NCBI GenBank assembly: GCA_029260395.1
Contig: JAJDDJ010000001.1
Span: 558,001 to 622,000 of the forward strand
Source of the DNA: Phycisphaerales bacterium
GTDB lineage: Bacteria > Planctomycetota > Phycisphaerae > Phycisphaerales > UBA1924
Length of the DNA: 64,000 nucleotides
Direction of reading: 5' to 3'
Numbering within the stretch: position 1 is the first letter of the stretch; each line of letters starts with the position of its first letter. The notes beneath the pieces are model-generated. The model searched no databases, was not told the origin of the DNA, and worked only from the letters and a program-made list of their open reading frames with translations. Positions 1-64,000 of the stretch are shown piece after piece. A program made the position numbers and the translations under genes.

Positions 1-138
1 CTCGACTTCGGCGCTGACCCCGCGATGAAGGACGCCCAAGGCAAGACCGCCGCCGACCACGCAGCAAACCATCCACAGATTGTCCAGATTCTCAGCGGAG
101 CCTCCGCCCCACCCACCAAACCCGACCCGACCAAGTGA
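1..138 (+). CDS. Ankyrin-repeat protein, C-terminal fragment
   Basis: The reading frame is open from the first base and ends at TGA 136-138, so only the last 45 residues are visible. The segment has the ankyrin pattern: a GADP turn, then KDAQGKTAADHA and a second helix (IVQIL). A short Pro/Lys-rich tail follows. Ankyrin repeats are protein-interaction modules, and the partner and location cannot be read from this fragment. The gene starts outside the window. The repeat assignment rests on one repeat and is fairly but not completely secure. Confidence 0.65.
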   Translation, partial: LDFGADPAMKDAQGKTAADHAANHPQIVQILSGASAPPTKPDPTK

Positions 139-183
139 CCGATCGCGCCCCAGCCGTACACATGGCGATATGGTGGCCCACCC

Positions 184-501
184 ATGAACACCGGCCCGAC
201 CGAATCAACCCTCCCGCTGCACATTGCTCGCGCGTACCAGCTCGCGCCCAAGGCTCGTGTTCAGATCGCTGAGCCGGCCAGCCGCGTCTCTCGCGCGACC
301 CGTGACGATGCCTCAGCCGATGCCGCCGAACTTGCAGCGGGCCGCGTGCGCGGATCGGTCTCGTTCGATCAGCCCGCGGGCTCATTCGCGCCGGGCACCG
401 GCGTGCTTCCGATGTACACCAACCCGGCGCACCGCAACGCCGCAGCAACGGGTGTTCAGCTCGGCGTTCAACTGGGCAAGCTCATCGATGCCGAGGGCTG
501 A
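184..501 (+). CDS. Small hypothetical protein, 105 residues
   Basis: I do not recognise this family. It starts at ATG 184, 45 bases after the ankyrin gene. It has no signal peptide and no hydrophobic segment. The N-terminal half is rich in Ala, Arg and Asp; the C-terminal half contains GSVSFDQPAG, LPMYTNPAHRN and a GVQLGVQLG stretch. Its last 14 bases overlap the likely ATG (488) of the following aminotransferase, which suggests translational coupling. Because the two frames overlap only at the end, this is not a simple shadow of the downstream gene. It is probably a real but uncharacterised gene. Confidence 0.5.
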   Translation: MNTGPTESTLPLHIARAYQLAPKARVQIAEPASRVSRATRDDASADAAELAAGRVRGSVSFDQPAGSFAPGTGVLPMYTNPAHRNAAATGVQLGVQLGKLIDAEG

Positions 502-1828
502 ACCGCTGAGCGCCCCCCAGCCAACCCTGCCAAAGCCCTCGCCGTTGTTTGATCATTGGGCGATGGACCCGTCGATCGTTCACCTCAACCACGGCTCGTT
601 CGGGGCGTGCCCGAGGGTGGTGCTCGAGGCCCAGCAGGAGCACCGCGCCCGCATGGAGCGTGACGCGGTCAGCTTCTTCGCCGCCGACCTGAGCAAGCTG
701 CTCGATCCATCCCGCGAAGCCGTTGCCCCGCTGCTGGGCGCACAGCCCGAGTCGATCGTTTTTGTGCGCAACGCGACCCAAGGCGTGCTCACCGCGCTCA
801 CCCACGCGGCCCGCGTCGGCATCGGCGGCTCGCCACTCGGCGCGGACGACGAGATCCTCATCGCCGACCACGAGTACCCCGCGTGCAAGAACAACGCCGA
901 GGCCATCGCGAGCCGCTGCGGCACTCGCATCAGGTATGTCTCGCTCGCCACCCCAACCGCGCCGATCGACTCGGTCAGCCAGCGCATCACCGCGGACATG
1001 CTGTTTGACCGCATCATGGCGGGCGTCACCGAGCGCACCCGCGTCTGCCTGCTGAGCCTCATCACAAGCCCGAGCGGCGTGCGGCTGCCCGTCGAGCGTT
1101 TGATCCCAGCGCTTCGCGCGCGCGGCGTCGAAACCATCCTCGATGCGGCCCACGGCATCGGGTGTGTGCCGATCGATCTTGAAGCCTGGCAGCCCGCGTT
1201 CTTCACCACCAACGCGCACAAGTGGCTCTGTGCGCCCAAGGGCGCTGCGATTCTTTGGGCGCGCGACGACATCCGCCCTAAAGTCCGCCCCCTGACCCTG
1301 TCTAACGAGGCGCATCTGCCCGAGTCATCGCTCAAGCGAAGCCGGTGGCAGACCGAGTTCGACTACGTCGGGACCGACGACGTTACCGCGTGGATTTGCA
1401 TCGCCGATGCTGCCCGCGAGGTGCCCAAGATCGCTGGCACCGACTGGGCTGGCGTCATGCGTGCCAACCACGAGCTGGTGCTCGCGGGCCGCGACACTTT
1501 GTGCGAGGCCCTGGGCGTGCTGCCGCCGATCGAAGACGACCTGCTCGGCCCGATGGCGATGGTCCCGTTGCCATCCGCCACCGACCCCGAGCGTGCAAAG
1601 CGGCTCGCGGCCAGGCCCGCGCGGTTCGGAGAGGCCCTGGTCGACACGCTGCTTGACCGCTACCGAATCTCCGTGCCGTTGCCAAGGGCGCTTCGCGCTG
1701 ATGGTTCACCCGCGCCGGTGGGTCAGCGGGTTACTCGCATCAGCGCGCAGGTCTACAACGCGCCCGAGCAGTACGGGTACCTCGCACGCTGCCTGCTTGA
1801 AGCGCTTGCGGACGAAGCCAAGCTCTGA
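488..1828 (+). CDS. Class V (PLP-dependent) aminotransferase, isopenicillin-N-epimerase-like
   Basis: This is a cytoplasmic PLP enzyme of the aminotransferase class V fold (CefD/cysteine-desulfurase-like). The substrate cannot be predicted. The N-terminal signature is VHLNHGSFGACP. The PLP-binding region is DAAHGIG (the aspartate that contacts the cofactor pyridine), followed by the Schiff-base lysine in TTNAHKWLCAPKG, about residue 245. The length from ATG 488 is about 446 residues, normal for the family. The frame is open upstream to 224, but that part overlaps the preceding small gene and has no homology-like features. ATG 488 or ATG 563 are the likely starts, and neither has a strong ribosome site. 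There is no partner gene nearby to suggest a pathway. Confidence 0.85.
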   Translation: MPRAEPLSAPQPTLPKPSPLFDHWAMDPSIVHLNHGSFGACPRVVLEAQQEHRARMERDAVSFFAADLSKLLDPSREAVAPLLGAQPESIVFVRNATQGVLTALTHAARVGIGGSPLGADDEILIADHEYPACKNNAEAIASRCGTRIRYVSLATPTAPIDSVSQRITADMLFDRIMAGVTERTRVCLLSLITSPSGVRLPVERLIPALRARGVETILDAAHGIGCVPIDLEAWQPAFFTTNAHKWLCAPKGAAILWARDDIRPKVRPLTLSNEAHLPESSLKRSRWQTEFDYVGTDDVTAWICIADAAREVPKIAGTDWAGVMRANHELVLAGRDTLCEALGVLPPIEDDLLGPMAMVPLPSATDPERAKRLAARPARFGEALVDTLLDRYRISVPLPRALRADGSPAPVGQRVTRISAQVYNAPEQYGYLARCLLEALADEAKL

Positions 1829-1842
1829 TAGGGGCGTAGCGT

Positions 1843-3360
1843 TTACGCCATCGAATGGCTGAGGCCGTAGAGAGGCCTGAGCTTGGTGCGCAGGTAGTCC
1901 ATCAGCGGCTCGGGGCCAAGGGGTCTGCCGGTCATGCGCTCGCACAACTCGCCCGCGGTCCACCTCCGACCCTGGGTGTGGATGCCCTCGCGGAGCCAGC
2001 CGAGCAGCGGCGCGAACTCGCCGCGCGCGATCTGCTGGTCGATATCCGGGAACTTGCTGTGCGCCGTCTCCCACAGCTGGGCCGCGTACAGCGTGCCGAG
2101 CGTGTACGTCGGGAAGTACCCGATCAGCCCGAAGCTCCAGTGGACATCCTGCAGGCAGCCTCGCTTGTTGTCGGGCACGTTCACGCCGAGCAACTGCTCG
2201 AACCGCTCGTTCCACGCTGCGGGCAGGTCCGCTATGGATAGATCGCCGCGGAGCATCGCTCGCTCGAGCTCGAACCGCAGCATCACGTGCAGGTTGTACG
2301 TCGCTTCGTCCGCCTCGACGCGCACGAAGCTCCGTTCGATGCGGTTGGCTGCGCCGAACAACTGGTGCACGCTGAACTGCTTGATGGGCTCGCCGAGCGT
2401 CGAGTGCGCGATGGGCGCGGCCCAGTGCCAGAACTCGGGCGATCGGCCCACAAAGTTCTCCCACAGCCGGCTCTGGCTCTCATGAATGCCCAGCGAGACG
2501 CTATCGCCCAGCGGCTGGCCCTGCCGCTCGGCTTTGGGCAGCCCCTGCTCGTACAGGCCGTGGCCCATCTCGTGCAGCGTGCTGTACATCGCGTCCATGA
2601 AGTTGTCGTCGGCGTACCGCGTGGTCAGCCGCGTATCGCCCGGTGCAACCCCTTCGCAGAACGGGTGCGTGGTCACATCGAGCCGGCCTGTGCGCAGATC
2701 AAAGCCCATCGCTGCAAGCAGCTTCTGCCCGAAGGCGTGCTGGGCCGACGGATCGACCTTGGTCCTGTTGGGCGCATCGCTCGGCTGGGTCGGGCTGTCA
2801 AGCAACTCGGCGACGAGCGTGCTGAGCTGCTCAGCGAGCGGCTCGAACACCGCTTGCACATCGGCGCTGCGCGCATCGGGTTCGTACTCGTCGAGCAGCG
2901 CATCGTACAGCTCGCCTCCATCGGGCACGCCGTAGCACTCGGCCTTGCGCCGGCTCAGGCTCATCATCTGTTCGAGCCAGGGCCTAAACCCCTCAAAGTC
3001 GTCCGCTGTGCGCGCGGCTTTCCACGCCTCCTGCGCCTTGCTCCCGACACGTGCCAGTTCGCTTACAAGATCATCGGGCAGCTTGGTCAGCCTGTCGTAG
3101 TCGCGGCGCATCAGCTCGATGTTCCGCGCCTCACAGGCATCGTCCGGCATGGCTGCCTCGCACGCGCTGAGCAGGTCGCCAAGCTTCTTTGAGGTCCGCC
3201 GCTGATGGACGAGCGACGCCATCTCCGCAGCCTGTTCGGAGCGTGCCGAAGCTCCGCCCGCGGGCATGTACGTTTCCTGATCCCACCCGAGCAGGGCCTG
3301 CACCGACGCGAGCACGCTGGCCTTGCGGTGCAGTTCGCAGAGTTGTTCGTAGCTGTTCAT
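1843..3360 (-). CDS. M32-family metallocarboxypeptidase (carboxypeptidase Taq type)
   Basis: This is a zinc-dependent, cytoplasmic carboxypeptidase that trims C-terminal residues from peptides. It has 505 residues, the usual length for M32. The metal site is the HEMGH motif at residues 263-267, with catalytic Glu264. The family's second motif, HESQSR (about 293-298), supplies the third ligand, Glu. The N terminus (YEQLCELHRKASVLASVQALLGWDQ) is also typical of M32, where an LGWDQ-like element follows the first helix. There is no signal peptide. It converges on the aminotransferase with a 14-base gap and is separated by 25 bases from the upstream minus-strand gene. Confidence 0.93.
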   Translation of the reverse strand: MNSYEQLCELHRKASVLASVQALLGWDQETYMPAGGASARSEQAAEMASLVHQRRTSKKLGDLLSACEAAMPDDACEARNIELMRRDYDRLTKLPDDLVSELARVGSKAQEAWKAARTADDFEGFRPWLEQMMSLSRRKAECYGVPDGGELYDALLDEYEPDARSADVQAVFEPLAEQLSTLVAELLDSPTQPSDAPNRTKVDPSAQHAFGQKLLAAMGFDLRTGRLDVTTHPFCEGVAPGDTRLTTRYADDNFMDAMYSTLHEMGHGLYEQGLPKAERQGQPLGDSVSLGIHESQSRLWENFVGRSPEFWHWAAPIAHSTLGEPIKQFSVHQLFGAANRIERSFVRVEADEATYNLHVMLRFELERAMLRGDLSIADLPAAWNERFEQLLGVNVPDNKRGCLQDVHWSFGLIGYFPTYTLGTLYAAQLWETAHSKFPDIDQQIARGEFAPLLGWLREGIHTQGRRWTAGELCERMTGRPLGPEPLMDYLRTKLRPLYGLSHSMA

Positions 3361-3385
3361 GCGATCAGCTTAGCCACTTTGCAGC

Positions 3386-4573
3386 TCAGTCATTGAGCGC
3401 GTGCCGGAGCGCGATCAGGCTGTACGCGCTGATGAGCACCGGGTCAGACTCCATCCAGCGGTCATCAAGGCTCCGCATCGAGCCGTCATCGTTCTGGAGC
3501 GCTTCGAGCCGATCGATCAGATCTTCGGCCCACCGCTCTTCGCCCTCGGGGGTGCTGACCACCGGTTCGCCCCACGCGTCCATCGCCCGCCCGAAAACGA
3601 GAATGTAGTAGTAGAACCCTGCCATGCCCAGCCCCGGGTTCTCATCGAGCGTGTAGTGCGCCGCGATCCACCGGCGCGCCGACTCGACACGCACGTCGTC
3701 ATCGGCGAGCTTGGCGTACGCGAAGCTCTTGAAGCCCGCGTAGGTCATCGAGCCGTACGCGCGAAGCCGGCTGATGGTCGTCCCGTCGTCGAGCGTTTCC
3801 TCGATCATGCCCGCCTTGGATTCGCCCTGGCCAGCGGTGTCGCCGTCGGTGCCTGTCGAGTAGATAAACCCGCCCTGGCTCGAGCCGTCGGCGTAGGCCA
3901 TGTCATTGACGCGTCCGTCCATTTGCACGCGGGAGAGGAACACCAGCGCCCGCTGCACGGCCGGAGCGTCGTGCTCGTAGCCCGCATCATCAAGAGCTTG
4001 CAGAAAGAAGCTCACGTTGGAGGCATCGGGCCTGCTGTGCTGGCCGTAGCCCACACCGCCGTAGTACGGGTGCGAGCGATCGACGGGCTCAGCGCCCGGC
4101 CCGGGCGGGGTTTCGCCCGGCTCTTGCCACTGGAGACCGAGCAGAAACTCGGTGGCTTCCTTTACCGCCTTGCGCGCCTCGGGCGTGTCGATGTGGGCCA
4201 GCGCCGAGATCGCACAGCTTGTGTTGTAGCTCGGCAGGACTTTGTCGTAGATACCGCCGTCGGGCTGCTGCCAGCCGATCAGGTACCGCGCAGCACTGGC
4301 GATGGCCGGGTTGGACTGATCTGCATTCGGATCAAGCAGCAGCCCGTTGAGCACGAGCCCGGTGATGGCCGGGAAGCTCACGCCCTGCGGGTTGACCCGC
4401 CAGCCGCCCGATGGCTGGTCTTGCTGACTCAGCAGGTACGCCTCAAGCCGCTCCGCGACCGCTTCGCCTCGCGTCCGGTGGTCATCGCTCATCCGCTGGG
4501 CGTGTGCGGAAAGTGCGCACAAGCAAACAAGCGCCGTGGCCATCCATCCAAATCGTGTTCGCGTTGTGCTCAT
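3386..4573 (-). CDS. Secreted prenyltransferase/squalene-cyclase-like repeat protein
   Basis: The protein has 395 residues with a classical signal peptide (hydrophobic core ATALVCLCAL, cleavage probably after AHA near residue 25). The mature part consists of alpha-alpha barrel repeats of the prenyltransferase/squalene-oxidase type. Examples are QPDGGIYDK followed by a CAISALAHI helix, QGGFIYS, and NDDGSM followed by LISAYSLIALRHAL. These repeats usually build an alpha/alpha toroid. I see no DxDD motif of true squalene-hopene cyclases, so a cyclase activity is not supported. The start codon overlaps the stop of rsmE (ATGA), so the two genes are translationally coupled. Many such proteins exist in planctomycetes with unknown function. 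Confidence 0.8.
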   Translation of the reverse strand: MSTTRTRFGWMATALVCLCALSAHAQRMSDDHRTRGEAVAERLEAYLLSQQDQPSGGWRVNPQGVSFPAITGLVLNGLLLDPNADQSNPAIASAARYLIGWQQPDGGIYDKVLPSYNTSCAISALAHIDTPEARKAVKEATEFLLGLQWQEPGETPPGPGAEPVDRSHPYYGGVGYGQHSRPDASNVSFFLQALDDAGYEHDAPAVQRALVFLSRVQMDGRVNDMAYADGSSQGGFIYSTGTDGDTAGQGESKAGMIEETLDDGTTISRLRAYGSMTYAGFKSFAYAKLADDDVRVESARRWIAAHYTLDENPGLGMAGFYYYILVFGRAMDAWGEPVVSTPEGEERWAEDLIDRLEALQNDDGSMRSLDDRWMESDPVLISAYSLIALRHALND

Positions 4574-5349
4574 GCTCCGCTCTCCTTGTGCGCTCGCTCG
4601 GCAATCAGCACCGCTGAGCTTGCAACCACCGCCGCGGTCTCGATGCGCATCACGTGCGCGCCAAACGATGCGATCTGCGCGCCCGCAGCGCGGGCCCTCG
4701 CGAGTTCTTTGTCCGTCCAGCCGCCTTCGGGTCCGATGAGAAGTCGTACCGAGCCGGAGCCCGTGGGTTGATACAGCCCGCCGCTGGCATCGGCGACCAC
4801 AAGCGACGCGCCCTCCGCGGGCTCGATCGCACGCTCAAACGCGACGACCGGCGCGATCTCCATGGTCCAGGCCCGCCCGCACTGCTTGGCGCTCTCGGCA
4901 CAGATCCGTCGCACGCGGTCGAGCTTGCCGGGCCGCGGGTCGCTGACCGTGCGTTTGGTTTCGAGCGCCCGCAGCGTGGCAACGCCCACCTGGCTGACCA
5001 TCGAGGCCATCGTCTCGAACCGCTCGCCCTTAGGCACCGCGACGCACAGCTCGACCTCCGGGCTGAGCCGAGCCACACGGTGAGCCCCAGTGATGCGCAC
5101 CCCAATCGTCCATCCCCCGCCTTCTCGGGTCTTGGGCCGCTTGTCGACCTGTTCGATGACCCCCTGGCAGACCCAGCCCGAGCCGTCGAGCAACTCGACC
5201 GTGTCGCCGCCCCCGAGGCGTTTGACCCGGACCGCGTGGTGGGCCTCATCGCCCTCAAGCCACACGGTCGGTCCCGGTTGGCCCTCGGCCAGCTCAGCAG
5301 CCTCCTGCGGAGTAAGGGCTTGAGGCATGCTCATGCGATGGCTCGACAT
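4570..5349 (-). CDS. rsmE: 16S rRNA (uracil-1498-N3)-methyltransferase RsmE
   Basis: RsmE methylates N3 of U1498 in 16S rRNA using S-adenosylmethionine. The C-terminal SPOUT (knotted) domain shows the signature LLIGPEGGWTDKEL. The N-terminal RNA-binding domain carries the EAHHAVRVKRLGGGD segment (its EAHHAVRV core being characteristic). The frame is open to 5412, but the ATG at 5349 has an excellent ribosome site (GGAGGTGA, about 5 bases upstream) and gives about 259 residues, close to the family norm. It is the first gene of a two-gene unit; its stop overlaps the start of the secreted repeat protein downstream. Confidence 0.93.
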   Translation of the reverse strand: MSSHRMSMPQALTPQEAAELAEGQPGPTVWLEGDEAHHAVRVKRLGGGDTVELLDGSGWVCQGVIEQVDKRPKTREGGGWTIGVRITGAHRVARLSPEVELCVAVPKGERFETMASMVSQVGVATLRALETKRTVSDPRPGKLDRVRRICAESAKQCGRAWTMEIAPVVAFERAIEPAEGASLVVADASGGLYQPTGSGSVRLLIGPEGGWTDKELARARAAGAQIASFGAHVMRIETAAVVASSAVLIAERAHKESGA

Positions 5350-5493
5350 CTGCTCACCTCCGTCCCAACCGTTCAGCCCCCGACCGCAGGTGGGCCAGCC
5401 ACCGATCGCCAAGGCAGATTATGCCCCCTCTGGCGGGCGGGCCTTGAGTCGGTTCTCGGGCGGGCCGATGATCGTCCGAGAGCCACCGCATCC

Positions 5494-6612
5494 ATGAACC
5501 CAGCCTCCGTCCCGATCCGCAACCCCATGCCCGACAACGATGCCAACTTGGTCAGCGACACGGCCGATGAGGCCGAGGGGCTGTACGACCGCATCGATGA
5601 GCTGCTCGCCGAGATCGACGAGGCTTGCGAGATCACGTCCGACGGCTTCGATCCCGACGAGGTCGACGCCCAGTTGCCCTCTCTGTCGGACAAGGGCGAG
5701 TTGGCCGAGATCCCCGACCTCGAACTCGAGAATCCGGACCTCGATCTTGATGGCGATTTCGAAGGCGACTCGCCGGACGACCCGCTCAGCGAGATCGAGG
5801 CAGAAACACCTAGCGAATCGCCCGATGCCGAGCCGCTCGCTAAACCAGCCAACGAGCCAGCCGACGAGCTGGCCGAAGCCGCCGACACAGAACCTGAAGC
5901 AGCGACCGATGACGAGCCGTCGCAGGACGACGACCTGCTCGCCGCGATCAACGAGGAGCTTGCGCACCTCGACGATTCGCCAGAGCCCACCGAGGATGAG
6001 GCAACAGCGGAAGAACCGGTTGCCGAGGCGACTGAACCGCAACCAGAGCCATCGCCGATGGACCGGCCCGAGCCACCCGAAGAAGTGAACCCCGAAGATG
6101 TCTCGGTCGAGTTCGGCCTTGAAGACCTCGACGACATGGTCGCTGAGCTTGACGACCAGAAAGCGCCCGAGCGGAGCGTGCAGCCTAAAGGCGACCCCAA
6201 GGCCGAGCCGGAGGCAGCGCCCAAGCCGGTAGCCAAGTCCGAGTCCAAGCCATCCCCCGAGCCCGCTTCGGAACCTGAGCCTGAGCCAGCGCCCGTCGCA
6301 GCACCGGCGCCCAAGCCAGCCGCTGCGCCCGCCAAGCCCATCCCCAAACCCAAGCGTGACTTCGCGCCCGCGCTCGCGGTTGCCTATCGCGCCGGGGCGG
6401 TGACGCTATCGCCGATCGCCAAGGTGCTCGACACCCAGCCACGCATGCTCCGCGACTCCATCGGCTGGGTCGGCGCGATCACCGTGTTCTACGCGGTGTG
6501 CCTGTGGACGTACGCTCTGCTTTTCCGCGGCACATCCGTCCCCGAGCAATCGCCCCAAGGCGTGACCATCATCGGTGAGACCGCAGCGGGCAATGCAGCG
6601 ACGGGCAACTGA
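5494..6612 (+). CDS. Acidic, proline-rich protein with one C-terminal transmembrane helix
   Basis: I do not recognise a family. From ATG 5494 (alternative ATG 5527) the protein has about 372 residues. Residues 1-225 are strongly acidic (many Asp/Glu, with LLAEIDEACE and LLAAINEELAHLDD repeats of similar helical form). A Pro/Ala/Lys/Glu low-complexity linker follows at about 230-285, then a short basic helical region (KPKRDFAPALAVAYRAG). A single membrane helix lies near 327-347 (ITVFYAVCLWTYALLF), with only a short tail after it. The architecture suggests a tail-anchored cytoplasmic protein. Composition alone could produce the long antisense ORF seen here. Confidence 0.6.
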   Translation: MNPASVPIRNPMPDNDANLVSDTADEAEGLYDRIDELLAEIDEACEITSDGFDPDEVDAQLPSLSDKGELAEIPDLELENPDLDLDGDFEGDSPDDPLSEIEAETPSESPDAEPLAKPANEPADELAEAADTEPEAATDDEPSQDDDLLAAINEELAHLDDSPEPTEDEATAEEPVAEATEPQPEPSPMDRPEPPEEVNPEDVSVEFGLEDLDDMVAELDDQKAPERSVQPKGDPKAEPEAAPKPVAKSESKPSPEPASEPEPEPAPVAAPAPKPAAAPAKPIPKPKRDFAPALAVAYRAGAVTLSPIAKVLDTQPRMLRDSIGWVGAITVFYAVCLWTYALLFRGTSVPEQSPQGVTIIGETAAGNAATGN

Positions 6613-6621
6613 ACGAGCATC

Positions 6622-8034
<1,413 letters not shown>

Positions 8035-8129
8035 CGCGATTCGCCGTCCTTTCGGGCGAACGCTGCATCAGCCGGTGCGGTCGCCAAGGCCGGAGAATAG
8101 GGCGATTGGAGGGCGTGCGAGCCGCTGGC

Positions 8130-9539
8130 TCATATCGCCTTGATCTTGCCGCTGGTCTTGTCGCCCTCGGCCATGCCCCACTGGCTCAGGGCCGTGCCCA
8201 CGAGCGTCAGCCAGAGCAGGGCCGCGACGTAACGCATCGCGCCGCTCGGATCGGGGAACATGACCAGACCCGCAACAACGACGCTGGCCAGCGTGACGAA
8301 CATCGCCACCGACCACGATGCGGTGCAGATCAAGAGCGCCAGGCCCATGACCAGACACGCGCTGAGCACCGCAAACGCGAGAGGCACGTTGGCCGCAACC
8401 GCGGGCGGCAGGCTGTCGAGGGGGATGTCCCACGTCGTTGCAGCCAGTTCGCACGTGCTTGCCCACGCCGGGAACCACATGCCCGCGGTGGTGCCGAGCA
8501 GCCCGACAGCGATCGCGGGCGGGAAGAACAGGCGGCGGCCGAGCGACTGCGAACCGAAGTAGATCGCGCCGAAACTGAGCCCGAAGAGCATCGCCATCGG
8601 CCCGCTGTCGCCCATGCTCAGCTTCATAGCGCCGATGCCCAAGAACGCGATGGCAGCGCCCCACGAGAGCCACACCGCGACGCGCCGCCCCGCGGGTCCA
8701 TCGACGCGCTGCACGAAGTTCGGACGGGGCTCGACCTTCTTGGCCGCTGCGGCCTGCTGCTGGGCCAGCTCGCGGCGGTGACGGGTGCTCGTTGTCTGAA
8801 GCTGCGTGCGCAGCCGGCCCGCGAGGGATTCCTGCTCTTCGAGCTTGGCGGCGAGTTCTTTCTCTCGCTGCTCGCCCTGCTTCAGTATCTCAGCGAGCTT
8901 GCTCTCGAGCTCGCGCTGGGTCTTCTGAGCCGTCGCCTCGATTTCCTTGATCTTTGGCTCCAGCGCGCGGCGCTCGGCCTCGTACTGCTGAAGCAACTGA
9001 CGGTTGTGCGCCTGGTCTTCGCCCGAGATCGCCTCGGCGGCCTGACGCGACAGATCGGCCTCGCGTTGTTCGAGCTCCGAAGCCCGGCGGACCAGGTTCC
9101 GGCGGGACTCATCCACCTCTGCCTTGAGCTGTTCGAGCTGCTTGCGCTCCTCGCGCAGTGCGTTCTGCTTCTGCGATGCGTCACGCTCACGATTGGCCAC
9201 GTCGGCGGTCCGCTGCTGAATATCGTGCTCAAGCTTGGCCAGCGCCGTCCGCCGGCGCTCGGCCTCGGCGCTGTTGCGCTCGATCGCTTCGCCCTGACTT
9301 GCCATCTCGTGGCGCAGGGCCACGAGTTCTTCTTGTCGCTTGGCGAGTTCGTCGCGGGCGGTCCCGATCTGGTCCCGCTCGGATGCGAGGTCCGTCTCGG
9401 CGGCGACCTGCCGCTCGTAGGTGGCACGCACCGACCGCAGGCGATTGACCAGCGTGTCGACGACCTCGGTCACATCGGGACCCTCGGTCGCGCTCAGAAG
9501 CTCGGGATTGGTGGACGGCAGTTCGTTGGGCAAAGTCAT
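8130..9539 (-). CDS. Coiled-coil protein with C-terminal membrane domain
   Basis: No named family is recognised. The protein has about 469 residues. Roughly residues 35-285 form an uninterrupted, highly charged coiled coil (many Glu, Arg, Gln heptads such as ELAKRQEELVALRHEMAS). A short basic linker leads to a hydrophobic C-terminal third with four or five membrane helices (for example VAVWLSWGAAIAFLGIGAM, IAVGLLGTTAGMWFPAW, PLAFAVLSACLVMGLALLI). ATG 9539 is chosen over 9554 because GAGGTG lies at a good distance before it. The large cytoplasmic coiled coil suggests a scaffold or tether role, which is inference only. Confidence 0.75.
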   Translation of the reverse strand: MTLPNELPSTNPELLSATEGPDVTEVVDTLVNRLRSVRATYERQVAAETDLASERDQIGTARDELAKRQEELVALRHEMASQGEAIERNSAEAERRRTALAKLEHDIQQRTADVANRERDASQKQNALREERKQLEQLKAEVDESRRNLVRRASELEQREADLSRQAAEAISGEDQAHNRQLLQQYEAERRALEPKIKEIEATAQKTQRELESKLAEILKQGEQREKELAAKLEEQESLAGRLRTQLQTTSTRHRRELAQQQAAAAKKVEPRPNFVQRVDGPAGRRVAVWLSWGAAIAFLGIGAMKLSMGDSGPMAMLFGLSFGAIYFGSQSLGRRLFFPPAIAVGLLGTTAGMWFPAWASTCELAATTWDIPLDSLPPAVAANVPLAFAVLSACLVMGLALLICTASWSVAMFVTLASVVVAGLVMFPDPSGAMRYVAALLWLTLVGTALSQWGMAEGDKTSGKIKAI

Positions 9540-9580
9540 GGCAACACCTCTCATCCATTTTCGTCATACGCGACGCCCCA

Positions 9581-10978
9581 ATGCCCGCACCCGCCGCACC
9601 GACGGCAATCACCGATGCCGCAGGCACCGGTCGTGCCCGTCGTGCAGCCGGTGTACGTCCCAGAACCCCTCGGCCTCGCTCCAAAGCTCGGGCTACCACG
9701 GGCGTTGCGACTGGACCTGAAGCCATCGGTCCGAGTCCTGATAACCGAGTGGCCGGATCGGGCTGCGCGGGCAAGTGGGCCCCGGCGAGCCCCAAACAAG
9801 ACCGGCCAGCACCGCTTCCCGACTACCATCGCTTCGCCGTGCGCCCCACCGAGCCATCCATCCCGCCGTCGCCTTTGGGGCTTAGCCACGCGCAATACCT
9901 GAGCGCCTGCAGCGACCTGGGCATCCACGCCAAGCGAGCCAGCGAGATGTACCACAAGGCGTTCCGCGACGGCTTGCTCCCCGAGCCCCACGCCCCTCAG
10001 CCGATCGCGCAGACGCTCACCGAAGAGACGCCAGAGGGCCTGACCACCAAGTTCCTGACGACGGTGCCAGGTACGACCAAGGGCCCGCTGGCAGGCGATC
10101 CCAACGCGAGCACGCTTGAGGTTGAATCGGTCGTGATCCCCATGCTGACGCGCTCCGGCAGGCGCACCTTCACGCTCTGCGTGAGCAGCCAGGTCGGCTG
10201 TGCGATGGGCTGCGGCTTCTGCGAGACCGCGCAGATGGGGCTCATCCGCTCGCTCACCGTCAGCGAGATCGTCGGCCAGTGGTTCAACGCCCGGCACACG
10301 CTCGGAAACAACATCGCCAACATCGTGTTCATGGGCATGGGTGAGCCGATGGACAACCTTGATGCGGTGCTGCAGGCCGTCGACATTCTGACCGACCATC
10401 ACGGCGCATCGATCCCGATGAGCAAGGTCACCATCTCGACCGTGGGCCGAATCGACGGCATCCGCGTGTTCGGCGAGCGCATCGCCGAACCGGGCTGGAA
10501 GCGCCTAGGCCTGGCCATCAGCGTCAACGCGCCCAACGACGAGATCCGCGACGAGCTCATGCCCATCAATCGGGGCATGCCGATGGCCGAGCTGCAACAG
10601 GCCCTGCTCGACCTGCCGATGGTCCGCACCCGCAAGATCTGCTTCGAGTACGTGCTGATACCCGGAGTGAACGATCAGCAGGACCACGCCCGCCAGCTCG
10701 CAGCGTTCCTCAGGCCTTGGGCCAGCACGCCCGATCGGCCCGTGCCCAACGGGCTGGTCAACCTCATCCCCTACAACCCGAGGCGAAACTCGCCTTGGCC
10801 AGCGCCCGAGGAGAGCGCGGTCGAGGCGTTTATGAGCTGGCTCATCGAAGAAGGCTTGTTCGTCAAACGCCGGCGCACCAAGGGCCGATCGGCGATGGCG
10901 GCGTGCGGCCAGCTCGGCGCCGCCCACATCCGCAAGCGCCGATTCGTCGAGCTCTCAACCCCCACCGGCGATGCCTGA
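9581..10978 (+). CDS. rlmN: Dual-specificity RNA methyltransferase RlmN
   Basis: This radical-SAM enzyme methylates C2 of adenosine 2503 in 23S rRNA and of A37 in some tRNAs. The 4Fe-4S-binding motif is CAMGCGFC (Cys 207, 211, 214 from ATG 9581). Downstream are MGMGEPMDN, the ISTVG segment, and the C-terminal methyl-carrying cysteine in SAMAACGQL. About 85 N-terminal residues before PSPLGLSHAQYL look low-complexity and unrelated to the family. The true start may therefore be further in, for example the GTG near 9839. The stop overlaps the ATG of the next gene by 8 bases, indicating co-translation. Confidence 0.93.
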   Translation: MPAPAAPTAITDAAGTGRARRAAGVRPRTPRPRSKARATTGVATGPEAIGPSPDNRVAGSGCAGKWAPASPKQDRPAPLPDYHRFAVRPTEPSIPPSPLGLSHAQYLSACSDLGIHAKRASEMYHKAFRDGLLPEPHAPQPIAQTLTEETPEGLTTKFLTTVPGTTKGPLAGDPNASTLEVESVVIPMLTRSGRRTFTLCVSSQVGCAMGCGFCETAQMGLIRSLTVSEIVGQWFNARHTLGNNIANIVFMGMGEPMDNLDAVLQAVDILTDHHGASIPMSKVTISTVGRIDGIRVFGERIAEPGWKRLGLAISVNAPNDEIRDELMPINRGMPMAELQQALLDLPMVRTRKICFEYVLIPGVNDQQDHARQLAAFLRPWASTPDRPVPNGLVNLIPYNPRRNSPWPAPEESAVEAFMSWLIEEGLFVKRRRTKGRSAMAACGQLGAAHIRKRRFVELSTPTGDA

Positions 10979-13574
10979 ACCAACCACGTCACCCGCCGAA
11001 GCGCCATTCCATGCGCCGCACCCTGCGAGTGGCACGCTCGGCGGTAAATGGCTCGTGTGGGCCGCAGCGTTCTTCTATCTGTTGCTCGTGCTCGCGTCGC
11101 ACCTGTGGATCGCGACAAGGCCCGAGCCCTCGCCGCCCGTGCAAGACGACCGGCTCGTGCTGCCCGTCATGACCGATGGCGGCCCGCTCGGCGGGGTGGC
11201 TGCCCGCGTGAGCATCAAGCAATGGGGCGATCCAAACGAGCGGCCATCGGTCGTTCTGCTACACGGCTCTCCCGGTTCGTGGAGCGGGTTCGCCGAGCTC
11301 GGCCCGCGCCTCCAGCAAGCCGGCTACCACGTCGTGGCGCCGGACCTGCCGGGGTTCGGCCAGAGCGACAAGGACCTGCCCGATCTGAGCGCACGCTCCC
11401 ACGCGTTCACCGTGCTGGCCATGCTCGATGCCCTCGGCACCGAACGTTCGCACCTCGTAGGCTGGTCCAACGGCGGAGCGGTCGCGCTGCACGCAGCGGA
11501 GATCGCGCCCGAACGGGCTGCGAGCCTCACGCTGATGGCTTCGATCGGTGTCCGACAAGCCGAGGGCTCGGGCAGCCACTTCTTCGAGCACGCCAAATAC
11601 AAGCTCGGGCTCAGCGCGCACGCAGCGCTTCGATGGTTCACCCCGCACTTCGGCGCGTTGAATCGTGATGACATCGCGTGGCTGCGCAACTTCGATGACT
11701 CCGACCTGCGCCCGATCGAAGCGATGATGCGCACAACGCGCACGCCGACGCTCATTCTCCACGGCAGGCATGACTTTCTCACGCCCGCGTGGGGCGCCGA
11801 GCTACACCACCGGCTGATGCCCGAGAGCCGACTGGTGATGCTCGATGCGAGCCACTTCATCCCGTTCATGCAGGCCGAAGAGGCCGCTGCGTACCTGATC
11901 CCTCATTTAGATCGGCATGATGCGCCGGGCGCGATGGCGCGAACGGATGTGGTTGACCTCGCGGCGGTTGGTCAGCCGAACGCAGTCGAACTGTTGGTGC
12001 GATCGCTGCCGTGGTGGGCGCTTGTGGTGCTGATCGCGCTGCTGACGGCGCGTAGGCCCGAGCTCGCCGCAGCGGTGGTCGCGGTGCTCGCTCTCTGGTT
12101 GTGGTTGGACGTGGGCGTCGGGTTGCTGGGGCTCTTCATTGGGATGCTCGAATTCCACGGCAGGGGAACGAAGCTCCTACCCGGCGAGGCGGCGCTTTGG
12201 ATCCGTCGTGCGCATGCGGCCCCTGCTCGCTCGGCGGCTCTGCTTCGGTTCATGCCGTGGGAACGGCGGGCGGGGCTGAGCGCCGGTCGCATCGCGGCGG
12301 CGCCGAGCCTTGGATGGGCGGCGGGATCACTCATCGGGACCGGGCTCTGGATCGCGCTGACCCAAATCGCAGCGGTGGTCACCGTCGTGGCCATCGAACC
12401 GGGGCTCGGCTGGCTGCCCGGCATGGCGCAGCCGATTGCGGTGCTGATGATCGCGTGCGTCGCTGTGCGCGCAGCGGTGCAACTCGTCACGCGCGTCGGC
12501 CGGCAGCGGTTCGCAGCCCGCCTCGCCCGTCTGTGGACACACGAGTTCTGGCCCTCGTGGGCGTACTACTTGCTGATATCGCCAAAGCTCATTTCACTCG
12601 CAGCGAGGCATGGCCCGATGACGTGGACGTGCGCCAATCCGGGCATGCCGATGGGCGGCGGGATAGTCGGCGAGTCGAAGGCGTTCATCCAGAACACGCT
12701 TGAACGCGCGGGCGGCTCAGCACTCACCGCGAAGCTTGTCAAACCCGGGCCTAGCCCACGCGAGCGTGCGCGCACAATTGCTTCACTCGTCGGGACGGAT
12801 CCGGCGCTGGGCGGTTGGCCGGTGATTCTGAAGCCCAACTCGGGCATGCGCGGCTTCGGGGTGCGGCGGGCGCGATCGGTCGAGGACGCCGAGCGGTACT
12901 GCCGATCGATGCCCCGCGCGATCGTGGTGCAGCGGTACCACCCCGGACCGCGCGAGTTCGGTGTGCTGTGGCACCGCGAGCCAGATGGCACGGGCGCGCT
13001 GTTCGGGATCACAACCAAGACGCTGCCCGTGCTCATCGCCGATGGCGAGCGCACGCGCGAGCAGCTTGTGCTGACAGACCACCGGCTGAGGCTCCAAGCG
13101 GGCGTGCTGCTGGCGAGGCTCGCCGCCGACCGCGACACGATCGACTCCGCTGGCGCGCGCATCGAGCTTGGCATCGCGGGCAACCATGCGCAGGGCTGCC
13201 GATTCGACGACGGCTCGGCTCTCGTGACACTCGAACTGTGCGCGGCGCTGACCGAGCTTGCCGAGACGTTCGAGCACGGCCGCATGGACTTTGGCCGATT
13301 CGACCTGCGGTGCGAGACCGAGGACCAGCTCAGGCGGGGCGAGGACTTGGCGGTAATCGAACTCAACGGCACAACCAGCGAGGCGACGCACCTCTATGCG
13401 CCCGGCAGGCCGCTCGCTTGGCGGCTGGGCATTCTGCGGAGGCAATGGGACCTGCTGTTTGCGATCGGCGCACGCAGACGAGCCGAAAGCCATCGCCCTG
13501 TGCGGCTGGTCGAGTTGCTTGGCGGTCTGGTCGAGCACTACCGGGGCCTGCCGGGGGAGCACACGATCCGGTAG
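10971..13574 (+). CDS. Three-part fusion: alpha/beta-hydrolase, membrane module, ATP-grasp-like domain
   Basis: The protein has 867 residues. A membrane helix near 27-47 is followed by an alpha/beta-hydrolase domain (about 90-315) with HGSPGS (oxyanion region), nucleophile Ser166 in GWSNGG, Asp268 in GRHDF and His295 in DASHF, so the triad is complete. A polytopic segment (about 346-500) follows; its RGTKLLPGEAAL...LLRFMPW layout faintly recalls DedA proteins. The last part (about 525-840) begins EFWPSWAYYLLISPKL, then GESK, VILKPNSGMRGFGV, a YHPGPREFGV strand and the metal-site-like ELNGTTSEATH, which resembles ATP-grasp carboxylate-amine ligases. The ATG overlaps the rlmN stop. The substrate is unknown; a cell-envelope or lipid-modifying role is a guess. 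Confidence 0.75.
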   Translation: MPEPTTSPAEAPFHAPHPASGTLGGKWLVWAAAFFYLLLVLASHLWIATRPEPSPPVQDDRLVLPVMTDGGPLGGVAARVSIKQWGDPNERPSVVLLHGSPGSWSGFAELGPRLQQAGYHVVAPDLPGFGQSDKDLPDLSARSHAFTVLAMLDALGTERSHLVGWSNGGAVALHAAEIAPERAASLTLMASIGVRQAEGSGSHFFEHAKYKLGLSAHAALRWFTPHFGALNRDDIAWLRNFDDSDLRPIEAMMRTTRTPTLILHGRHDFLTPAWGAELHHRLMPESRLVMLDASHFIPFMQAEEAAAYLIPHLDRHDAPGAMARTDVVDLAAVGQPNAVELLVRSLPWWALVVLIALLTARRPELAAAVVAVLALWLWLDVGVGLLGLFIGMLEFHGRGTKLLPGEAALWIRRAHAAPARSAALLRFMPWERRAGLSAGRIAAAPSLGWAAGSLIGTGLWIALTQIAAVVTVVAIEPGLGWLPGMAQPIAVLMIACVAVRAAVQLVTRVGRQRFAARLARLWTHEFWPSWAYYLLISPKLISLAARHGPMTWTCANPGMPMGGGIVGESKAFIQNTLERAGGSALTAKLVKPGPSPRERARTIASLVGTDPALGGWPVILKPNSGMRGFGVRRARSVEDAERYCRSMPRAIVVQRYHPGPREFGVLWHREPDGTGALFGITTKTLPVLIADGERTREQLVLTDHRLRLQAGVLLARLAADRDTIDSAGARIELGIAGNHAQGCRFDDGSALVTLELCAALTELAETFEHGRMDFGRFDLRCETEDQLRRGEDLAVIELNGTTSEATHLYAPGRPLAWRLGILRRQWDLLFAIGARRRAESHRPVRLVELLGGLVEHYRGLPGEHTIR

Positions 13575-13691
13575 AGAGCCCAGCCGAGCGGGCCTGGTCG
13601 AGAATGCGAGGGTCCGGACGCGATGGGCGTGACCCGGGCGCGCAGGGCTCTATACTGGTGACCCGAGCCCGGAGCAGCCGCCGAGGGCCAC

Positions 13692-13765
13692 GGGCCTATA
13701 GCTCAGTTGGCTAGAGCGCACCCCTGATAAGGGTGAGGTCACAGGTTCGAGTCCTGTTAGGCCCA
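13692..13765 (+). tRNA. tRNA-Ile (GAT)
   Basis: A full cloverleaf is visible. The acceptor stem GGGCCTA pairs with TAGGCCC (13758-13764), with discriminator A at 13765. The anticodon arm is CCCCT-GAT-AAGGG. The T loop is GGTTCGAGTC. The 3' CCA is not encoded (ATTTTAAT follows), so it must be added by tRNA nucleotidyltransferase. Confidence 0.97.
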
Positions 13766-13913
13766 TTTTAATGTTCGCCGCGCCGTCTCTTGCTGAGGCT
13801 CCGCGCGAAATCCGGCCTCGGCCGAGCCCATAAGTGAGACCGGGCCGAGGGGCCTGATCGACGCACGCCGCGAGGGAGCGGGCGGCGTGGCGCTTGCACC
13901 AGATGGAAGGCCG

Positions 13914-14783
13914 ATGAGCAGTCGCAAAGAAAAGACATTCGGCAGCGACTTTCGACGGTTCTTTGGCCGGGGCCTTGCGATCCTGCTGCCCTCGGTGTTG
14001 ACGCTGTGGATTATCTATCAGCTCTTCTTGTTCGTGCTGAACAACGTGGGCGCGCCGATCAACACGGGCATCCGCGTGGTGGTGATCGAGGCAGCGCCGC
14101 GGATCTGGTCAAACGATCAGTTGCCGGCCATGTTCCGGGTGACCGAGGCGGACATGGTTCGGGAGCGTGCGCAGCTCAGCGGCCCTAGCGCCACGCGGGT
14201 AACCGACCAAGTGCTTGAAGAGCGCATCCGCCGGCGGCAGTTCAAAGACTGGTGGGACCGCACGCCGGGAATGAATCTGATCGGCCTCGCCGTGGCGGTG
14301 GTGACGATCTACTTCGCGGGCCTGCTGCTGGGCGGGTACCTGGGCAAGCGGCTCTACCACCGGATCGAGCAGCTCATCGCGCAGATACCGGGGTTCAAGC
14401 AGCTGTACCCGCACGTCAAGAAGGTCGTGGAGATGATCTTCGGCGAGAGCTCATCGAAGGCGTTTACACAGGTCGTGCTGGTCGAGTACCCGCGCAAGGG
14501 CATCTGGACGATCGGGCTGCTCACGAGCGACGGGTTCAAAGAACTCAGAGAGCACGCCCAGAGCGACGTGGTCAGCGTGTTTATCCCGACCTCGCCGACC
14601 CCGATGACGGGGTTCGTGGTCAACTTCCGCCGCGAGGATGCCAAGCCCATGACGATGAGCGTCGAGGAGGCGCTGCGGTACGTGATCTCGGCGGGGGTGC
14701 TCTCGCCTGACGACCCGATCCCGTTGAAGGGGGTCACCGCTGCAAACGTCGGCGTAGCCCTAGAGGAACGCACGGACGCGTGA
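13914..14783 (+). CDS. DUF502-family membrane protein
   Basis: The protein has about 289 residues of the DUF502 family, whose function is unknown. Two membrane helices lie in the N-terminal half (GLAILLPSVLTLWIIYQLFLF and NLIGLAVAVVTIYFAGLLLG). The family core IPGFKQLYPHVKKVVEMIF and the later VFIPTSPTPMTGFV strand are both present. ATG 13914 has AAGG five bases upstream and is preferred over the upstream in-frame start at 13887. An insertion between the helices (about residues 75-115) is longer than I expect for the family. It precedes hpf, ptsN and HPr on the same strand with a gap of about 110 bases. Confidence 0.88.
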   Translation: MSSRKEKTFGSDFRRFFGRGLAILLPSVLTLWIIYQLFLFVLNNVGAPINTGIRVVVIEAAPRIWSNDQLPAMFRVTEADMVRERAQLSGPSATRVTDQVLEERIRRRQFKDWWDRTPGMNLIGLAVAVVTIYFAGLLLGGYLGKRLYHRIEQLIAQIPGFKQLYPHVKKVVEMIFGESSSKAFTQVVLVEYPRKGIWTIGLLTSDGFKELREHAQSDVVSVFIPTSPTPMTGFVVNFRREDAKPMTMSVEEALRYVISAGVLSPDDPIPLKGVTAANVGVALEERTDA

Positions 14784-14892
14784 GGAGTGCCCGGGTGGCG
14801 GGGTATACTCGCTCTTGGCTTGGGCTTTGGAAGCCCGGGATTCTGCGGCCGCGTCTCAGGGATGAAACGCGCTCTTAGCGAAGGGACTCAGC

Positions 14893-15204
14893 ATGCGGAT
14901 CGACGTGGTAGGGCGTCACTTGGAAGTCACCGAAGCGATCCGGGAGCATGCACACGCGAAACTGGAGAAACTTACCCAGTTCTTTGATGCGACCCAGCAG
15001 ATCACCATGACCCTTGCCAAAGGCGGCAGCCACGGGCACGATACATTCGAGGTCGAAGTGATGGTCGAAGTCGAGCGGCACGAGACGATCGTGGCCAAGG
15101 TGCTGGGCGAAGACCTGTACAAGCTCATCGAACAGGCCTGCCAGAAAGCGGCCCGCCAACTCAAAGACCTCAAGGAGAAGCTCAAACCCGGGCACCACCA
15201 CTGA
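14893..15204 (+). CDS. hpf: Ribosome hibernation-promoting factor (short HPF type)
   Basis: The 103 residues give the beta-alpha-beta-beta-beta-alpha fold of HPF/YfiA, which binds the 30S decoding centre in stationary phase and blocks tRNA and mRNA binding. The start MRIDVVGRHLEVTEAIREHA and the end KLIEQACQKAARQLKDLKEKLK are typical. The C-terminal dimerisation domain of long HPFs is absent, so this is a short form. It is followed after 41 bases by ptsN, the arrangement known from many Gram-negatives next to rpoN (rpoN itself is not present here). Confidence 0.93.
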   Translation: MRIDVVGRHLEVTEAIREHAHAKLEKLTQFFDATQQITMTLAKGGSHGHDTFEVEVMVEVERHETIVAKVLGEDLYKLIEQACQKAARQLKDLKEKLKPGHHH

Positions 15205-15245
15205 CCAAGGCGAATCAAAGCCCGAACGAGCGAAGAGACCCAACC

Positions 15246-15722
15246 ATGAACCTCACCGACCTTGTGGCAGAAAACGCGATTGTCGCACCCGCGACATCGA
15301 CCGACCGCGACGGCATGATCGGCGAACTCGTCGACGCGCTCATTGACTCGGGAGCAATCGGCAGCGAGCACCGCGATGCGTTGATCGAAGCCGTGCTCCA
15401 GCGGGAACGCAAGGGCTCGACGGGCTTTGGCAAGGGCGTTGCCGTGCCGCACGTGAAGTTCGCGGGCGTCGAGAAAATGGCTGCGGCCATCGGGCTGAGC
15501 CCAACGGGTGTCGACTTCAAGGCGCTCGACCAGCAGCCGGTCTACTCGATCTTTCTGCTCTTGAGCCCTGCTGAGAGGCCCGAGGAGCACCTACAGGCGA
15601 TGGAAGTGATCTTCCGCAACCTGAGCAAGGACACCTTCAGACGGTTCCTTCGGCAGACTTCTGATGCCGCCGGGGTTCGCTCGCTTCTTGCAGAAGCCGA
15701 CGGCCAGCAGCTGCCCGGCTGA
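15246..15722 (+). CDS. ptsN: PTS system EIIA-Ntr-like protein (PtsN)
   Basis: This is a 158-residue PTS EIIA of the fructose/nitrogen type. The phospho-acceptor histidine is His69 in GFGKGVAVPHVKF, and the PERPEEHLQ region and a helical C terminus follow. In other bacteria PtsN receives phosphate from an HPr-like protein and regulates enzymes and K+ transport rather than moving sugar. Its neighbours, hpf upstream and HPr 71 bases downstream, fit such a regulatory chain. No EIIB or EIIC gene is nearby. The start has GAAGAGA upstream. Confidence 0.93.
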   Translation: MNLTDLVAENAIVAPATSTDRDGMIGELVDALIDSGAIGSEHRDALIEAVLQRERKGSTGFGKGVAVPHVKFAGVEKMAAAIGLSPTGVDFKALDQQPVYSIFLLLSPAERPEEHLQAMEVIFRNLSKDTFRRFLRQTSDAAGVRSLLAEADGQQLPG

Positions 15723-15793
15723 TCGTTCACATCCGTTCGATCCGTTTGTTCAGTTCGCTCGCACGCAACACTCGCCCCGCAGGAGCCCCGCAG

Positions 15794-16066
15794 GTGGCCA
15801 CGGTTCGCACGACCGTCAAGATCGTCAACAGGCTCGGGCTGCACGCCCGGCCCGCGATGTCGTTCGTCGAGACGGCCAGCGGCTTCAAGTGCAAGATCAA
15901 GGTGTGCAAGGCGGGCGAGTGCGTGGACGGCAAGTCGATCATGCAGATGATGATGCTCGCCGCGACCAAGGGCACACCGCTCGATATCGAAGCCGATGGG
16001 GGCGATGCGCAGGCCGCCTGCGATGCGCTCAAGCGGCTCATCGAGTCCGGCTTCGACGAGGACTGA
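15794..16066 (+). CDS. ptsH: HPr-family phosphocarrier protein
   Basis: The 90-residue protein has the HPr active site with His17 in GLHARPAMSF and the regulatory-site region GKSIMQMMML, in which Ser48 corresponds to HPr Ser46. GTG 15794 is chosen because AGGAG lies 8 bases upstream and the length then fits the family; the frame continues upstream to 15746 without family features. HPr passes phosphate from enzyme I to EIIA, here presumably PtsN. An intact Ser site would allow HPr kinase regulation, but no HprK gene is in the window. Its stop is 14 bases from the convergent murA stop. Confidence 0.93.
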   Translation: MATVRTTVKIVNRLGLHARPAMSFVETASGFKCKIKVCKAGECVDGKSIMQMMMLAATKGTPLDIEADGGDAQAACDALKRLIESGFDED

Positions 16067-16080
16067 TCTGGCCCAACCGG

Positions 16081-17433
16081 TCACACAGCAACGACTCGCT
16101 CATCGACACGCTCGATCTTCGCTCCGAGCGGCGCGAGCCGTTCTTCGAGCCGCTCGTATCCACGGTCGAGGTGGTACACGCGGTTCACCACCGTGGTGCC
16201 CTCGGCGGCGAGCCCGGCCATCACCAGGCCCGCTGAGGCGCGGAGGTCGCTGGCCATCACCGGAGCGCCGCGGAGCTTGTCCACTCCCGAGACCACAACC
16301 GTGCCACCCTGTCGATAAAGCTGTGCACCCATTCGGGTCAGCTCGGCGACGTGCAGGAAACGCTCGGGAAAGATGCGTTCGGTGACGACTGAGTTGCCGT
16401 CGGCCAGTGCGAGCATCGCCATGGTCTGGGCCTGAAGGTCGGTGGGAAAGCCGGGGTGGGGCTGGGTCGTGACGACGGCGGGCCTGGGTCTGTCCTGTTG
16501 GTCGATGACGCAGTGGGCGCGCATGGGGTCGCCCGCATCGAGGCGCTGCACGGCCACGCCCGCCTCGCCCAGAACCGCACTGAACGCGAGCAGCGCATCG
16601 AGCGGACAGTTGGTGAGTTCGAGCCGCCCCTTGGTGATCGCGGCCATCGCCATGAACGTGCCCGCTTCGATGCGGTCGGGAATGACGCGGTGCTCGCAGC
16701 CCGCGAGGCTCTCGACGCCCTCGATGGTGACGCGGGGCGAGCCCGCGCCGCGGATTCGCGCGCCCATCGCGGTGAGCATCGCGGCCAGATCAACGATCTC
16801 CGGCTCGCACGCGGCGCATTCGATGACGGTGGTTCCCTCGGCGAGCGCCGCTGCGGACATAACGTTGGCGGTGCCCAGCACGGTCGAGCCGTTTGGCCCG
16901 CCGAGAAAGACGGTGGCGCCCCGGAGCCGCGGCCGGCCGTTCGCACCGGTGGGCGCGTGGGCGATGACATCGCCGTCATCGAGCTCGATGCGAGCGCCCA
17001 AGGCTTCAAGCCCGCGGAGGTGCAGGTCGATTGGCCTGTCGCCGATCGAGCAGCCGCCGGGGAGCGAGACGCGGGCCTTGCCCCGGCGCGCGAGCACCGG
17101 GCCGAGCACGCAGATGCCGGCGCGCATGGTGCGCACAATGTCGTACCGCGCGTGGGTGGAGCCGCTGGGATCGGCCTGAAGGACGACCGTTCCCGGATCG
17201 TCGGCATCGCGCTCGGCCACACCGAGCGGGCGCTGGTTGAGCCGGTCAACCCCCAGTTCACCCAGCAGCACGAGCATGTTGCGGAGGTCGGAGAGATCCG
17301 GGCAGTCGTGCAAGGTGACCGGCTGATCGGTAAGGATGGAGGCTGCGAGCAGCGGCAGGGCCGCGTTCTTGGAGCCGTTGATCCGAAGGTGACCTTCGAG
17401 CGGCTCGCCGCCCTGAATGACAAAGCAATCCAT
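16081..17433 (-). CDS. murA: UDP-N-acetylglucosamine 1-carboxyvinyltransferase MurA
   Basis: MurA transfers enolpyruvate from PEP to UDP-GlcNAc, the first committed step of peptidoglycan synthesis. Of 450 residues, the N terminus shows INGSKNAALPLLAA with catalytic Lys22. The PEP-binding cysteine is Cys128 in SLPGGCSIG (the Cys115 position of E. coli), so the enzyme is predicted to be fosfomycin-sensitive by this residue. The ribosome site AAGGAGGGG is excellent. The gene is relevant because planctomycetes were long thought to lack peptidoglycan. Confidence 0.96.
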   Translation of the reverse strand: MDCFVIQGGEPLEGHLRINGSKNAALPLLAASILTDQPVTLHDCPDLSDLRNMLVLLGELGVDRLNQRPLGVAERDADDPGTVVLQADPSGSTHARYDIVRTMRAGICVLGPVLARRGKARVSLPGGCSIGDRPIDLHLRGLEALGARIELDDGDVIAHAPTGANGRPRLRGATVFLGGPNGSTVLGTANVMSAAALAEGTTVIECAACEPEIVDLAAMLTAMGARIRGAGSPRVTIEGVESLAGCEHRVIPDRIEAGTFMAMAAITKGRLELTNCPLDALLAFSAVLGEAGVAVQRLDAGDPMRAHCVIDQQDRPRPAVVTTQPHPGFPTDLQAQTMAMLALADGNSVVTERIFPERFLHVAELTRMGAQLYRQGGTVVVSGVDKLRGAPVMASDLRASAGLVMAGLAAEGTTVVNRVYHLDRGYERLEERLAPLGAKIERVDERVVAV

Positions 17434-17639
17434 GCGTCCCCTCCTTGGGATGGGCGTTGTGGTTCCATGCTACCGCGTTAGCGGGCGGCGTGGCTGGGCG
17501 GCCACGCGTCCGAATAAGCCTTCCACTCAGCCCAGAGCCACCGGGCATCGGCTGGGCACAGCGGCGAAGACTGGCAATCCAGGGCGGCGGTTTGGAGTGT
17601 CTGCCCGGGTTCGCACTTTCAAGCCGGGAGGACTGTTCC

Positions 17640-18563
17640 ATGATCGCTTCACGTGTTACTCGACAATCGCTGAACTGCCTGATGATCGCCCTAGTGGGCA
17701 TGAGCTCGGGCATCGCCACGGCCCAGGTTGGGGCGGAGGATCTGCCGGAATCGCTCGTGCTGGACGGCGTCGTCCGAGACTTCCGGGCCCGCAATAACGA
17801 TGGTGGGCATATCGACTTTGAGTGGCGGCCTCAGCGTGCCAGCGGCAGCGGGTCGTACGGTCTCTACACCGACATGGTGCAGGACGAACTCGACGCCCAG
17901 GGCCGGCCAGTGTTCAAAACGCGGGGCCGAAGGGTGACCGGCAAGTGGAAGGACGATTCGGGCCAGCCGATTCTTTCGCCGCGGGACTACATCGACTCGA
18001 TGTCCGGTGACCAGTCGGGATCTAAGGAAGGCGAAGGCCTGTGCGTCCATTCCGCCGAGAGCTTCAGCCAGTGGTTCCGTGATGTGCCCGGCGTGAACGT
18101 ATCGACGGCGCAGCCGATCACGCTCCGTCAGGAATCGGGCACCAACAAGTACGTGTTCGATGACCGCACCGACCCGTTCTTCTCTGATCGCGGCGGGTTC
18201 TTCCCGATCAACGGCGAGCTGTACGGCAACTACAACAACACCAACAAGAACTTCCACTTCACGTTCAGCCTGGAGACGGAGTTCATCTACGAGGCCGACT
18301 CGGGCCAACAGTTCACGTTCATCGGTGACGACGACGTGTGGGTCTTCATCGATGGCAAGCTGGTGATTGACCTGGGCGGCGTACACGGCGCCGAGAGCCA
18401 GCGGATCGACCTCGACCGCTTGAACTGGCTGCACGACGGCGAGACCTACTCGCTGCACTTCTTCTTCGCCGAGCGACACACAACGCAGTCCAACTTCCGC
18501 GTCGAGACCACGCTCAAGCTCCGCTCGGTTGATGTCCCGACCTCGGCCGCGGTCTTCGACTAA
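17640..18563 (+). CDS. Secreted fibro-slime domain protein
   Basis: The protein has about 307 residues with an N-terminal signal peptide (LNCLMIALVGMSSGIATAQ). The mature part matches the fibro-slime domain, named from slime-mould spore-coat and prespore proteins and also found in bacteria. The first block is LVLDGVVRDFRARNNDGGHIDFEW. The C-terminal block has FTFIGDDDVWVFIDGKLVIDLGG, an HLHDGETYSLHFFFAERHTT-like strand set, and a PA14-like beta fold. The start has GGGAGGA upstream. There is no PEP-CTERM tail. It is probably extracellular; ligand unknown. A clear terminator follows at 18644-18680. Confidence 0.87.
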   Translation: MIASRVTRQSLNCLMIALVGMSSGIATAQVGAEDLPESLVLDGVVRDFRARNNDGGHIDFEWRPQRASGSGSYGLYTDMVQDELDAQGRPVFKTRGRRVTGKWKDDSGQPILSPRDYIDSMSGDQSGSKEGEGLCVHSAESFSQWFRDVPGVNVSTAQPITLRQESGTNKYVFDDRTDPFFSDRGGFFPINGELYGNYNNTNKNFHFTFSLETEFIYEADSGQQFTFIGDDDVWVFIDGKLVIDLGGVHGAESQRIDLDRLNWLHDGETYSLHFFFAERHTTQSNFRVETTLKLRSVDVPTSAAVFD

Positions 18564-18643
18564 TCCCGGCTAGACACCCTCGCGGCCCGCGCACCGACCC
18601 TTGGTGCGCACAACCGCGACACGCGAGCCCCCACCCACGCGCG

Positions 18644-18680
18644 CCCGGCAGACTCTTGAGTCGCCGGGTGTGTTTTATTT
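18644..18680 (+). terminator. Rho-independent terminator after the fibro-slime gene
   Basis: The stem CCCGGC-a-GACT pairs with AGTC-GCCGGG around a CTTG loop, with a single bulged A, and is followed by TGTGTTTTATTT. It lies 80 bases after the fibro-slime stop on the same strand. Confidence 0.75.
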
Positions 18681-18700
18681 GGCCCATGAGCCGTAGCGGC

Positions 18701-19177
18701 TCAGGGCCACCCACGCACGCCGGTGCGTTGCCGATATCCGCTGGATTGGTACGTCGAGTAGTGCGATTCGCTGTACGACCGTGAGCGCGACTCGTAGTAA
18801 TCCGAGGAGCCGCCAGACCCGTAATAGATGAACCCGTTGGAGTGCGGGTTGGACACACGGAAGTACCGGTCGCGGTACAGCGAGGGCCGGGCCGGGCGCG
18901 GCCACTGGTCGGTAGCGCTAGCGAGGCGGTTCTCGTAGGGCTGAAGGTCGGCATCACGCCGCGAGGTGATCGGGTTTGCGTCCTGGTTTACGTCTTGGTC
19001 CGCCAGACGGGCGAGCTCGGGCGTGTCCATGACCGATGCCCACGAGGCCCCCGCGCCGACGATCGGCCTGGGAGCTGCCCGCTGAGATGTTCCGCAGCCC
19101 GAGGCGCTCAGCAGAGCCATAGCTCCCATGCCGGTAAGCGCGGCGGCTGCGATCAGGTTCTTGGAGCTTGTGCGCAT
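18701..19177 (-). CDS. Small lipoprotein, unknown function
   Basis: The protein has 158 residues with a type II signal peptide: basic start, hydrophobic core AAAALTGMGAMALL and lipobox SASGC, giving a lipidated cysteine at about residue 28. The mature chain is polar. Its second half is rich in Ser and Tyr (SDYYESRSRSYSESHYSTY), a low-complexity, possibly surface-interactive stretch. I do not recognise a family. The residue after the lipidated Cys is Gly, not Asp, so outer-membrane sorting would be expected by Gram-negative rules. Confidence 0.65.
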   Translation of the reverse strand: MRTSSKNLIAAAALTGMGAMALLSASGCGTSQRAAPRPIVGAGASWASVMDTPELARLADQDVNQDANPITSRRDADLQPYENRLASATDQWPRPARPSLYRDRYFRVSNPHSNGFIYYGSGGSSDYYESRSRSYSESHYSTYQSSGYRQRTGVRGWP

Positions 19178-19340
19178 GATCTCCGATCATGTTCAACCCG
19201 CGTGCCGATCGGCAGGTCCGAGAGTGAGTGGGCCTAGCGCGCTTGGCGGGGCCTACGTGTACTGATGGGGACTCCGCCCGTTGTGAATCTACAACGCTGT
19301 GGCGTGCGTGCCACCGAAGTCGAAACACGGTCGCGCACGA

Positions 19341-19366
19341 AACAGGCCGCCCCTGGGAGGCGGCCT
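19341..19366 (-). terminator. Possible terminator for tRNA-Ser (GCT)
   Basis: A 7-base-pair stem GGCCGCC/GGCGGCC with a 7-base loop lies downstream of the minus-strand tRNA-Ser. On the minus strand it is followed by TGTTTCG, a weak T-run, so function as a terminator is uncertain. Confidence 0.45.
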
Positions 19367-19398
19367 TGGCCGATGACTTCTCGTGCGTCGTGGGAAAG

Positions 19399-19487
19399 CG
19401 GACAGGGCGGGATTCGAACCCGCGGTACGCTTTAACACGTACGCCGCTTTAGCAAAGCGGTGCCTTCAGCCGCTCGGCCACCTGTCC
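19399..19487 (-). tRNA. tRNA-Ser (GCT)
   Basis: On the minus strand the acceptor stem is GGACAGG (5') and CCTGTCC (3') with discriminator G, as expected for serine tRNAs. The anticodon loop TTTGCTAAA gives GCT. The long variable arm and the GGTTCGAATCC T arm are visible. CCA is not encoded. Confidence 0.97.
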
Positions 19488-19629
19488 ATGGTCTGGCCGA
19501 GAGGATAGCCCCGACACCGCCGAGCGTACACCGCGAACCCGCGCAGCACGCAGCGGGCCCCAAAGCAGGGTCAGCGGCGTGCTTGGCTGCTTGATCGGAA
19601 GATTGGCTGGGATGCAGGATCGGCAGGGC

Positions 19630-19899
19630 TCAGGCGTCGGGAGCGTCGCCTTTGTCCACGAGCGTGCGGAGGTAGGTGTTCTCCCGGCGGGTGGCCTCTA
19701 GGTCAAACACGAGGTACTTGACGCTCAGGCGGAGGTGATCAAGCGAGTTCTGCAGTTCGCTGAGGTTCTTGTGCATCAGCTCATGGCGGGCGCGGGTCTG
19801 GGAGGCGAGGCGTTCGAGCTCGACCCGCTGATCGGGGGGGAGGTTCTCGATCTTCTCGAGGAGTGTGTCGAGCTTGGCGGTGAATTCTTGCTCGTGCAT
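19630..19899 (-). CDS. Small coiled-coil protein, 89 residues
   Basis: No family is recognised. ATG 19899 follows GGGAGAGACCACA and is preferred to the longer frame starting at 19980. The whole chain is predicted helical and charged (FTAKLDTLLEKIENL, LERLASQTRARHELMH, ENTYLRTLVDKG) with heptad-like hydrophobic spacing, so an oligomeric coiled coil is likely. There is no signal or membrane segment. It is flanked by tRNA-Ser and a DUF3553 gene, both on the same strand. Confidence 0.65.
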   Translation of the reverse strand: MHEQEFTAKLDTLLEKIENLPPDQRVELERLASQTRARHELMHKNLSELQNSLDHLRLSVKYLVFDLEATRRENTYLRTLVDKGDAPDA

Positions 19900-20134
19900 T
19901 GTGGTCTCTCCCTGGGCTGACCCGCGGCCTGATTTGGTGCTGTCGCGGCGGAGCTGCCGCTGAGAGATCCCTTTCAACACACGGGCCAGAGCCCATGGCC
20001 AGCTTCAATGAGCCGGTCTGAGCGGCCCAGGTCCGAGAGAAGCGACGGCTGCGGCGAGCGCACCCGGCTTCCGGGCGTGCGCGCGGGTGCTTCCGCTCGA
20101 GAGGCCTGCGCGGGATGTGGTGCTTTGGCAACGC

Positions 20135-20728
20135 TCAGCGTTGCGAACGGGCCGCCATCTGCTTGGCGGGCTCGGGGGCCTTGGCCAGCACCTCGGCCAG
20201 AGCCGAGGGATCGTCCTTGCGGAGTGAGCGGATCAGGTCAAAGAAGTGGTCGTCCCGCTGGCGGCGGAAGCGAGCGAAGGCCTCTTCGAGCTCGTGGCGG
20301 TTGAACTGCGTGAGCGGATCGGTCAGACCGGTCTGCGCGGCAGCCCAGTCGAAGAGCGACGCGGGCGCTTCCGAGAAGCGGTAGAGCAGGCAGGTCTCGG
20401 TGAGCCTGCTGGCCAACGAGCGGAACGGATCGGTTGCGGGCTCGGGCAGGGTTCGGAGTCGTTCTTGGTACGAGGGCTCGTCGGCCTCGAAGGCGGGCAT
20501 TGCGGTTGGCTGGCGCTGGGGTTCCGCCCGGCCCGCAGCGGCCTCTGCAAGGTTGGCCACCGCTGTGGAGAGGGTCTTGAGCCCGCCCCGCTCAAAGCGG
20601 ATGCTGAGCCGCTGACAAGCCTTGCCCTCGATGGTGGCGGCCTGCGCCGAGATCACCTCGCCCGCCCCCCACTCGGGCCGGGAGGGGTGCATGACCCGGT
20701 CGCCCCGGCTCCAACGCTTGCTGACCAT
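20135..20728 (-). CDS. DUF3553-domain protein
   Basis: The protein has about 197 residues from ATG 20728, which is preceded by GGAGGATTCACAG. The N-terminal 60 residues match DUF3553: GDRVMHPSRPEWGAGEVIS, then QRLSIRFERGGLKTL. This small beta-barrel resembles the RNA-polymerase-interacting Tudor-like fold of CarD-type proteins, though binding to polymerase is only an analogy. The rest is helical and less conserved, with DDHFFDLIRSLRKDDPSALAEVL near the C terminus. No operon partner. Confidence 0.75.
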   Translation of the reverse strand: MVSKRWSRGDRVMHPSRPEWGAGEVISAQAATIEGKACQRLSIRFERGGLKTLSTAVANLAEAAAGRAEPQRQPTAMPAFEADEPSYQERLRTLPEPATDPFRSLASRLTETCLLYRFSEAPASLFDWAAAQTGLTDPLTQFNRHELEEAFARFRRQRDDHFFDLIRSLRKDDPSALAEVLAKAPEPAKQMAARSQR

Positions 20729-20988
20729 CTGTGAATCCTCCGAACCGTCTGGCCCTTGGCAAGGGCCATGGCCGCTGCCCTGACAGGGCTTGTATCCAAT
20801 GAAGCAGATACCACGATCGAGCGGCTCTGTTCGGGCTTGCCACCCCGGGGCCTTCGACCTGTTGGCTGCGAGCACCTCGGTGCGTCCCCCGCGTGGCTGC
20901 CCGTCAACTGCTGGGCCAGCCGCTCCGGCCTAGTATAGACCCGCTTGGCCCGGGTGCACCCACCGGGCCTTGGAGGGCATTGGACCAC

Positions 20989-21240
20989 ATGATCGAGCAT
21001 CTGAAAAGCGATGAAATTGTCAAGAAAGTGGGCGGCCGCTTCCAGCTCTGTGCGCTCATTCAGCGCCGGCTGGTCGAACTGATGGAGGGCGCACGCCCGC
21101 TCATCGAGCGGAACGGCCGATCCGACTTGGAACTCGCGATCGAAGAGATCGTGCAGGACAAGATCGCCATTGGAAGCGTACACGACTCGGCCTCCAGCCC
21201 CAAGCTCGCGGGCTCGGGCGCGGGCGGCGCGCTGCTCTGA
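20989..21240 (+). CDS. rpoZ: DNA-directed RNA polymerase omega subunit
   Basis: The 83-residue protein has the omega signature: LKSDEIVKKVGGRFQLCALIQRR, followed by the helical GARPLIERN segment. Omega binds the beta-prime subunit, aids its folding and contributes to ppGpp binding in some bacteria. It sits directly before a coaC-type gene, matching the common gmk-rpoZ-coaBC order, although gmk is not upstream here. ATG 20989 has a GGAGGG-like site at about 16 bases, a little far. Confidence 0.87.
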   Translation: MIEHLKSDEIVKKVGGRFQLCALIQRRLVELMEGARPLIERNGRSDLELAIEEIVQDKIAIGSVHDSASSPKLAGSGAGGALL

Positions 21241-21250
21241 CGCGAGCGAT

Positions 21251-21859
21251 TTGTCTGAACAGGAAACCAACGCACCGGCTGATTCCTGGCCCTCGTTCAA
21301 AGACGGGCCGAGGGTACTCGTCGGCGTGACCGGCGGGATCGCGGCGTACAAGACCGCGACGCTGGTCAGCCGGCTCGTGCAACGCGGCGCTGACGTGACC
21401 GTCGCGATGACAACCGGCGCTACCAAGTTCATCACGCCGCTTACGTTGCAGGCGCTCTCCGGCCGCGCGGTGTACACCAGCGCGTGGGAGCACATCGAAT
21501 CACAGGACCCACAGCACATCTCGCTGGCGAGGGATCTTTCGGCCGCGGTGGTCGCGCCGTGCACGATGGACGCGATGGCTCGGCTGGCGACAGGCCGAAC
21601 GGACGACATCGTGAGCCTCATCCTGAGCGCCGTGGACCGTGCGAAGGTGCCGGTCTTGCTTGCACCCGCGATGAACGCCGCAATGTGGGGCCAGCCCTCA
21701 ACCCAGCGCAACGCTGCACAGCTTGAGGCCGACGGGTTCAAGCTTGTCGGACCAGCGGACGGTTGGCAGGCGTGCCGAACGCTCGGAAGCGGACGAATGA
21801 CCGAGCCCGAAGATATCGCGCGTGCCTTGAGAACCGCGATCGATGGGCGCACGGCGTAG
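21251..21859 (+). CDS. coaC: Phosphopantothenoylcysteine decarboxylase (CoaC domain only)
   Basis: This FMN-dependent flavoprotein of the HFCD family catalyses decarboxylation of phosphopantothenoylcysteine in coenzyme A synthesis. It shows VGVTGGIAAYK, the catalytic histidine in QHISLARD, APAMNAAMW and the substrate-recognition flap GSGRMTEPEDI. The CoaB synthetase domain, normally fused at the C terminus, is missing; the gene ends after the decarboxylase. The start is uncertain: no ATG is well placed, and TTG 21251, ten bases after the rpoZ stop, is chosen. The flap cysteine context is ACRTLG instead of the usual ACGxxG. Confidence 0.88.
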   Translation: MSEQETNAPADSWPSFKDGPRVLVGVTGGIAAYKTATLVSRLVQRGADVTVAMTTGATKFITPLTLQALSGRAVYTSAWEHIESQDPQHISLARDLSAAVVAPCTMDAMARLATGRTDDIVSLILSAVDRAKVPVLLAPAMNAAMWGQPSTQRNAAQLEADGFKLVGPADGWQACRTLGSGRMTEPEDIARALRTAIDGRTA

Positions 21860-21909
21860 CGGCTCTCATGCCGAACGGCGCCGCACATCCCAGTCGAACT
21901 CGTCCAATG

Positions 21910-21938
21910 AAAAACCGTGGGCTTGTGCCCACGGCTTG
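21910..21938 (-). terminator. Terminator after the dockerin-repeat gene
   Basis: A perfect 8-base-pair stem CCGTGGGC/GCCCACGG with a TTGT loop lies 30 bases beyond the minus-strand stop. Read on the minus strand it is followed by TTTTT, a standard Rho-independent terminator. Confidence 0.85.
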
Positions 21939-21966
21939 AGTGCAAACGATCTTGATCGGCGGTGGC

Positions 21967-23550
21967 TTACGGGCAGGGACCGATCAGGCCCAGCAGCGCG
22001 AGGAAGTCGCCGAAGCTCACCATACCGTCGCTACCGAGAGAGCCGAAGTCGTCGGCGATATCTCCGGTGCACCCGGGCGTGCCACCGGGACAGGGACCGA
22101 TCAGGCCCAGCAGCGCAAGGAAGTCGCCGAAGCTGACGATGCCGTCGCTGCCGAGCGTGCCGAAGTCGTCGGCGATGTCACCGGTGCAGGTGGCTTCGCA
22201 GGCGTCGGCTGTGCCGTTCATGTCGGCATCGTCGCAGGTGGTACCCGGCCCCGCCCACGAGGCCCCAGCGACCATCGCCTGCGCCTCGGTTAGCACAAGG
22301 CACGCCCCGTTGGGGAAGCAGGCAGCACCGGTGGGCTCGGGGCAGTTCGCGGTGGCGCATTCGGTGCCATCACCCTGGAATGTCCCGCCGAGCATGACGG
22401 CTTCTTCGGGCGTGACACCGTCGACACAGGAACCGTCGGGCAGGCAGGCCGCACCGATCGGGAAGCAGATGGTCGAGGCGCACTCCGTGCCCGGGCCCTG
22501 GGGCTCGCCGCCCGCGAGCAGGCATTGCCCGGGCTCGAGGTCGAGGCAGCCATTGGTTGCCTCAAAGCAGCAGGCTTCGGTCGCTGCGGGGCAGTTGACC
22601 TGCGAGCACAGCGTGCCGTCGCCCTGGTAGGTGCCTTCAAGCGTGCCGCAGGATGTCGCGTCGGTTTCGAGGCACGTGCCATCGGTCAAACAGCAGGCCC
22701 CGGTCGGGCCGTTGCAGTTGACGCTCTCCCAAGTGACGCGGATGTTCCAGTCGCCGCTAGGGCGGCAGAATGACGGGAGAGCGGCGAAGGTGGTCCATCC
22801 GCCGTTGGCAGGACACCCAAACGGCCCGCAGTTGAGGCCGAAAAGCCAGTTCCGCGAGGCTTGGCCGAGTCCGTCGTTATCGGTGGTCGGGAAGGCATTG
22901 AGTGAACTGGGCGGCGCTGTGAAGCAGGGGTTGGCGGTCTGCGAGTGGTGCTTGTCAATCCGGTATCCAACGGTGAACGTCGCGCTGGAATCCGTGTTGA
23001 ACAGGAAGATCTGCTCGGGATCGCCCGGGTCGACCGAGAGCTGGATGTTCGCGCCTTCGCTGCCCGGGCCCAGAACGAGATGGGGCAGAATCAGATCATC
23101 AGAACTGAACTCGTAGAGCAGCGTGCCGGTGGCGGGCGTGCCCTCCCAGATGAGCATGGACCATTCGGTGGTGGTGACCGCGGTCGCTCCGACGGTCGCG
23201 AAGATGGCCTCAGTGGAGATGATCCGAATAGGGAAGGCCGAAGCGGGCAGCGTGTAAGACGCTGCCGCGATCTCGCCCTCAGCGAAACCGCCCTGTGCCA
23301 CGAACGCGCCGCCGCCGAAGTCGGCTCCGGAGTGGGTGGTCGTATCGATGCAGTCCATCTCGGGGAACCAGCCGCCGCCCGCGGGGTCGAGCGGCGGGGC
23401 GTTGTTCAGATCGAACACGGGCCCGAGTTGTACGGGTATGTGGATCGCGGCCCGCGAGGGCTGGGCCTCATCCACCAGAGCGGGCGTTGATTGAGCGTGG
23501 GCCGCCGTTGCGATTCCCAAAACGAGTGCTAGAACACATCCCAAACGCAT
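21967..23550 (-). CDS. Secreted Cys-rich protein with tandem C-terminal dockerin-like repeats
   Basis: The protein has about 527 residues. ATG 23550 with AAAGGGATCATC upstream gives a clean signal peptide (LGCVLALVLGIATAAHAQ). Residues of the first half form a beta-rich domain. The middle has four repeats of about 40 residues of the form GACCxxDGxCxxxT...GxxxGxGTxC, with many cysteines likely in disulfides. The end has two almost identical 39-residue modules: TGDIADDFG, SDGIVSFGDFLALLGLIGPCP. These resemble the calcium-binding dockerin-like tails of planctomycete secreted proteins. It is likely secreted and anchored; function unknown. A terminator lies at 21910-21938. Confidence 0.87.
   Translation of the reverse strand: MRLGCVLALVLGIATAAHAQSTPALVDEAQPSRAAIHIPVQLGPVFDLNNAPPLDPAGGGWFPEMDCIDTTTHSGADFGGGAFVAQGGFAEGEIAAASYTLPASAFPIRIISTEAIFATVGATAVTTTEWSMLIWEGTPATGTLLYEFSSDDLILPHLVLGPGSEGANIQLSVDPGDPEQIFLFNTDSSATFTVGYRIDKHHSQTANPCFTAPPSSLNAFPTTDNDGLGQASRNWLFGLNCGPFGCPANGGWTTFAALPSFCRPSGDWNIRVTWESVNCNGPTGACCLTDGTCLETDATSCGTLEGTYQGDGTLCSQVNCPAATEACCFEATNGCLDLEPGQCLLAGGEPQGPGTECASTICFPIGAACLPDGSCVDGVTPEEAVMLGGTFQGDGTECATANCPEPTGAACFPNGACLVLTEAQAMVAGASWAGPGTTCDDADMNGTADACEATCTGDIADDFGTLGSDGIVSFGDFLALLGLIGPCPGGTPGCTGDIADDFGSLGSDGMVSFGDFLALLGLIGPCP
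21974..22197. repeat. Direct repeat encoding two 39-residue dockerin-like modules
   Basis: Two copies with a 117-base period start at 21974 and 22091. The opening CAGGGACCGATCAGGCCCAG is identical in both and the rest differs at few, mostly silent positions. It is in frame and lies within the coding region of the secreted protein. Confidence 0.9.
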
Positions 23551-23743
23551 GATGATCCCTTTCGCTCTCCGACCGACAAAACACGGTACCGGCCGCCCCA
23601 TTGACATCGCCGCGGGCAGCGAAAGCGCACATACGACCCACGGCTTCCCGGGTAGAGCCTACCTCAAAGTGGCGTGAGAACCAAACAAAGCGGGAAGATG
23701 GGCATGGGGCCTCCGCTTGCTCTATAGTGCTCGCCCTTATGCC

Positions 23744-23832
23744 GGAGAGGTGTCCGAGCGGCTGAAGGAGCACGGCTGGAATCCGTGTAGTCGGGGCAAC
23801 CCGGCTCGGGGGTTCGAATCCCCCCCTCTCCG
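23744..23832 (+). tRNA. tRNA-Ser (GGA)
   Basis: The acceptor stem GGAGAGG pairs with CCTCTCC, discriminator G at 23832. The anticodon loop CTGGAAT gives GGA. A long variable arm (GTCGGGGCAACCCGGC) and the GGTTCGAATCC T arm confirm tRNA-Ser. CCA is not encoded. Confidence 0.97.
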
Positions 23833-23880
23833 CTTTCTTGATTGATATGACTCGGCCGTAAGCTGTGACACTCGCGCAAT

Positions 23881-23903
23881 GCCGCGAGAATCGCGGCGTT
23901 TTT
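23881..23903 (+). terminator. Terminator after tRNA-Ser (GGA)
   Basis: The stem GCCGCG/CGCGGC with an AGAAT loop is followed by GTTTTT. It lies about 50 bases after the tRNA on the same strand. From here to 24087 I see no supported gene; the open frame across this stretch runs into the antisense of the next gene. Confidence 0.75.
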
Positions 23904-24087
23904 CGCTACTTTGGCGGTTGCCAAAGACAAGCCGCCCACGCTCACACTCAGAGTCCCGTGCCGGCTGCTGATCGTCGCCAACGTCGGCAGGGCCGAGTAC
24001 GACTTCGATCTCAAATCGCCCCGCAGAAGCCGCAACGAGATACGCCACCGTTCACCCGTGCAAGCCGAGCGGCTCCGCCTCCCTCGC

Positions 24088-25380
24088 TCACGCAGGCGCC
24101 GGGTTTGTGTCACTCTGGATGCTGCTGGCGATGGCTCTGCCCGCGATGCTGCCGCTCGCCCACGCCCACTGGAAGTTGAACCCGCCGATACGGCCGTCCA
24201 CATCGAGTATCTCACCGACAAGCGCGAGTCCGTCGCATACCCGGCTGGCCATCGTGGCGGGGTTGATCTCGGTGAGCGGCACGCCGCCCGCGGTGGCCTC
24301 GGCGTGGTTGAAGCCGCGGTCGTGCGCGATGTCCACATGCATCTCAACCAGCGCGTGGGCCAACGCACGCCGCGAATCTTTGGGGAGTCTCGAACCCGGG
24401 AGATCGGCATCGACGCGGTGCGCCTCGCACAGCGCGCGGGCGAGCCGCTCGGGGAGATGCTCGCGGAGCCAACTGAGTGCTGTTCGCGCGCCGAGCCCGG
24501 TGAGCGCCCGGTCCGCGGTGTCGAACGTCTCACCGGGGAGCCAATTCAGGCGAAGCGATGCCTGCTTGTCGCGCACTCTGGCAGCGGTGAGCCAGCGTGA
24601 GGCATCCATGACCGCGGGGCCGCTGAGCCCGAAGTGCGTGCAGAGCAGGGAGTTCTCGAACCGTGCGAGTCGTTGCCCGGAGCCCGCGCACACATCGATG
24701 CACACCCGGGTACTTATGCCCGAGAGCTCCGTAATCCATCGTGATTCGGTGCCCACGACGAGCGGCACGAGCGCCGGAAAGAGGTGCTCCGTGACCGTGT
24801 GCCCGAGGCCGCGAGCCAGCGCGTAGCCCGCGCCATCCGAACCGGACTTGGGCAGGGCCTTGCCCCCGGCTGCGAGGATCACGCGTGGTGCGCGCACGGC
24901 AGCCTCGCTCCCCTCACGGTGGATGGTGAACCCGCCCGCGGGGAGGCAGTCGATTCCACCGACACGCCAGGGGTTACGCAGCTCGACCCCGACACGACCG
25001 ACCTCGGTGAGCAGTGCGTTCAGCACGGTGCGGGCGCTGTCGGTCACCGGGAACAGCTTGCCGGTGTCCTCGCGTTTGAGCTCGACTCCAAGCTCTCGGA
25101 AGAACGAGACGGTCTCGGGAACATCGAACCGGCGGAGCACCTTGCGAATGGTGTTGCGTGAGCCGCCCGCGTACTGGCGTTCGTCGACCTCGTGGTGGGT
25201 GACGTTGCAGCGTCCCCCGCCCGCCACGAGAATCTTGACACCGACCCGGTTAGCGCCGTCGAGCAGCAGGACCCGCGCCCCTGTGCCCGCGAGACCGCGC
25301 CCGGCCCAGATCGCGGACATGAGCCCGGCGGCACCAGCGCCGACCACCACAAGATCCGCGTGCTCGTCTTGCAAGTCCAA
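24088..25380 (-). CDS. YhiN/HI0933-family FAD-dependent oxidoreductase
   Basis: The 430-residue flavoprotein has a Rossmann FAD motif VVVGAGAAGLMSAIWAG near the start and the family signature VLAGGGRCNVTH-like segment (ILVAGGGRCNVTH). It also has the GKLFPVTDSA motif and the C-terminal ATAGGVPLTEINPATM with FQWAWASGSIAGR. Family members include bile-acid-modifying BaiN and proteins of unknown substrate. No ATG is well placed; the reading frame starts at TTG 25380 two codons before the conserved sequence, so the start is unusual but likely near correct. Confidence 0.9.
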   Translation of the reverse strand: MDLQDEHADLVVVGAGAAGLMSAIWAGRGLAGTGARVLLLDGANRVGVKILVAGGGRCNVTHHEVDERQYAGGSRNTIRKVLRRFDVPETVSFFRELGVELKREDTGKLFPVTDSARTVLNALLTEVGRVGVELRNPWRVGGIDCLPAGGFTIHREGSEAAVRAPRVILAAGGKALPKSGSDGAGYALARGLGHTVTEHLFPALVPLVVGTESRWITELSGISTRVCIDVCAGSGQRLARFENSLLCTHFGLSGPAVMDASRWLTAARVRDKQASLRLNWLPGETFDTADRALTGLGARTALSWLREHLPERLARALCEAHRVDADLPGSRLPKDSRRALAHALVEMHVDIAHDRGFNHAEATAGGVPLTEINPATMASRVCDGLALVGEILDVDGRIGGFNFQWAWASGSIAGRAIASSIQSDTNPAPA

Positions 25381-25556
25381 GGGTAGCGAGGCCAGGCACC
25401 GAGACGCTACGGGCTATCCGGGCATCAGTGAAACGGCAGGAAAGGCCAGACCCGATCACGGGAATGCGGAGACTCGATCGGTGAGGTGGCACGACCCGAG
25501 TGCCGGGATCACTTCAGCAAGGAGTCGATCGGCAGGATTGATGGAGCGGACCCGGC

Positions 25557-27374
25557 TCAGCCGCCGGTTCGCATCGCGTCCAGTTCGGCCCACCGCGCGT
25601 AGAGGGCGGTGACGCGCGCGTGTCCCTCGTCGAGCTTGGAGTAGATAGCGGCGGCCCGCTTGTGGTCGGCGACGAGCGCTGGATCGGCGGCCTCGGCTTC
25701 GAGATGTACCACTTGGGATTCGGCTTGGAGAATCGCGGCCTCCATCCCTTCGAGTTCCAGTTGCAGCCTGTACGAGAGCTTGCCGGGCTTGGGCTGGCTC
25801 TGTTTCCTCGGGGCACTCTCGACGGGTCTCTGTTTCTCGGCCGAAGCTCGCTGCGCCTTCAACGTCGCGGCGTTGCACTGCTCCATCGAGGCGAACCACT
25901 TGGCGTCGCCCCGGTCGTTGAACGCGAGGTACTCGGTCGCGATGCGCTCGAGCAAGAAGCGGTCGTGCGTCACCAGCACGATCGCACCTGGAAACTCGAA
26001 GAGCGCCTGCTCGAGCACTTCTAATGACGGTATGTCGAGGTCATTGGTCGGTTCGTCGAGCAGCAGCACATCCGCGGGCGAAAGCATGAGGTTGGCGATC
26101 AGAACGCGCGCCTGCTCGCCCCCGGAAAGATCTCGGACTCGCGTCGCGAGCTGATCGGCTCCGAACAGGAAGCGTTCGGCCCAACCCTTCACGTGCTGGG
26201 CCACGCCGCGGTAGTGGATCGTGTCACCGATAGGACACAGTGCCTCGTGCAGCGACTGGCTCTGGTCGAGCGACTCTCTGTGCTGGCTGAAATTCACGAT
26301 GCGGAGCTGGTCGGCTCGTTCGATGGTCCCCGAATCCGGTTGAAGATCACCCGACATCAATCGCATGAGGGTCGTCTTGCCCGAGCCGTTCGCGCCCATC
26401 AGCCCAATGCGTTGTCCCGGCGTCAGCGTGAGGTCGAGCGACTCAAACAGCCGCTTGTTTCCCATCGCCTTTGACACGCTGCGGAGTGCTAAGAGCTTCT
26501 TTGTCTTACGTTCGGTCGCTTGAAAGACAATCGAGGTGGTGCGTTCGGGCACCAAGTTACGGCCGGTCGTCTCTTTCAACTCCTCTCGGCGACTGGCGGC
26601 GGCTTGAACCTGCGTCTTGTTGCGTGTCTGTCGTCCTTGGATGCCCTGCCGCAGCCACGCGGTGTCTCGACGCACTCTGCTGGCGATGCTCGTCTGCGCG
26701 GCTTGCTGGGCCTCCAGATACGCAGCTTTGCGCCTGACGAACTCGGTGTAGTTCCCCTCGGCCTCGAAGGATCCGCCCGGGTAGGCGGCCGAGAGTTCGA
26801 TGATGCGGCTCGCTGTGTTCTCGAGGAACCGCCGGTCATGGGTCACGAAGATCATCGCGATCGAAGCTTGCTGCACGAACCCTTCGAGCCACAGCACCCC
26901 CTCCAAGTCGAGGTGGTTGGTCGGCTCGTCGAGCATGAGCACCTGGGGATCGCGGGCAAGCGCCCTGGCCAGAGAGAGCCGCTTGCGCCACCCGCCCGAG
27001 AGAGTCGCCACATCTTGCTGAAGATCGACAAAGCCAAGCTTCGAGAGCGCGATCGACGCGCGGGTCGCCGCGTCCATGCCACCATCGTCGTCGTCATCCA
27101 GCCCCGCTCGGACCACGGAGAGCGGCGTCGCACCATCCACAAAGCGGTCGTTCTGGTCGACATACGCTGCGCGCAGGCCACGCTTGCGCACGACCTCGCC
27201 GTCATCGGGCGAGAGCACGCCCGCGAGAATCTTCATTAGCGTGGTCTTGCCGCTCCCGTTGGGACCGATGAGCCCGATGCGTTCGCCATCCTCGACGTGG
27301 ATCGACACGCCCTCGAAGAGCGCTTTCGAGGGGTACACCTTTGTCAAGTTTCGAGCCGTTAGGAGTGTGGACAT
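25557..27374 (-). CDS. ABC-F family ATPase (Uup-like)
   Basis: This soluble protein of about 605 residues has two ATPase domains and no membrane helices. The first has Walker A GPNGSGKTT and signature LSGGWRKRLS; the second has GANGSGKTT and LSGGEQARV, with LDEPTNHLD and LDEPTNDLD Walker B motifs. A linker helix region lies between them and a C-terminal coiled coil (KLSYRLQLELEGMEAAIL) matches the Uup C-terminal domain. ABC-F proteins act on the ribosome or in DNA-related processes rather than transport. ATG 27374 is taken as the start because MSTLLTARNLTKVYP is the usual beginning. Confidence 0.93.
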   Translation of the reverse strand: MSTLLTARNLTKVYPSKALFEGVSIHVEDGERIGLIGPNGSGKTTLMKILAGVLSPDDGEVVRKRGLRAAYVDQNDRFVDGATPLSVVRAGLDDDDDGGMDAATRASIALSKLGFVDLQQDVATLSGGWRKRLSLARALARDPQVLMLDEPTNHLDLEGVLWLEGFVQQASIAMIFVTHDRRFLENTASRIIELSAAYPGGSFEAEGNYTEFVRRKAAYLEAQQAAQTSIASRVRRDTAWLRQGIQGRQTRNKTQVQAAASRREELKETTGRNLVPERTTSIVFQATERKTKKLLALRSVSKAMGNKRLFESLDLTLTPGQRIGLMGANGSGKTTLMRLMSGDLQPDSGTIERADQLRIVNFSQHRESLDQSQSLHEALCPIGDTIHYRGVAQHVKGWAERFLFGADQLATRVRDLSGGEQARVLIANLMLSPADVLLLDEPTNDLDIPSLEVLEQALFEFPGAIVLVTHDRFLLERIATEYLAFNDRGDAKWFASMEQCNAATLKAQRASAEKQRPVESAPRKQSQPKPGKLSYRLQLELEGMEAAILQAESQVVHLEAEAADPALVADHKRAAAIYSKLDEGHARVTALYARWAELDAMRTGG

Positions 27375-27506
27375 ACGGGCGAGCAACGCTCCGAGGGAGT
27401 ACGGCTGTTCAGAGCGGGGAATCGAGGCGGACCGAGTACGATATCCAGGCCGCGCCCGAGGTGCCCGAGCTGTCTGCGGTGATTTCATACGCAGATGCTC
27501 GCTCGA

Positions 27507-28556
27507 TCACTTTCCCTCGTCGCGCCGACCTCGTTTCCTTGCGACCGCTGCTTTCTGCACACTCACTCGTTTGCGTTCGCGTTCGCGCCGTTGAGCCAGC
27601 GTCGCGGCGTTGCGGGCCTGTTCCGATTGGAGCTTCTGATAGCTGGCGTATCGACGTTCGTCGAGCTCGCCCGATTCGATCGCGGCACGCACAGCGCACC
27701 CCGGCTCCCCGTCGTGCTTGCAATCGCTGAACCTGCACTCTTCTATGATGCTCACAACGTCTTCGAAGAGGTCCGACACGCCCTCTTCGCCCCCGGGCAG
27801 TTGAAGCTCTCTCACGCCCGGGTTGTCCACAAGCACGCCGCCCGTCGGGAGCATGTGCAGCGATCGTGACGTTGTGGTGTGCCGTCCCTTGCCGTCATCC
27901 TCACGGATTGCGCCGGTCGCGAGGCCGTTGGCGCCGAGCGTGTTGGCCAGCGTTGACTTGCCGACCCCCGAAGAGCCGAGCAACGCCACCGACTGCCCGG
28001 GCCCGCACCACTCGCTCAAGCCGCTCACCTGTTCCGCGCTGCGTGCATCCACCATGACCACAATGAGTCCGGGATGAAGCATCTGGGACTTTTGAACCAG
28101 TGAATGCGGATCGTCGCAGAGGTCGGCTTTGGTCAGCACGACCACGGGAGTCACGCCCGCCTGCAGGGCCATCGCCAAGTACCGCTCGATGCGAGACAGG
28201 TTGAAGTCCTCGTTGCACGAACTCACAATGAAGACCGTATCAACGTTGGCCACGAGCATCTGCGACTTGGCTTCCTCCCCGGCGGCCTTGCGCGACAACA
28301 GCGACTTGCGTTCGAGGATTTGGATCGCGCGGTGGTCGTCGGCCCTGAGGACGAGCCAGTCCCCCACGGTTACTTTGCCAGCGGCCTCGGCGTTCTGCAC
28401 CGGGACGCGGAACTCGCCGGCCTCGCCGTGCACCGCCACCTGCGAGCCGTGGTGCGCTGACACCCGGGCGACCACTACCGACTCCGGTTCCATGGCATCG
28501 AGTTGCCGCTCGAAGAACGGGTTCCATCCGATGGCTTGCAGCGTGGAGTTGGTCAA
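27507..28556 (-). CDS. rsgA: Ribosome small subunit-dependent GTPase A (RsgA)
   Basis: RsgA is a circularly permuted GTPase that proofreads late 30S assembly. The 349 residues have an OB-fold (about 25-90), then the permuted motifs: LTKAD (G4) before GSSGVGKST (G1) and DNPGVREL (G3). The C-terminal zinc motif is CRFSDCKHDGEPGC (Cys, Cys, His, Cys). A basic C-terminal extension (RRERERKRVSVQKAAVARKRGRR) is present, probably RNA-binding. It lies between the ABC-F gene and a GlcG-like gene on the same strand, without overlap. Confidence 0.95.
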   Translation of the reverse strand: MTNSTLQAIGWNPFFERQLDAMEPESVVVARVSAHHGSQVAVHGEAGEFRVPVQNAEAAGKVTVGDWLVLRADDHRAIQILERKSLLSRKAAGEEAKSQMLVANVDTVFIVSSCNEDFNLSRIERYLAMALQAGVTPVVVLTKADLCDDPHSLVQKSQMLHPGLIVVMVDARSAEQVSGLSEWCGPGQSVALLGSSGVGKSTLANTLGANGLATGAIREDDGKGRHTTTSRSLHMLPTGGVLVDNPGVRELQLPGGEEGVSDLFEDVVSIIEECRFSDCKHDGEPGCAVRAAIESGELDERRYASYQKLQSEQARNAATLAQRRERERKRVSVQKAAVARKRGRRDEGK

Positions 28557-28642
28557 TTCGTCGTCACCGTAGCTCCCGTGCAGCCTGCCGCGCTGAGTGA
28601 TCGGCCCCTGCTGCGGTCAGAGCACCTCGATGATAAACAATC

Positions 28643-28672
28643 GGGGCTGGGGGAGGGGAGCGTGCGGGGGGG
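28643..28672 (+). other. Guanine-rich tract, possible G-quadruplex
   Basis: Four G-runs (4, 5, 4 and 7 G) separated by short spacers occur in 30 bases on the plus strand, between rsgA and the GlcG-like gene, both of which are on the minus strand. The runs fit the usual quadruplex pattern of at least three Gs with loops of one to seven bases. Function is not shown by the sequence. Confidence 0.5.
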
Positions 28673-28746
28673 CAGGCCCCGCGGCCACGCATCCTGACGA
28701 GACCAGGCCATCGAAAAGCCGTGAACAGCGAACGACGTTCGCCGCC

Positions 28747-29163
28747 TCAGGAGACCGCGTCGGCACCCGCTTTGGCAACGGCGTGGTCGTTCTCGACCGA
28801 TGAGCCAGACACACCAATCGCCCCGACGACCTCGCCACCAAGTTTGATCGGGATGCCACCGGGGAAGCTGATGAGTCCGCCGTTGGAGTGCTCAATGTTG
28901 TAGAGCGGGCCTCCGGGCTGCGAGAGTTTGCCGATCTCGCCGGTTGGCATGTCGAACAGGCGTGCGGTGCGGGCTTTCTTGATCGCGATGTCGATCGAAC
29001 CAAGCCAAGCGCCGTCCATGCGGAAGAAAGTCTTGAGATGCCCGCCCGCATCGACAACCGCGATGTTCATCTTTGTGTCGATGGCCTTGGCCTGGTCGAG
29101 CGCCGCGTGGACCGCGTCGTGCGCCTGATCGAGGCTTAGGTCACTGGCATTGAGCGTGCTCAT
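28747..29163 (-). CDS. GlcG/HbpS-like (DUF336) protein
   Basis: The 138-residue protein matches the GlcG/HbpS family: [19 protein letters not shown] at the start, [21 protein letters not shown] in the middle, and [20 protein letters not shown] near the end. HbpS binds haem and other members occur in glycolate or diol operons; none of those partners is present here, so the role is unknown. ATG 29163 has GGAGATTCACACC upstream. There is no signal peptide, so it is probably cytoplasmic, unlike extracellular HbpS. Confidence 0.9.
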
Positions 29164-29278
29164 GGTGTGAATCTCCTGCCCGTACAACGTGTAGCAAAGC
29201 AGAGCCCAAGTATCGGCCGCTCGCGTGTAGCGGATTCTTCAGAACGTGTGACCCATGGCCGGCTCGGTCAGCACAACA

Positions 29279-31588
29279 TCAAGGTCCGAGTTCGACCAGC
29301 GTCGATTCGTAGACGTACCGCCGGGCCTCGCGTTCGACATCATCTCGGCTGATCGGGCTGGTTGCATCGAACCGCACGAACAACCGGTCTGGCAGTGCAC
29401 GAACGGAGGAAACCGTGTCGCCCTGGTCGACCATCCATCTGCGGAGCTCGCGCCCGATCGCGTTGGGATTGGACGAGGCCTCGACCTGCACGCGTCGGCC
29501 GGCTTTTTGCACACGCTGGATGAGCTTCTGCCGCTCGCCCTCGTTGAGCAGCACGCCGCTGATGCGGACGCTGTTGAGCTCGGGGACTTCTTCCACTCGC
29601 AAGCCGGCGAGGCCGGCGTAAGCCTCAACGACTTCCCGCAGCTCCGACAACGGCAGGATGAGCAGCTGCGCCTCGCTGAGCTGGCGCATGTCCTTGGCTG
29701 ACGTCGCATCCGCATTTTCCACCTGACCCACACGCAAGAGCTGCTCTTGAAAGCGGTTCTGGGTAAGGCGGGTAACCTCGAACTGGTGCTCTTCCTCGAC
29801 GAAACCCGGGGCGCGGATCAGCACGATGTGCCTGCCCAGCGGCAGCAGTTGCTCGGCGGAACCCGAGCTGTCAAGGCGGATCTGCACCCGCTCGGCCGTA
29901 TCGGCCAGAATGATCTCGACTTCCGCGTTAGGCGGCGAGACCTTGAACCGGGCCGGGAGAGAGGAAGATCGCAGCGGGATCTCCAGCACATGCGACGCGT
30001 TCGAGCCCGAGTCGCCGGTTTCCACAAACCGCTCGTATCGCTCGTGGGTCACCTCGACCTTGACCGGGCCGTAGGCCACGAGCACGTTAAACCGCCCGTT
30101 GCCGTCGGTCGTGCCAATCCCGAACTCCTCGCCGGAAGTTGGGCTGGTCACGCGGATGCGCGCATCTGGCACCGGAGGAACGGTCTGGAAGGTGAGGTCG
30201 ACGTTGACCGGGGGCAGCCGCTCGATCTTGAACCGCTTCTCCGCAGCCACCTTGCCCGCGCCATTGATCAGCGCGAGCTGGATTTCAAGCTCTCCCACCT
30301 TGGCGACCGCCACGTCTTCGACAAAGCCGCCGGTGCTCGGGTCGATGTTGAGCCTGATGGGCTCGCCGGTGGCCGTGCGCATCTCTGCGGACCACCCCTG
30401 CGGGAGGCCGACGACCCGCCCTTCCACGCTCACCAGCCCGGTGTTGCCCTGTTGGCCGGCGGGCACCTTGATCTCGTACGGGCTGCCGCCGCCGCTATTG
30501 AAGAAAATGAACCCCAGCGCACCGACCGCCACCAGCAGCACTACCGCAGCCAACGCGAGGATCATCGGCGACACGCCGGATTTCTTGGCTTCGGCCTCGT
30601 CGGCGTGCGCGCTCATGTTGGAGCCGCTGTTCGTGTTCCACGTGTTGGCCGGCGCCGCCGTTGCGGGCTTGACGACCGAGGGCGCAGCGCTCTTCTTGCT
30701 CGGTGCGCCTGCCCCACCGCCGCCACCTGTGAGTGAGGCAAGCACTTCTTCTGCGGTGCCGGCGCGCTGGTCGGGCTGCTTGGTCATCATCCAAGCGATC
30801 GCATCGGAGAGATCCTGCGGGAACCCGGGTAGCAGCTGGCTCAGGGGCTTGGCGGTCTGCTCCATCGAGCAGTGCCAGAACATCCACTTGGGCCACCGAT
30901 CGGGGCTCGAATCGTCCCACTTGGCCAGATCATCGAAGTAGATCGACGGGAACTCTGGGCGGTACTTATCCTCGCCCAGCGCGAGGTGATACAGCGTCAT
31001 GCCCAACGAGTACAGATCGGTCGAGGGCATCGCGGCCCCGAGCTGGCGGTCGAGCAGCTCGGGCGCTGCGTATTGCACGGTGAGCAGGTTGAGCGTGCTG
31101 GCCTCGTCGCGAGCAGAGGCCAACCCGAAATCGATCAACTTCCACGAACCCGAGGGCGTGCAGAGAAGGTGCGCGGGCTTCACATCGCGGTGCAGCACCG
31201 ACGGGTTGTTGTTGTGGATTGCCGAGAGCCCATGCAGAGCATCGGATGCGACCCGCCGAACAAACTTGGGGTCGGCCGGGCCGGCGGTAATGCGGGTCTT
31301 GAGGCTCTCGCCCAGGCGTTCCATTGCGAGCCACGGGCCGACCTCGTCGTCGATGCCGAAGTCGAGCATCTGCACGACATTCGGGCTCGAACCGAGCTTG
31401 ACGAGAATCTCGGCCTCTTTGCGGATCTCGTCGCGTTCCGCCGAGCTCTCGCCCACGATGCGCAGCACCTTGATGACCGCGTCTCGCGTGAGCCCCTGGC
31501 CGATCTCCTCGGTGGCGCTGTAGACACGTGCGTTGGGCGTCGAGCCCACGGGCTCGCCAAGCTGAAACTTACCGATGCGGGTCTTCAT
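29279..31588 (-). CDS. Ser/Thr protein kinase-like protein with TM helix and large C-terminal region
   Basis: The protein has about 769 residues from ATG 31588. The kinase-like domain is about 8-287: Lys40 in AVIKVLR, HRD at 133-135, DFG at 153-155 and AAPELL. The glycine loop reads VGSTPNARVY (not GxGxxG), and the metal-binding Asn after HRDVKPA is His140, so activity is doubtful. A Gly/Ala/Pro linker leads to one TM helix (about 341-364). The rest, about 400 residues, holds Ig-like or carboxypeptidase-regulatory-like beta domains and a C-terminal region with BON-like repeats (VRISGVLLNEGERQKLIQRV). It is the last gene of the Tad-FHA cluster, 92 bases after the FHA gene. Confidence 0.85.
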   Translation of the reverse strand: MKTRIGKFQLGEPVGSTPNARVYSATEEIGQGLTRDAVIKVLRIVGESSAERDEIRKEAEILVKLGSSPNVVQMLDFGIDDEVGPWLAMERLGESLKTRITAGPADPKFVRRVASDALHGLSAIHNNNPSVLHRDVKPAHLLCTPSGSWKLIDFGLASARDEASTLNLLTVQYAAPELLDRQLGAAMPSTDLYSLGMTLYHLALGEDKYRPEFPSIYFDDLAKWDDSSPDRWPKWMFWHCSMEQTAKPLSQLLPGFPQDLSDAIAWMMTKQPDQRAGTAEEVLASLTGGGGGAGAPSKKSAAPSVVKPATAAPANTWNTNSGSNMSAHADEAEAKKSGVSPMILALAAVVLLVAVGALGFIFFNSGGGSPYEIKVPAGQQGNTGLVSVEGRVVGLPQGWSAEMRTATGEPIRLNIDPSTGGFVEDVAVAKVGELEIQLALINGAGKVAAEKRFKIERLPPVNVDLTFQTVPPVPDARIRVTSPTSGEEFGIGTTDGNGRFNVLVAYGPVKVEVTHERYERFVETGDSGSNASHVLEIPLRSSSLPARFKVSPPNAEVEIILADTAERVQIRLDSSGSAEQLLPLGRHIVLIRAPGFVEEEHQFEVTRLTQNRFQEQLLRVGQVENADATSAKDMRQLSEAQLLILPLSELREVVEAYAGLAGLRVEEVPELNSVRISGVLLNEGERQKLIQRVQKAGRRVQVEASSNPNAIGRELRRWMVDQGDTVSSVRALPDRLFVRFDATSPISRDDVEREARRYVYESTLVELGP

Positions 31589-31680
31589 GCCTGTCTGGTT
31601 CCTCTCACGGGCATATGGCCCCGTGTTGTGTTCGTGAAGCGTAAGCCCGATAGCGAGCCAGAGAACGCAGAATAGGGGCG

Positions 31681-32520
31681 TTAGATTCCGCCGAACGCCT
31701 TCGAAGTGTCCTTCTTCGGCGTGCTCAACCGGTGCCGGGTGCGCACAAACCACACCAACCCCGATGCGTGCGCCGCGTCACCCGCCCACGGCATCGTTGC
31801 GGGGTCCTCTGAATCGATCGTCCCGAGATACACGCCGAGCTCCCGTCCAGTGCCCGACGCTGCAGCCGCGAAGCTCTTGTCCTTGGCCACCGGGTCCTGG
31901 AGGATCATCATGTCCTTGACGAGCTGGCCATAGGCCTTGTGGGCCGTGGCCTGCTCACCGAGAGACTCATACCGCCATGCGGATTCAAAGGCCGCACCAA
32001 GCTCCGGCGGCACCCGCTTTTCTTCGGTCCACTCGGCGATCTTTCGCTCCAGCCGGAAATACGTGCCGCCCCAGTCCGCACTTTGTTCGGCTGCCGTGAC
32101 CGGAGCGAACTTTTCTTTGAGCATCACGTTCCACAGCAAGGTGGCCGCGAAGCCAGCGCCGATTACCACCACCGCGATCAACGCGAGCACCGTGATCATG
32201 CTCCCGCCGCCCGAGGTCGAGGTCTGATCCGAGCCGACCGTCAGCACCGCGTTGGGCGCGAGCTCGACCCGGTCGCCCGGGACCACCCGCGTGCGATCGG
32301 TCAGCGGCCGGCCGTTGACCTTGGTGCCCAGGGCCGAGAGGTTCTCGCAGTAAAGCCGGTTGTCCTCGACGACCAGCACCGCGTGCTCCCACGCGACCGC
32401 CTCGTCGTCCAGACGGATGTTCGAGTCCTCGCTTCGACCAACCGAGCAACGCTGACCGTCTTCGACCGCGTACACGGTCCCGGCATCGGCGCCGAACACA
32501 ATCGTGAGGTGATAGGCCAT
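31681..32520 (-). CDS. FHA-domain membrane protein
   Basis: The protein has 279 residues. The N-terminal FHA domain (about 20-95) keeps the phosphothreonine-binding residues: Gly28-Arg29-Ser30 in VGRSED, Trp-Glu-His46 and Asn69-Gly70 in KVNGRP. A single TM helix follows at about 108-131. The C-terminal 150 residues are helical and without known domain, probably on the other side of the membrane. It sits between the tadC-like gene and the kinase-like gene, so it could be the phospho-reader of that kinase or of another. That link is inference. Confidence 0.85.
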   Translation of the reverse strand: MAYHLTIVFGADAGTVYAVEDGQRCSVGRSEDSNIRLDDEAVAWEHAVLVVEDNRLYCENLSALGTKVNGRPLTDRTRVVPGDRVELAPNAVLTVGSDQTSTSGGGSMITVLALIAVVVIGAGFAATLLWNVMLKEKFAPVTAAEQSADWGGTYFRLERKIAEWTEEKRVPPELGAAFESAWRYESLGEQATAHKAYGQLVKDMMILQDPVAKDKSFAAAASGTGRELGVYLGTIDSEDPATMPWAGDAAHASGLVWFVRTRHRLSTPKKDTSKAFGGI

Positions 32521-32548
32521 CGGACCCTCTGAGCAGGCAGCCGCCGGG

Positions 32549-33532
32549 TTACATCCCGCCGATGCCCTGCTGACTGAATTTTACTATGAACGTCGAGAAC
32601 ATCAACAACAGAATACCTACCAGCGCCAGCACCGACGGTGCCAGCACGTTGACCTTTGCCTTGCCCGCGATGTCCGCCGCGTCCTGCTTGCGACGCACCC
32701 GGATCCGCTCACCCATCCGCTCCAGCGTGTCGCTGATGCCCCGGCCGAGTTCCTCGGACTGGATGATTTCGTCCACAAAGTTGCGCACCACGGGCAGCGG
32801 GGTCCGCTCGGCCATGTTCTGGAACGCCTGCTTGCGCGGCGTGCCCGCGTTGATCTCGCGGAGCGTCACCGTGAACTCCTGGCCGATCGGGTGGTACTGG
32901 TAGTCCGCGGCCACACGCTCCATCGCCATCCCAAACGAGGCACCGGCCCGCATCGTCAGCACGAGCAGGTCGACCACGTACGGCATGCTCCGCCCGACCT
33001 TGTGCAGCCGGCCCTTGGCGATGCCCGTGAGCGATGCGCCGAACAGGTAGAACCCGGCCATTAGCCCGACCACTCCAGCGACCGTGCCTTTGATACCCAG
33101 CAGCAAGAACCCGATTCCCGAGAACGCGAGCGCTATCACCAACGACGCGCCGATCGCCGCCGCAAACAGGTCGTCTTCATCGAGCCCGCCGGGCCAGCCC
33201 GCGTCCGACGCACGCTCGCCCCAGTCCCGCTTGAGCGAGTCGATGGGGATCGCCCCGAGCGGCTTGAAGAACGGGAGCACCGTCATGCCCAGGTTGAACA
33301 CCAGCGAATCGGTCATCCCCTTGTTGACCTTGGCCATCTCTCGGCGGGCCTCGGTCAGGTGCTTGCGCGCGCCGCCCACATCGACCCGCATCGATGAGCC
33401 AACCGCGTACACCAAGCCCGCGATAGCCCCGCCAGCGCACACCGCAGCCAGCGCGGCGATCACGATGCCCATCGCCCCGAACGACGAAGCCGCCCCCGTT
33501 TCGACAGCAGCGAAGCCGTCAGACGTCTGCAT
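32549..33532 (-). CDS. tadC: Type II secretion system F-domain protein, TadC-like
   Basis: The protein has about 327 residues and is an inner-membrane platform protein. The GspF/TadC core has LVLTMRAGASFGMAMERVA, then a long helix with NAGTPRKQAFQNMAERTPLPVVRNFVDEIIQSEELGRGI. The C-terminal TM helix VLALVGILLLMFSTFIVKF is present, as are N-terminal membrane helices. ATG 33532 overlaps the stop of tadB by 14 bases and gives the best length. In Tad systems TadB and TadC form the base of the pilus machine with the ATPase. Confidence 0.9.
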   Translation of the reverse strand: MQTSDGFAAVETGAASSFGAMGIVIAALAAVCAGGAIAGLVYAVGSSMRVDVGGARKHLTEARREMAKVNKGMTDSLVFNLGMTVLPFFKPLGAIPIDSLKRDWGERASDAGWPGGLDEDDLFAAAIGASLVIALAFSGIGFLLLGIKGTVAGVVGLMAGFYLFGASLTGIAKGRLHKVGRSMPYVVDLLVLTMRAGASFGMAMERVAADYQYHPIGQEFTVTLREINAGTPRKQAFQNMAERTPLPVVRNFVDEIIQSEELGRGISDTLERMGERIRVRRKQDAADIAGKAKVNVLAPSVLALVGILLLMFSTFIVKFSQQGIGGM

Positions 33533-34397
33533 TGATGATGCTCCGTGCCCAGAGGAACCCGACCATGTAAAACCCAATCGAGGTCATCATCAAGCCGCGA
33601 CCGAGCGGCTCGGTGAACAGCATCAGCGTGCCCTCGTAGTTGATCGCCAGCATCAGCAGCAACATCGGCACCGGCGCGATGCCCAGGAACAGCAGGTTCT
33701 GCCGGCCCTCGGCCGTGGACGTGTACACCTCGTGCTGCATCTCTGCGATGGCTTCGAGCGACTGCGCCAGCCGATCCATCGTCTCCACCACATTGCCGCC
33801 CATCGTCTGGTTGACCGCGATGGTGGTCGCGAAGATGTTGAAGTTGGGCAGCTTGAGCCGTCCTTTGGCCTCAGTGATCGCGGTGAGCACATCCGAACCC
33901 GCACGCCACTGGTTGGCCATGATGCGGTACTCGGTGCGGATGGGCTCTTCGGCCCGCTCGGCGAGCCGCTCGATTGACTGCACCAGCGTTAGGCCAGACG
34001 CCACGCTGTTGGACATCGCCATGATCGTGAGCGGGAGCTGCTCGTCGATCTTGCGGATCCGCTTGTTCCACGCGTTGTTGATCAGCCAGCCCGGGACCAG
34101 CAGCGTAAGCGTCCAAAGCGCCAGCGCGATGAACTTGTTGTCGATCGCGATCAGCACGACGAACAACGCGAGCACCACGCCCGCATAGATCAGCCCCATC
34201 TGCAGCTTCACATTGCCCGGGTCGGGGCTAAAACGCTGTTTCTGCGTCGAGAGCCACGAGACGTGCGACTCCCACATGCGTTGCAGGACGCCAGCGAACG
34301 CGAGCAGCATCGCGATGAACGCGACCCCGCCGAGGATCGACACGCTCAGCGCCAGCGTCCGTTCGTCCATTCCGAAGATCGTTGCTGCGAGCGTCAC
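33519..34397 (-). CDS. tadB: Type II secretion system F-domain protein, TadB-like
   Basis: The protein has about 292 residues. It starts at GTG 34397, which forms a GTGA overlap with the tadA stop and has an excellent GAAGGAG site. The longer frame upstream is a shadow of tadA. Membrane helices are at the N terminus (ALSVSILGGVAFIAMLLAF, MGLIYAGVVLALFVVLIAI) and C terminus. The family core is QLPLTIMAMSNSVASGLTLVQSIERLAE and NFNIFATTIAVNQTMGGNVVETMDRLA. It forms a translational chain with tadA and tadC. Confidence 0.92.
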   Translation of the reverse strand: MTLAATIFGMDERTLALSVSILGGVAFIAMLLAFAGVLQRMWESHVSWLSTQKQRFSPDPGNVKLQMGLIYAGVVLALFVVLIAIDNKFIALALWTLTLLVPGWLINNAWNKRIRKIDEQLPLTIMAMSNSVASGLTLVQSIERLAERAEEPIRTEYRIMANQWRAGSDVLTAITEAKGRLKLPNFNIFATTIAVNQTMGGNVVETMDRLAQSLEAIAEMQHEVYTSTAEGRQNLLFLGIAPVPMLLLMLAINYEGTLMLFTEPLGRGLMMTSIGFYMVGFLWARSIINADV

Positions 34398-36271
34398 GCT
34401 GCGTCTCCTTCGCTGCCCGCGAACCACGCGTCCACATCGAGCAGGCCCCGCTCGACCGCGTCGCCCAGGAAGCTCGGCATGTACCCGGTCGCGGTCAGCA
34501 CCGCCTGTTCGCCCTCGCCCACCTTGCGGAAGATGTCTCGCGTCTCGACCTCGCCCGTGTGCGGGTTGAGCCCGATGACCTCGGTGATCTGGAGCGTCAT
34601 GCGCCGGCCGTTCTTGAGTCGGCCGACGAACACGATGATGTCCACCGCCTGACCGATCTGCCGACGAACCGCAGCCAGAGGCAGGTCCGCGGCCATCAGC
34701 ACCATCGTCTCGATTCGGCTGATCGCGTCCTGCGCGCTGTTCGAGTGGATCGTCGTCATCGAACCGTCGTGGCCTGTGTTCATCGCCTGAAGCATGTCGA
34801 ACGCTTCTTCGCCGCGACACTCGCCCACAACGATGCGGTCGGGACGCATACGAAGCGAGTTCTTCACGAGATCGCGGATCGTGTAGGCGCCCTTGCCCTC
34901 GACGTTCGCGGGCTTGGTCTCCAGGCTCACCACGTGCTCCTGCTGGAGCTGCAGCTCGGCCGCGTCCTCGATGGTCACGATGCGATCGTCGTGCGGGATC
35001 ATCGCACTAAGGCAGTTGAGCATGGTCGTCTTGCCCGAGCCCGTGCCGCCCGCGACGACCACGTTCTTGGGCATCTTGACGCCCGCATCGAGGAGCATCG
35101 CTGCGCCCGAGGGCAGCGAGCCCCACTTGACCAGGTCGCCGATCGTCACGCGGTGCGCGGGGAACCGCCGAATGGTCAGGCAGGGGCCTTTGAGCGCGAT
35201 CGGGGGGATCACCGCGTTGACGCGGGACCCGTCCTTGAGCCGCGCATCCACCAACGGCGAAGATCGGTCGATGCGCCGGCCAAGCGGAGCCACGATCCGT
35301 TCGATCACATTCAGCAGCGCCTCGTCGCCCAAGAACTTGCTGTCGGACTCGACCACTTGCCCGCCGCGCTCGACGTACACGAGATCGGGGCTGACGATCA
35401 TGATCTCAGAGATATTCGGCGTATCGAGCAGGTCCTGCAGCGGACCCAGCCCGAAGATCATGTCGTTGAGCACCTTCTTGAGGAACCGCGACACGACGTA
35501 CACCTGTACGTTCTCAGGCAGTTCGTTGACCATTGTGGTCATCAGCGCGTTGTACCGCTGGTCAACGATGTCCATGTCATCGGCCACAGACTTCTTCTCA
35601 AGCTTGAGCGCGAGCGTGCGCACGATGCGGTCCACCGCCTGCTCGGCCGCGGTTTCCAAGGCTGTGTTCTCGCCCGGCATCGCGTTGACCGGCTTCTCCG
35701 CCTTGGTCTCCCCGCCAAGCCTGAGCACCAGCCGCCGGCGCAGGTCCATCGACAGGAGCCGGTTGCGTACGTCTCGATCTTCGAGCACGCGGCTCTTGTA
35801 TTCGCCCTTGAGGAGCTCATCGATGATCGCGTTGATCTGTTCGAGCGTCTTGGAGCTGTGCTCCAAGCCCGACGACGAAGCCCTGCGCAAGTCGAGTTGA
35901 CGGATCACCGCGGTGTGCAGGTCCTGCTGAACCGCGTTGACGTCCTCGGCGGCGCTCGATCGGGCGACCTCCTCGGCCCCGACCTCGAACACCAGCACGT
36001 ACTGTGCGATGTGGATCTCGGCCTTGTCGGTCAGCGGCGCCGTCGCGCCGCCCTGGACCCATTCAGAGCCCACCCGCAGCGGTCTGGCGTCGGCGGACAC
36101 GCTGATCGACCAGCCTGCTTTCGCGCGGTCCACCTGCGCGTGGACCTTCGAGACCATCGCCGAATCCAGCGTGACCTCGCACGCGGCGTCCCGCCCGATC
36201 CTGAACCCCGCTTGGCCCTCGTAGGGCACGGATCGCGTGTTCTTCAATGTGTCCTGCACCACGACGCGCAT
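34394..36271 (-). CDS. tadA: TadA/CpaF-type secretion ATPase with N-terminal FHA domain
   Basis: The protein has 625 residues. The C-terminal secretion ATPase has Walker A GGTGSGKTT (about 405-413), the Asp box TIEDAAELQL, Walker B region IVVGECRGEEAFDMLQAMNTG and HSNS. The CpaF-type N-terminal region has GLGPLQDLL and EIMIVSPDLVYVER. Residues 3-97 form an FHA domain with GRDAACEV (Arg27) and a SKVHAQV strand, an addition not found in ordinary TadA. The FHA could tie the motor to phosphothreonine signals. It is followed by tadB with a 4-base overlap. Confidence 0.94.
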   Translation of the reverse strand: MRVVVQDTLKNTRSVPYEGQAGFRIGRDAACEVTLDSAMVSKVHAQVDRAKAGWSISVSADARPLRVGSEWVQGGATAPLTDKAEIHIAQYVLVFEVGAEEVARSSAAEDVNAVQQDLHTAVIRQLDLRRASSSGLEHSSKTLEQINAIIDELLKGEYKSRVLEDRDVRNRLLSMDLRRRLVLRLGGETKAEKPVNAMPGENTALETAAEQAVDRIVRTLALKLEKKSVADDMDIVDQRYNALMTTMVNELPENVQVYVVSRFLKKVLNDMIFGLGPLQDLLDTPNISEIMIVSPDLVYVERGGQVVESDSKFLGDEALLNVIERIVAPLGRRIDRSSPLVDARLKDGSRVNAVIPPIALKGPCLTIRRFPAHRVTIGDLVKWGSLPSGAAMLLDAGVKMPKNVVVAGGTGSGKTTMLNCLSAMIPHDDRIVTIEDAAELQLQQEHVVSLETKPANVEGKGAYTIRDLVKNSLRMRPDRIVVGECRGEEAFDMLQAMNTGHDGSMTTIHSNSAQDAISRIETMVLMAADLPLAAVRRQIGQAVDIIVFVGRLKNGRRMTLQITEVIGLNPHTGEVETRDIFRKVGEGEQAVLTATGYMPSFLGDAVERGLLDVDAWFAGSEGDAA

Positions 36272-36371
36272 GTTGAGCTTCCAGTGTTCTGCCGGTCTCG
36301 CCCGGCCCTACGCCGACTGCATCGGGCCAAGACCGATCGGCCCAGCCCACCGATCAACGCGCTACGCCCGT

Positions 36372-37241
36372 TCAGCCGCCAGCTGGCTGCAGGCCGCGAA
36401 GACCGCCCGCGGGGGCCGCTTCGTCGTCGCCCGGACGCTCATTGGGCCTCAGAAGCACGCGAAATTGGTTCGAGGACTCCTCGGCCAGCATCAGAGCATC
36501 CTCAAGCGACACATCCAGCGTGATCATGTCGCTCCGTTCGGCCCGTCCGCGAGCCTGCCCAATCATCGAGAGCCGGCTGCCTGCGAGGCGGTTTCCGACC
36601 GCGATAACCCGCACGTTCTCGATGATGATCTCCGAGTCGTACCCGTCCCGACCGCCCATCTCGCGGGCCATCTGGCTGAAGATGTTGCCCAGCTGCGCCT
36701 GTGCGAGCTGAGCCGTTTGCTCGTTGGTCAGTTCATCGGCATTGATGCCCGCAGCCTGGATCGGGTCCGCCCGCTTGGGCCTCATGACCACCAGATCGAT
36801 GAAATCACCGGGCATCAGCAGGCCCTGCAGGGCTGCTGCGCCGCTGACCTCAAGGGCGTACGCCCGCCGGTCAGGGGCCAAATCGATGTCCTTGGCCAGG
36901 GGGAAGTGCCCATAGGTCAGAGGCTGACCGGCCGACGCGGGCACGCCGAGCTCCCGGCCGTTGATCGTCGAGAGCTCAGAAGCCCGGACGGACGATTGGA
37001 CCAGCGCGGCGAACGTGTCACGCGGCACCGCAATAACCTTCAAGTCGCCTTCGGCATTGAGTTTATGACCTGCCGGCAGGTCTCGAATCACCTGCACAAT
37101 CTCGACGGTCTGCTCCTGACCTGTGCCGTCGGCATCGCTCGAACCAGCACCATCAAGCGTGCTCATGTAAATAAACGCGAGCAGCATGGCGAGCACGCCA
37201 AGCACCACCGCGACCAACAACATCACTCGATTGACGCCCAC
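36372..37241 (-). CDS. cpaB: Flp pilus assembly protein CpaB/RcpC-like
   Basis: The protein has about 289 residues. GTG 37241 has GGAGGG at about 7 bases. The N-terminal TM anchor is VMLLVAVVLGVLAMLLAFIY. A SAF-like domain follows (VRDLPAGHKLN-type stretch IRDLPAGHKL, then AVPRDTFAAL, GRELGVPASAGQPL), then the RcpC/CpaB core LMPGDFIDLVVMRP and IIENVRVIAVGNRL. CpaB is a periplasmic component of Tad pilus assembly. It is the first gene of the cluster, 100 bases before tadA, and lies divergent to the giant secreted-protein gene. Confidence 0.92.
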   Translation of the reverse strand: MGVNRVMLLVAVVLGVLAMLLAFIYMSTLDGAGSSDADGTGQEQTVEIVQVIRDLPAGHKLNAEGDLKVIAVPRDTFAALVQSSVRASELSTINGRELGVPASAGQPLTYGHFPLAKDIDLAPDRRAYALEVSGAAALQGLLMPGDFIDLVVMRPKRADPIQAAGINADELTNEQTAQLAQAQLGNIFSQMAREMGGRDGYDSEIIIENVRVIAVGNRLAGSRLSMIGQARGRAERSDMITLDVSLEDALMLAEESSNQFRVLLRPNERPGDDEAAPAGGLRGLQPAGG

Positions 37242-37534
37242 GGTGAAGCCCTCCGAGCCCGGTGCGACGCCGAACCCTCGGCGTCTGACAGGCGACCACG
37301 AGCCTACTTGCCCCCTCGTTTTCCCGCAAGCACCCAAAGAACGCTCCCGATCCGGGACCGCCGCCTTGGCGGCCAGCCCGCCTCTCGGTACGCTGAGCGT
37401 TCAGTCCGGTGCTTACCCCCGTGTCACGCCTCCCCTTGCGCCCAAGGCGCGCCATAGAGCCCCGTCGTGGCCGCTGCTCGACGCCCGGCCACCCCAGCGA
37501 CCCGCGCGGAAAATCGCGCTCCAGAGAGGTTCCC

Positions 37535-40500
37535 ATGCCCACCCACACGACCGATCTCAACGCCGACGCGATTTTGAATCAGACTCCTTTTGATCGCCTC
37601 AAGGCGAGGCTCAGGGCCCACTTGGCTCGCAGGCTCGTCCGATCATCCGGTCAGGCGATGAGCGAAGCGCTCGAGCCACGCCAGCTGCTCTCGACCGTAT
37701 TCGTCGATACCGATGCCACGGGCACCAACAACGGCTCGACGTGGGCGAACGCGTTCACGAGCGTTCAGGCGGCGCTCGCCGCAGCTGTCGCCGATGACGA
37801 AATCTGGGTCGCTGAGGGCATTTATACCCCCGGCGCGGGACGGTTCAACAGCTTCGCGCTCAAGGCCGGGGTTGACTTATTCGGCGGGTTCCAAGGCAAC
37901 GAGACCCTGCTTACCCAGCGGAACCCCTCATCCAACCCCACGATTCTCTCAGGCGAGATCGGAGGCGGCGGCACCGGGGACAACAGCTTCCACGTGGTCA
38001 CCGGAACTGGAAACCTCTCCGGGGCCACCATCGGCGGGTTCACCATCGCAGGCGGAAACGCCAACGGCGGTGGCAACGACTCCCAGGGCGGCGGCGTCAG
38101 GCTCCAGAACGCCACCAACGTTCAGTTCCTCGGCGACATGATCTTCAGCGCCAACAACGCCACCACGGGCGGCGGGCTCGCCCTCATCGGGGGCACCCCC
38201 GTCGTCCGAGGACGCATCCTCAATAACGTCGCCACTGGCGATGGAGGCGGCCTCTGGACCAACTCCGGCATCCCCACCATCGAGGCCAACTTTGACAGCA
38301 ACAGCGCCGCCAACGGCGGCGGCGCGTTCTGGACCCTCGGCGCTACGGGCTCGCTCCGCGCCAGCACCGTCTTCTCTGCTTCAATAAACAACAACATCGC
38401 GACCGGTCAGGGCGGCACCTTCGCCTTCGATGGAACTGCCCCCAGTTTCCCCGCCACACCCTCTATCACCAACGGCGCAGCGGGCACCAACGGCGGCGGC
38501 ATCTACGCCTCGGGCGTCACCCTCACCGGCGCGTTCAACGTCACCAACGCGACTGCGGGCACCAACGGCGGTGGCATCTACCTCGCCAACGGGGCCGCAC
38601 TCAACCTCACAGGCGGCGCAATCCTGAACAACGACGCCACTGACGGCGGCGGCATCTACGCAGGGGCTGGCACCAGCCTTTCGGTGACCAGCACCAACAT
38701 CACCGGCAACACCGCCACCAGCGAGGGCGGCGGTCTCTACACGAACCAGGTCGGGCTCTCACTCAGCGGTGCGACGATCTCGACCAACACCGCGGCAGAC
38801 GGCGGCGGCATCTACGCCATCGGTGGCACGATCACCATCACCAACTCCACCATCACCGGCAACATGGCGGCCAACGGCGGCGGCGCGATGTTCAGCGGCG
38901 GGGCCACCCCCACCTTCAGCGGCGCCACCATCAGCAGCAACATCGCCACCAACGACGGCGGCGGCATCTGGGGTTCCGGCGGCACCTTCACCCTCGGCTC
39001 GGGCAGCGGCATCACCGCCACGGGCAACACCTCCGACAACCGAGGCGGCACGCTCTTCGCTGTCAACGCCACCGTCAACATCGCCAACTCGACATTCAAC
39101 AACGGCGCCACGCCCGCACGCAACGGCATGCACGGCGGCCTCGCGGCCCTCTCAGGCGGCACACTCAACGTCTCCAAGAGCACGTTCGTTAACTTCCGTG
39201 CTGAGGGTGACGGGGCCGTGTTCTACGCCGATGCGGCCACCGTACGCGTATTCAACAGCAAGTTCCTCGGCGGCGTTGCCAAGAGCGACGGCGGAGCCAT
39301 CTCCATCAAGGGCGCGTCCACCACCACCGTCGCTGGCTCGGTCTTCAGCGGCAACTTCTCCGGCGGGTTCGGCGGTGGCATCGAAATCGGCGGCGGCTCC
39401 GCGACCCTCGTCAACAACACCGCCTCGTTCAACTTCGTTTCCAACATCGTCGCCAACGCTGTCTTCAGCGGAAACCCCGTCAACGCCAACGACCTCGCGC
39501 TGACCACCAACGGCTTTGGCGGATTCGCTGGCATCCGATCGGGTTCCAACGTGACCATCGCCAACTCCATTATCTGGGACAACACCGCCGTGCTGCCCTC
39601 GGCTGCGGTCCGCGAGTTCCAGGTCTACGTGCAGAGCGGCGCGACGGTCACCATCCGCAACTCGCTGGTTCTCGCGGGTCTGCCTACACGCGCCATCGAC
39701 GGCGGCGGCATCCAGCAGGTCGACCCCATCTTCGTTACCACCGGCGCTGTCGACGACGGCTCGGGCGCTGACCAGACACCCGGCACGCTCGACGACAACT
39801 TCGACCTCGCCACCGGCTCGACCGCCATCGACGCGGGCGACCCCGCCGACCTGCCCGCCGACTTGCTTGACGTGAACAACAACGCCAACACCGGCGAGGC
39901 TCTGCCGCAGGACATCACCGGCCAGAACCGCATCCGCGGCGTCACGCTTGATCTCGGCGCGTACGAGAGCGGCAACGCCGGCGTCACCCCGCCCGAGCCC
40001 GGCGCGCCGACGACCACCGCCCTGCGCGGCTTTAGCAGCAACAACGAAGGCAATCCGCCGAGCGACTTCTTCGCACCCGGACAGGGCTTCGACCTTGTCG
40101 CCATCGGTGTGCAGGACGGCGACGGCGACCTCGCGCGCGTCGACTACTACTTCGACTCCAACAACGACGGCGTGCTCGATGCGGCCGACATGCTGCTCGG
40201 GTCGGTCGCCTACGCGGAAGACGGCCCCGGCGGCGGTGCCAACTTCGATGCCACCATCGACGACGACGGCTTCGTCGGCACCAGCAACGTCGGCTTCGAC
40301 GGCATCGCCGACCCGATCCAGGGCGCGGCCAGCATTGACAACATCCCCGAGTCGTTCATCCTCCGCCTGAGCAACGCGCAGGTCGCTGGGTTTGGTACCG
40401 GTGTGATCCGCTTCTTTGCTCGTGGTGTCGATGCCCTCAACAACATCGGCCCCGCCGAGGAGCTTGAGGTCAACCTGACCGACGGGTCGACCGACCCCGA

Positions 40501-42844
40501 GTTCTCGCTGATCATCGGCGGCGGCGCCCAGCGGCCCATCGCCGCCCAGGTGCCGTTCCCCACGGCCGACCGGCCCGAGGTCATCCAGCTCGGCGACTTT
40601 GATGGCGACGGGCTCGCCGATGCCATCGTGACCACCGAGGCTTCGCAGAACGTCGTCACCATTTACTATGGCAACGGCAACGGCACCTTCACCGATCGCT
40701 TCGACATCGTCGTCGGACCCCGCCCCGAAGACATCGTGATCGGCGACTTCAACAACGACGGCCGGCTCGACTTCGCGACCTCCAACTGGCCCGCAGACAG
40801 GCCCGGCACGGGTTCGGTCACCATCGGGCTCAACCGGGGCGGGCGCGGCGCGGCGGCCTTCCCGAACAGCGCCGTCACCACGGTCAATGCCCGTGGGCTG
40901 CGCTTCAGCATCGATGCCGCCGACCTCGACAACGACGGCGACATCGACCTCATCTCCGCCAACTTGAACACCGACTCCACCACCGACATCTTCCTCAACA
41001 ACGGCGATGGCGTCTTCAGCCGCATCAACGGCCCCTCCGTCGGCAACATCGCCATCGGCCGCATCCGCCTAGCCGACCTCAACAACGACGGCAACACCGA
41101 CGTCATCTACACGAACCGCAGTTCGAACATCACGATCATTTACGCGCCGGGCAACGGCCCGTACGTCACCGGTTCGAGCCTCAATGTCGGCAGCACCGCC
41201 ACGGTCGCCTACCCGCAGGGCGCTAAGTCGCTTCGAGGCTTGCGTTTTGGCGATCTCAACGGCGACGGCTTTACCGACATGGTCGTCTCCAACCAGTCCT
41301 CCAACACGATCGCCGTCTACATCAACGACGGCTCGGGCGGCTTCGGTGCTGGCACGCTGTACACGGTCGGGTCTGCGCCAGAAGACATCGCCATCGGCGA
41401 CCTCAACAACGACACCGTCCCCGACATCGCCGTGGCCAACACCAGTTCGGCCAACATGACCCTGCTCACCAACAACGGCGACGGCACCTTCCAGCCGCCC
41501 GTCACCATCGTTGTCGGTGCCGGGCCAGAGGGCATCGCAATCGGGGACGTCACCAACGACGGCGCCAACGACATCGTCACCGCCAACATCGGCGCCAACA
41601 CCATCAGCTTCCTCAAGAATTCCATCGGTCGCCGTTCGGCCGTCGGCACCGAGAATGCTTCCGGCAAGAACTTCGTCGGCATCATCAACCAGACCGCTAA
41701 CCCCGTCGTGTTCGACCAGGACTCCAACGGCGACTGGTTCGCACGCCGGGTCAACACCGGCTCGGTCTTCCTCGTCGGACAGATGACCGCGGTCACCGTT
41801 GATGGCAACCAGCACTTCTTCGGCACCACCACCAACGGGCTCCGCTGGTTCTTCCCCAAGAACGACGGAACGGGCTCCTACTTTGATCTTGACCTGAGCT
41901 CCATCGCTGGCGCTCCCGGCAGCGCCGATTTTGCCTTCAGCCTCAGCAACTTCATCGACCCGCAGGGCAACCCTCACCTCTTCGGGCTCACCACCGGCGG
42001 CGACTACGTCACCGTCCGTCGAACCGGTGTCAACAACGGCAACTGGCAGTGGCAGTTTGAGAACATCTCGCAGAGCGTCCTTAACAACAACCCGGGCGCG
42101 ACCATCCCCCCGATCACCGAGTTCGAACCCTACGTCACACGCTGGAACCAGTGGGGACTCGCGGGCATCACCGATACCGGCGATGTGGTCAGTATCTGGA
42201 CCACGCCTTCGTTCAACTTCTGGACGCTCTCCAACCTCAGCGACATCGTGCGTAACCAGACCGGCGGCAACGTGTCGCTCGTCGGTGGCCTCGCCACCGT
42301 CATCACCCGTCGGTTCGACCTGCCGGCAAGCCAGCAGACCCAGTGGGACGGCATCAACATCGCCGGCCTCTCGGGCGCGGGCCATCTCCGCGTGCTCTGG
42401 TGGGCCGCCGCCAACGTCAACACCAACCCCAACGCCCTCGACTCGGGCTGGCGCATCAGCGACCTCACCGACCCGCAGGTCACTGCGCCCAACTCCAGCG
42501 CGAACGACCTTCCCGAGTTCATCTCCGATCGCGGCCTGACCAGTTACTTCACCCCGTGGGGCGGCATCAACTACGTCGGCTTCAACACCGCAGGCCAGAT
42601 CCAGATCTACTGGTGGGTGCCCGGCTTCGCGGGCCAGTACATCTCGTCCATCGTGACCGACACCCTGCCGCAGGGCACGCTCATCCCGATCGCTGACCTC
42701 AACGCGTACTCCGCACCCAACGGTGTCATCAGCGTCTTCGGCCCCGGCGAAGACGACGTCACGCTCCGCTTGTGGGTCGACCCGTTCGCGCCCGGTTCGT
42801 CGTGGGGTGTCGAGAACCTCACCGAGATCGCTCAGCGAGTCTGA
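37535..42844 (+). CDS. Giant LEPR-XLL beta-helix/FG-GAP secreted protein
   Basis: The protein has about 1769 residues from ATG 37535 (AGAGAGG upstream). Near the N terminus it has a basic helix followed by SEALEPRQLLS (LEPR at 46-49), the LEPR-XLL motif of large planctomycete surface proteins. Residues about 55-815 are a parallel beta-helix with many NGGGIY-type turns and an ending AIDAGDP...DLGAYE typical of polymorphic outer-membrane/choice-of-anchor repeats. About 1005-1365 holds FG-GAP/VCBS-type repeats (GDFDGDGLADAIV, GDLNNDTVPDIAV) of calcium-binding, integrin-like propeller form. The last 400 residues are beta-rich and unrecognised. Probably a surface adhesin or matrix protein. Confidence 0.88.
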   Translation: MPTHTTDLNADAILNQTPFDRLKARLRAHLARRLVRSSGQAMSEALEPRQLLSTVFVDTDATGTNNGSTWANAFTSVQAALAAAVADDEIWVAEGIYTPGAGRFNSFALKAGVDLFGGFQGNETLLTQRNPSSNPTILSGEIGGGGTGDNSFHVVTGTGNLSGATIGGFTIAGGNANGGGNDSQGGGVRLQNATNVQFLGDMIFSANNATTGGGLALIGGTPVVRGRILNNVATGDGGGLWTNSGIPTIEANFDSNSAANGGGAFWTLGATGSLRASTVFSASINNNIATGQGGTFAFDGTAPSFPATPSITNGAAGTNGGGIYASGVTLTGAFNVTNATAGTNGGGIYLANGAALNLTGGAILNNDATDGGGIYAGAGTSLSVTSTNITGNTATSEGGGLYTNQVGLSLSGATISTNTAADGGGIYAIGGTITITNSTITGNMAANGGGAMFSGGATPTFSGATISSNIATNDGGGIWGSGGTFTLGSGSGITATGNTSDNRGGTLFAVNATVNIANSTFNNGATPARNGMHGGLAALSGGTLNVSKSTFVNFRAEGDGAVFYADAATVRVFNSKFLGGVAKSDGGAISIKGASTTTVAGSVFSGNFSGGFGGGIEIGGGSATLVNNTASFNFVSNIVANAVFSGNPVNANDLALTTNGFGGFAGIRSGSNVTIANSIIWDNTAVLPSAAVREFQVYVQSGATVTIRNSLVLAGLPTRAIDGGGIQQVDPIFVTTGAVDDGSGADQTPGTLDDNFDLATGSTAIDAGDPADLPADLLDVNNNANTGEALPQDITGQNRIRGVTLDLGAYESGNAGVTPPEPGAPTTTALRGFSSNNEGNPPSDFFAPGQGFDLVAIGVQDGDGDLARVDYYFDSNNDGVLDAADMLLGSVAYAEDGPGGGANFDATIDDDGFVGTSNVGFDGIADPIQGAASIDNIPESFILRLSNAQVAGFGTGVIRFFARGVDALNNIGPAEELEVNLTDGSTDPEFSLIIGGGAQRPIAAQVPFPTADRPEVIQLGDFDGDGLADAIVTTEASQNVVTIYYGNGNGTFTDRFDIVVGPRPEDIVIGDFNNDGRLDFATSNWPADRPGTGSVTIGLNRGGRGAAAFPNSAVTTVNARGLRFSIDAADLDNDGDIDLISANLNTDSTTDIFLNNGDGVFSRINGPSVGNIAIGRIRLADLNNDGNTDVIYTNRSSNITIIYAPGNGPYVTGSSLNVGSTATVAYPQGAKSLRGLRFGDLNGDGFTDMVVSNQSSNTIAVYINDGSGGFGAGTLYTVGSAPEDIAIGDLNNDTVPDIAVANTSSANMTLLTNNGDGTFQPPVTIVVGAGPEGIAIGDVTNDGANDIVTANIGANTISFLKNSIGRRSAVGTENASGKNFVGIINQTANPVVFDQDSNGDWFARRVNTGSVFLVGQMTAVTVDGNQHFFGTTTNGLRWFFPKNDGTGSYFDLDLSSIAGAPGSADFAFSLSNFIDPQGNPHLFGLTTGGDYVTVRRTGVNNGNWQWQFENISQSVLNNNPGATIPPITEFEPYVTRWNQWGLAGITDTGDVVSIWTTPSFNFWTLSNLSDIVRNQTGGNVSLVGGLATVITRRFDLPASQQTQWDGINIAGLSGAGHLRVLWWAAANVNTNPNALDSGWRISDLTDPQVTAPNSSANDLPEFISDRGLTSYFTPWGGINYVGFNTAGQIQIYWWVPGFAGQYISSIVTDTLPQGTLIPIADLNAYSAPNGVISVFGPGEDDVTLRLWVDPFAPGSSWGVENLTEIAQRV
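38478..39000 (+). repeat. In-frame glycine-rich beta-helix repeat array
   Basis: Imperfect repeats encode turns such as TNGGGIYASG, TDGGGIYAGA, ADGGGIYAIG, ANGGGAMFSG and NDGGGIWGSG at spacings of roughly 20 to 33 residues. They share GGCGGCGGCATCTAC-like DNA but have variable spacing. They are coding repeats of the giant protein. Confidence 0.8.
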
Positions 42845-42875
42845 GTTCGCGCGGGCACATCTCTGTTGCATACCC

Positions 42876-42909
42876 AAGCCCCCGGCACACCTCACCGCCG
42901 GGGGCTTTT
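42876..42909 (+). terminator. Terminator after the giant protein gene
   Basis: A perfect 11-base-pair stem, AAGCCCCCGGC with GCCGGGGGCTT, a 10-base loop and a following TTG after the T-run, lies 32 bases beyond the stop of the giant gene and just before the end of the convergent sensor kinase. Confidence 0.9.
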
Positions 42910-42914
42910 GTGCG

Positions 42915-45047
42915 CTAACCCGCCGCCCGGTGTTCCCCGCTGGCAAGGCTGGCACAGAGCGAAACGAACGCTTCCCGCTGCACGGGCTTGGTGAGAAGCG
43001 CGTCACAGCCCGCAGCCAAACACCGCTCGCGGTAACCCGGCATCGCGTGCGCCGTCATCGCCACAATCGGCGCGCGCACACCTAGTTCGCGAAGCCGCTT
43101 TGTCGCCTCAAGCCCATCCATGCCCGGCATCTGCAAGTCCATCAGGATCAGATCGAACGCGGTCAGGCCCGCCGACTCGATCGCCTCGTACCCACTTGCT
43201 GCCTGCTCCACCTCGGCCCCTGCCCTGGTCAGGTACAAATCGAGCAGCCGCCGGTTATCGACGCCGTCATCGACCACCAGCACCCTCGCGCGCTCGAGCG
43301 GGCTCGAGGCACTGGCAGGAGGACAAACCGGCGCGTCGGCCGCGGGCGTATCCGGCTCCTCGGCGAGCTGCGCCGCCTCAATCACCGGCGTGCGCACAAC
43401 AAACTCGCTCCCCTTGCCCGGCTCCGATGTTGCTTTGATCGTGCCGCCGAGCATCTCGACCAAACGCCACGTGATCGCCAGTCCAAGTCCCGTCCCCCCG
43501 TATCGCCGGCTGGTCGATGCATCCGCCTGCTCGAACGGCAAGAACGCCCTGCCGAGCTGATCAGGAGTCATCCCAACACCGGTATCACGCACGGTGATCG
43601 CGAGCGACCGCAAGCCATGTCGATCAGGCTCAGGTTCGACGCCAACGGTCAGCGAAACCTCACCACGGTCCGTGAACTTCATGGCGTTGCCAAGAAGATT
43701 GTGGAGAATCTGACGAAGCCGGGTCGGATCGCTCGTGACAAGGCTCGGCACATCACTTGCAATAGCCGTGCGCAACATGAGCCCCTTCTCACTCGCGCGC
43801 TGCGTGTATTGGCTGCTCATCTCCTGGATGAGCCTTCGCACATCCGTGGGAACAAGATCAAGCTGCAGCTTGCCCGCCTCAACCTTGCTCAGGTCCAGCA
43901 GATCATTGATCACCGCGAGCAGGTGCTCGCCGTTGCGCCTGACCGTTGCAAGGTGCGACGCCGCAAACTCCGGCTCTTCCATCGCCAGACCCGCAAAGCC
44001 AAGAATCGAGGTCAGCGGTGTGCGGAGCTCATGGCTCATGTTCGCCAAAAACTCGCTCTTGGACCGGTTCGACGCCACCGCCTGCTCCCGAGCTTCGAGC
44101 AATTCTTCACGCACCGCGTGCTGATCCGTGATGTCCTGGATCGCCCCGACCAACGCCACGCACCCCTCGCCCTCGAACACGGGCTCACCGATCACTCGCA
44201 CCCAAATCCGGCGGTCCCGGTCCGTCACAATCTCGGCTTCGACGTCCCAGTTTGTGCCCGTTTGCCTGGCGCGTTCGATCGCTTCGTTGATCACAGCACG
44301 GCTCTCGGGCGTGTAGTACGCAATCGCCTCGGCCAAGGTTGGCGGCGTGCCGACGGCCCGGTCGTGAATGCGGTAAACACCTTCCGTCCACTCGACAGCC
44401 TCGTTGCCCAAGTCCAGCCGCCAACCCGCGACATGCGCGAGACGAGAAGTCTGCTCGGCCAGCAACCGAGCCTGCCGCTCGCGAAGATCCTTGCGCACGC
44501 GATCGGTCACATCCTCGTTGATACCTACGAGTCGCATCGGGCGGCCCAACCGGTCGCGCTCGAGCCTGCATCGCGACGCGATATGCCGAAGAGCACCGTC
44601 GCCCCGACGGATCCTAAACGTCGCGGCCACTTCCGCACCGCCCCGCTCGATGATCGCCTGCTCCTCCGCGTCCACCCGCTGCGCATCCTCGGGCAGCACG
44701 CACGACCACCAGGCCTCACGCGCGCTCTCGTACGCGCCCGGTTCCACGCCGTACACCTCGTACATCGCGTCGTCCCAGATCAACACCTGCTCATCGATGC
44801 GCCACTGCCAAACGCCGATGCCAGCGCCGCGAGTTGCTGCGGACAACCATGCCGGCGCTCGCCAACGGGGACCAACCGATCCCGCAAGCCGGCGCAGCAT
44901 CCGTCTGACCCGCGGCAACAAGCCAGGCACTCCCTCTCGGAGCGTCACACGGCGGATTGGTTTCCAAGGCCGGAACGGCCTGCCGCCTGCTTCCACGATG
45001 ACACCCCGAGCGTGCCTTCCCCATGGCCTCGATCGGCACTTCACCAA
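42915..45047 (-). CDS. Soluble hybrid sensor histidine kinase with receiver domain
   Basis: The reading frame has 710 codons from TTG 45047; ATG 44900 is an alternative, losing 49 residues. Two PAS domains lie at about 65-185 and 195-310. HisKA has phospho-acceptor His339 in FLANMSHELRTPL. The ATPase core has the N box LHNLLGNAMKF, G boxes VRDTGVGMT and GGTGLGLAI. The C-terminal receiver (about 587-702) has Asp593-Asp594, phospho-acceptor Asp637 in LMDLQMPGMDG and Lys687. There is no TM or signal segment, so it senses a cytoplasmic or membrane-permeant cue through PAS. No regulator gene is adjacent. Confidence 0.92.
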   Translation of the reverse strand: MVKCRSRPWGRHARGVIVEAGGRPFRPWKPIRRVTLREGVPGLLPRVRRMLRRLAGSVGPRWRAPAWLSAATRGAGIGVWQWRIDEQVLIWDDAMYEVYGVEPGAYESAREAWWSCVLPEDAQRVDAEEQAIIERGGAEVAATFRIRRGDGALRHIASRCRLERDRLGRPMRLVGINEDVTDRVRKDLRERQARLLAEQTSRLAHVAGWRLDLGNEAVEWTEGVYRIHDRAVGTPPTLAEAIAYYTPESRAVINEAIERARQTGTNWDVEAEIVTDRDRRIWVRVIGEPVFEGEGCVALVGAIQDITDQHAVREELLEAREQAVASNRSKSEFLANMSHELRTPLTSILGFAGLAMEEPEFAASHLATVRRNGEHLLAVINDLLDLSKVEAGKLQLDLVPTDVRRLIQEMSSQYTQRASEKGLMLRTAIASDVPSLVTSDPTRLRQILHNLLGNAMKFTDRGEVSLTVGVEPEPDRHGLRSLAITVRDTGVGMTPDQLGRAFLPFEQADASTSRRYGGTGLGLAITWRLVEMLGGTIKATSEPGKGSEFVVRTPVIEAAQLAEEPDTPAADAPVCPPASASSPLERARVLVVDDGVDNRRLLDLYLTRAGAEVEQAASGYEAIESAGLTAFDLILMDLQMPGMDGLEATKRLRELGVRAPIVAMTAHAMPGYRERCLAAGCDALLTKPVQREAFVSLCASLASGEHRAAG

Positions 45048-45140
45048 CCGGTGTCCACCCCCAAGCGGGCTCGCATCAGTTCATGGCTCAGCCGGGGCCA
45101 AGCAGGTTCGGTTATCGGAGCGTTGGAGCGAGTGAAGCGC

Positions 45141-45782
45141 TTAGCGGCGGCGACGCGAGCCAAAGGCGAGCCCAAGGCCTATCGCCATGGCCGCAGATGG
45201 TGCGGGCACGACGCGCACTCCAAAGCCACCGCCCAGCACGTCCGTGCTTCGGATCATCGACCCGTCCGCTGAGTGCCACACGATGACGTTTGCATCGTCC
45301 ACATTCGTCGCCGAGATCGTCGCGCTCGAGCCCTCGGTGGTATCAAAAGTGGACGCCCAGCCGTCGGTTCTGTTGGCGTTCCAGACAAACGCTAAGACGA
45401 AATCCATGCCCGAGTCACCCGCGTTCCAGCCTTGGTCGTTCGCGTCATCCTCGACCACCATGGTCTCGATCGACGTGTAATTGACCATGCCATCGAACCG
45501 CCCGCCAGCCGCCGCCGCGTTGCTGAATACCGTGAAGAACCCGATGCCGTCGGTCGCATCCACCATAAACACGTTGACCGCGTTGGCGATCAACTGACCG
45601 CGCGACGGATTGATGCCGTTGTAGATCTCAGAATGAAAGTTGTACGACCCAGCGATATCGGTCGCCGAGACGAACGCCTCGATCGATCCGAGATCGCCCG
45701 ATGCATCGAACGCCTCGAAGAGCTGCGCGCTGGCCGCACCCGAACACACCACAACAACACCGGACATGATCTGCTTGAGCAT
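45141..45782 (-). CDS. Secreted protein with PEP-CTERM-like tail (PAP variant)
   Basis: The protein has 213 residues with a signal peptide (MLKQIMSGVVVVCSGAASAQ). The mature domain is acidic and beta-rich and has no recognised family. The C terminus is VPAPSAAMAIGLGLAFGSRRRR: a short Pro-rich motif, a hydrophobic helix and an Arg cluster. This is the layout of PEP-CTERM exosortase signals with PAP in place of PEP. The start has AGAGAGGG upstream. It is one of three such genes within 4 kb. Confidence 0.8.
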   Translation of the reverse strand: MLKQIMSGVVVVCSGAASAQLFEAFDASGDLGSIEAFVSATDIAGSYNFHSEIYNGINPSRGQLIANAVNVFMVDATDGIGFFTVFSNAAAAGGRFDGMVNYTSIETMVVEDDANDQGWNAGDSGMDFVLAFVWNANRTDGWASTFDTTEGSSATISATNVDDANVIVWHSADGSMIRSTDVLGGGFGVRVVPAPSAAMAIGLGLAFGSRRRR

Positions 45783-46042
45783 CGGAATCCCTCTCTGTGT
45801 TCGGTCTCACTCACGCGCCGCGCAGACTCACCGCGCGGCCTCTTGCCCATAACGTGCGCCACAGATCTACAAAAGCCACTGGATTCTCGGGCGTGTGCCC
45901 TCTTTCTGGATCAGTCCTCTCAATCCAAAAACGTATCGGACCCTCGCTGCGAAGGCCCTCTCGGGGGTCCCGACGGCGTGTCGGGATGCCCGGATCCCTT
46001 GAGCGGGTGCCAAAGCACCCAATCCACGAAAGAGAGTGAGTT

Positions 46043-46552
46043 GTGAGTACGACCTTCAAAGTTGCCATCGCCGCTGCCGTCGCCTCGGCGACATTCGCTA
46101 GCGCCGACCTCATCACCCTGAGCTTCCCCATCACCGTGGAGCAGTCCGTCCCCGCACCGGACGTCACAGGCTTCAGCCCCTCGGGCAACGGCGTCGTCAC
46201 GCTCGATACCGACACCAACCTCTTCAACTGGACCATCAGCTACCAGGGGCTCACCGGCCCGATCGTCGCGCCCGGTGCGCACTTCCACGGCCCGGCCGAC
46301 TTCGGCCAGACCGCGGGCGTTGAACTCTTCATCTCGACCGGCAGCCCCGCCGAGCCGCCCACCAGCGTGCTCACAGGCAGCGCCACGCTCTCAGGCCAGC
46401 AGGCCAGCGACGTGCTCGCGGGCCTGTGGTACGTCAACATCCATACCGCGCGCAACGGCGCAGGCGAGATCCGCGGGCAGGTCGTGCCCGCGCCCGCTGC
46501 CATCGCAACACTCGCCGGCGCGGGCCTTCTCACGACGCGCCGCCGCCGCTAA
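46043..46552 (+). CDS. CHRD-domain protein with PEP-CTERM-like tail
   Basis: The protein has 169 residues from GTG 46043 (AGAGAGTGAG upstream). The signal peptide is VAIAAAVASATFASA. The CHRD domain (about 30-145) shows GVVTLDTDTNLFNWTISYQGL, HFHGPADFG and LSGQQASDVLAGLWYVNIHT, then GEIRGQV. CHRD is a beta-rich domain known from chordin and abundant in secreted bacterial proteins. The tail VVPAPAAIATLAGAGLLTTRRRR is a PEP-CTERM-like anchor signal in the PAP variant. A strong terminator follows. Confidence 0.87.
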   Translation: MSTTFKVAIAAAVASATFASADLITLSFPITVEQSVPAPDVTGFSPSGNGVVTLDTDTNLFNWTISYQGLTGPIVAPGAHFHGPADFGQTAGVELFISTGSPAEPPTSVLTGSATLSGQQASDVLAGLWYVNIHTARNGAGEIRGQVVPAPAAIATLAGAGLLTTRRRR

Positions 46553-46660
46553 GTTTCGGCGGTCCCTCGTCACCGCGAAGCCTTCTCCGGCTACCCGCAC
46601 CGCGTGACACCACTCCACGTCACGCACGATGAGTGGCACACCAGAGGAGAGCGAGGTCAG

Positions 46661-46700
46661 CGGAGCCGCCCCATTCGTTCGGGCGGCTCCGCCTTTTTTT
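46661..46700 (+). terminator. Strong terminator after the CHRD gene
   Basis: An 11-base-pair stem CGGAGCCGCCC/GGGCGGCTCCG with a 9-base loop is followed by CC and seven Ts. It lies between the CHRD gene and the convergent glyS stop. Confidence 0.92.
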
Positions 46701-46747
46701 GTTACGATTCAACCACCCAGCGCAGCGGCCCGGTTCAAACACCCGGG

Positions 46748-48343
46748 TCACACGCCCAGTTTCTCAGCAAGGAAATCGCCCACCTTGTCGAGGCCCATCC
46801 GCTCCTGGCTGAGCGTGTCGCGGTCACGCACCGTCACCGTCTGGTCGGTCATCGTGTCGCCATCGATCGTGAAGCAGAATGGGCACCCCGCCTCGTCCAT
46901 CCGCGCGTACCGCTTGCCGATGGATTGCTTCTCATCAAACTCGATCGCTCCAAGCCGCCCGAACCGCTGGTGCAGCTCAGCGCGCAGTTTCTCGGCGACC
47001 TCCGGCATGCCGTCCTTCTTGACGAGCGGGAACACCCCCGCCTTGATCGGGCTCAGCCGCGGGTGCAGCTTCATCACCACGCCGCTGGGACGCTCTGGGT
47101 CAGGCGTGAACGCCTCGCACAGCACCGCCAGCACGCCGCGATCGAGGCCCGCGCTGGGCTCGATCACATGCGGCAGGTACCACTCGCCCTTGGGCTGCCC
47201 GTTGGGGAGCAGCTCGCCTCGAGTCGTATCGTGGTACTCCATCTTCTTCTTCGAGTGCTCCTGGTGCTGCTTGAGGTCGAAGTTCGTCCGGTCGGCGATG
47301 CCCTCAAGCTCGCCGTAGCCCGGGGCCGTGAACGGGAACCGGTACTCGATGTCGCTCGTGCCAGCGCCCTCCTTGGCGTAGTGGGCCAGCTCATCGCGGT
47401 CGTGCTCGCGCAGAATCAGGTTCTCGCCCTTGAGCCCCATCGACTCCCACCACGCCATCCGCCAATCGCGCCAGAATTCGTACCACGCCTTCGCCTCGTC
47501 CGGGTGGCAGAAGAACTCGATCTCCATCTGCTCGAACTCACGGCTGCGGAACGTGAAGTTGCGGGGCGTCACCTCGTTGCGGAACGCCTTGCCCGTCTGC
47601 GCGATCCCAAACGGCACGCCCACCCGCGTTGTATCCACCACGTTCTTGAAGTTGATGAAGATTCCCTGCGCTGTCTCCGGGCGGAGGTACGCCTTGTCAA
47701 TCTCCGCATCGCCCGTCGCGCCCAGCACCGTCTTGAACATCAGGTTGAACGCACGGGGAGGGGTGAGCGTGCCGACCTCTTTGGCATCGGGTCCGACGGT
47801 AATCGCGAGTTCGGCGTTTCCCAATTCAGTCAACGCGCAGGTGTCGATCTCCGCGTCGCTGAGCGCTCGCTTCTTGTATCTGTCGAGCTTCTTGCGGGCC
47901 GAGGCATAGGAGGCGTCGTCGTTCTCGATATACGCGTAGATCTGGCCTTCCGTGTCACCCTTCTCCCCCAGGCACTTCAGATGATCCGCTCGGTACCGGC
48001 TCTTCGTCTCCCGGCAATCCACCATCGGGTCGTTGAAGCCCCCGACGTGGCCGCTCGCTTCCCACACCTTGGGGTTCTGGATGATGCACGTATCCACCGG
48101 CACAATGCGCACGGGCTTGCCGTCGGGGCCGGGTTTGCCGCCGCACCCGAGCATGACCACATCGTTCCACCACGCATCGCGCAGGTTCTTCTTGAGCTGC
48201 GAGCCCAGCGGGCCGTAGTCCCAAAAACCGTTGACGCCGCCGTAGATCTCGCTCGCCTGGTAGATGAACCCCCGGCGTTTGCACAACGCCATGATGTCGT
48301 CCATCGATTTCACATCGCACGCGTCGGTCGCGTTGTCTGCCAT
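46748..48343 (-). CDS. glyS: Glycine--tRNA ligase (dimeric alpha-2 type)
   Basis: This cytoplasmic class II synthetase charges tRNA-Gly. The length is 531 residues from ATG 48343, which follows AAGGAGCGAGCG. The start of the catalytic domain is LCKRRGFIYQASEIYGGVNGFWDYGP. Motif 2 has FRNEVTPRNFTFRSREFEQME, and motif 3 sits in VIEPSAGLDRGVLAVL. The C-terminal anticodon domain is at VVMKLHPRLSPIKAGVFPL onward. It is the eukaryote-like/Gram-positive alpha-2 form, not the bacterial alpha-2-beta-2 form (glyQ/glyS). The reading frame upstream of the ATG is not part of the protein. Confidence 0.95.
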   Translation of the reverse strand: MADNATDACDVKSMDDIMALCKRRGFIYQASEIYGGVNGFWDYGPLGSQLKKNLRDAWWNDVVMLGCGGKPGPDGKPVRIVPVDTCIIQNPKVWEASGHVGGFNDPMVDCRETKSRYRADHLKCLGEKGDTEGQIYAYIENDDASYASARKKLDRYKKRALSDAEIDTCALTELGNAELAITVGPDAKEVGTLTPPRAFNLMFKTVLGATGDAEIDKAYLRPETAQGIFINFKNVVDTTRVGVPFGIAQTGKAFRNEVTPRNFTFRSREFEQMEIEFFCHPDEAKAWYEFWRDWRMAWWESMGLKGENLILREHDRDELAHYAKEGAGTSDIEYRFPFTAPGYGELEGIADRTNFDLKQHQEHSKKKMEYHDTTRGELLPNGQPKGEWYLPHVIEPSAGLDRGVLAVLCEAFTPDPERPSGVVMKLHPRLSPIKAGVFPLVKKDGMPEVAEKLRAELHQRFGRLGAIEFDEKQSIGKRYARMDEAGCPFCFTIDGDTMTDQTVTVRDRDTLSQERMGLDKVGDFLAEKLGV

Positions 48344-48489
48344 CGCTCGCTCCTTGGCTCTCCCGCATCTCTGCTCAGATGGGTGTTCGGGATGGCCGAT
48401 CGGGTTCATCGTCCTGCAGGCCGCGATCATAGCGGCGAGTGAGCCTCTTCTTTGGCGACACCGACTTGTGCCGTGTGTGTCTGCGCACG

Positions 48490-48521
48490 AAAACAGCCCC
48501 TCGATCTGCATCGAGAGGCTG
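48490..48521 (-). terminator. Terminator after the third PEP-CTERM-like gene
   Basis: An 11-base-pair stem with one mismatch (AGCCcCTCGAT/ATCGAGaGGCT) and a 4-base loop lies 37 bases beyond the minus-strand stop at 48558. On the minus strand it is followed by GTTTTC. Confidence 0.7.
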
Positions 48522-48557
48522 AGAAAGAAGCTTACGAGTGATCAGCTCACTGCCGAA

Positions 48558-49157
48558 TCACCGGCGGCGGCGGCTCAGAGCAAGCCCGCTCAGACCGAGC
48601 ACCGCTGCACCCGTTGGGCTGGGGACCGCCTCGAACGCCACTTCCGCAAACCCGTACAGCCGCGAGCCGTGGTTCTCCGTGATGGTGAACCGCACGCGGG
48701 ACACGCCATCGACCGGCGCGAAGAGGTAGCTCTGCGCCACCGCGATGTCGCGCTCAGCGCTCAGCCCGGTCAGCTCACCCAGCAGGGCGTCTCCAGCATC
48801 GAAGAACGCCAGGTTGAACATCCGAACCCCGTAGAACGGGTCATCGGCGATGTTGTTCGACCGGTGGTTCCAAAGGTGCAGGGTGCCGATCGTGACCGGT
48901 AAATCAAAGAACAGATCCGCCGTGACCGGGGTAGCCGGGTCCCGCTGAGTCGTCCAGTGGTTGTGGGTCGCGTAGTCGGCGTGCGCATCAGCGGGCCCGA
49001 AACCCGCCGGCAGCCCCGAGCCATCGATCGCGTTACCGATGTCGTACGACCCGCTGAACGTGCTCGACGCCGTCGCGGAATCGGGCTGAAAGAGCTGCGC
49101 GTGCCCGGTGGCTGCCACCCCAGCAACGATCGCCGCTGCTCCCATCTGCTTGATCAT
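48558..49157 (-). CDS. Secreted protein with PEP-CTERM-like tail (PSP variant)
   Basis: The protein has about 199 residues from ATG 49157, preceded by AGAGAGGGATCAGC. The signal peptide is GAAAIVAGVAATGHAQ. The mature domain suggests a galactose-binding-like beta sandwich: ATASSTFSGSYDIGNAIDGSGLP near the start, then DLPVTIGTLHLWNHRSNN and SRVRFTITENHGSRLYGFAEV. This resembles discoidin/F5-F8 modules. The tail AVPSPTGAAVLGLSGLALSRRRR is a PEP-CTERM-like signal. Confidence 0.83.
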   Translation of the reverse strand: MIKQMGAAAIVAGVAATGHAQLFQPDSATASSTFSGSYDIGNAIDGSGLPAGFGPADAHADYATHNHWTTQRDPATPVTADLFFDLPVTIGTLHLWNHRSNNIADDPFYGVRMFNLAFFDAGDALLGELTGLSAERDIAVAQSYLFAPVDGVSRVRFTITENHGSRLYGFAEVAFEAVPSPTGAAVLGLSGLALSRRRR

Positions 49158-49307
49158 GCTGATCCCTCTCTGAACCGTGTCTGGACCCACTCGGGCCGTG
49201 CCACCTAACAACTTGCCTTCAAGGAACATGCGTCACAGCCGGCAGCGTGCCAGCGATTTCAGCGGCATTCTGCTGGCCATCTGAGTTCTGGCTCTCGCCG
49301 AACCCGA

Positions 49308-49982
49308 TCATCCCCCAAGCAGTCGCCCGAGCACGTCCCGCCAGCCGATCGATTCCGCCTTGGCTTCCGCCTGCGCCTCGATCTCCTCCATCGGGGTCAG
49401 CGTCGGCGGCGCGACCAGCGCGATCTCGCCATCGCCATCCACCGGTGCAAGCGAGAGCGCCCCGCTGCCCGTCACGCTCACCGCCCACCGGCCCTCGCCC
49501 AGCGACCGGTACACCGCCTTGCCGTACCCGCTGCCGTCCATGCTCCATTGCACGTCCGCGACCGCCGGGTCGATGATGACCGCTTCGCTCGGCCTGGTGT
49601 CCGCATCAAACACCCGGCGAATCCACACCCGACCTTCGATCACCACGAAGTCCACATAGATCTCGCCGCTCGGGTCGTAGGGCGTTTCGATCCGTTTGCG
49701 TTCGCCCATCGCGTCGCGCACGATCACGGCCAGCGTGAGCTGTCCGCCGTCTGCCCCGCGTTCGACCAGCAGTTCGGTCACCGCCGACTGCCGCACCGCC
49801 ACGTTGTACCGATCGACGAGCCCGGTGTAGTTCGTGCTCAGCTCGCCCAGCCGTTCGCGGTAGATCTCGCCCTGCGCCTGCGTGCGCGCGAGTTCGAGCC
49901 CGAAAAGCCCGGCGATGCCGCACGCCGCCAAGACCGCTACCGCGGGAAGCGCCCGCCCCAATACAATGGCCATCATCTTCAT
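49308..49982 (-). CDS. Membrane-anchored hypothetical protein
   Basis: The protein has about 224 residues from ATG 49982. A single N-terminal membrane helix (GRALPAVAVLAACGIAGLFGLEL) is followed by a beta-rich domain with a polar C-terminal helix (EEIEAQAEAKAESIGWRDVLGRLLGG). No family is recognised. The predicted periplasmic domain has no cysteines. It lies on the same strand as the ketosynthase genes, 71 bases beyond the stop of the first, and may or may not be cotranscribed. Confidence 0.6.
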   Translation of the reverse strand: MKMMAIVLGRALPAVAVLAACGIAGLFGLELARTQAQGEIYRERLGELSTNYTGLVDRYNVAVRQSAVTELLVERGADGGQLTLAVIVRDAMGERKRIETPYDPSGEIYVDFVVIEGRVWIRRVFDADTRPSEAVIIDPAVADVQWSMDGSGYGKAVYRSLGEGRWAVSVTGSGALSLAPVDGDGEIALVAPPTLTPMEEIEAQAEAKAESIGWRDVLGRLLGG

Positions 49983-50053
49983 GCCAGCAGTATCGTCGCA
50001 AACGGCCCGGGCTGCACACAAGACCGGCGATCGACCTCTTGACTGCTCCACAA

Positions 50054-51391
50054 CTAGCTTCGGAACCGCCGAACCACCAGTGAGTCGTTCTGCCCGCCGA
50101 ACCCGAAGCTGTTGCTCAGGCAGACCTCAACCCCGCCCCGGGCGTTCATGTCGCGAGCCTCGTTGGCGATCACGTCGAGGTCGCATGCGGGGTCCTGCTC
50201 GCTCACGTTGATCGTCGGCGGCAGCCACCCCGTCGCGATCGCCTGCACGCACGCGATCAGCTCAACCGCGCCCGCGGCCTGAATCAGATGGCCCATCATC
50301 GACTTGATCGAACTCACCGCGAGCCCGGCCGATTGCTCACCGAACAGCCGCTTGATGGCCCGCGTCTCGACCGTGTCGTTCTCTTTGGTGCCCGTGCCGT
50401 GCGCCGAGATGTAGTCCACCGCCGGCCTGCCATCCGCCCGCGGCTTCTCAGGGTCGAGCCCCGCCTGCCGCATGGCGCTGGCCATGGCGAGCCTCGCGCC
50501 CTCGCCATCGGGGTGCATGTCCGTGATGCGGAACGCATCCGCCGACGAACCAAAGCCCGCGATCTCAGCAAGAACCGTCGCGCCCCGCGCCTGCGCGTGC
50601 TCCAGCGATTCCAGCACCAGGATCCCAGCGCCCTCGCCCATTACAAACCCGTCGCGTGTGCGATCAAAAGGTCTGGCAGCGCGCGAGGGATCGTCCCGCC
50701 GCGTGCTCATCGCCGTCAGACGCATGAACCCCGTCATGCCCAACGGGTGCAGCATCGAGTGGCACCCGCCCGCGAGCATCATGTCGGCATCGCCCCGGCG
50801 GATAATCGCAGCGGCTTCACCGACTGCCTGCGTGCTCGCTGCGCACGCGGTCATGCAGTTCATCGCGGGGCCCATCGCTCCGACCAGCTCGGCGACGTGC
50901 GCCACCGCGACGTTGGGCTCCTGCTCGATTTCCTTGGCCGGGGTCATGAGCGACATCGCCGACTGCGCCCACCGCACCGGATCGCTCTGCCGCTTGTCCG
51001 CGTCCCACCCCGCCAAGTTCATTGCCACCATACTCGTGTAGTCGGGCGTGCCCTCGCCCGCGCCCAGGTACACCCCCACGCGCCGCCGCTGGAGGTCATC
51101 GAGCGTCCCAAGCCCGGCCTGCTTCCACGCCTGCTGCGCGCTGGCCATCGCAAACAGCGTGCTCTTGCCAGCGCCGGCGTGCGCACGCAGCTGCTCTGCC
51201 GTCAGGTGCTCCTCGGCCACAAATCCCTTGACCTCCGCGCCGAAGTTCGTCGAAAACTGCTGGGCCTCGAACCCCCCGATCGGGCCGACCGCGCTGCGCC
51301 CCGCGAGCAATCCCGCCCACGTCTGCGCAGCGGTATGCCCTAGCGGCGTGACCGCGCCCTGCCCCGTGATGACCACCCGGCGCGTACTCAT
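50054..51391 (-). CDS. fabF: Beta-ketoacyl-ACP synthase (KAS II/FabF-like), complete active site
   Basis: The 445-residue thiolase-fold enzyme carries out decarboxylative Claisen condensation in fatty-acid or polyketide synthesis. The Cys-His-His triad is complete: Cys183 in MTACAAST, His331 in SAHGTGTKENDT and His368 in MMGHLIQAAG, with Lys363. The start overlaps the stop of the GxxExxY-like gene, forming an ATGA-type junction. Because two ketosynthases lie together, a specialised lipid or polyketide pathway is as likely as housekeeping FabF. Confidence 0.9.
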   Translation of the reverse strand: MSTRRVVITGQGAVTPLGHTAAQTWAGLLAGRSAVGPIGGFEAQQFSTNFGAEVKGFVAEEHLTAEQLRAHAGAGKSTLFAMASAQQAWKQAGLGTLDDLQRRRVGVYLGAGEGTPDYTSMVAMNLAGWDADKRQSDPVRWAQSAMSLMTPAKEIEQEPNVAVAHVAELVGAMGPAMNCMTACAASTQAVGEAAAIIRRGDADMMLAGGCHSMLHPLGMTGFMRLTAMSTRRDDPSRAARPFDRTRDGFVMGEGAGILVLESLEHAQARGATVLAEIAGFGSSADAFRITDMHPDGEGARLAMASAMRQAGLDPEKPRADGRPAVDYISAHGTGTKENDTVETRAIKRLFGEQSAGLAVSSIKSMMGHLIQAAGAVELIACVQAIATGWLPPTINVSEQDPACDLDVIANEARDMNARGGVEVCLSNSFGFGGQNDSLVVRRFRS

Positions 51392-51909
51392 CCCGAGTTG
51401 TCCTCATCCCCGTCGTCGTCTTCGTACTCGTCGTCGCGAGGGTTGAGCTTGTCGTAGTTGAGCACGCGCACTAGGCCGTCTTTGAGCCGGCGCTCGCCGA
51501 AGTTCACGATCAGCCCAAGCTCGCAGTCCGCCGCACGCAGTTGTGCGCGCAGCCGGTTGCGCTCGCCAGCACCGACCTCGCCAACCCGAGCCAGCACCTC
51601 AACCAAGAACCGCCCGCCCACGTACAGCGTGGCCACGGTGTGCCCCACGATGTCGCCGTCAAAGTCGATTTCGAACGAGTGGTCTCGCTCGTAGCTCACG
51701 CCTTCCTCGTCCAGCTCCAGGCACAGCGCCTTGAGGTACACGTCCGCCTCGTAGCCCGGCCCGAGGATTTTGTGCACCTCGATGCCGCACCCGATCACCT
51801 TTCGGCTCATCTCGGTCAGCGCCGGGTCCAGGTCGCTCAGTTGCACGCCCCGCCGTTCACCACCACCGCCCCCACCACTGCCACCGCGTCCGCCTTGTCT
51901 GTTGTGCAT
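51388..51909 (-). CDS. GxxExxY-like protein (PD-(D/E)XK-related)
   Basis: The protein has about 173 residues from ATG 51909, which has AGGAGGACGGGC upstream. A glycine-rich start (GGRGGSGGGGGG) is followed by the GxxExxY-type core: CGIEVHKILGPGYEADVYLKAL, then FEIDFDGDIVGHTVATLYVGGRFLVEV, and DCELGLIVNFGERRLKDGLVRV. In the motif itself the spacing is altered: the sequence GYEADVY puts Ala at the usual Glu position, with Glu one step earlier. The C terminus is acidic. It lies between two ketosynthase genes, overlapping one. Confidence 0.85.
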   Translation of the reverse strand: MHNRQGGRGGSGGGGGGERRGVQLSDLDPALTEMSRKVIGCGIEVHKILGPGYEADVYLKALCLELDEEGVSYERDHSFEIDFDGDIVGHTVATLYVGGRFLVEVLARVGEVGAGERNRLRAQLRAADCELGLIVNFGERRLKDGLVRVLNYDKLNPRDDEYEDDDGDEDNSG

Positions 51910-51957
51910 GCCCGTCCTCCTGTCTAGAAGTGTGTAGAAATCCAAAGCCCCGTGCGT

Positions 51958-53328
51958 TCAGTTGTTCGCCGCCCGTAACACCACCGCTGCGTTCTGCCCG
52001 CCCATCGAGGTCGAGCACACCAGCACCGTGCGGAACTTCGCCCCGCGCGAGGCGCACGCCCCGGCGTCCAACCCCTCCGCTGGGTTCGAACCGTGCAGCC
52101 TTGCGGGCAGCCGTTGTTCACTTAGCATCTTGGCCCCCACCGCCAGTTGCAGCGCCCCGCCGCCCGCCATGCACTCGCCCACGAAGGGCCGCGTGGTGAC
52201 CATCGGGATCGATGCCAGCCGGTCGCTGAAGACCGCGTGCAGCGCGCCCGCCTCGGCGGTATCAAGCCACGCCACGCCCATCGCCGCAGGCACGATCGCA
52301 TCGACATCACCAGCGCGCACACCAGCGTCGGCCAGCGCCGCCTCGATCGCGACGACCAAGCCTTCGTTCACTTCGGGTGGCTCGCCATCGCCAACGCCCG
52401 CCATCGCCAGCCCCGACTGGCCCGCGCCAAAGCCCGCGACTTCCGCGTAGACCTTGCCGTCGCGCGCACGCGCCTCGTCCATCGCTTCGAGGATTACCAC
52501 CGACCCCCCCTCGCCCAGCAGGCCGCCAGTGGCCGAAGGATCAAACGGCTTGCAGAACGCCAGCGCGTCCGTGCTGTCGCCCGTCGCAGCGAGCCGCTTA
52601 GCCAGGTGCATCCGCGCCATCGCCATCAGGTTCAGCTTGTCCTCGGCGCCGCCCGCAAAGCACGCCTCGGCATCGCCCCGTTCAATGACCCGCGCCGCCT
52701 CGCCCGCGCTGAGCAGCCCGCTGGCCTCACCGCACGTCAGCGTGTTGCTCGGGCCCTCGGCCCCGTGCAGAATCGTCACGTGGCACGCCAGCATGTTTGG
52801 CAGGTACTTGAGCAACCAGAGCGGCTGAAGGTTCACCATGGCCCCGCCGCTGCCCGGCTCAGCGCCCGTTTCGCTGCCCCACCGCGCCCAGCTGAAGCGC
52901 TCGGTCCCATCCTCCTCTACGAGGCTGGTCGTCAGCGCGATGCTCAGCTCGGTCGTGTCCGCTGCGATCAGCCCCGCGCCGATCTGGCACCCGAGCCTGC
53001 CCGCTGGGTACGTCAGCTCGGCGCCATCGCCCGCGCCGGCCTTGGTCACCAGGCCCGCATCCGCCACCGCCTCAGCCGCCGCTGCCACCGCCAGCTCGAT
53101 GTCCCGGGCCATCACCTTGACCGCCTTGCGGTACGTCTTGGGCACGTGGTCGCGGGCGGTAAAGCCCCGGACCTCGCCGCCAAGCCTGGAAGCAAAGCCG
53201 CTGGGATCAAACCGCTCGATCGGCCCCAGCCCGCTTCGACCCTCGACCATGCCCGCCCACAGGGCATCCATCCCGACGCCCAGCGCCGAGACCGCCCCGA
53301 TGCCCGTTATCGCCACCTTTCGACGCAT
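51958..53328 (-). CDS. Beta-ketoacyl synthase homologue lacking both active-site histidines
   Basis: The protein has about 456 residues with a full thiolase fold (AITGIGAVSALGVGMDALWAGM). The nucleophile Cys199 is present in NTLTCGEAS. The first His motif (HGTxT) is replaced by VPAAMGVAW (about 347-355), and the second (GHxxGAAG) by GECMAGGG (about 384-391), so Glu stands where His is expected. Decarboxylation is therefore unlikely by the normal mechanism. It may act as a partner (like a chain-length factor) to the complete ketosynthase encoded 567 bases downstream. Confidence 0.87.
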   Translation of the reverse strand: MRRKVAITGIGAVSALGVGMDALWAGMVEGRSGLGPIERFDPSGFASRLGGEVRGFTARDHVPKTYRKAVKVMARDIELAVAAAAEAVADAGLVTKAGAGDGAELTYPAGRLGCQIGAGLIAADTTELSIALTTSLVEEDGTERFSWARWGSETGAEPGSGGAMVNLQPLWLLKYLPNMLACHVTILHGAEGPSNTLTCGEASGLLSAGEAARVIERGDAEACFAGGAEDKLNLMAMARMHLAKRLAATGDSTDALAFCKPFDPSATGGLLGEGGSVVILEAMDEARARDGKVYAEVAGFGAGQSGLAMAGVGDGEPPEVNEGLVVAIEAALADAGVRAGDVDAIVPAAMGVAWLDTAEAGALHAVFSDRLASIPMVTTRPFVGECMAGGGALQLAVGAKMLSEQRLPARLHGSNPAEGLDAGACASRGAKFRTVLVCSTSMGGQNAAVVLRAANN

Positions 53329-53389
53329 GCGCCGCCAGTGTAGAGCCAGCAATCCCGCTCAGCCGATACCCCGTGACACATGGGCCGAC

Positions 53390-53886
53390 CGATGTTCAAC
53401 CTGCCCAGCCCCAGCTGGCTGTTCCTGATTGCGGGGTTCGCCCTGCTGGCAGCCACCGTCATTCTGCCCGCTCAGGCCGACCTGCGCGAGGTCCTCTGGC
53501 ACCGCGACCGGGCCCTGGCCTCCGAAGCGATTCAGCATGAACGCTTCTCTCGCCACCATCGGTACTTGGCTGCGGTGCAATCGAGGGATCCCACCGTGGT
53601 CCGCTCGCTCGTGCTCACCCAGCTTCGCGAGCTGCCCGAGGGTCGGAGCCCCCTCGTCGGCAGCGGATTCACCATCGACCAGCTCCCCGATGCGAACGTG
53701 CTCGACGATCTAAACCCGCCTCAGGCCGACCCCCCGCCGCCACCCCAAGCACGCTCGCTGCTCGAAAGCCTGACCACCAGCCGCGAGCATCGGCCGTGGC
53801 TGATCGTGGTATCGATGCTGCTGCTGCTCACCGGGCTATTGCCGCCGAGCCAGCCTCTCAGCCAGACCCGCGATCGGCCCGTCTGA
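53390..53886 (+). CDS. Two-helix membrane protein, unknown function
   Basis: The protein has about 165-168 residues (ATG 53380 or ATG 53392 are both possible). One TM helix is near the N terminus (SWLFLIAGFALLAATVILPA), then a charged helical domain (HERFSRHHRYLAAVQSRDPTVVRSLVL) and a Pro-rich region. A second TM helix (WLIVVSMLLLLTGLLPP) is near the C terminus. No family is recognised. The FtsL/FtsB-like outline is only a shape resemblance. It starts a plus-strand run that continues with rnpA and yidD. Confidence 0.6.
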
Positions 53887-53930
53887 CGCAGGTTGCCCGA
53901 TCGCCATCCGCTGGTTCATACCCTTGAGCC

Positions 53931-54359
53931 TTGCCAGGTGAAGCCGCCCAACCCGAAGCCACCCCGCCCGAGCATCCGCCCCGGCTGGTCTTTCGCCGGT
54001 GCCACCGCCTCTCGGGTTCAGCCCAGTTCGACCGCGTCTTCAAGACAGGGCTCCGCAAGGCCGCGGGCCCGCTGCTGGTGCTGGCTGCCCCCAACGGCTT
54101 GCCCCACCATCGCTTAGGTCTCTCGATCGGCAAGCGCGTCGGGGGTGCTGTCCGTAGGGCGAGGGTCAAACGCCACCTGCGAGAGGCCTTCCGCCTGAGT
54201 CGATCTGAGCTTCCAACGGCCCCCGGCGACGCGATCGGCTACGACTGGGTCATCGCGGCCCGCCCTCACGAAGCCATGCCGACCGAGCGGTACCAGGAGT
54301 TGTTCACCACGCTTGCGGCCCGAGTGAGCCGGGAGTGGCACAAGCGGGAGGCCCGATGA
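53931..54359 (+). CDS. rnpA: Ribonuclease P protein component
   Basis: RnpA binds the RNase P RNA and helps process tRNA 5' ends. The core has RRCHRLSGSAQFDRVFKTGLR, LGLSIGKRVGGAVRRARVKRHLREAFR (the RNR motif) and YDWVIAARP. The frame gives 142 residues from TTG 53931; no ATG precedes the core, so TTG or a nearby codon must be used. The stop overlaps yidD (ATGA), the classic rnpA-yidD arrangement. rpmH and yidC are not seen next to it. Confidence 0.9.
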   Translation: MPGEAAQPEATPPEHPPRLVFRRCHRLSGSAQFDRVFKTGLRKAAGPLLVLAAPNGLPHHRLGLSIGKRVGGAVRRARVKRHLREAFRLSRSELPTAPGDAIGYDWVIAARPHEAMPTERYQELFTTLAARVSREWHKREAR

Positions 54360-54742
54360 TCCTCCCCGAGAACACGCCCGATCGCCCGCCGGCATCAAGG
54401 CCCAGTCCAGGCCCCTCGCTGTTCGGCAGACTCGCGAGCCTGCCATTTGTTGCGGTCATTCTGCTCTACCGGCTGCTGCTGAGCCCCATCATGGGCGGTC
54501 AGTGCCGATTCGAGCCTTCGTGCAGCAAATACGGGCTCGAGGCCTACCGCCGGCATGGGCCGTTTCGCGGCTCGTGGCTCACGATCGGCCGCATCTTCCG
54601 CTGCCAGCCGTTCGCCAAGGGCGGCTACGACCCCGTGCCCCTGTGGGGCATGCCCCGCGAGCCAACGATCGTCGCCCAGGTCGGCAAGCCTGGCAAAGGC
54701 GAAAGCGGAACTTACGAAGATTCGCCGGGCCCAGCCCGATAG
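54356..54742 (+). CDS. yidD: Membrane protein insertion efficiency factor YidD
   Basis: The protein has about 128 residues. ATG 54356 overlaps the rnpA stop. The family core is AVILLYRLLLSPIMGGQCRFEPSCSKYGLEAYRRHG and GRIFRCQPFAKGGYDPVP, with the conserved cysteines. YidD supports membrane protein insertion by YidC and is membrane-associated through the N-terminal amphipathic helix. N- and C-terminal extensions are Pro/Gly-rich. Confidence 0.93.
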   Translation: MILPENTPDRPPASRPSPGPSLFGRLASLPFVAVILLYRLLLSPIMGGQCRFEPSCSKYGLEAYRRHGPFRGSWLTIGRIFRCQPFAKGGYDPVPLWGMPREPTIVAQVGKPGKGESGTYEDSPGPAR

Positions 54743-54819
54743 AGCAATCGGTGCGCTCTACGGTGACCTCGGCGATGAGCCTCACGCCGGCCGGGGGGCC
54801 CGGCCGATCAGGAGCAGCG

Positions 54820-55437
54820 ATGAGCCGACTGCCCGCCGCAGAGCGAAGAACCCAACTGCTCGACTGCGCTGCCAACCTGTTTGCGCAGAGTGGCTACGCG
54901 CGCTCCACGACCGCCGAGCTGGCCCGGGCTGCGGGCGTGACCGAGCCGATCATCTATCGCCACTTCAAGTCCAAGCGAGACCTGTTTGTCGCGCTCATTC
55001 GGAGGACCGGGGAACAGACCCTCGAACGCTGGAAACAGCACCTCGCGGGTGCCGACGACCCCGCTGAGCGCCTCAAGCGCCTCATCGGCGACAACCCGAT
55101 GGTCACGGGCGACGGCAAGCAGGGCTACCGCGTGTTCCTGCAGGCGATCAGCGAGGTCGGCCACGAGCCCGCCATCCGTGAGGCCCTTGAAGACCACATC
55201 CGGAAGCTGCACGACTTTCTCCAGACCGAGCTTCAGCGGGCCCAGGACAACCGCCGGGTCACCAGCCGATTCAGCCCCGACCTCATCGCGTGGCTGCTGA
55301 TCTACTCGGGCCTGGGCTACGGCGTGAGTTCCGCGATGGAGATCCCCGGCCACGGCATCGATGCCTCCAGCGGCACCCACGTGCAGGAAGTCATCGCTCG
55401 AATCCTTATCGGTCGGGGCGGCGACGGGGCCGGCTGA
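54820..55437 (+). CDS. TetR/AcrR-family transcriptional regulator
   Basis: The protein has about 205 residues. ATG 54820 has AGGAG about 5 bases upstream. The N-terminal helix-turn-helix is typical: QLLDCAANLFAQSGYARSTTAELARAAGVTEPIIYRHFKSKRDLF. The C-terminal ligand-binding domain is all-helical. TetR proteins usually repress a neighbouring transport or lipid gene; the nearest genes are a cysteine desulfurase and yidD, so the target is not obvious. The ligand is unknown. Confidence 0.92.
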   Translation: MSRLPAAERRTQLLDCAANLFAQSGYARSTTAELARAAGVTEPIIYRHFKSKRDLFVALIRRTGEQTLERWKQHLAGADDPAERLKRLIGDNPMVTGDGKQGYRVFLQAISEVGHEPAIREALEDHIRKLHDFLQTELQRAQDNRRVTSRFSPDLIAWLLIYSGLGYGVSSAMEIPGHGIDASSGTHVQEVIARILIGRGGDGAG

Positions 55438-55533
55438 GATCGCGGTCTGCGTTCGCTTGGCCGCGTCCAATGTCTATTTTGTTGACAAAGCAATGCTCGC
55501 TTCGCACCCCCACCATCAGCTAAACTCGCTGCT

Positions 55534-56685
55534 GTGATCTATCTGGACCACAACGCGACGACTCCGCCCAGCCCCGCGGTCTGCGAGGCAATCGGCCAGG
55601 CTCTGTGCAAGTACTGGCACAACCCGTCCAGCCTGCACCGGCCGGGCCAAGAGGCCCGCCACGCGATCGAGCTCGCCCGCCGGGAGATCGCCGAGCTGAT
55701 CGGTGCTCGCCCGCGCGAGGTCATCCTCACCGGCTCGGGCACCGAGGCGCTGGACCTTTCGATCCGTGGCTCACTGGCGGTGTGCTCGAAAGCGGTGCTC
55801 GTGACCGACAAAGCCGAGCACTCAGCGGTCCGCAAGCTCGCGGAGTCGTTTGAGGCCGAGGGCCGCGAGGTGCGCTACCTGCCCATCGACCGGCAGGGCT
55901 TGATCGTCACCGGAGCGCTCGAGGAACTGCTTGAGCCGGGCGATGTGGCGATGGTCAGCATCCAGTGGGCCAACAACGAGACGGGCGCGATCCAGCCGAT
56001 CCACACGCTCGGCGAGATCTGCAAGAAAGCCGGCGTGGTCTTCCACACCGACGCTACCCAGTGGGTCGGCAAGATGCCCACCGACGTGCGCACGCTGCCC
56101 GTCGACATGATGACCGGCTCGGCCCACAAGTTCTACGGCCCCAAGGGCGTTGGCTTTCTGTGGATCCGTTCGGGCATCGGGTGCAAGCCGACGCTCATGG
56201 GCTCGCAGGAACTCGGGCGGCGCGGCGGCACCGAGAACACGCCCGGCATCATCGGTGCCGGCATCGCGGCGCGCGAATCGCGAGAATGGCTCGCTGATGA
56301 ATCGCTCCGCCAGCGCCAGCGCGCCATCCGCGACCGCTTCGAGCGGACCATGCTGGAACTCCACCCCGGCGCCAAGGTCAACGGCCCGACCGAGCCCGGC
56401 GCCCGCGTGTGGAACACCACCAACATCGGCTTTCCGCGCCTTGAGGGCCAGGCCCTGCTGCTCGCCCTAAGCGAGCGAGGCGTGTGCGTCTCGGGCGGGT
56501 CGGCCTGCGCCTCGGGCTCGATCGAGCCCAGCCCGGTGCTGGTGGCGATGAACGTGCCCGAGGCGTACGCCCACGGCTCGCTGCGCTTCTCGATCGGCCG
56601 GCACACCACCGAGGCCGAGGTGGACGAGGCCGCGGGCATCCTCGGCGAGTGCCTCCAGCGGCTCAGCGCCACCCTGCCCGTCTGA
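55534..56685 (+). CDS. Cysteine desulfurase (NifS/IscS-like, group I)
   Basis: This PLP enzyme takes sulfur from cysteine for Fe-S clusters or thiolated tRNA. The 383 residues include His96 (AEHSAV), Asp173 (HTDATQ), the Schiff-base lysine Lys199 in GSAHKFYGPKG and the persulfide cysteine Cys325 in GGSACASGS. The long loop with SGSACxSG identifies the NifS/IscS group rather than the SufS group. It starts at GTG 55534. No iscU, iscR or mnmA is adjacent, so the sulfur acceptor cannot be named. Confidence 0.94.
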   Translation: MIYLDHNATTPPSPAVCEAIGQALCKYWHNPSSLHRPGQEARHAIELARREIAELIGARPREVILTGSGTEALDLSIRGSLAVCSKAVLVTDKAEHSAVRKLAESFEAEGREVRYLPIDRQGLIVTGALEELLEPGDVAMVSIQWANNETGAIQPIHTLGEICKKAGVVFHTDATQWVGKMPTDVRTLPVDMMTGSAHKFYGPKGVGFLWIRSGIGCKPTLMGSQELGRRGGTENTPGIIGAGIAARESREWLADESLRQRQRAIRDRFERTMLELHPGAKVNGPTEPGARVWNTTNIGFPRLEGQALLLALSERGVCVSGGSACASGSIEPSPVLVAMNVPEAYAHGSLRFSIGRHTTEAEVDEAAGILGECLQRLSATLPV

Positions 56686-56743
56686 ACCGCCAGCCGGTGT
56701 GAGAGCGATCGCGTTGCTGCACCGACCCCGCTAAGCTTGGCGC

Positions 56744-57454
56744 ATGGCACAAGCACCCACGATGACCGATTTCGGTTCGCCCACTTCCGCCCCCGGCGAG
56801 CCAGAACGCACCAGCATTCTCGCGCTGCTGTCGATGATCTCTTCGATCATCTGCTGCATCCCGGGCCTGAGCATCCTCGGAACACTCATGGGTATCGGGG
56901 CGCTGGTCACCATCGGCGGGTCGAACGGCCGAGTCGGCGGGCGCGGCATGGCGTGGACCGGCGTGATTGTCGGCGTGCTCGTCACCATGCTTTGGGGCGG
57001 TCTGCTCATCGGCGGCGCATCGGGCGCGCGAGCGTTCATGGGCTGGACCAACGCCATCGATCCCAACATCCAGGCAATCGACAGTTCGGACTACGCGACC
57101 GCCCGTGAGCTGCTTTCTCCCAGCGCTCAAACCGCCGCCACAGACGAGGCGTTCGAGACATTCCGGGCCGCGATCGCCGCGAGCGTCGGCGGCTTCGACT
57201 CCCAGCCCACCTCATTCGGCGGCTGGTTCACTGTGTTCGGAGCGCTCGGCGAGAACATCAACAGCCACCAGTCGGCGTCGCTCAGCCCGCTGCCCGTTAT
57301 CTACACCTTTGAGAACGGTGAAGCGGGCATCGTGCTTTGCATGATCAGCAAGCAGCCCTCAGGCGGCGGTGACCCCACCAACCCGTTCAAGGGCATGATC
57401 GAGAACCTCATCGTCATCCTCCCCGATGGCAGCGAGATCAAGCTGCTGCCCTGA
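56744..57454 (+). CDS. DUF4190-like membrane protein
   Basis: The protein has 236 residues. The N-terminal region has two membrane helices (SILALLSMISSIICCIPGLSILGTLMGIGALV and GMAWTGVIVGVLVTMLWGGLLI) in the arrangement seen in DUF4190 proteins. The C-terminal domain of about 130 residues is a soluble, beta-rich unit (YTFENGEAGIVLCMIS, LIVILPDGSEIKLLP). The function is unknown. It lies 59 bases upstream of the MlaF-like gene on the same strand. Confidence 0.7.
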   Translation: MAQAPTMTDFGSPTSAPGEPERTSILALLSMISSIICCIPGLSILGTLMGIGALVTIGGSNGRVGGRGMAWTGVIVGVLVTMLWGGLLIGGASGARAFMGWTNAIDPNIQAIDSSDYATARELLSPSAQTAATDEAFETFRAAIAASVGGFDSQPTSFGGWFTVFGALGENINSHQSASLSPLPVIYTFENGEAGIVLCMISKQPSGGGDPTNPFKGMIENLIVILPDGSEIKLLP

Positions 57455-57513
57455 GTCCTGCCATGACGACAGCCCTACGAGCCCGATCCACTATTCGGGT
57501 ATAGTTGCCCATC

Positions 57514-58425
57514 GTGAGCGCACCAGGCACCCCAACCGATGCCGGGCAGGCCATCGGGTCGGCTCAGCCCTCCATGTCACCCGAGCCCAACCCCGAGGCA
57601 GCGATATCGCTGCGCGGGGTCCGCAAGGCGTTCGGCGGCAAGATCGTGCTCGACGACATCAACCTCGATGTCATGCCCGGCGAGACGATGGTCATCATGG
57701 GCGGTTCGGGCTCGGGCAAGAGCACCACGCTGCGCCTGATGATCGGCTCGTTCCCGCCGACTGCTGGCCGCATCGTCATTCTGGGCCAGGACATCGGTGA
57801 TGCCACCGAGAAGCAGCTCAACGCGGTGCGCACGCAGTTCGGCATCCTGTTCCAATCCGGCGCGCTGTTCAACAGCATGTCGATCGCAGACAACATCGCG
57901 CTGCCGCTCCGCGAGCACACCGACCTTGATGAAGAGATCATCGACATCCAGGTCAAGATCAAGCTGGAACTGGTCGGGCTGCGTGAGCACGCCGACAAGC
58001 TGCCCAGCCAGATATCAGGCGGCATGAAGAAACGCGCCGGCCTCGCCCGCGCGCTGGCCCTCGACCCGAAAATCTTGTTCTACGACGAGCCCAGCGCGGG
58101 CCTCGACCCCGTGACCAGCGCGCAGATCGACCAACTCATCGTCGCGCTCTCCAAGCAGCTCGGCGTCACCAGCGTGGTCGTGACCCATGAGATGGACTCG
58201 GCGTTCACCATCGCCGACCGCATGGCCATGCTCGACAAGGGCCGCATCCTTACGGTCGAATCTCGCCAGTGGTACGAGCAGCTCCGCGATCTGACCGATG
58301 ACGGGGCCGCCCCAAGGCCCGAGGACGACCGGCTCATCCGCCAGTTCTTGCGGGGCGACTCCCACGGCCCGATCACCGAACGCCGGGACGCCTCGGCCTT
58401 CGAAGCCGACCTCTTTGGCCCATGA
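57514..58425 (+). CDS. ABC transporter ATP-binding protein, MlaF-like
   Basis: The protein has about 303 residues (GTG 57514; ATG 57573 also possible). The ATPase has Walker A GGSGSGKSTT, Q-loop region FQSGALFNSMS, signature ISGGMKKRAGLARALALDP, Walker B LFYDEPSAGLDP and HEMDSAF. The FQSGALFNSM wording and the GGMKKR signature are typical of MlaF/TTG2A phospholipid-transport ATPases. An MCE protein follows 77 bases later, but the permease MlaE is absent. The last 60 residues are an acidic extension. Confidence 0.9.
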   Translation: MSAPGTPTDAGQAIGSAQPSMSPEPNPEAAISLRGVRKAFGGKIVLDDINLDVMPGETMVIMGGSGSGKSTTLRLMIGSFPPTAGRIVILGQDIGDATEKQLNAVRTQFGILFQSGALFNSMSIADNIALPLREHTDLDEEIIDIQVKIKLELVGLREHADKLPSQISGGMKKRAGLARALALDPKILFYDEPSAGLDPVTSAQIDQLIVALSKQLGVTSVVVTHEMDSAFTIADRMAMLDKGRILTVESRQWYEQLRDLTDDGAAPRPEDDRLIRQFLRGDSHGPITERRDASAFEADLFGP

Positions 58426-58502
58426 CACGATCGAGCCCGTACGCTTGATGAGCTTCGTCCCAATCGCCCGCCTCCGACTTCCCCGACCGTGAGCAACCGA
58501 CC

Positions 58503-59852
58503 ATGAGCAAAGCCAACGCATCGCAGGGCCTCATCGCGGGCCTCTTCCTTCTCTCGGGCGTGGTGGGGCTGGTGGCCGGGGCGTTCTGGATCAAGGGCCA
58601 GAGCTTCGGCGGCCAGCGCATCGAGTACACCATTGTCCTCGAACTCGACACCGGCTCGGGTGGGCTTGAGAAGGACGCCGCGGTCAAAGTCGGCGGCAAG
58701 CGCAAGGGCCGGGTGCTCGATGTGCAGGTCGTGCCGCACAAGGATCTCGCCGGCCGGCCCAACGCCCAGGCGATCGCGCCGTTTGACAAGACCGACCCCG
58801 CAGAGCGGCTGGTGGTGATCGTCGATGTCGAGCTCGACGACGACGTGACCATTCACCCCGGCGCCAAGGTGCTGCTCGATATCCCGCTGCTCGGCAGCGG
58901 CGGGGCGCTCAACATCGCCTACACGGGCGATGCCTCCAAGCCCGTGTTGCCCGAAGGGGCGCTGCTGGTCGCGGACGTTTCGCCCCCGCCCTTTCTGCGC
59001 GGGCTTGATGTCAACGAGGTCGGCGAGGCGGTCGACGAACTCAAGCAGGGCGCCAAGCAGTTCCGCATGTTCATGACCGCTCTGGCCCCGCAGCCAGAGG
59101 ACGACATCCCGCCCGGCGAATGGGCGCGCAAGATCGACACCGTGATGGACAACGCAGCGGAAATCACGAGCGACGCCCGCGACGCGGCGTGGCCCAAGTG
59201 GAAGGCCGAGGTCGACGCGACGCTCGCCAACGCCCGCGCGTTCAGCGACAAGCTTGACGGCTACAACACCAAGTTCAATGACACCCTCGACCAGGCCAAC
59301 GGGCTGTTCACCGACGGCAGGGCGGTGGTCGCCGACAACCGCGAGCAGTTCGACACCATCATCGACAACGTCGAGAGCGTGACCACCAAAGCCGACACCA
59401 GGTGGTCCGACCAGATCGATACCGCGATGGCCACGACCAACCAAGCGCTCGACGAGTTCCGATCGCTCGGGGCCGACCTCAACACCTCATGGGACGGCTT
59501 CCGACCCAACGTCGATCAGATCCTCGCCCGGTTCCGCCTCGGGGCCGACCAGTTCAAGCTTTTCACCGTCGAAGTCCGCAGCCAGCCCTGGCGCTTGCTC
59601 CACCGCCCCGACACCAAGGAACTCGAGAGCCAGCTCCTGTACGACGCTTCCCGCTCGTACGCGCAGGCCGTCAGCGACCTTCGGGCCGCCAGTGCATCGC
59701 TCGAGAACGTGCTCAAGGGCCTGGGCTCGGAGGGCGAGGCAGCCGACGTGACCCAGGTCCGCGAGCTCATGGATGAGCTTGGCCGAAACCGCGACCGTCA
59801 GGCGCAGGCCGAACGCCGGCTTCTGGAACTCATGACCGGCTTCCAGCCCTAG
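58503..59852 (+). CDS. MlaD/MCE-family lipid-transport protein
   Basis: The protein has 449 residues. An N-terminal TM anchor (GLIAGLFLLSGVVGLVAGAFW) is followed by one MCE domain (about 40-155) with LEKDAAVKVGGKRKGRVLDVQVV and TIHPGAKVLLDIPLLGSGGALNI. The C-terminal 250 residues are long helices, as in MCE proteins that form a periplasmic tube. It follows the MlaF-like gene. No MlaE permease or outer-membrane lipoprotein is nearby, so the permease must be elsewhere. Confidence 0.87.
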   Translation: MSKANASQGLIAGLFLLSGVVGLVAGAFWIKGQSFGGQRIEYTIVLELDTGSGGLEKDAAVKVGGKRKGRVLDVQVVPHKDLAGRPNAQAIAPFDKTDPAERLVVIVDVELDDDVTIHPGAKVLLDIPLLGSGGALNIAYTGDASKPVLPEGALLVADVSPPPFLRGLDVNEVGEAVDELKQGAKQFRMFMTALAPQPEDDIPPGEWARKIDTVMDNAAEITSDARDAAWPKWKAEVDATLANARAFSDKLDGYNTKFNDTLDQANGLFTDGRAVVADNREQFDTIIDNVESVTTKADTRWSDQIDTAMATTNQALDEFRSLGADLNTSWDGFRPNVDQILARFRLGADQFKLFTVEVRSQPWRLLHRPDTKELESQLLYDASRSYAQAVSDLRAASASLENVLKGLGSEGEAADVTQVRELMDELGRNRDRQAQAERRLLELMTGFQP

Positions 59853-59938
59853 CTCCCTGCCGCCTCGATCCCCCTCTGCAGCCGCCCAAGCCCCGTTTGG
59901 TCAACTTGGGCCTTGGCTACCGATACACCCGGTCAGCC

Positions 59939-61036
59939 ATGCGGCCTCGCCTCCCCAGTTCCAGCCAACGAATCGCAAGCGTGATCGCTTCGATGGCGAT
60001 CGGCCTGTTCTTGGCCCCGGCGACGATGGCTCACCAGAGCGTTCAGGCTGCCGCCGCACCCGCCGCCAGCGGCCGAGCCTGCCCCGTTCTGAGGTGGACC
60101 GACCGCAAGCTCGACGCAGCGAGCTCAACATGGTCGAACACGATGGCTCCCGAAACGGGCTTATCGCCCGAGGCCGGGCTCCGCCTGCTCCCGCCCCCCC
60201 GCGCCCCGTTCTCCGCCCACGCCCGAACCGTGCTGCTGGTCCACGGGCTCGACGACACGGGCAAGACCTTCGACACGCTCATCGAAACCCTCTTGCCGGC
60301 CCGCGACGCAGCAGGCAGAGCCATCGCGGTAGCGGTGTTCGAATACCCCAACGACCAACCGATCGCTGCGTCGGCAGCCTTGCTCGCCGAGTGCCTGGCT
60401 GGGCTTGATCTGGCTCCCGGCGCGCGCGTGGATGTGGTCGCCCACTCGATGGGCGGGCTGGTCGTGCTGGACGCGATGGACCGGGCCGCTGTGTTGAACG
60501 GCAGCAGGCTCATCACGATCGGAACGCCCTACGCCGGGGCTCCGCTGGCCAAAGTCCGGGCGATCAGCGAGGCCCGCGAACAGTGGATCCGGTGGCGGCG
60601 CGACTCCGATGCTCCGCTGACCGCGCTGGTCGGAGGCCTGGCCGATGGAGCGGGCGAGGCGGGCCGCGATCTACTGCCGGGTTCTGATTTTCTGGCTGCG
60701 CTAGACCTCTCGAGCCCCCGCCCGGTCGAACTGACTGTGGTGGTCGGAAGGCCCATGGGGTCATTCGAGCGGCCCGCATCGGCCCCTATCGCCTGGTGGA
60801 AACCAACCGCGTGGTGGCGATGGAGTAGACAACTCTGGGCCAGCAGCCTGGGACTGGTCGGAGACGGAGCTGTCCCCGATTGGTCCGCTCGGGCGTGCCC
60901 GACGGACGACGTGGTCACCATCGCCGACTGGCACGGCAGGCTGGCCCATCATCCTGAGACCCAATCGCTGGTCCTCGATCGTCTGGGGCTGACCACCGAT
61001 CCGGAACCGGGCTCGGTGGCCATACTCCTCCCATAG
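59939..61036 (+). CDS. Secreted lipase-like alpha/beta-hydrolase
   Basis: The protein has about 365 residues from ATG 59939 with a signal peptide (SVIASMAIGLFLAPATMAHQ). The hydrolase domain has LLVHGLDDTGKTF (oxyanion region), nucleophile Ser in VVAHSMGGLVVL and PRPVELTVVVG before the predicted acid region; TIADWHGRLAHHPET holds the likely His. This resembles triacylglycerol lipase/thioesterase-type enzymes. No operon is evident. Confidence 0.83.
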   Translation: MRPRLPSSSQRIASVIASMAIGLFLAPATMAHQSVQAAAAPAASGRACPVLRWTDRKLDAASSTWSNTMAPETGLSPEAGLRLLPPPRAPFSAHARTVLLVHGLDDTGKTFDTLIETLLPARDAAGRAIAVAVFEYPNDQPIAASAALLAECLAGLDLAPGARVDVVAHSMGGLVVLDAMDRAAVLNGSRLITIGTPYAGAPLAKVRAISEAREQWIRWRRDSDAPLTALVGGLADGAGEAGRDLLPGSDFLAALDLSSPRPVELTVVVGRPMGSFERPASAPIAWWKPTAWWRWSRQLWASSLGLVGDGAVPDWSARACPTDDVVTIADWHGRLAHHPETQSLVLDRLGLTTDPEPGSVAILLP

Positions 61037-61069
61037 ACCAATCGTGCTCCGAACAGTACACTCGCGGAC

Positions 61070-61723
61070 ATGGGCCAGCGGCACCACCACTACGAGCGAG
61101 CGTTCGAGGCGATGGCTCGCAAGCTGCGGGTGCCGTGCGTGAGCGTCAACGAAGCCAAGAGGGCTCTGGTTCCGGGAAAGGACAGCTATCGGTTCTCCGA
61201 TGCCCAGCACGGAACCGAGAGCCGATCGCTCAAGAACTTCGATTTCGTGCTCTACGGCCCGGGCTCGAACCTGCTGGTGGATGTCAAGGGCCGCAGGCTC
61301 GCACCCGCCGCCACGGCGGACCGGGTGGGAAGGGCTGCGCGCAGCCGCTCACCCCGGCTGGAATCTTGGGTTAACGCCGATGACGTCCGTTCCATGCTTG
61401 CATGGCAGGCGTTGTTCGGGCCTGACTTTGAGGCTGCGTTCGTGTTCTACTACTCGAGCGCCCAGCCGCCCGCGGGCGACCTGTTCGACGAGGTCTTTGG
61501 CTTCGAGGGCGTCTGGTACGCCCCGAGGATCGTCGCAGTAAGCGACTACGCGCAGGCCATGAAGACCCGCAGCAAGCGTTGGAACACGGTCGACCTGTCG
61601 CGCGATGCCTTTGAGGCCCACGCTGGTCCGTTGCTCTCTGCTGGCGGTGACGTGCGCCGGCTGGAAGCTGCGCCCTGCTCACCCGCTCCGTGGCTCGAAC
61701 CGCTGTCGTCCGTGGCGGTCTAG
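61070..61723 (+). CDS. HYExAFE-family protein, nuclease-like
   Basis: The protein has 217 residues. The opening motif HHYERAFEAMARKL gives the family its name. It then has FDFVLYGPGSNLLVDVKGRRL, an Asp and an Asp-x-Lys pair that together resemble the PD-(D/E)XK nuclease active site. The C-terminal half has helix and strand pairs. There is no signal or TM segment. The family seems common in planctomycetes, and its function is unknown. It is followed 92 bases later by a small membrane protein. Confidence 0.78.
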   Translation: MGQRHHHYERAFEAMARKLRVPCVSVNEAKRALVPGKDSYRFSDAQHGTESRSLKNFDFVLYGPGSNLLVDVKGRRLAPAATADRVGRAARSRSPRLESWVNADDVRSMLAWQALFGPDFEAAFVFYYSSAQPPAGDLFDEVFGFEGVWYAPRIVAVSDYAQAMKTRSKRWNTVDLSRDAFEAHAGPLLSAGGDVRRLEAAPCSPAPWLEPLSSVAV

Positions 61724-61814
61724 CGGCGGTCTGGTTCCCGATCAGGGCTGGAAGCGAGCCGAGGCGTAGGAATGGGGGTTGGGGCCATGGGTTGTTCCAG
61801 CTATCATTGTGGTG

Positions 61815-62072
61815 ATGAATCTCCATAAGAAATTCCGCCGATCTGTTTCCGCAGGGCTGTCCGCCGGACTGCCCGCCTCATTGGGCTTGGCTGCGATCAT
61901 GCTCCTGACGACCGCCGTCAGCGCCCAGCAGGCCGCCGTCCAGCAGCGCCCGCCGGTGCCAAGCCAGACCGCTGAGCCGCCGATCATCACGACCTATTTG
62001 GTGATCGCGGTGCTCTTGGCCGTTGGCCTCGGCGCGCAGGCTCTTCCAAGCAAACGCGGCCACCAAGACTGA
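61815..62072 (+). CDS. Small membrane protein, 85 residues
   Basis: From ATG 61815 the protein has a signal-like N terminus (ASLGLAAIMLLTTAVSAQQ), a Pro/Gln-rich linker, and a TM helix (IITTYLVIAVLLAVGLGAQAL) near the C terminus. No family is recognised. It is the first of three small membrane-associated genes (61815-62805), with a gap of about 70 bases to the next. Confidence 0.55.
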   Translation: MNLHKKFRRSVSAGLSAGLPASLGLAAIMLLTTAVSAQQAAVQQRPPVPSQTAEPPIITTYLVIAVLLAVGLGAQALPSKRGHQD

Positions 62073-62143
62073 CACCCACCCCCTTGAACCTTGTTGGGGG
62101 ACAGCGACCCCGTACCAGGGCTCGTTCGCTCCGGAGGCTGCCC

Positions 62144-62467
62144 GTGCCCGATCCGCAACCAACCCTCATCCGTCCGAGCCGCCGCCAGCGCGTGCTGCTC
62201 GGTGCCAACCTCGCGCTGCTCGCGGGCGTGGTGGTCGTGCACTGGGCTGCAAGTCCGGGCCGGGCTCAGGACGGTCTCGACCGTGGCCGGGGCAGCTACC
62301 TGATGATCGGCGGCGAAATCCAGGGCGGCGATTCCAACGCGGTCTACATCCTCGACACGATCAACGAAGAGATGATCGCGGTTCGCTGGAACCACAGCCG
62401 GTCGCAGCTCGACGGCCTTGGTTACCGCGACGTCCGCCGCGATGCAGCCCAGGAGGGCGGGCGATGA
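62144..62467 (+). CDS. Small membrane-anchored protein, 107 residues
   Basis: GTG 62144 has GGAGGCTGCCC directly upstream and is preferred to the longer frame. A TM or signal segment (QRVLLGANLALLAGVVVVHW) is followed by a short polar domain (GSYLMIGGEIQGGDSNAVYILDTINEEMIAVRWN) that reads like a beta-hairpin repeat. No family is recognised. Its TGA overlaps the ATG of the next gene. Confidence 0.6.
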   Translation: MPDPQPTLIRPSRRQRVLLGANLALLAGVVVVHWAASPGRAQDGLDRGRGSYLMIGGEIQGGDSNAVYILDTINEEMIAVRWNHSRSQLDGLGYRDVRRDAAQEGGR

Positions 62468-62805
62468 ACGAGCCCGCTGTCCAGAACGATCGTTTCATCG
62501 CTTCCGGCTGGGACCGCGCCGTCGAGGCCACGCTCATTGTCACCATGCTCGGCCTGCTGGTCGCGCTGCTCACGGGTCTCGCGCCCCACGAGCCAAAGGC
62601 GTGGGCCGATGCGGCCGTGCGCAGCGATGGCCACTCCATGATCACGACCAAGGCCGGCCCCGATGAGGTGCTCATGATCATCGACGACCGGGCCGAGACG
62701 CTGCTGGTGTACGAGGTCATCAACCAGAGCGAGGTGCAACTCAGCGCTCGTGAGAACCTGCCCCGGCTCTTTGAGGCGGCTCGCGGCCAACGAGGCCGCC
62801 GCTAG
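62464..62805 (+). CDS. Small membrane protein, 113 residues
   Basis: ATG 62464 overlaps the preceding stop (ATGA). A TM helix (LIVTMLGLLVALLTGLAP) is followed by a short domain with EVLMIIDDRAETLLVYEVINQ, which shares the beta-strand pattern of the previous gene's domain (short chain, bulky aliphatic pairs). The two proteins may be paralogues or interacting subunits. No family is recognised. Confidence 0.6.
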   Translation: MNEPAVQNDRFIASGWDRAVEATLIVTMLGLLVALLTGLAPHEPKAWADAAVRSDGHSMITTKAGPDEVLMIIDDRAETLLVYEVINQSEVQLSARENLPRLFEAARGQRGRR

Positions 62806-62862
62806 CGCTTTCTGATTACTTGCTCACTGCTTTAACTCGCGGCGTTGGCTGCCAAGCGTCGA

Positions 62863-64000
62863 ATGCCAGAACGGACCACCGTGCCCATCGCACCGCTCCC
62901 ACAGTTTGAGGCCGACCTTGCCGAGCACGAAGCCGCCGAGCAGGACCGCCTCGCCTACGAGCGCCTCAACGCGCCCAAGACCATCGTCATCCGCCACGGC
63001 ATCATGAAGCTCGTCGCCGAGCTGCCCTACAACGGCGAAGCCAAGCCGGGCTGCGGGTCCAAAATCGTCGCCTCCACCACCCGCGGCACCGAACTGGGCG
63101 AGATGCTCACCAGCACCTGTCCCAACTCGGGGTGTTCCAAGAGCGTTTCGCGAAAGGAGATGCTCGAGTACATCGAGAACTCGGGAGGCCGAAACTACCC
63201 GTTCAGCCAATCGGGCCGAATCCTGCGCATCGCGACCAAGGAAGACATCGACGCTCAGGCCGCCATCGAAGCCGACCGTTCCCGGATCAGGTCAGAAGTC
63301 TCGCGCCTCGCTAAGGAGCATGGCCATGATTTCAAGGTCGTCGAGGCCGAGGCCATCCTCGGTGGCGAACGGCTGACCGTGTACGTCGCGAGCGAGCACC
63401 GGGTCGAAGCCCGCGCCTTCACCGAAGCCGTCGAGAAGCACGTCGGCGCGCACGTTACGGTCCGCGCCATCGGAGCGCGCGACGAGGCCCGCATCACCGC
63501 CGACTACGAACGCTGCGGCCAGCACTGCTGCTGCAAGAACTTCCTCAAGGTGCTCAAGCCCGTTTCGATGCGCTCAGCCAAGCAGCAGAAGGCCACGCTT
63601 GAGCCGCTCAAGATCTCCGGCCGGTGCGGCCGGCTTATGTGCTGCCTCCGCTACGAGGACTCCACCTACCAGGACCTCAAGAAGAACCTGCCCAACCGCA
63701 AGAAGCTCGTGGGCACGCCCGAGGGCAACGGCATCGTCATCGACAGCCAAATCCTCACGCAGCTCGTGCTCGTCGAGCTCGACGGGCCAGCGCGCACGCG
63801 GGTGGCCATTCCCGTCGAAAACCTCACCGAGCCAAGCGACGAAGCGCCCGCTACTGCTGAGCCAACGAGAACCGATCGGCCCCGGCGAGACAGCCAGCGT
63901 GATGCCCGTCGTGAGCCCAAACGAGAGCCCCGCAGGGACGACCGCAGGCCCTCGACGCCAGCTTCAAGCCCGGATTCCGGTCAAGCCGCGGGCCCGGCGT
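62863..64000 (+). CDS. PSP1-domain (RicT/YaaT-like) protein, 3' end missing
   Basis: The frame is open from ATG 62863 to the window end, about 379 residues visible. An N-terminal segment with GCGSKIVAST and CPNSGC is followed by the PSP1 core: FKVVEAEAILGGERLTVYVAS, then CGQHCCCKNFLKVLKPVSM and KISGRCGRLMCCLRYE. The Cys-rich block matches RicT/YaaT of Bacillus, where cysteines bind Fe-S and the RicAFT complex supports RNase Y-dependent mRNA processing. The tail (after about residue 325) is Arg/Asp/Pro-rich and disordered. Four to five N-terminal cysteines (GCG, CP, GCS) are additional to the usual family. Confidence 0.85.
   Translation, partial: MPERTTVPIAPLPQFEADLAEHEAAEQDRLAYERLNAPKTIVIRHGIMKLVAELPYNGEAKPGCGSKIVASTTRGTELGEMLTSTCPNSGCSKSVSRKEMLEYIENSGGRNYPFSQSGRILRIATKEDIDAQAAIEADRSRIRSEVSRLAKEHGHDFKVVEAEAILGGERLTVYVASEHRVEARAFTEAVEKHVGAHVTVRAIGARDEARITADYERCGQHCCCKNFLKVLKPVSMRSAKQQKATLEPLKISGRCGRLMCCLRYEDSTYQDLKKNLPNRKKLVGTPEGNGIVIDSQILTQLVLVELDGPARTRVAIPVENLTEPSDEAPATAEPTRTDRPRRDSQRDARREPKREPRRDDRRPSTPASSPDSGQAAGPA

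Follow-up and report, generated by a model that had tools for sequence, protein, structure and literature searches.

A Tad-type motor cluster of a Phycisphaerales bacterium encoded together with FHA proteins and its own membrane kinase

In the type VI secretion system (PpkA/Fha1) and in mycobacteria (PknB/FhaA), a transmembrane Ser/Thr kinase and an FHA protein control an envelope machine. The FHA domain sits on an adaptor in these systems, and the machine is unrelated to Tad. The motor of the type VIIb secretion system is an FtsK-type translocase. It likewise carries an N-terminal FHA region, which is bound without phosphorylation by the transmembrane pseudokinase YukC/EssB (PMC9600267). For the type VI system, contact-phosphorylation has been noted (PMC8460266). 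Tad systems have been described as using one bifunctional ATPase, and those whose ATPase is fused to an FHA domain form class III CpaF, described as mostly betaproteobacterial (PMC12019362). Moreover, the Kil system of Myxococcus xanthus has an FHA-fused KilF, extra FHA proteins and Tad genes distributed over two clusters (PMC8460266). Little is understood of the way in which outside signals switch on the motors of type IV filaments; the presence of an FHA domain on Tad motors has been noted at least twice, but no role has been assigned to it.

We analysed a stretch of 64,000 nucleotides (the window) from a Phycisphaerales bacterium whose assembly comprises 3.22 Mb and is 93% complete. Positions 29279-37241 of its minus strand carry six genes:

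36372-37241, minus strand: cpaB/rcpC, 289 aa, GTG start at 37241; RcpC/CpaB (PF16976, 2e-12), TIGR03177 above cut-off (NCBIfam)
34394-36271, minus strand: FHA-tadA, 625 aa, a single ORF; T2SSE (PF00437, 5.9e-58) and FHA (PF00498, 1.3e-4)
33519-34397, minus strand: tadB, 292 aa; T2SSF (PF00482, 2.2e-14)
32549-33532, minus strand: tadC, 327 aa; T2SSF (PF00482, 2.6e-15)
31681-32520, minus strand: FHA-TM protein, 279 aa; FHA (PF00498, 4.3e-12)
29279-31588, minus strand: receptor-like Hanks-type transmembrane kinase, 769 aa; Pkinase (PF00069, 1.6e-29)

The kinase start was placed by homology at the ATG at 31588 and not at the longer ORF start at 31753. tadA overlaps tadB and tadB overlaps tadC, and the gaps measure 28 bp (tadC to FHA-TM), 92 bp (FHA-TM to kinase) and 100 bp (cpaB to tadA). 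Coordinates and Pfam matches thus bear out an earlier note on this DNA, which had described six genes on one strand with short gaps or overlaps; it was also right that the cluster holds no pilin, secretin or prepilin peptidase. Over the whole genome, Pkinase matches above the cut-off number 17 (one in about 190 kb) and FHA matches eight (one in about 400 kb), so that two FHA domains and one kinase within 7 kb are not due to chance. Just downstream of the kinase lies a small minus-strand gene (28747-29187) whose sequence resembles GlcG/HbpS-type proteins.

Like class III CpaF, the window TadA combines an N-terminal FHA domain (about residues 1-97), a linker (about 100-240) and a CpaF ATPase (275-547) in one chain (PMC12019362). 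FHA-fused Tad ATPases have already been described (PMC12019362, PMC8460266), which corrects the earlier note. The new part is the kinase, not the FHA domain. The FHA-TadA loci of Pseudomonadota seen here lie next to a secretin, with no kinase inside 8 kb, whereas those of Phycisphaerae nearly always carry a kinase. With EssB/YukC and EssC/YukB of type VIIb secretion the cluster shares a motor ATPase with an N-terminal FHA domain and a transmembrane protein of kinase fold. It differs in that the window motor is of the Tad/T2SSE type, its FtsK_SpoIIIE match being below the cut-off, and in that EssB is a pseudokinase whose docking is independent of phosphorylation (PMC9600267). Finally, unlike in PpkA/Fha1 and PknB/FhaA, the FHA domain is on the motor itself.

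To place the cluster in context we surveyed homologous loci, all counts of which are non-independent owing to common descent. The order found in the window, cpaB-FHA.tadA-tadB-tadC-FHA.TM-kinase, is identical in 9 of 9 loci of this kind (type a), the window's own among them, and L201-L203 repeat it. A paralogous, class-wide form of the system (type b) has the order tadA2-flp-tadV-tadE-KINASE-tadG-tadE-x-cpaB-FHA.tadA-tadB-tadC-FHA.TM; two genomes (G023 and G053) contain both types. In type c the downstream position is taken by a soluble kinase, which has a GYF_2 domain in the one member scanned. The checks set by the earlier note thus turn out in its favour: FHA, Tad and kinase genes occur together in fixed order in Phycisphaerae. 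A kinase is found within the fetched stretch of 38 of 40 FHA-TadA loci of this class, but of only a single one among 20 TadA loci of the classical, secretin-bearing type (Fisher p 2e-12, indicative only since loci share ancestry). The two exceptions have their kinase at the end of another contig (G011) or 74 kb away (G078). Tad loci that generally lack FHA and kinase genes do exist in the class, but these are the classical ones: 17 of the 20 have a secretin within 8 kb, none has an FHA gene and the sole kinase lies in the flank. Elsewhere in the phylum we checked 19 FHA-TadA loci, 16 of which have Tad neighbours. A kinase is nearby in 12 of the 16; at L209 the sole kinase lies in the flank on the opposite strand, and none was seen in the neighbourhoods of L208, L214 and L219. 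The other three FHA-TadA genes (L211, L215 and L217) have no recognisable cpaB or tadB/C neighbours.

The secretin, the pilin and TadV are encoded elsewhere in the source genome, at a partner locus (G000:C9, L039). It encodes a TadG-like protein, TadE, a prepilin peptidase, an Flp-like pilin, another ORF of pilin size, a secretin, a TPR protein and a further TadA, termed TadA2. Profile matches are clear for Secretin (6.4e-39), Peptidase_A24 (6.3e-14) and TadE (7.3e-7) and weak for Flp1_like (0.0016) and Tad (0.015); the secretin, of 683 aa, also matches STN (1.4e-5) and Secretin_N (5e-4), and its N0 match is weak. The components of a Tad (Flp) pilus are therefore divided between the window (TadA, TadB, TadC, CpaB) and L039 (secretin, pilin, TadV, TadE/TadG). 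The two halves lie next to each other in G023 and G412, in convergent orientation. Moreover, G424 (L199) has a single array in one direction, tadA2-flp-tadV-tadE-tadG-x-cpaB-FHA.tadA-tadB-tadC-FHA.TM-kinase, which is the whole system minus the secretin. Because the halves adjoin in the former two genomes and form one array in the latter, we regard the window cluster as half of one Tad apparatus.

TadA2 (L039:10252-11316) is a 354-aa TadA without an FHA domain. Its Walker A motif is intact in the source genome, as in most copies inspected; the check was a simple text match, which missed the site in a few TadA2 copies. In most relatives TadA2 lies in the same array as FHA-TadA, and in the source genome at the separate partner locus. 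In the ATPase tree it belongs to a separate clade (35 rows, support 100) with members in Planctomycetota and Myxococcota. TadA2 is thus a candidate second Tad motor, which most likely would serve the same filament as FHA-TadA; this suggests that some Tad systems work with a pair of TadA-type motors, as opposed to the single bifunctional motor described so far. Proteins of the TadA2 clade measure about 350-396 aa and co-occur with FHA-TadA in Planctomycetota and Myxococcota.

In the same tree the Planctomycetota FHA-TadA proteins form one clade (48 rows, support 100), which includes one MAG labelled Deltaproteobacteria (L060). The kinases of these loci fall into two clades, one of types a and c (97/97) and one of type b (98/99), and almost every other kinase sampled from the genome lies outside them. 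Kinases of types a, b, c and of Pirellulales lie on the same side of the kinase tree, the deep split having a weak bootstrap (60/100). The differing architectures had raised the idea that each lineage recruited its kinase separately; this is disfavoured, since types a and c group together with good support. The pairwise distances among FHA-TadA proteins and those among kinases correlate strongly (Mantel r (Spearman) 0.885, n=43, reached by 0 of 2000 permutations), shared species history contributing to the value. FHA-TadA has thus been co-inherited with its own membrane kinase across Phycisphaerae, and the link is real.

The window kinase consists of a kinase domain (1-299), a linker, one transmembrane segment (343-361), a beta-sandwich ectodomain and a C-terminal alpha/beta part. 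Its AF2 model (mean pLDDT 73) is PknB-like (6i2p_A, Z 20.5, rmsd 7.6, 232 aligned), although this whole-kinase search is dominated by the kinase domain. The ectodomain gives Foldseek matches to Ig-like/CnaB-type adhesins such as 6fwv, which are suggestive only. The VAIK Lys, HRD Asp and DFG Asp expected of an active Hanks-type kinase are present, and K40, E58, D135, K137 and D153 are invariant in 9 of 9 type-a kinases. The glycine-rich loop of the window kinase is degenerate, and in this kinase only, His140 replaces the catalytic-loop Asn kept in eight type-a relatives. Type-b kinases retain their catalytic residues. In type c, the L047 kinase (5289-6515) has lost the HRD Asp and is a pseudokinase; the FHA domain of its TadA also lacks the Ser. 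A PP2C_2 phosphatase partner was sought in the source genome and not found.

Scanning the cytoplasmic segments for conserved threonines revealed one Thr that all 28 type-b kinases share. It lies in the otherwise unalignable, disordered linker between kinase domain and membrane, 10-19 residues before the transmembrane segment, and its usual surroundings are T-A-x-[LIVM]-P-[KR], often TAPLPK. The pattern T-x-x-[LIVM]-P occurs in 27 of these 28 linkers (2.1 expected by shuffling). As it had been discovered in these very sequences, we retested it on further type-b loci, where it is present in 25 of 25, again against 2.1 expected. It is absent from all 9 type-a kinases and from 10 other transmembrane kinases, and kinases outside type b mostly lack it. 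Among the proteins of the system it is confined to the kinase: 25 of the 29 kinases encoded at type-b loci have the strict form TAx[LIVM]P, and so does at most one member of any other component. In the linkers of type-a TadA and FHA-TM, no Thr proved to be conserved at 80%. Classical FHA ligands have an aliphatic residue at pT+3, so the motif has the shape of an FHA ligand and is a predicted docking site, in which the Thr would be phosphorylated.

The residues by which FHA domains contact phosphothreonine are Arg, Ser and Asn. In nearly all type-b systems at least one FHA domain retains the full site, be it that of TadA, that of the FHA-TM protein or both, and which of the two is complete follows lineage, implying few events. 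In type a, the three residues are complete in neither FHA domain: the window TadA-FHA keeps Arg27, Ser41 and His44 and has lost the Asn, and the window FHA-TM protein keeps Arg and His, with Ser and Asn replaced. The latter protein has its FHA domain at the N terminus, a transmembrane segment at about 111-129 and a helical C-terminal domain (AF2 pLDDT 83.9). Its fold matches 3gqs_A (Z 18.0, rmsd 1.1, 97 aligned), the helical domain being barely covered by the search.

These data lead us to favour, with some confidence, the view that the window encodes the motor half of a Planctomycetota Tad-type filament apparatus under kinase-FHA control of its own, most likely with two motors, whose filament is gated by the docking of an FHA domain onto phosphothreonine. 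The single-pass kinase would sense something outside through its ectodomain and (auto)phosphorylate the Thr in its juxtamembrane linker. The FHA domain of TadA or of the FHA-TM protein, depending on lineage, would then grip this residue and dock the TadA ring beneath the TadB/TadC platform, which would allow the filament to be assembled or worked on signal. One motor would be the FHA-TadA of the window, the other the short TadA2 of the partner locus. The wider family is most simply explained by a signal-dependent dock between motor and kinase. The more far-reaching version is about evenly balanced between right and wrong: that the two-motor Tad is phospho-switched throughout Planctomycetota by a T-A-x-[LIVM]-P juxtamembrane phosphothreonine that docks the FHA domain of the motor or its membrane partner and so gates assembly, and that in the window branch this switch is on its way to becoming a dock that is either weakened or fixed. 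The family supplies a named kinase, a candidate phosphosite motif and a reader domain, and with them a directly testable question. Our literature search, which covered few subscription papers, found no account of a dedicated Tad kinase, of the linker motif or of two TadA motors, and a search for kinase-linked Tad in Planctomycetes gave nothing relevant.

The earlier note had proposed that kinase-FHA signalling controls the assembly or activity of this motor. As far as sequences can tell, this is well supported across the wider family, in which the Thr motif is conserved and nearly all type-b loci have one canonical FHA domain. For the window copy itself phospho-control appears doubtful, because the motif is absent, both FHA sites are incomplete and the kinase has His for Asn; this branch probably uses a weakened or phosphorylation-independent dock. 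The same features favour the strongest alternative, a scaffold in which the kinase domain docks the FHA domain of the motor directly and catalysis is unimportant, as when YukC/EssB binds the FHA region of YukB/EssC without phosphorylation (PMC9600267); the loss of the HRD Asp in L047 points the same way. However, all nine type-a kinases retain the Lys, the C-helix Glu and the Asp of both HRD and DFG, and type-b kinases keep both catalytic residues and Thr motif, which makes a scaffold rather unlikely, though still the best of the competing explanations.

Another reading concerns the role of the machine and is compatible with either mode of control, namely that it is a Kil-like apparatus for contact-dependent killing. 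As in Kil, there is an FHA-fused motor, an extra FHA protein and a set of Tad genes split over two loci, KilF being FHA-fused and Kil rich in FHA proteins (PMC8460266). In addition, Myxococcota FHA-TadA is sister to the Planctomycetota clade, albeit with weak support (89) and in a tree from which M. xanthus KilF is absent. Kil, however, is described as having only one ATPase, no TadG and a short secretin that lacks N0, and the text of the Kil paper does not mention a kinase (PMC8460266). Here we find a second TadA, which would act on the same filament, TadG-like genes and a 683-aa secretin with STN, Secretin_N and a weak N0 match, and we consider a Kil-like role improbable. Least probable is that the operon kinase regulates other processes of the cell and the FHA domains read other kinases: the genome has 16 further kinases above the cut-off, but the fixed adjacency, the separate clades of these kinases and the strength with which they co-diverge with the motor speak against it.

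Phospho-gated docking of the motor thus remains our preferred reading for the family. Two other genes of the source genome deserve mention. A 788-aa ORF at G000:C13:176854-178455 (L184) combines FHA with a T2SSE ATPase of the PilB/GspE type and is a second FHA-motor fusion of this genome. On the plus strand of the window (37658-42844), divergent from the Tad operon, lies the gene for a surface protein of 1728 aa with FG-GAP repeats, which bears a LEPR-like motif at its N terminus. The nearest relative has a homologue (L194 2-1171; 45% over 337 aa) that likewise diverges from cpaB.
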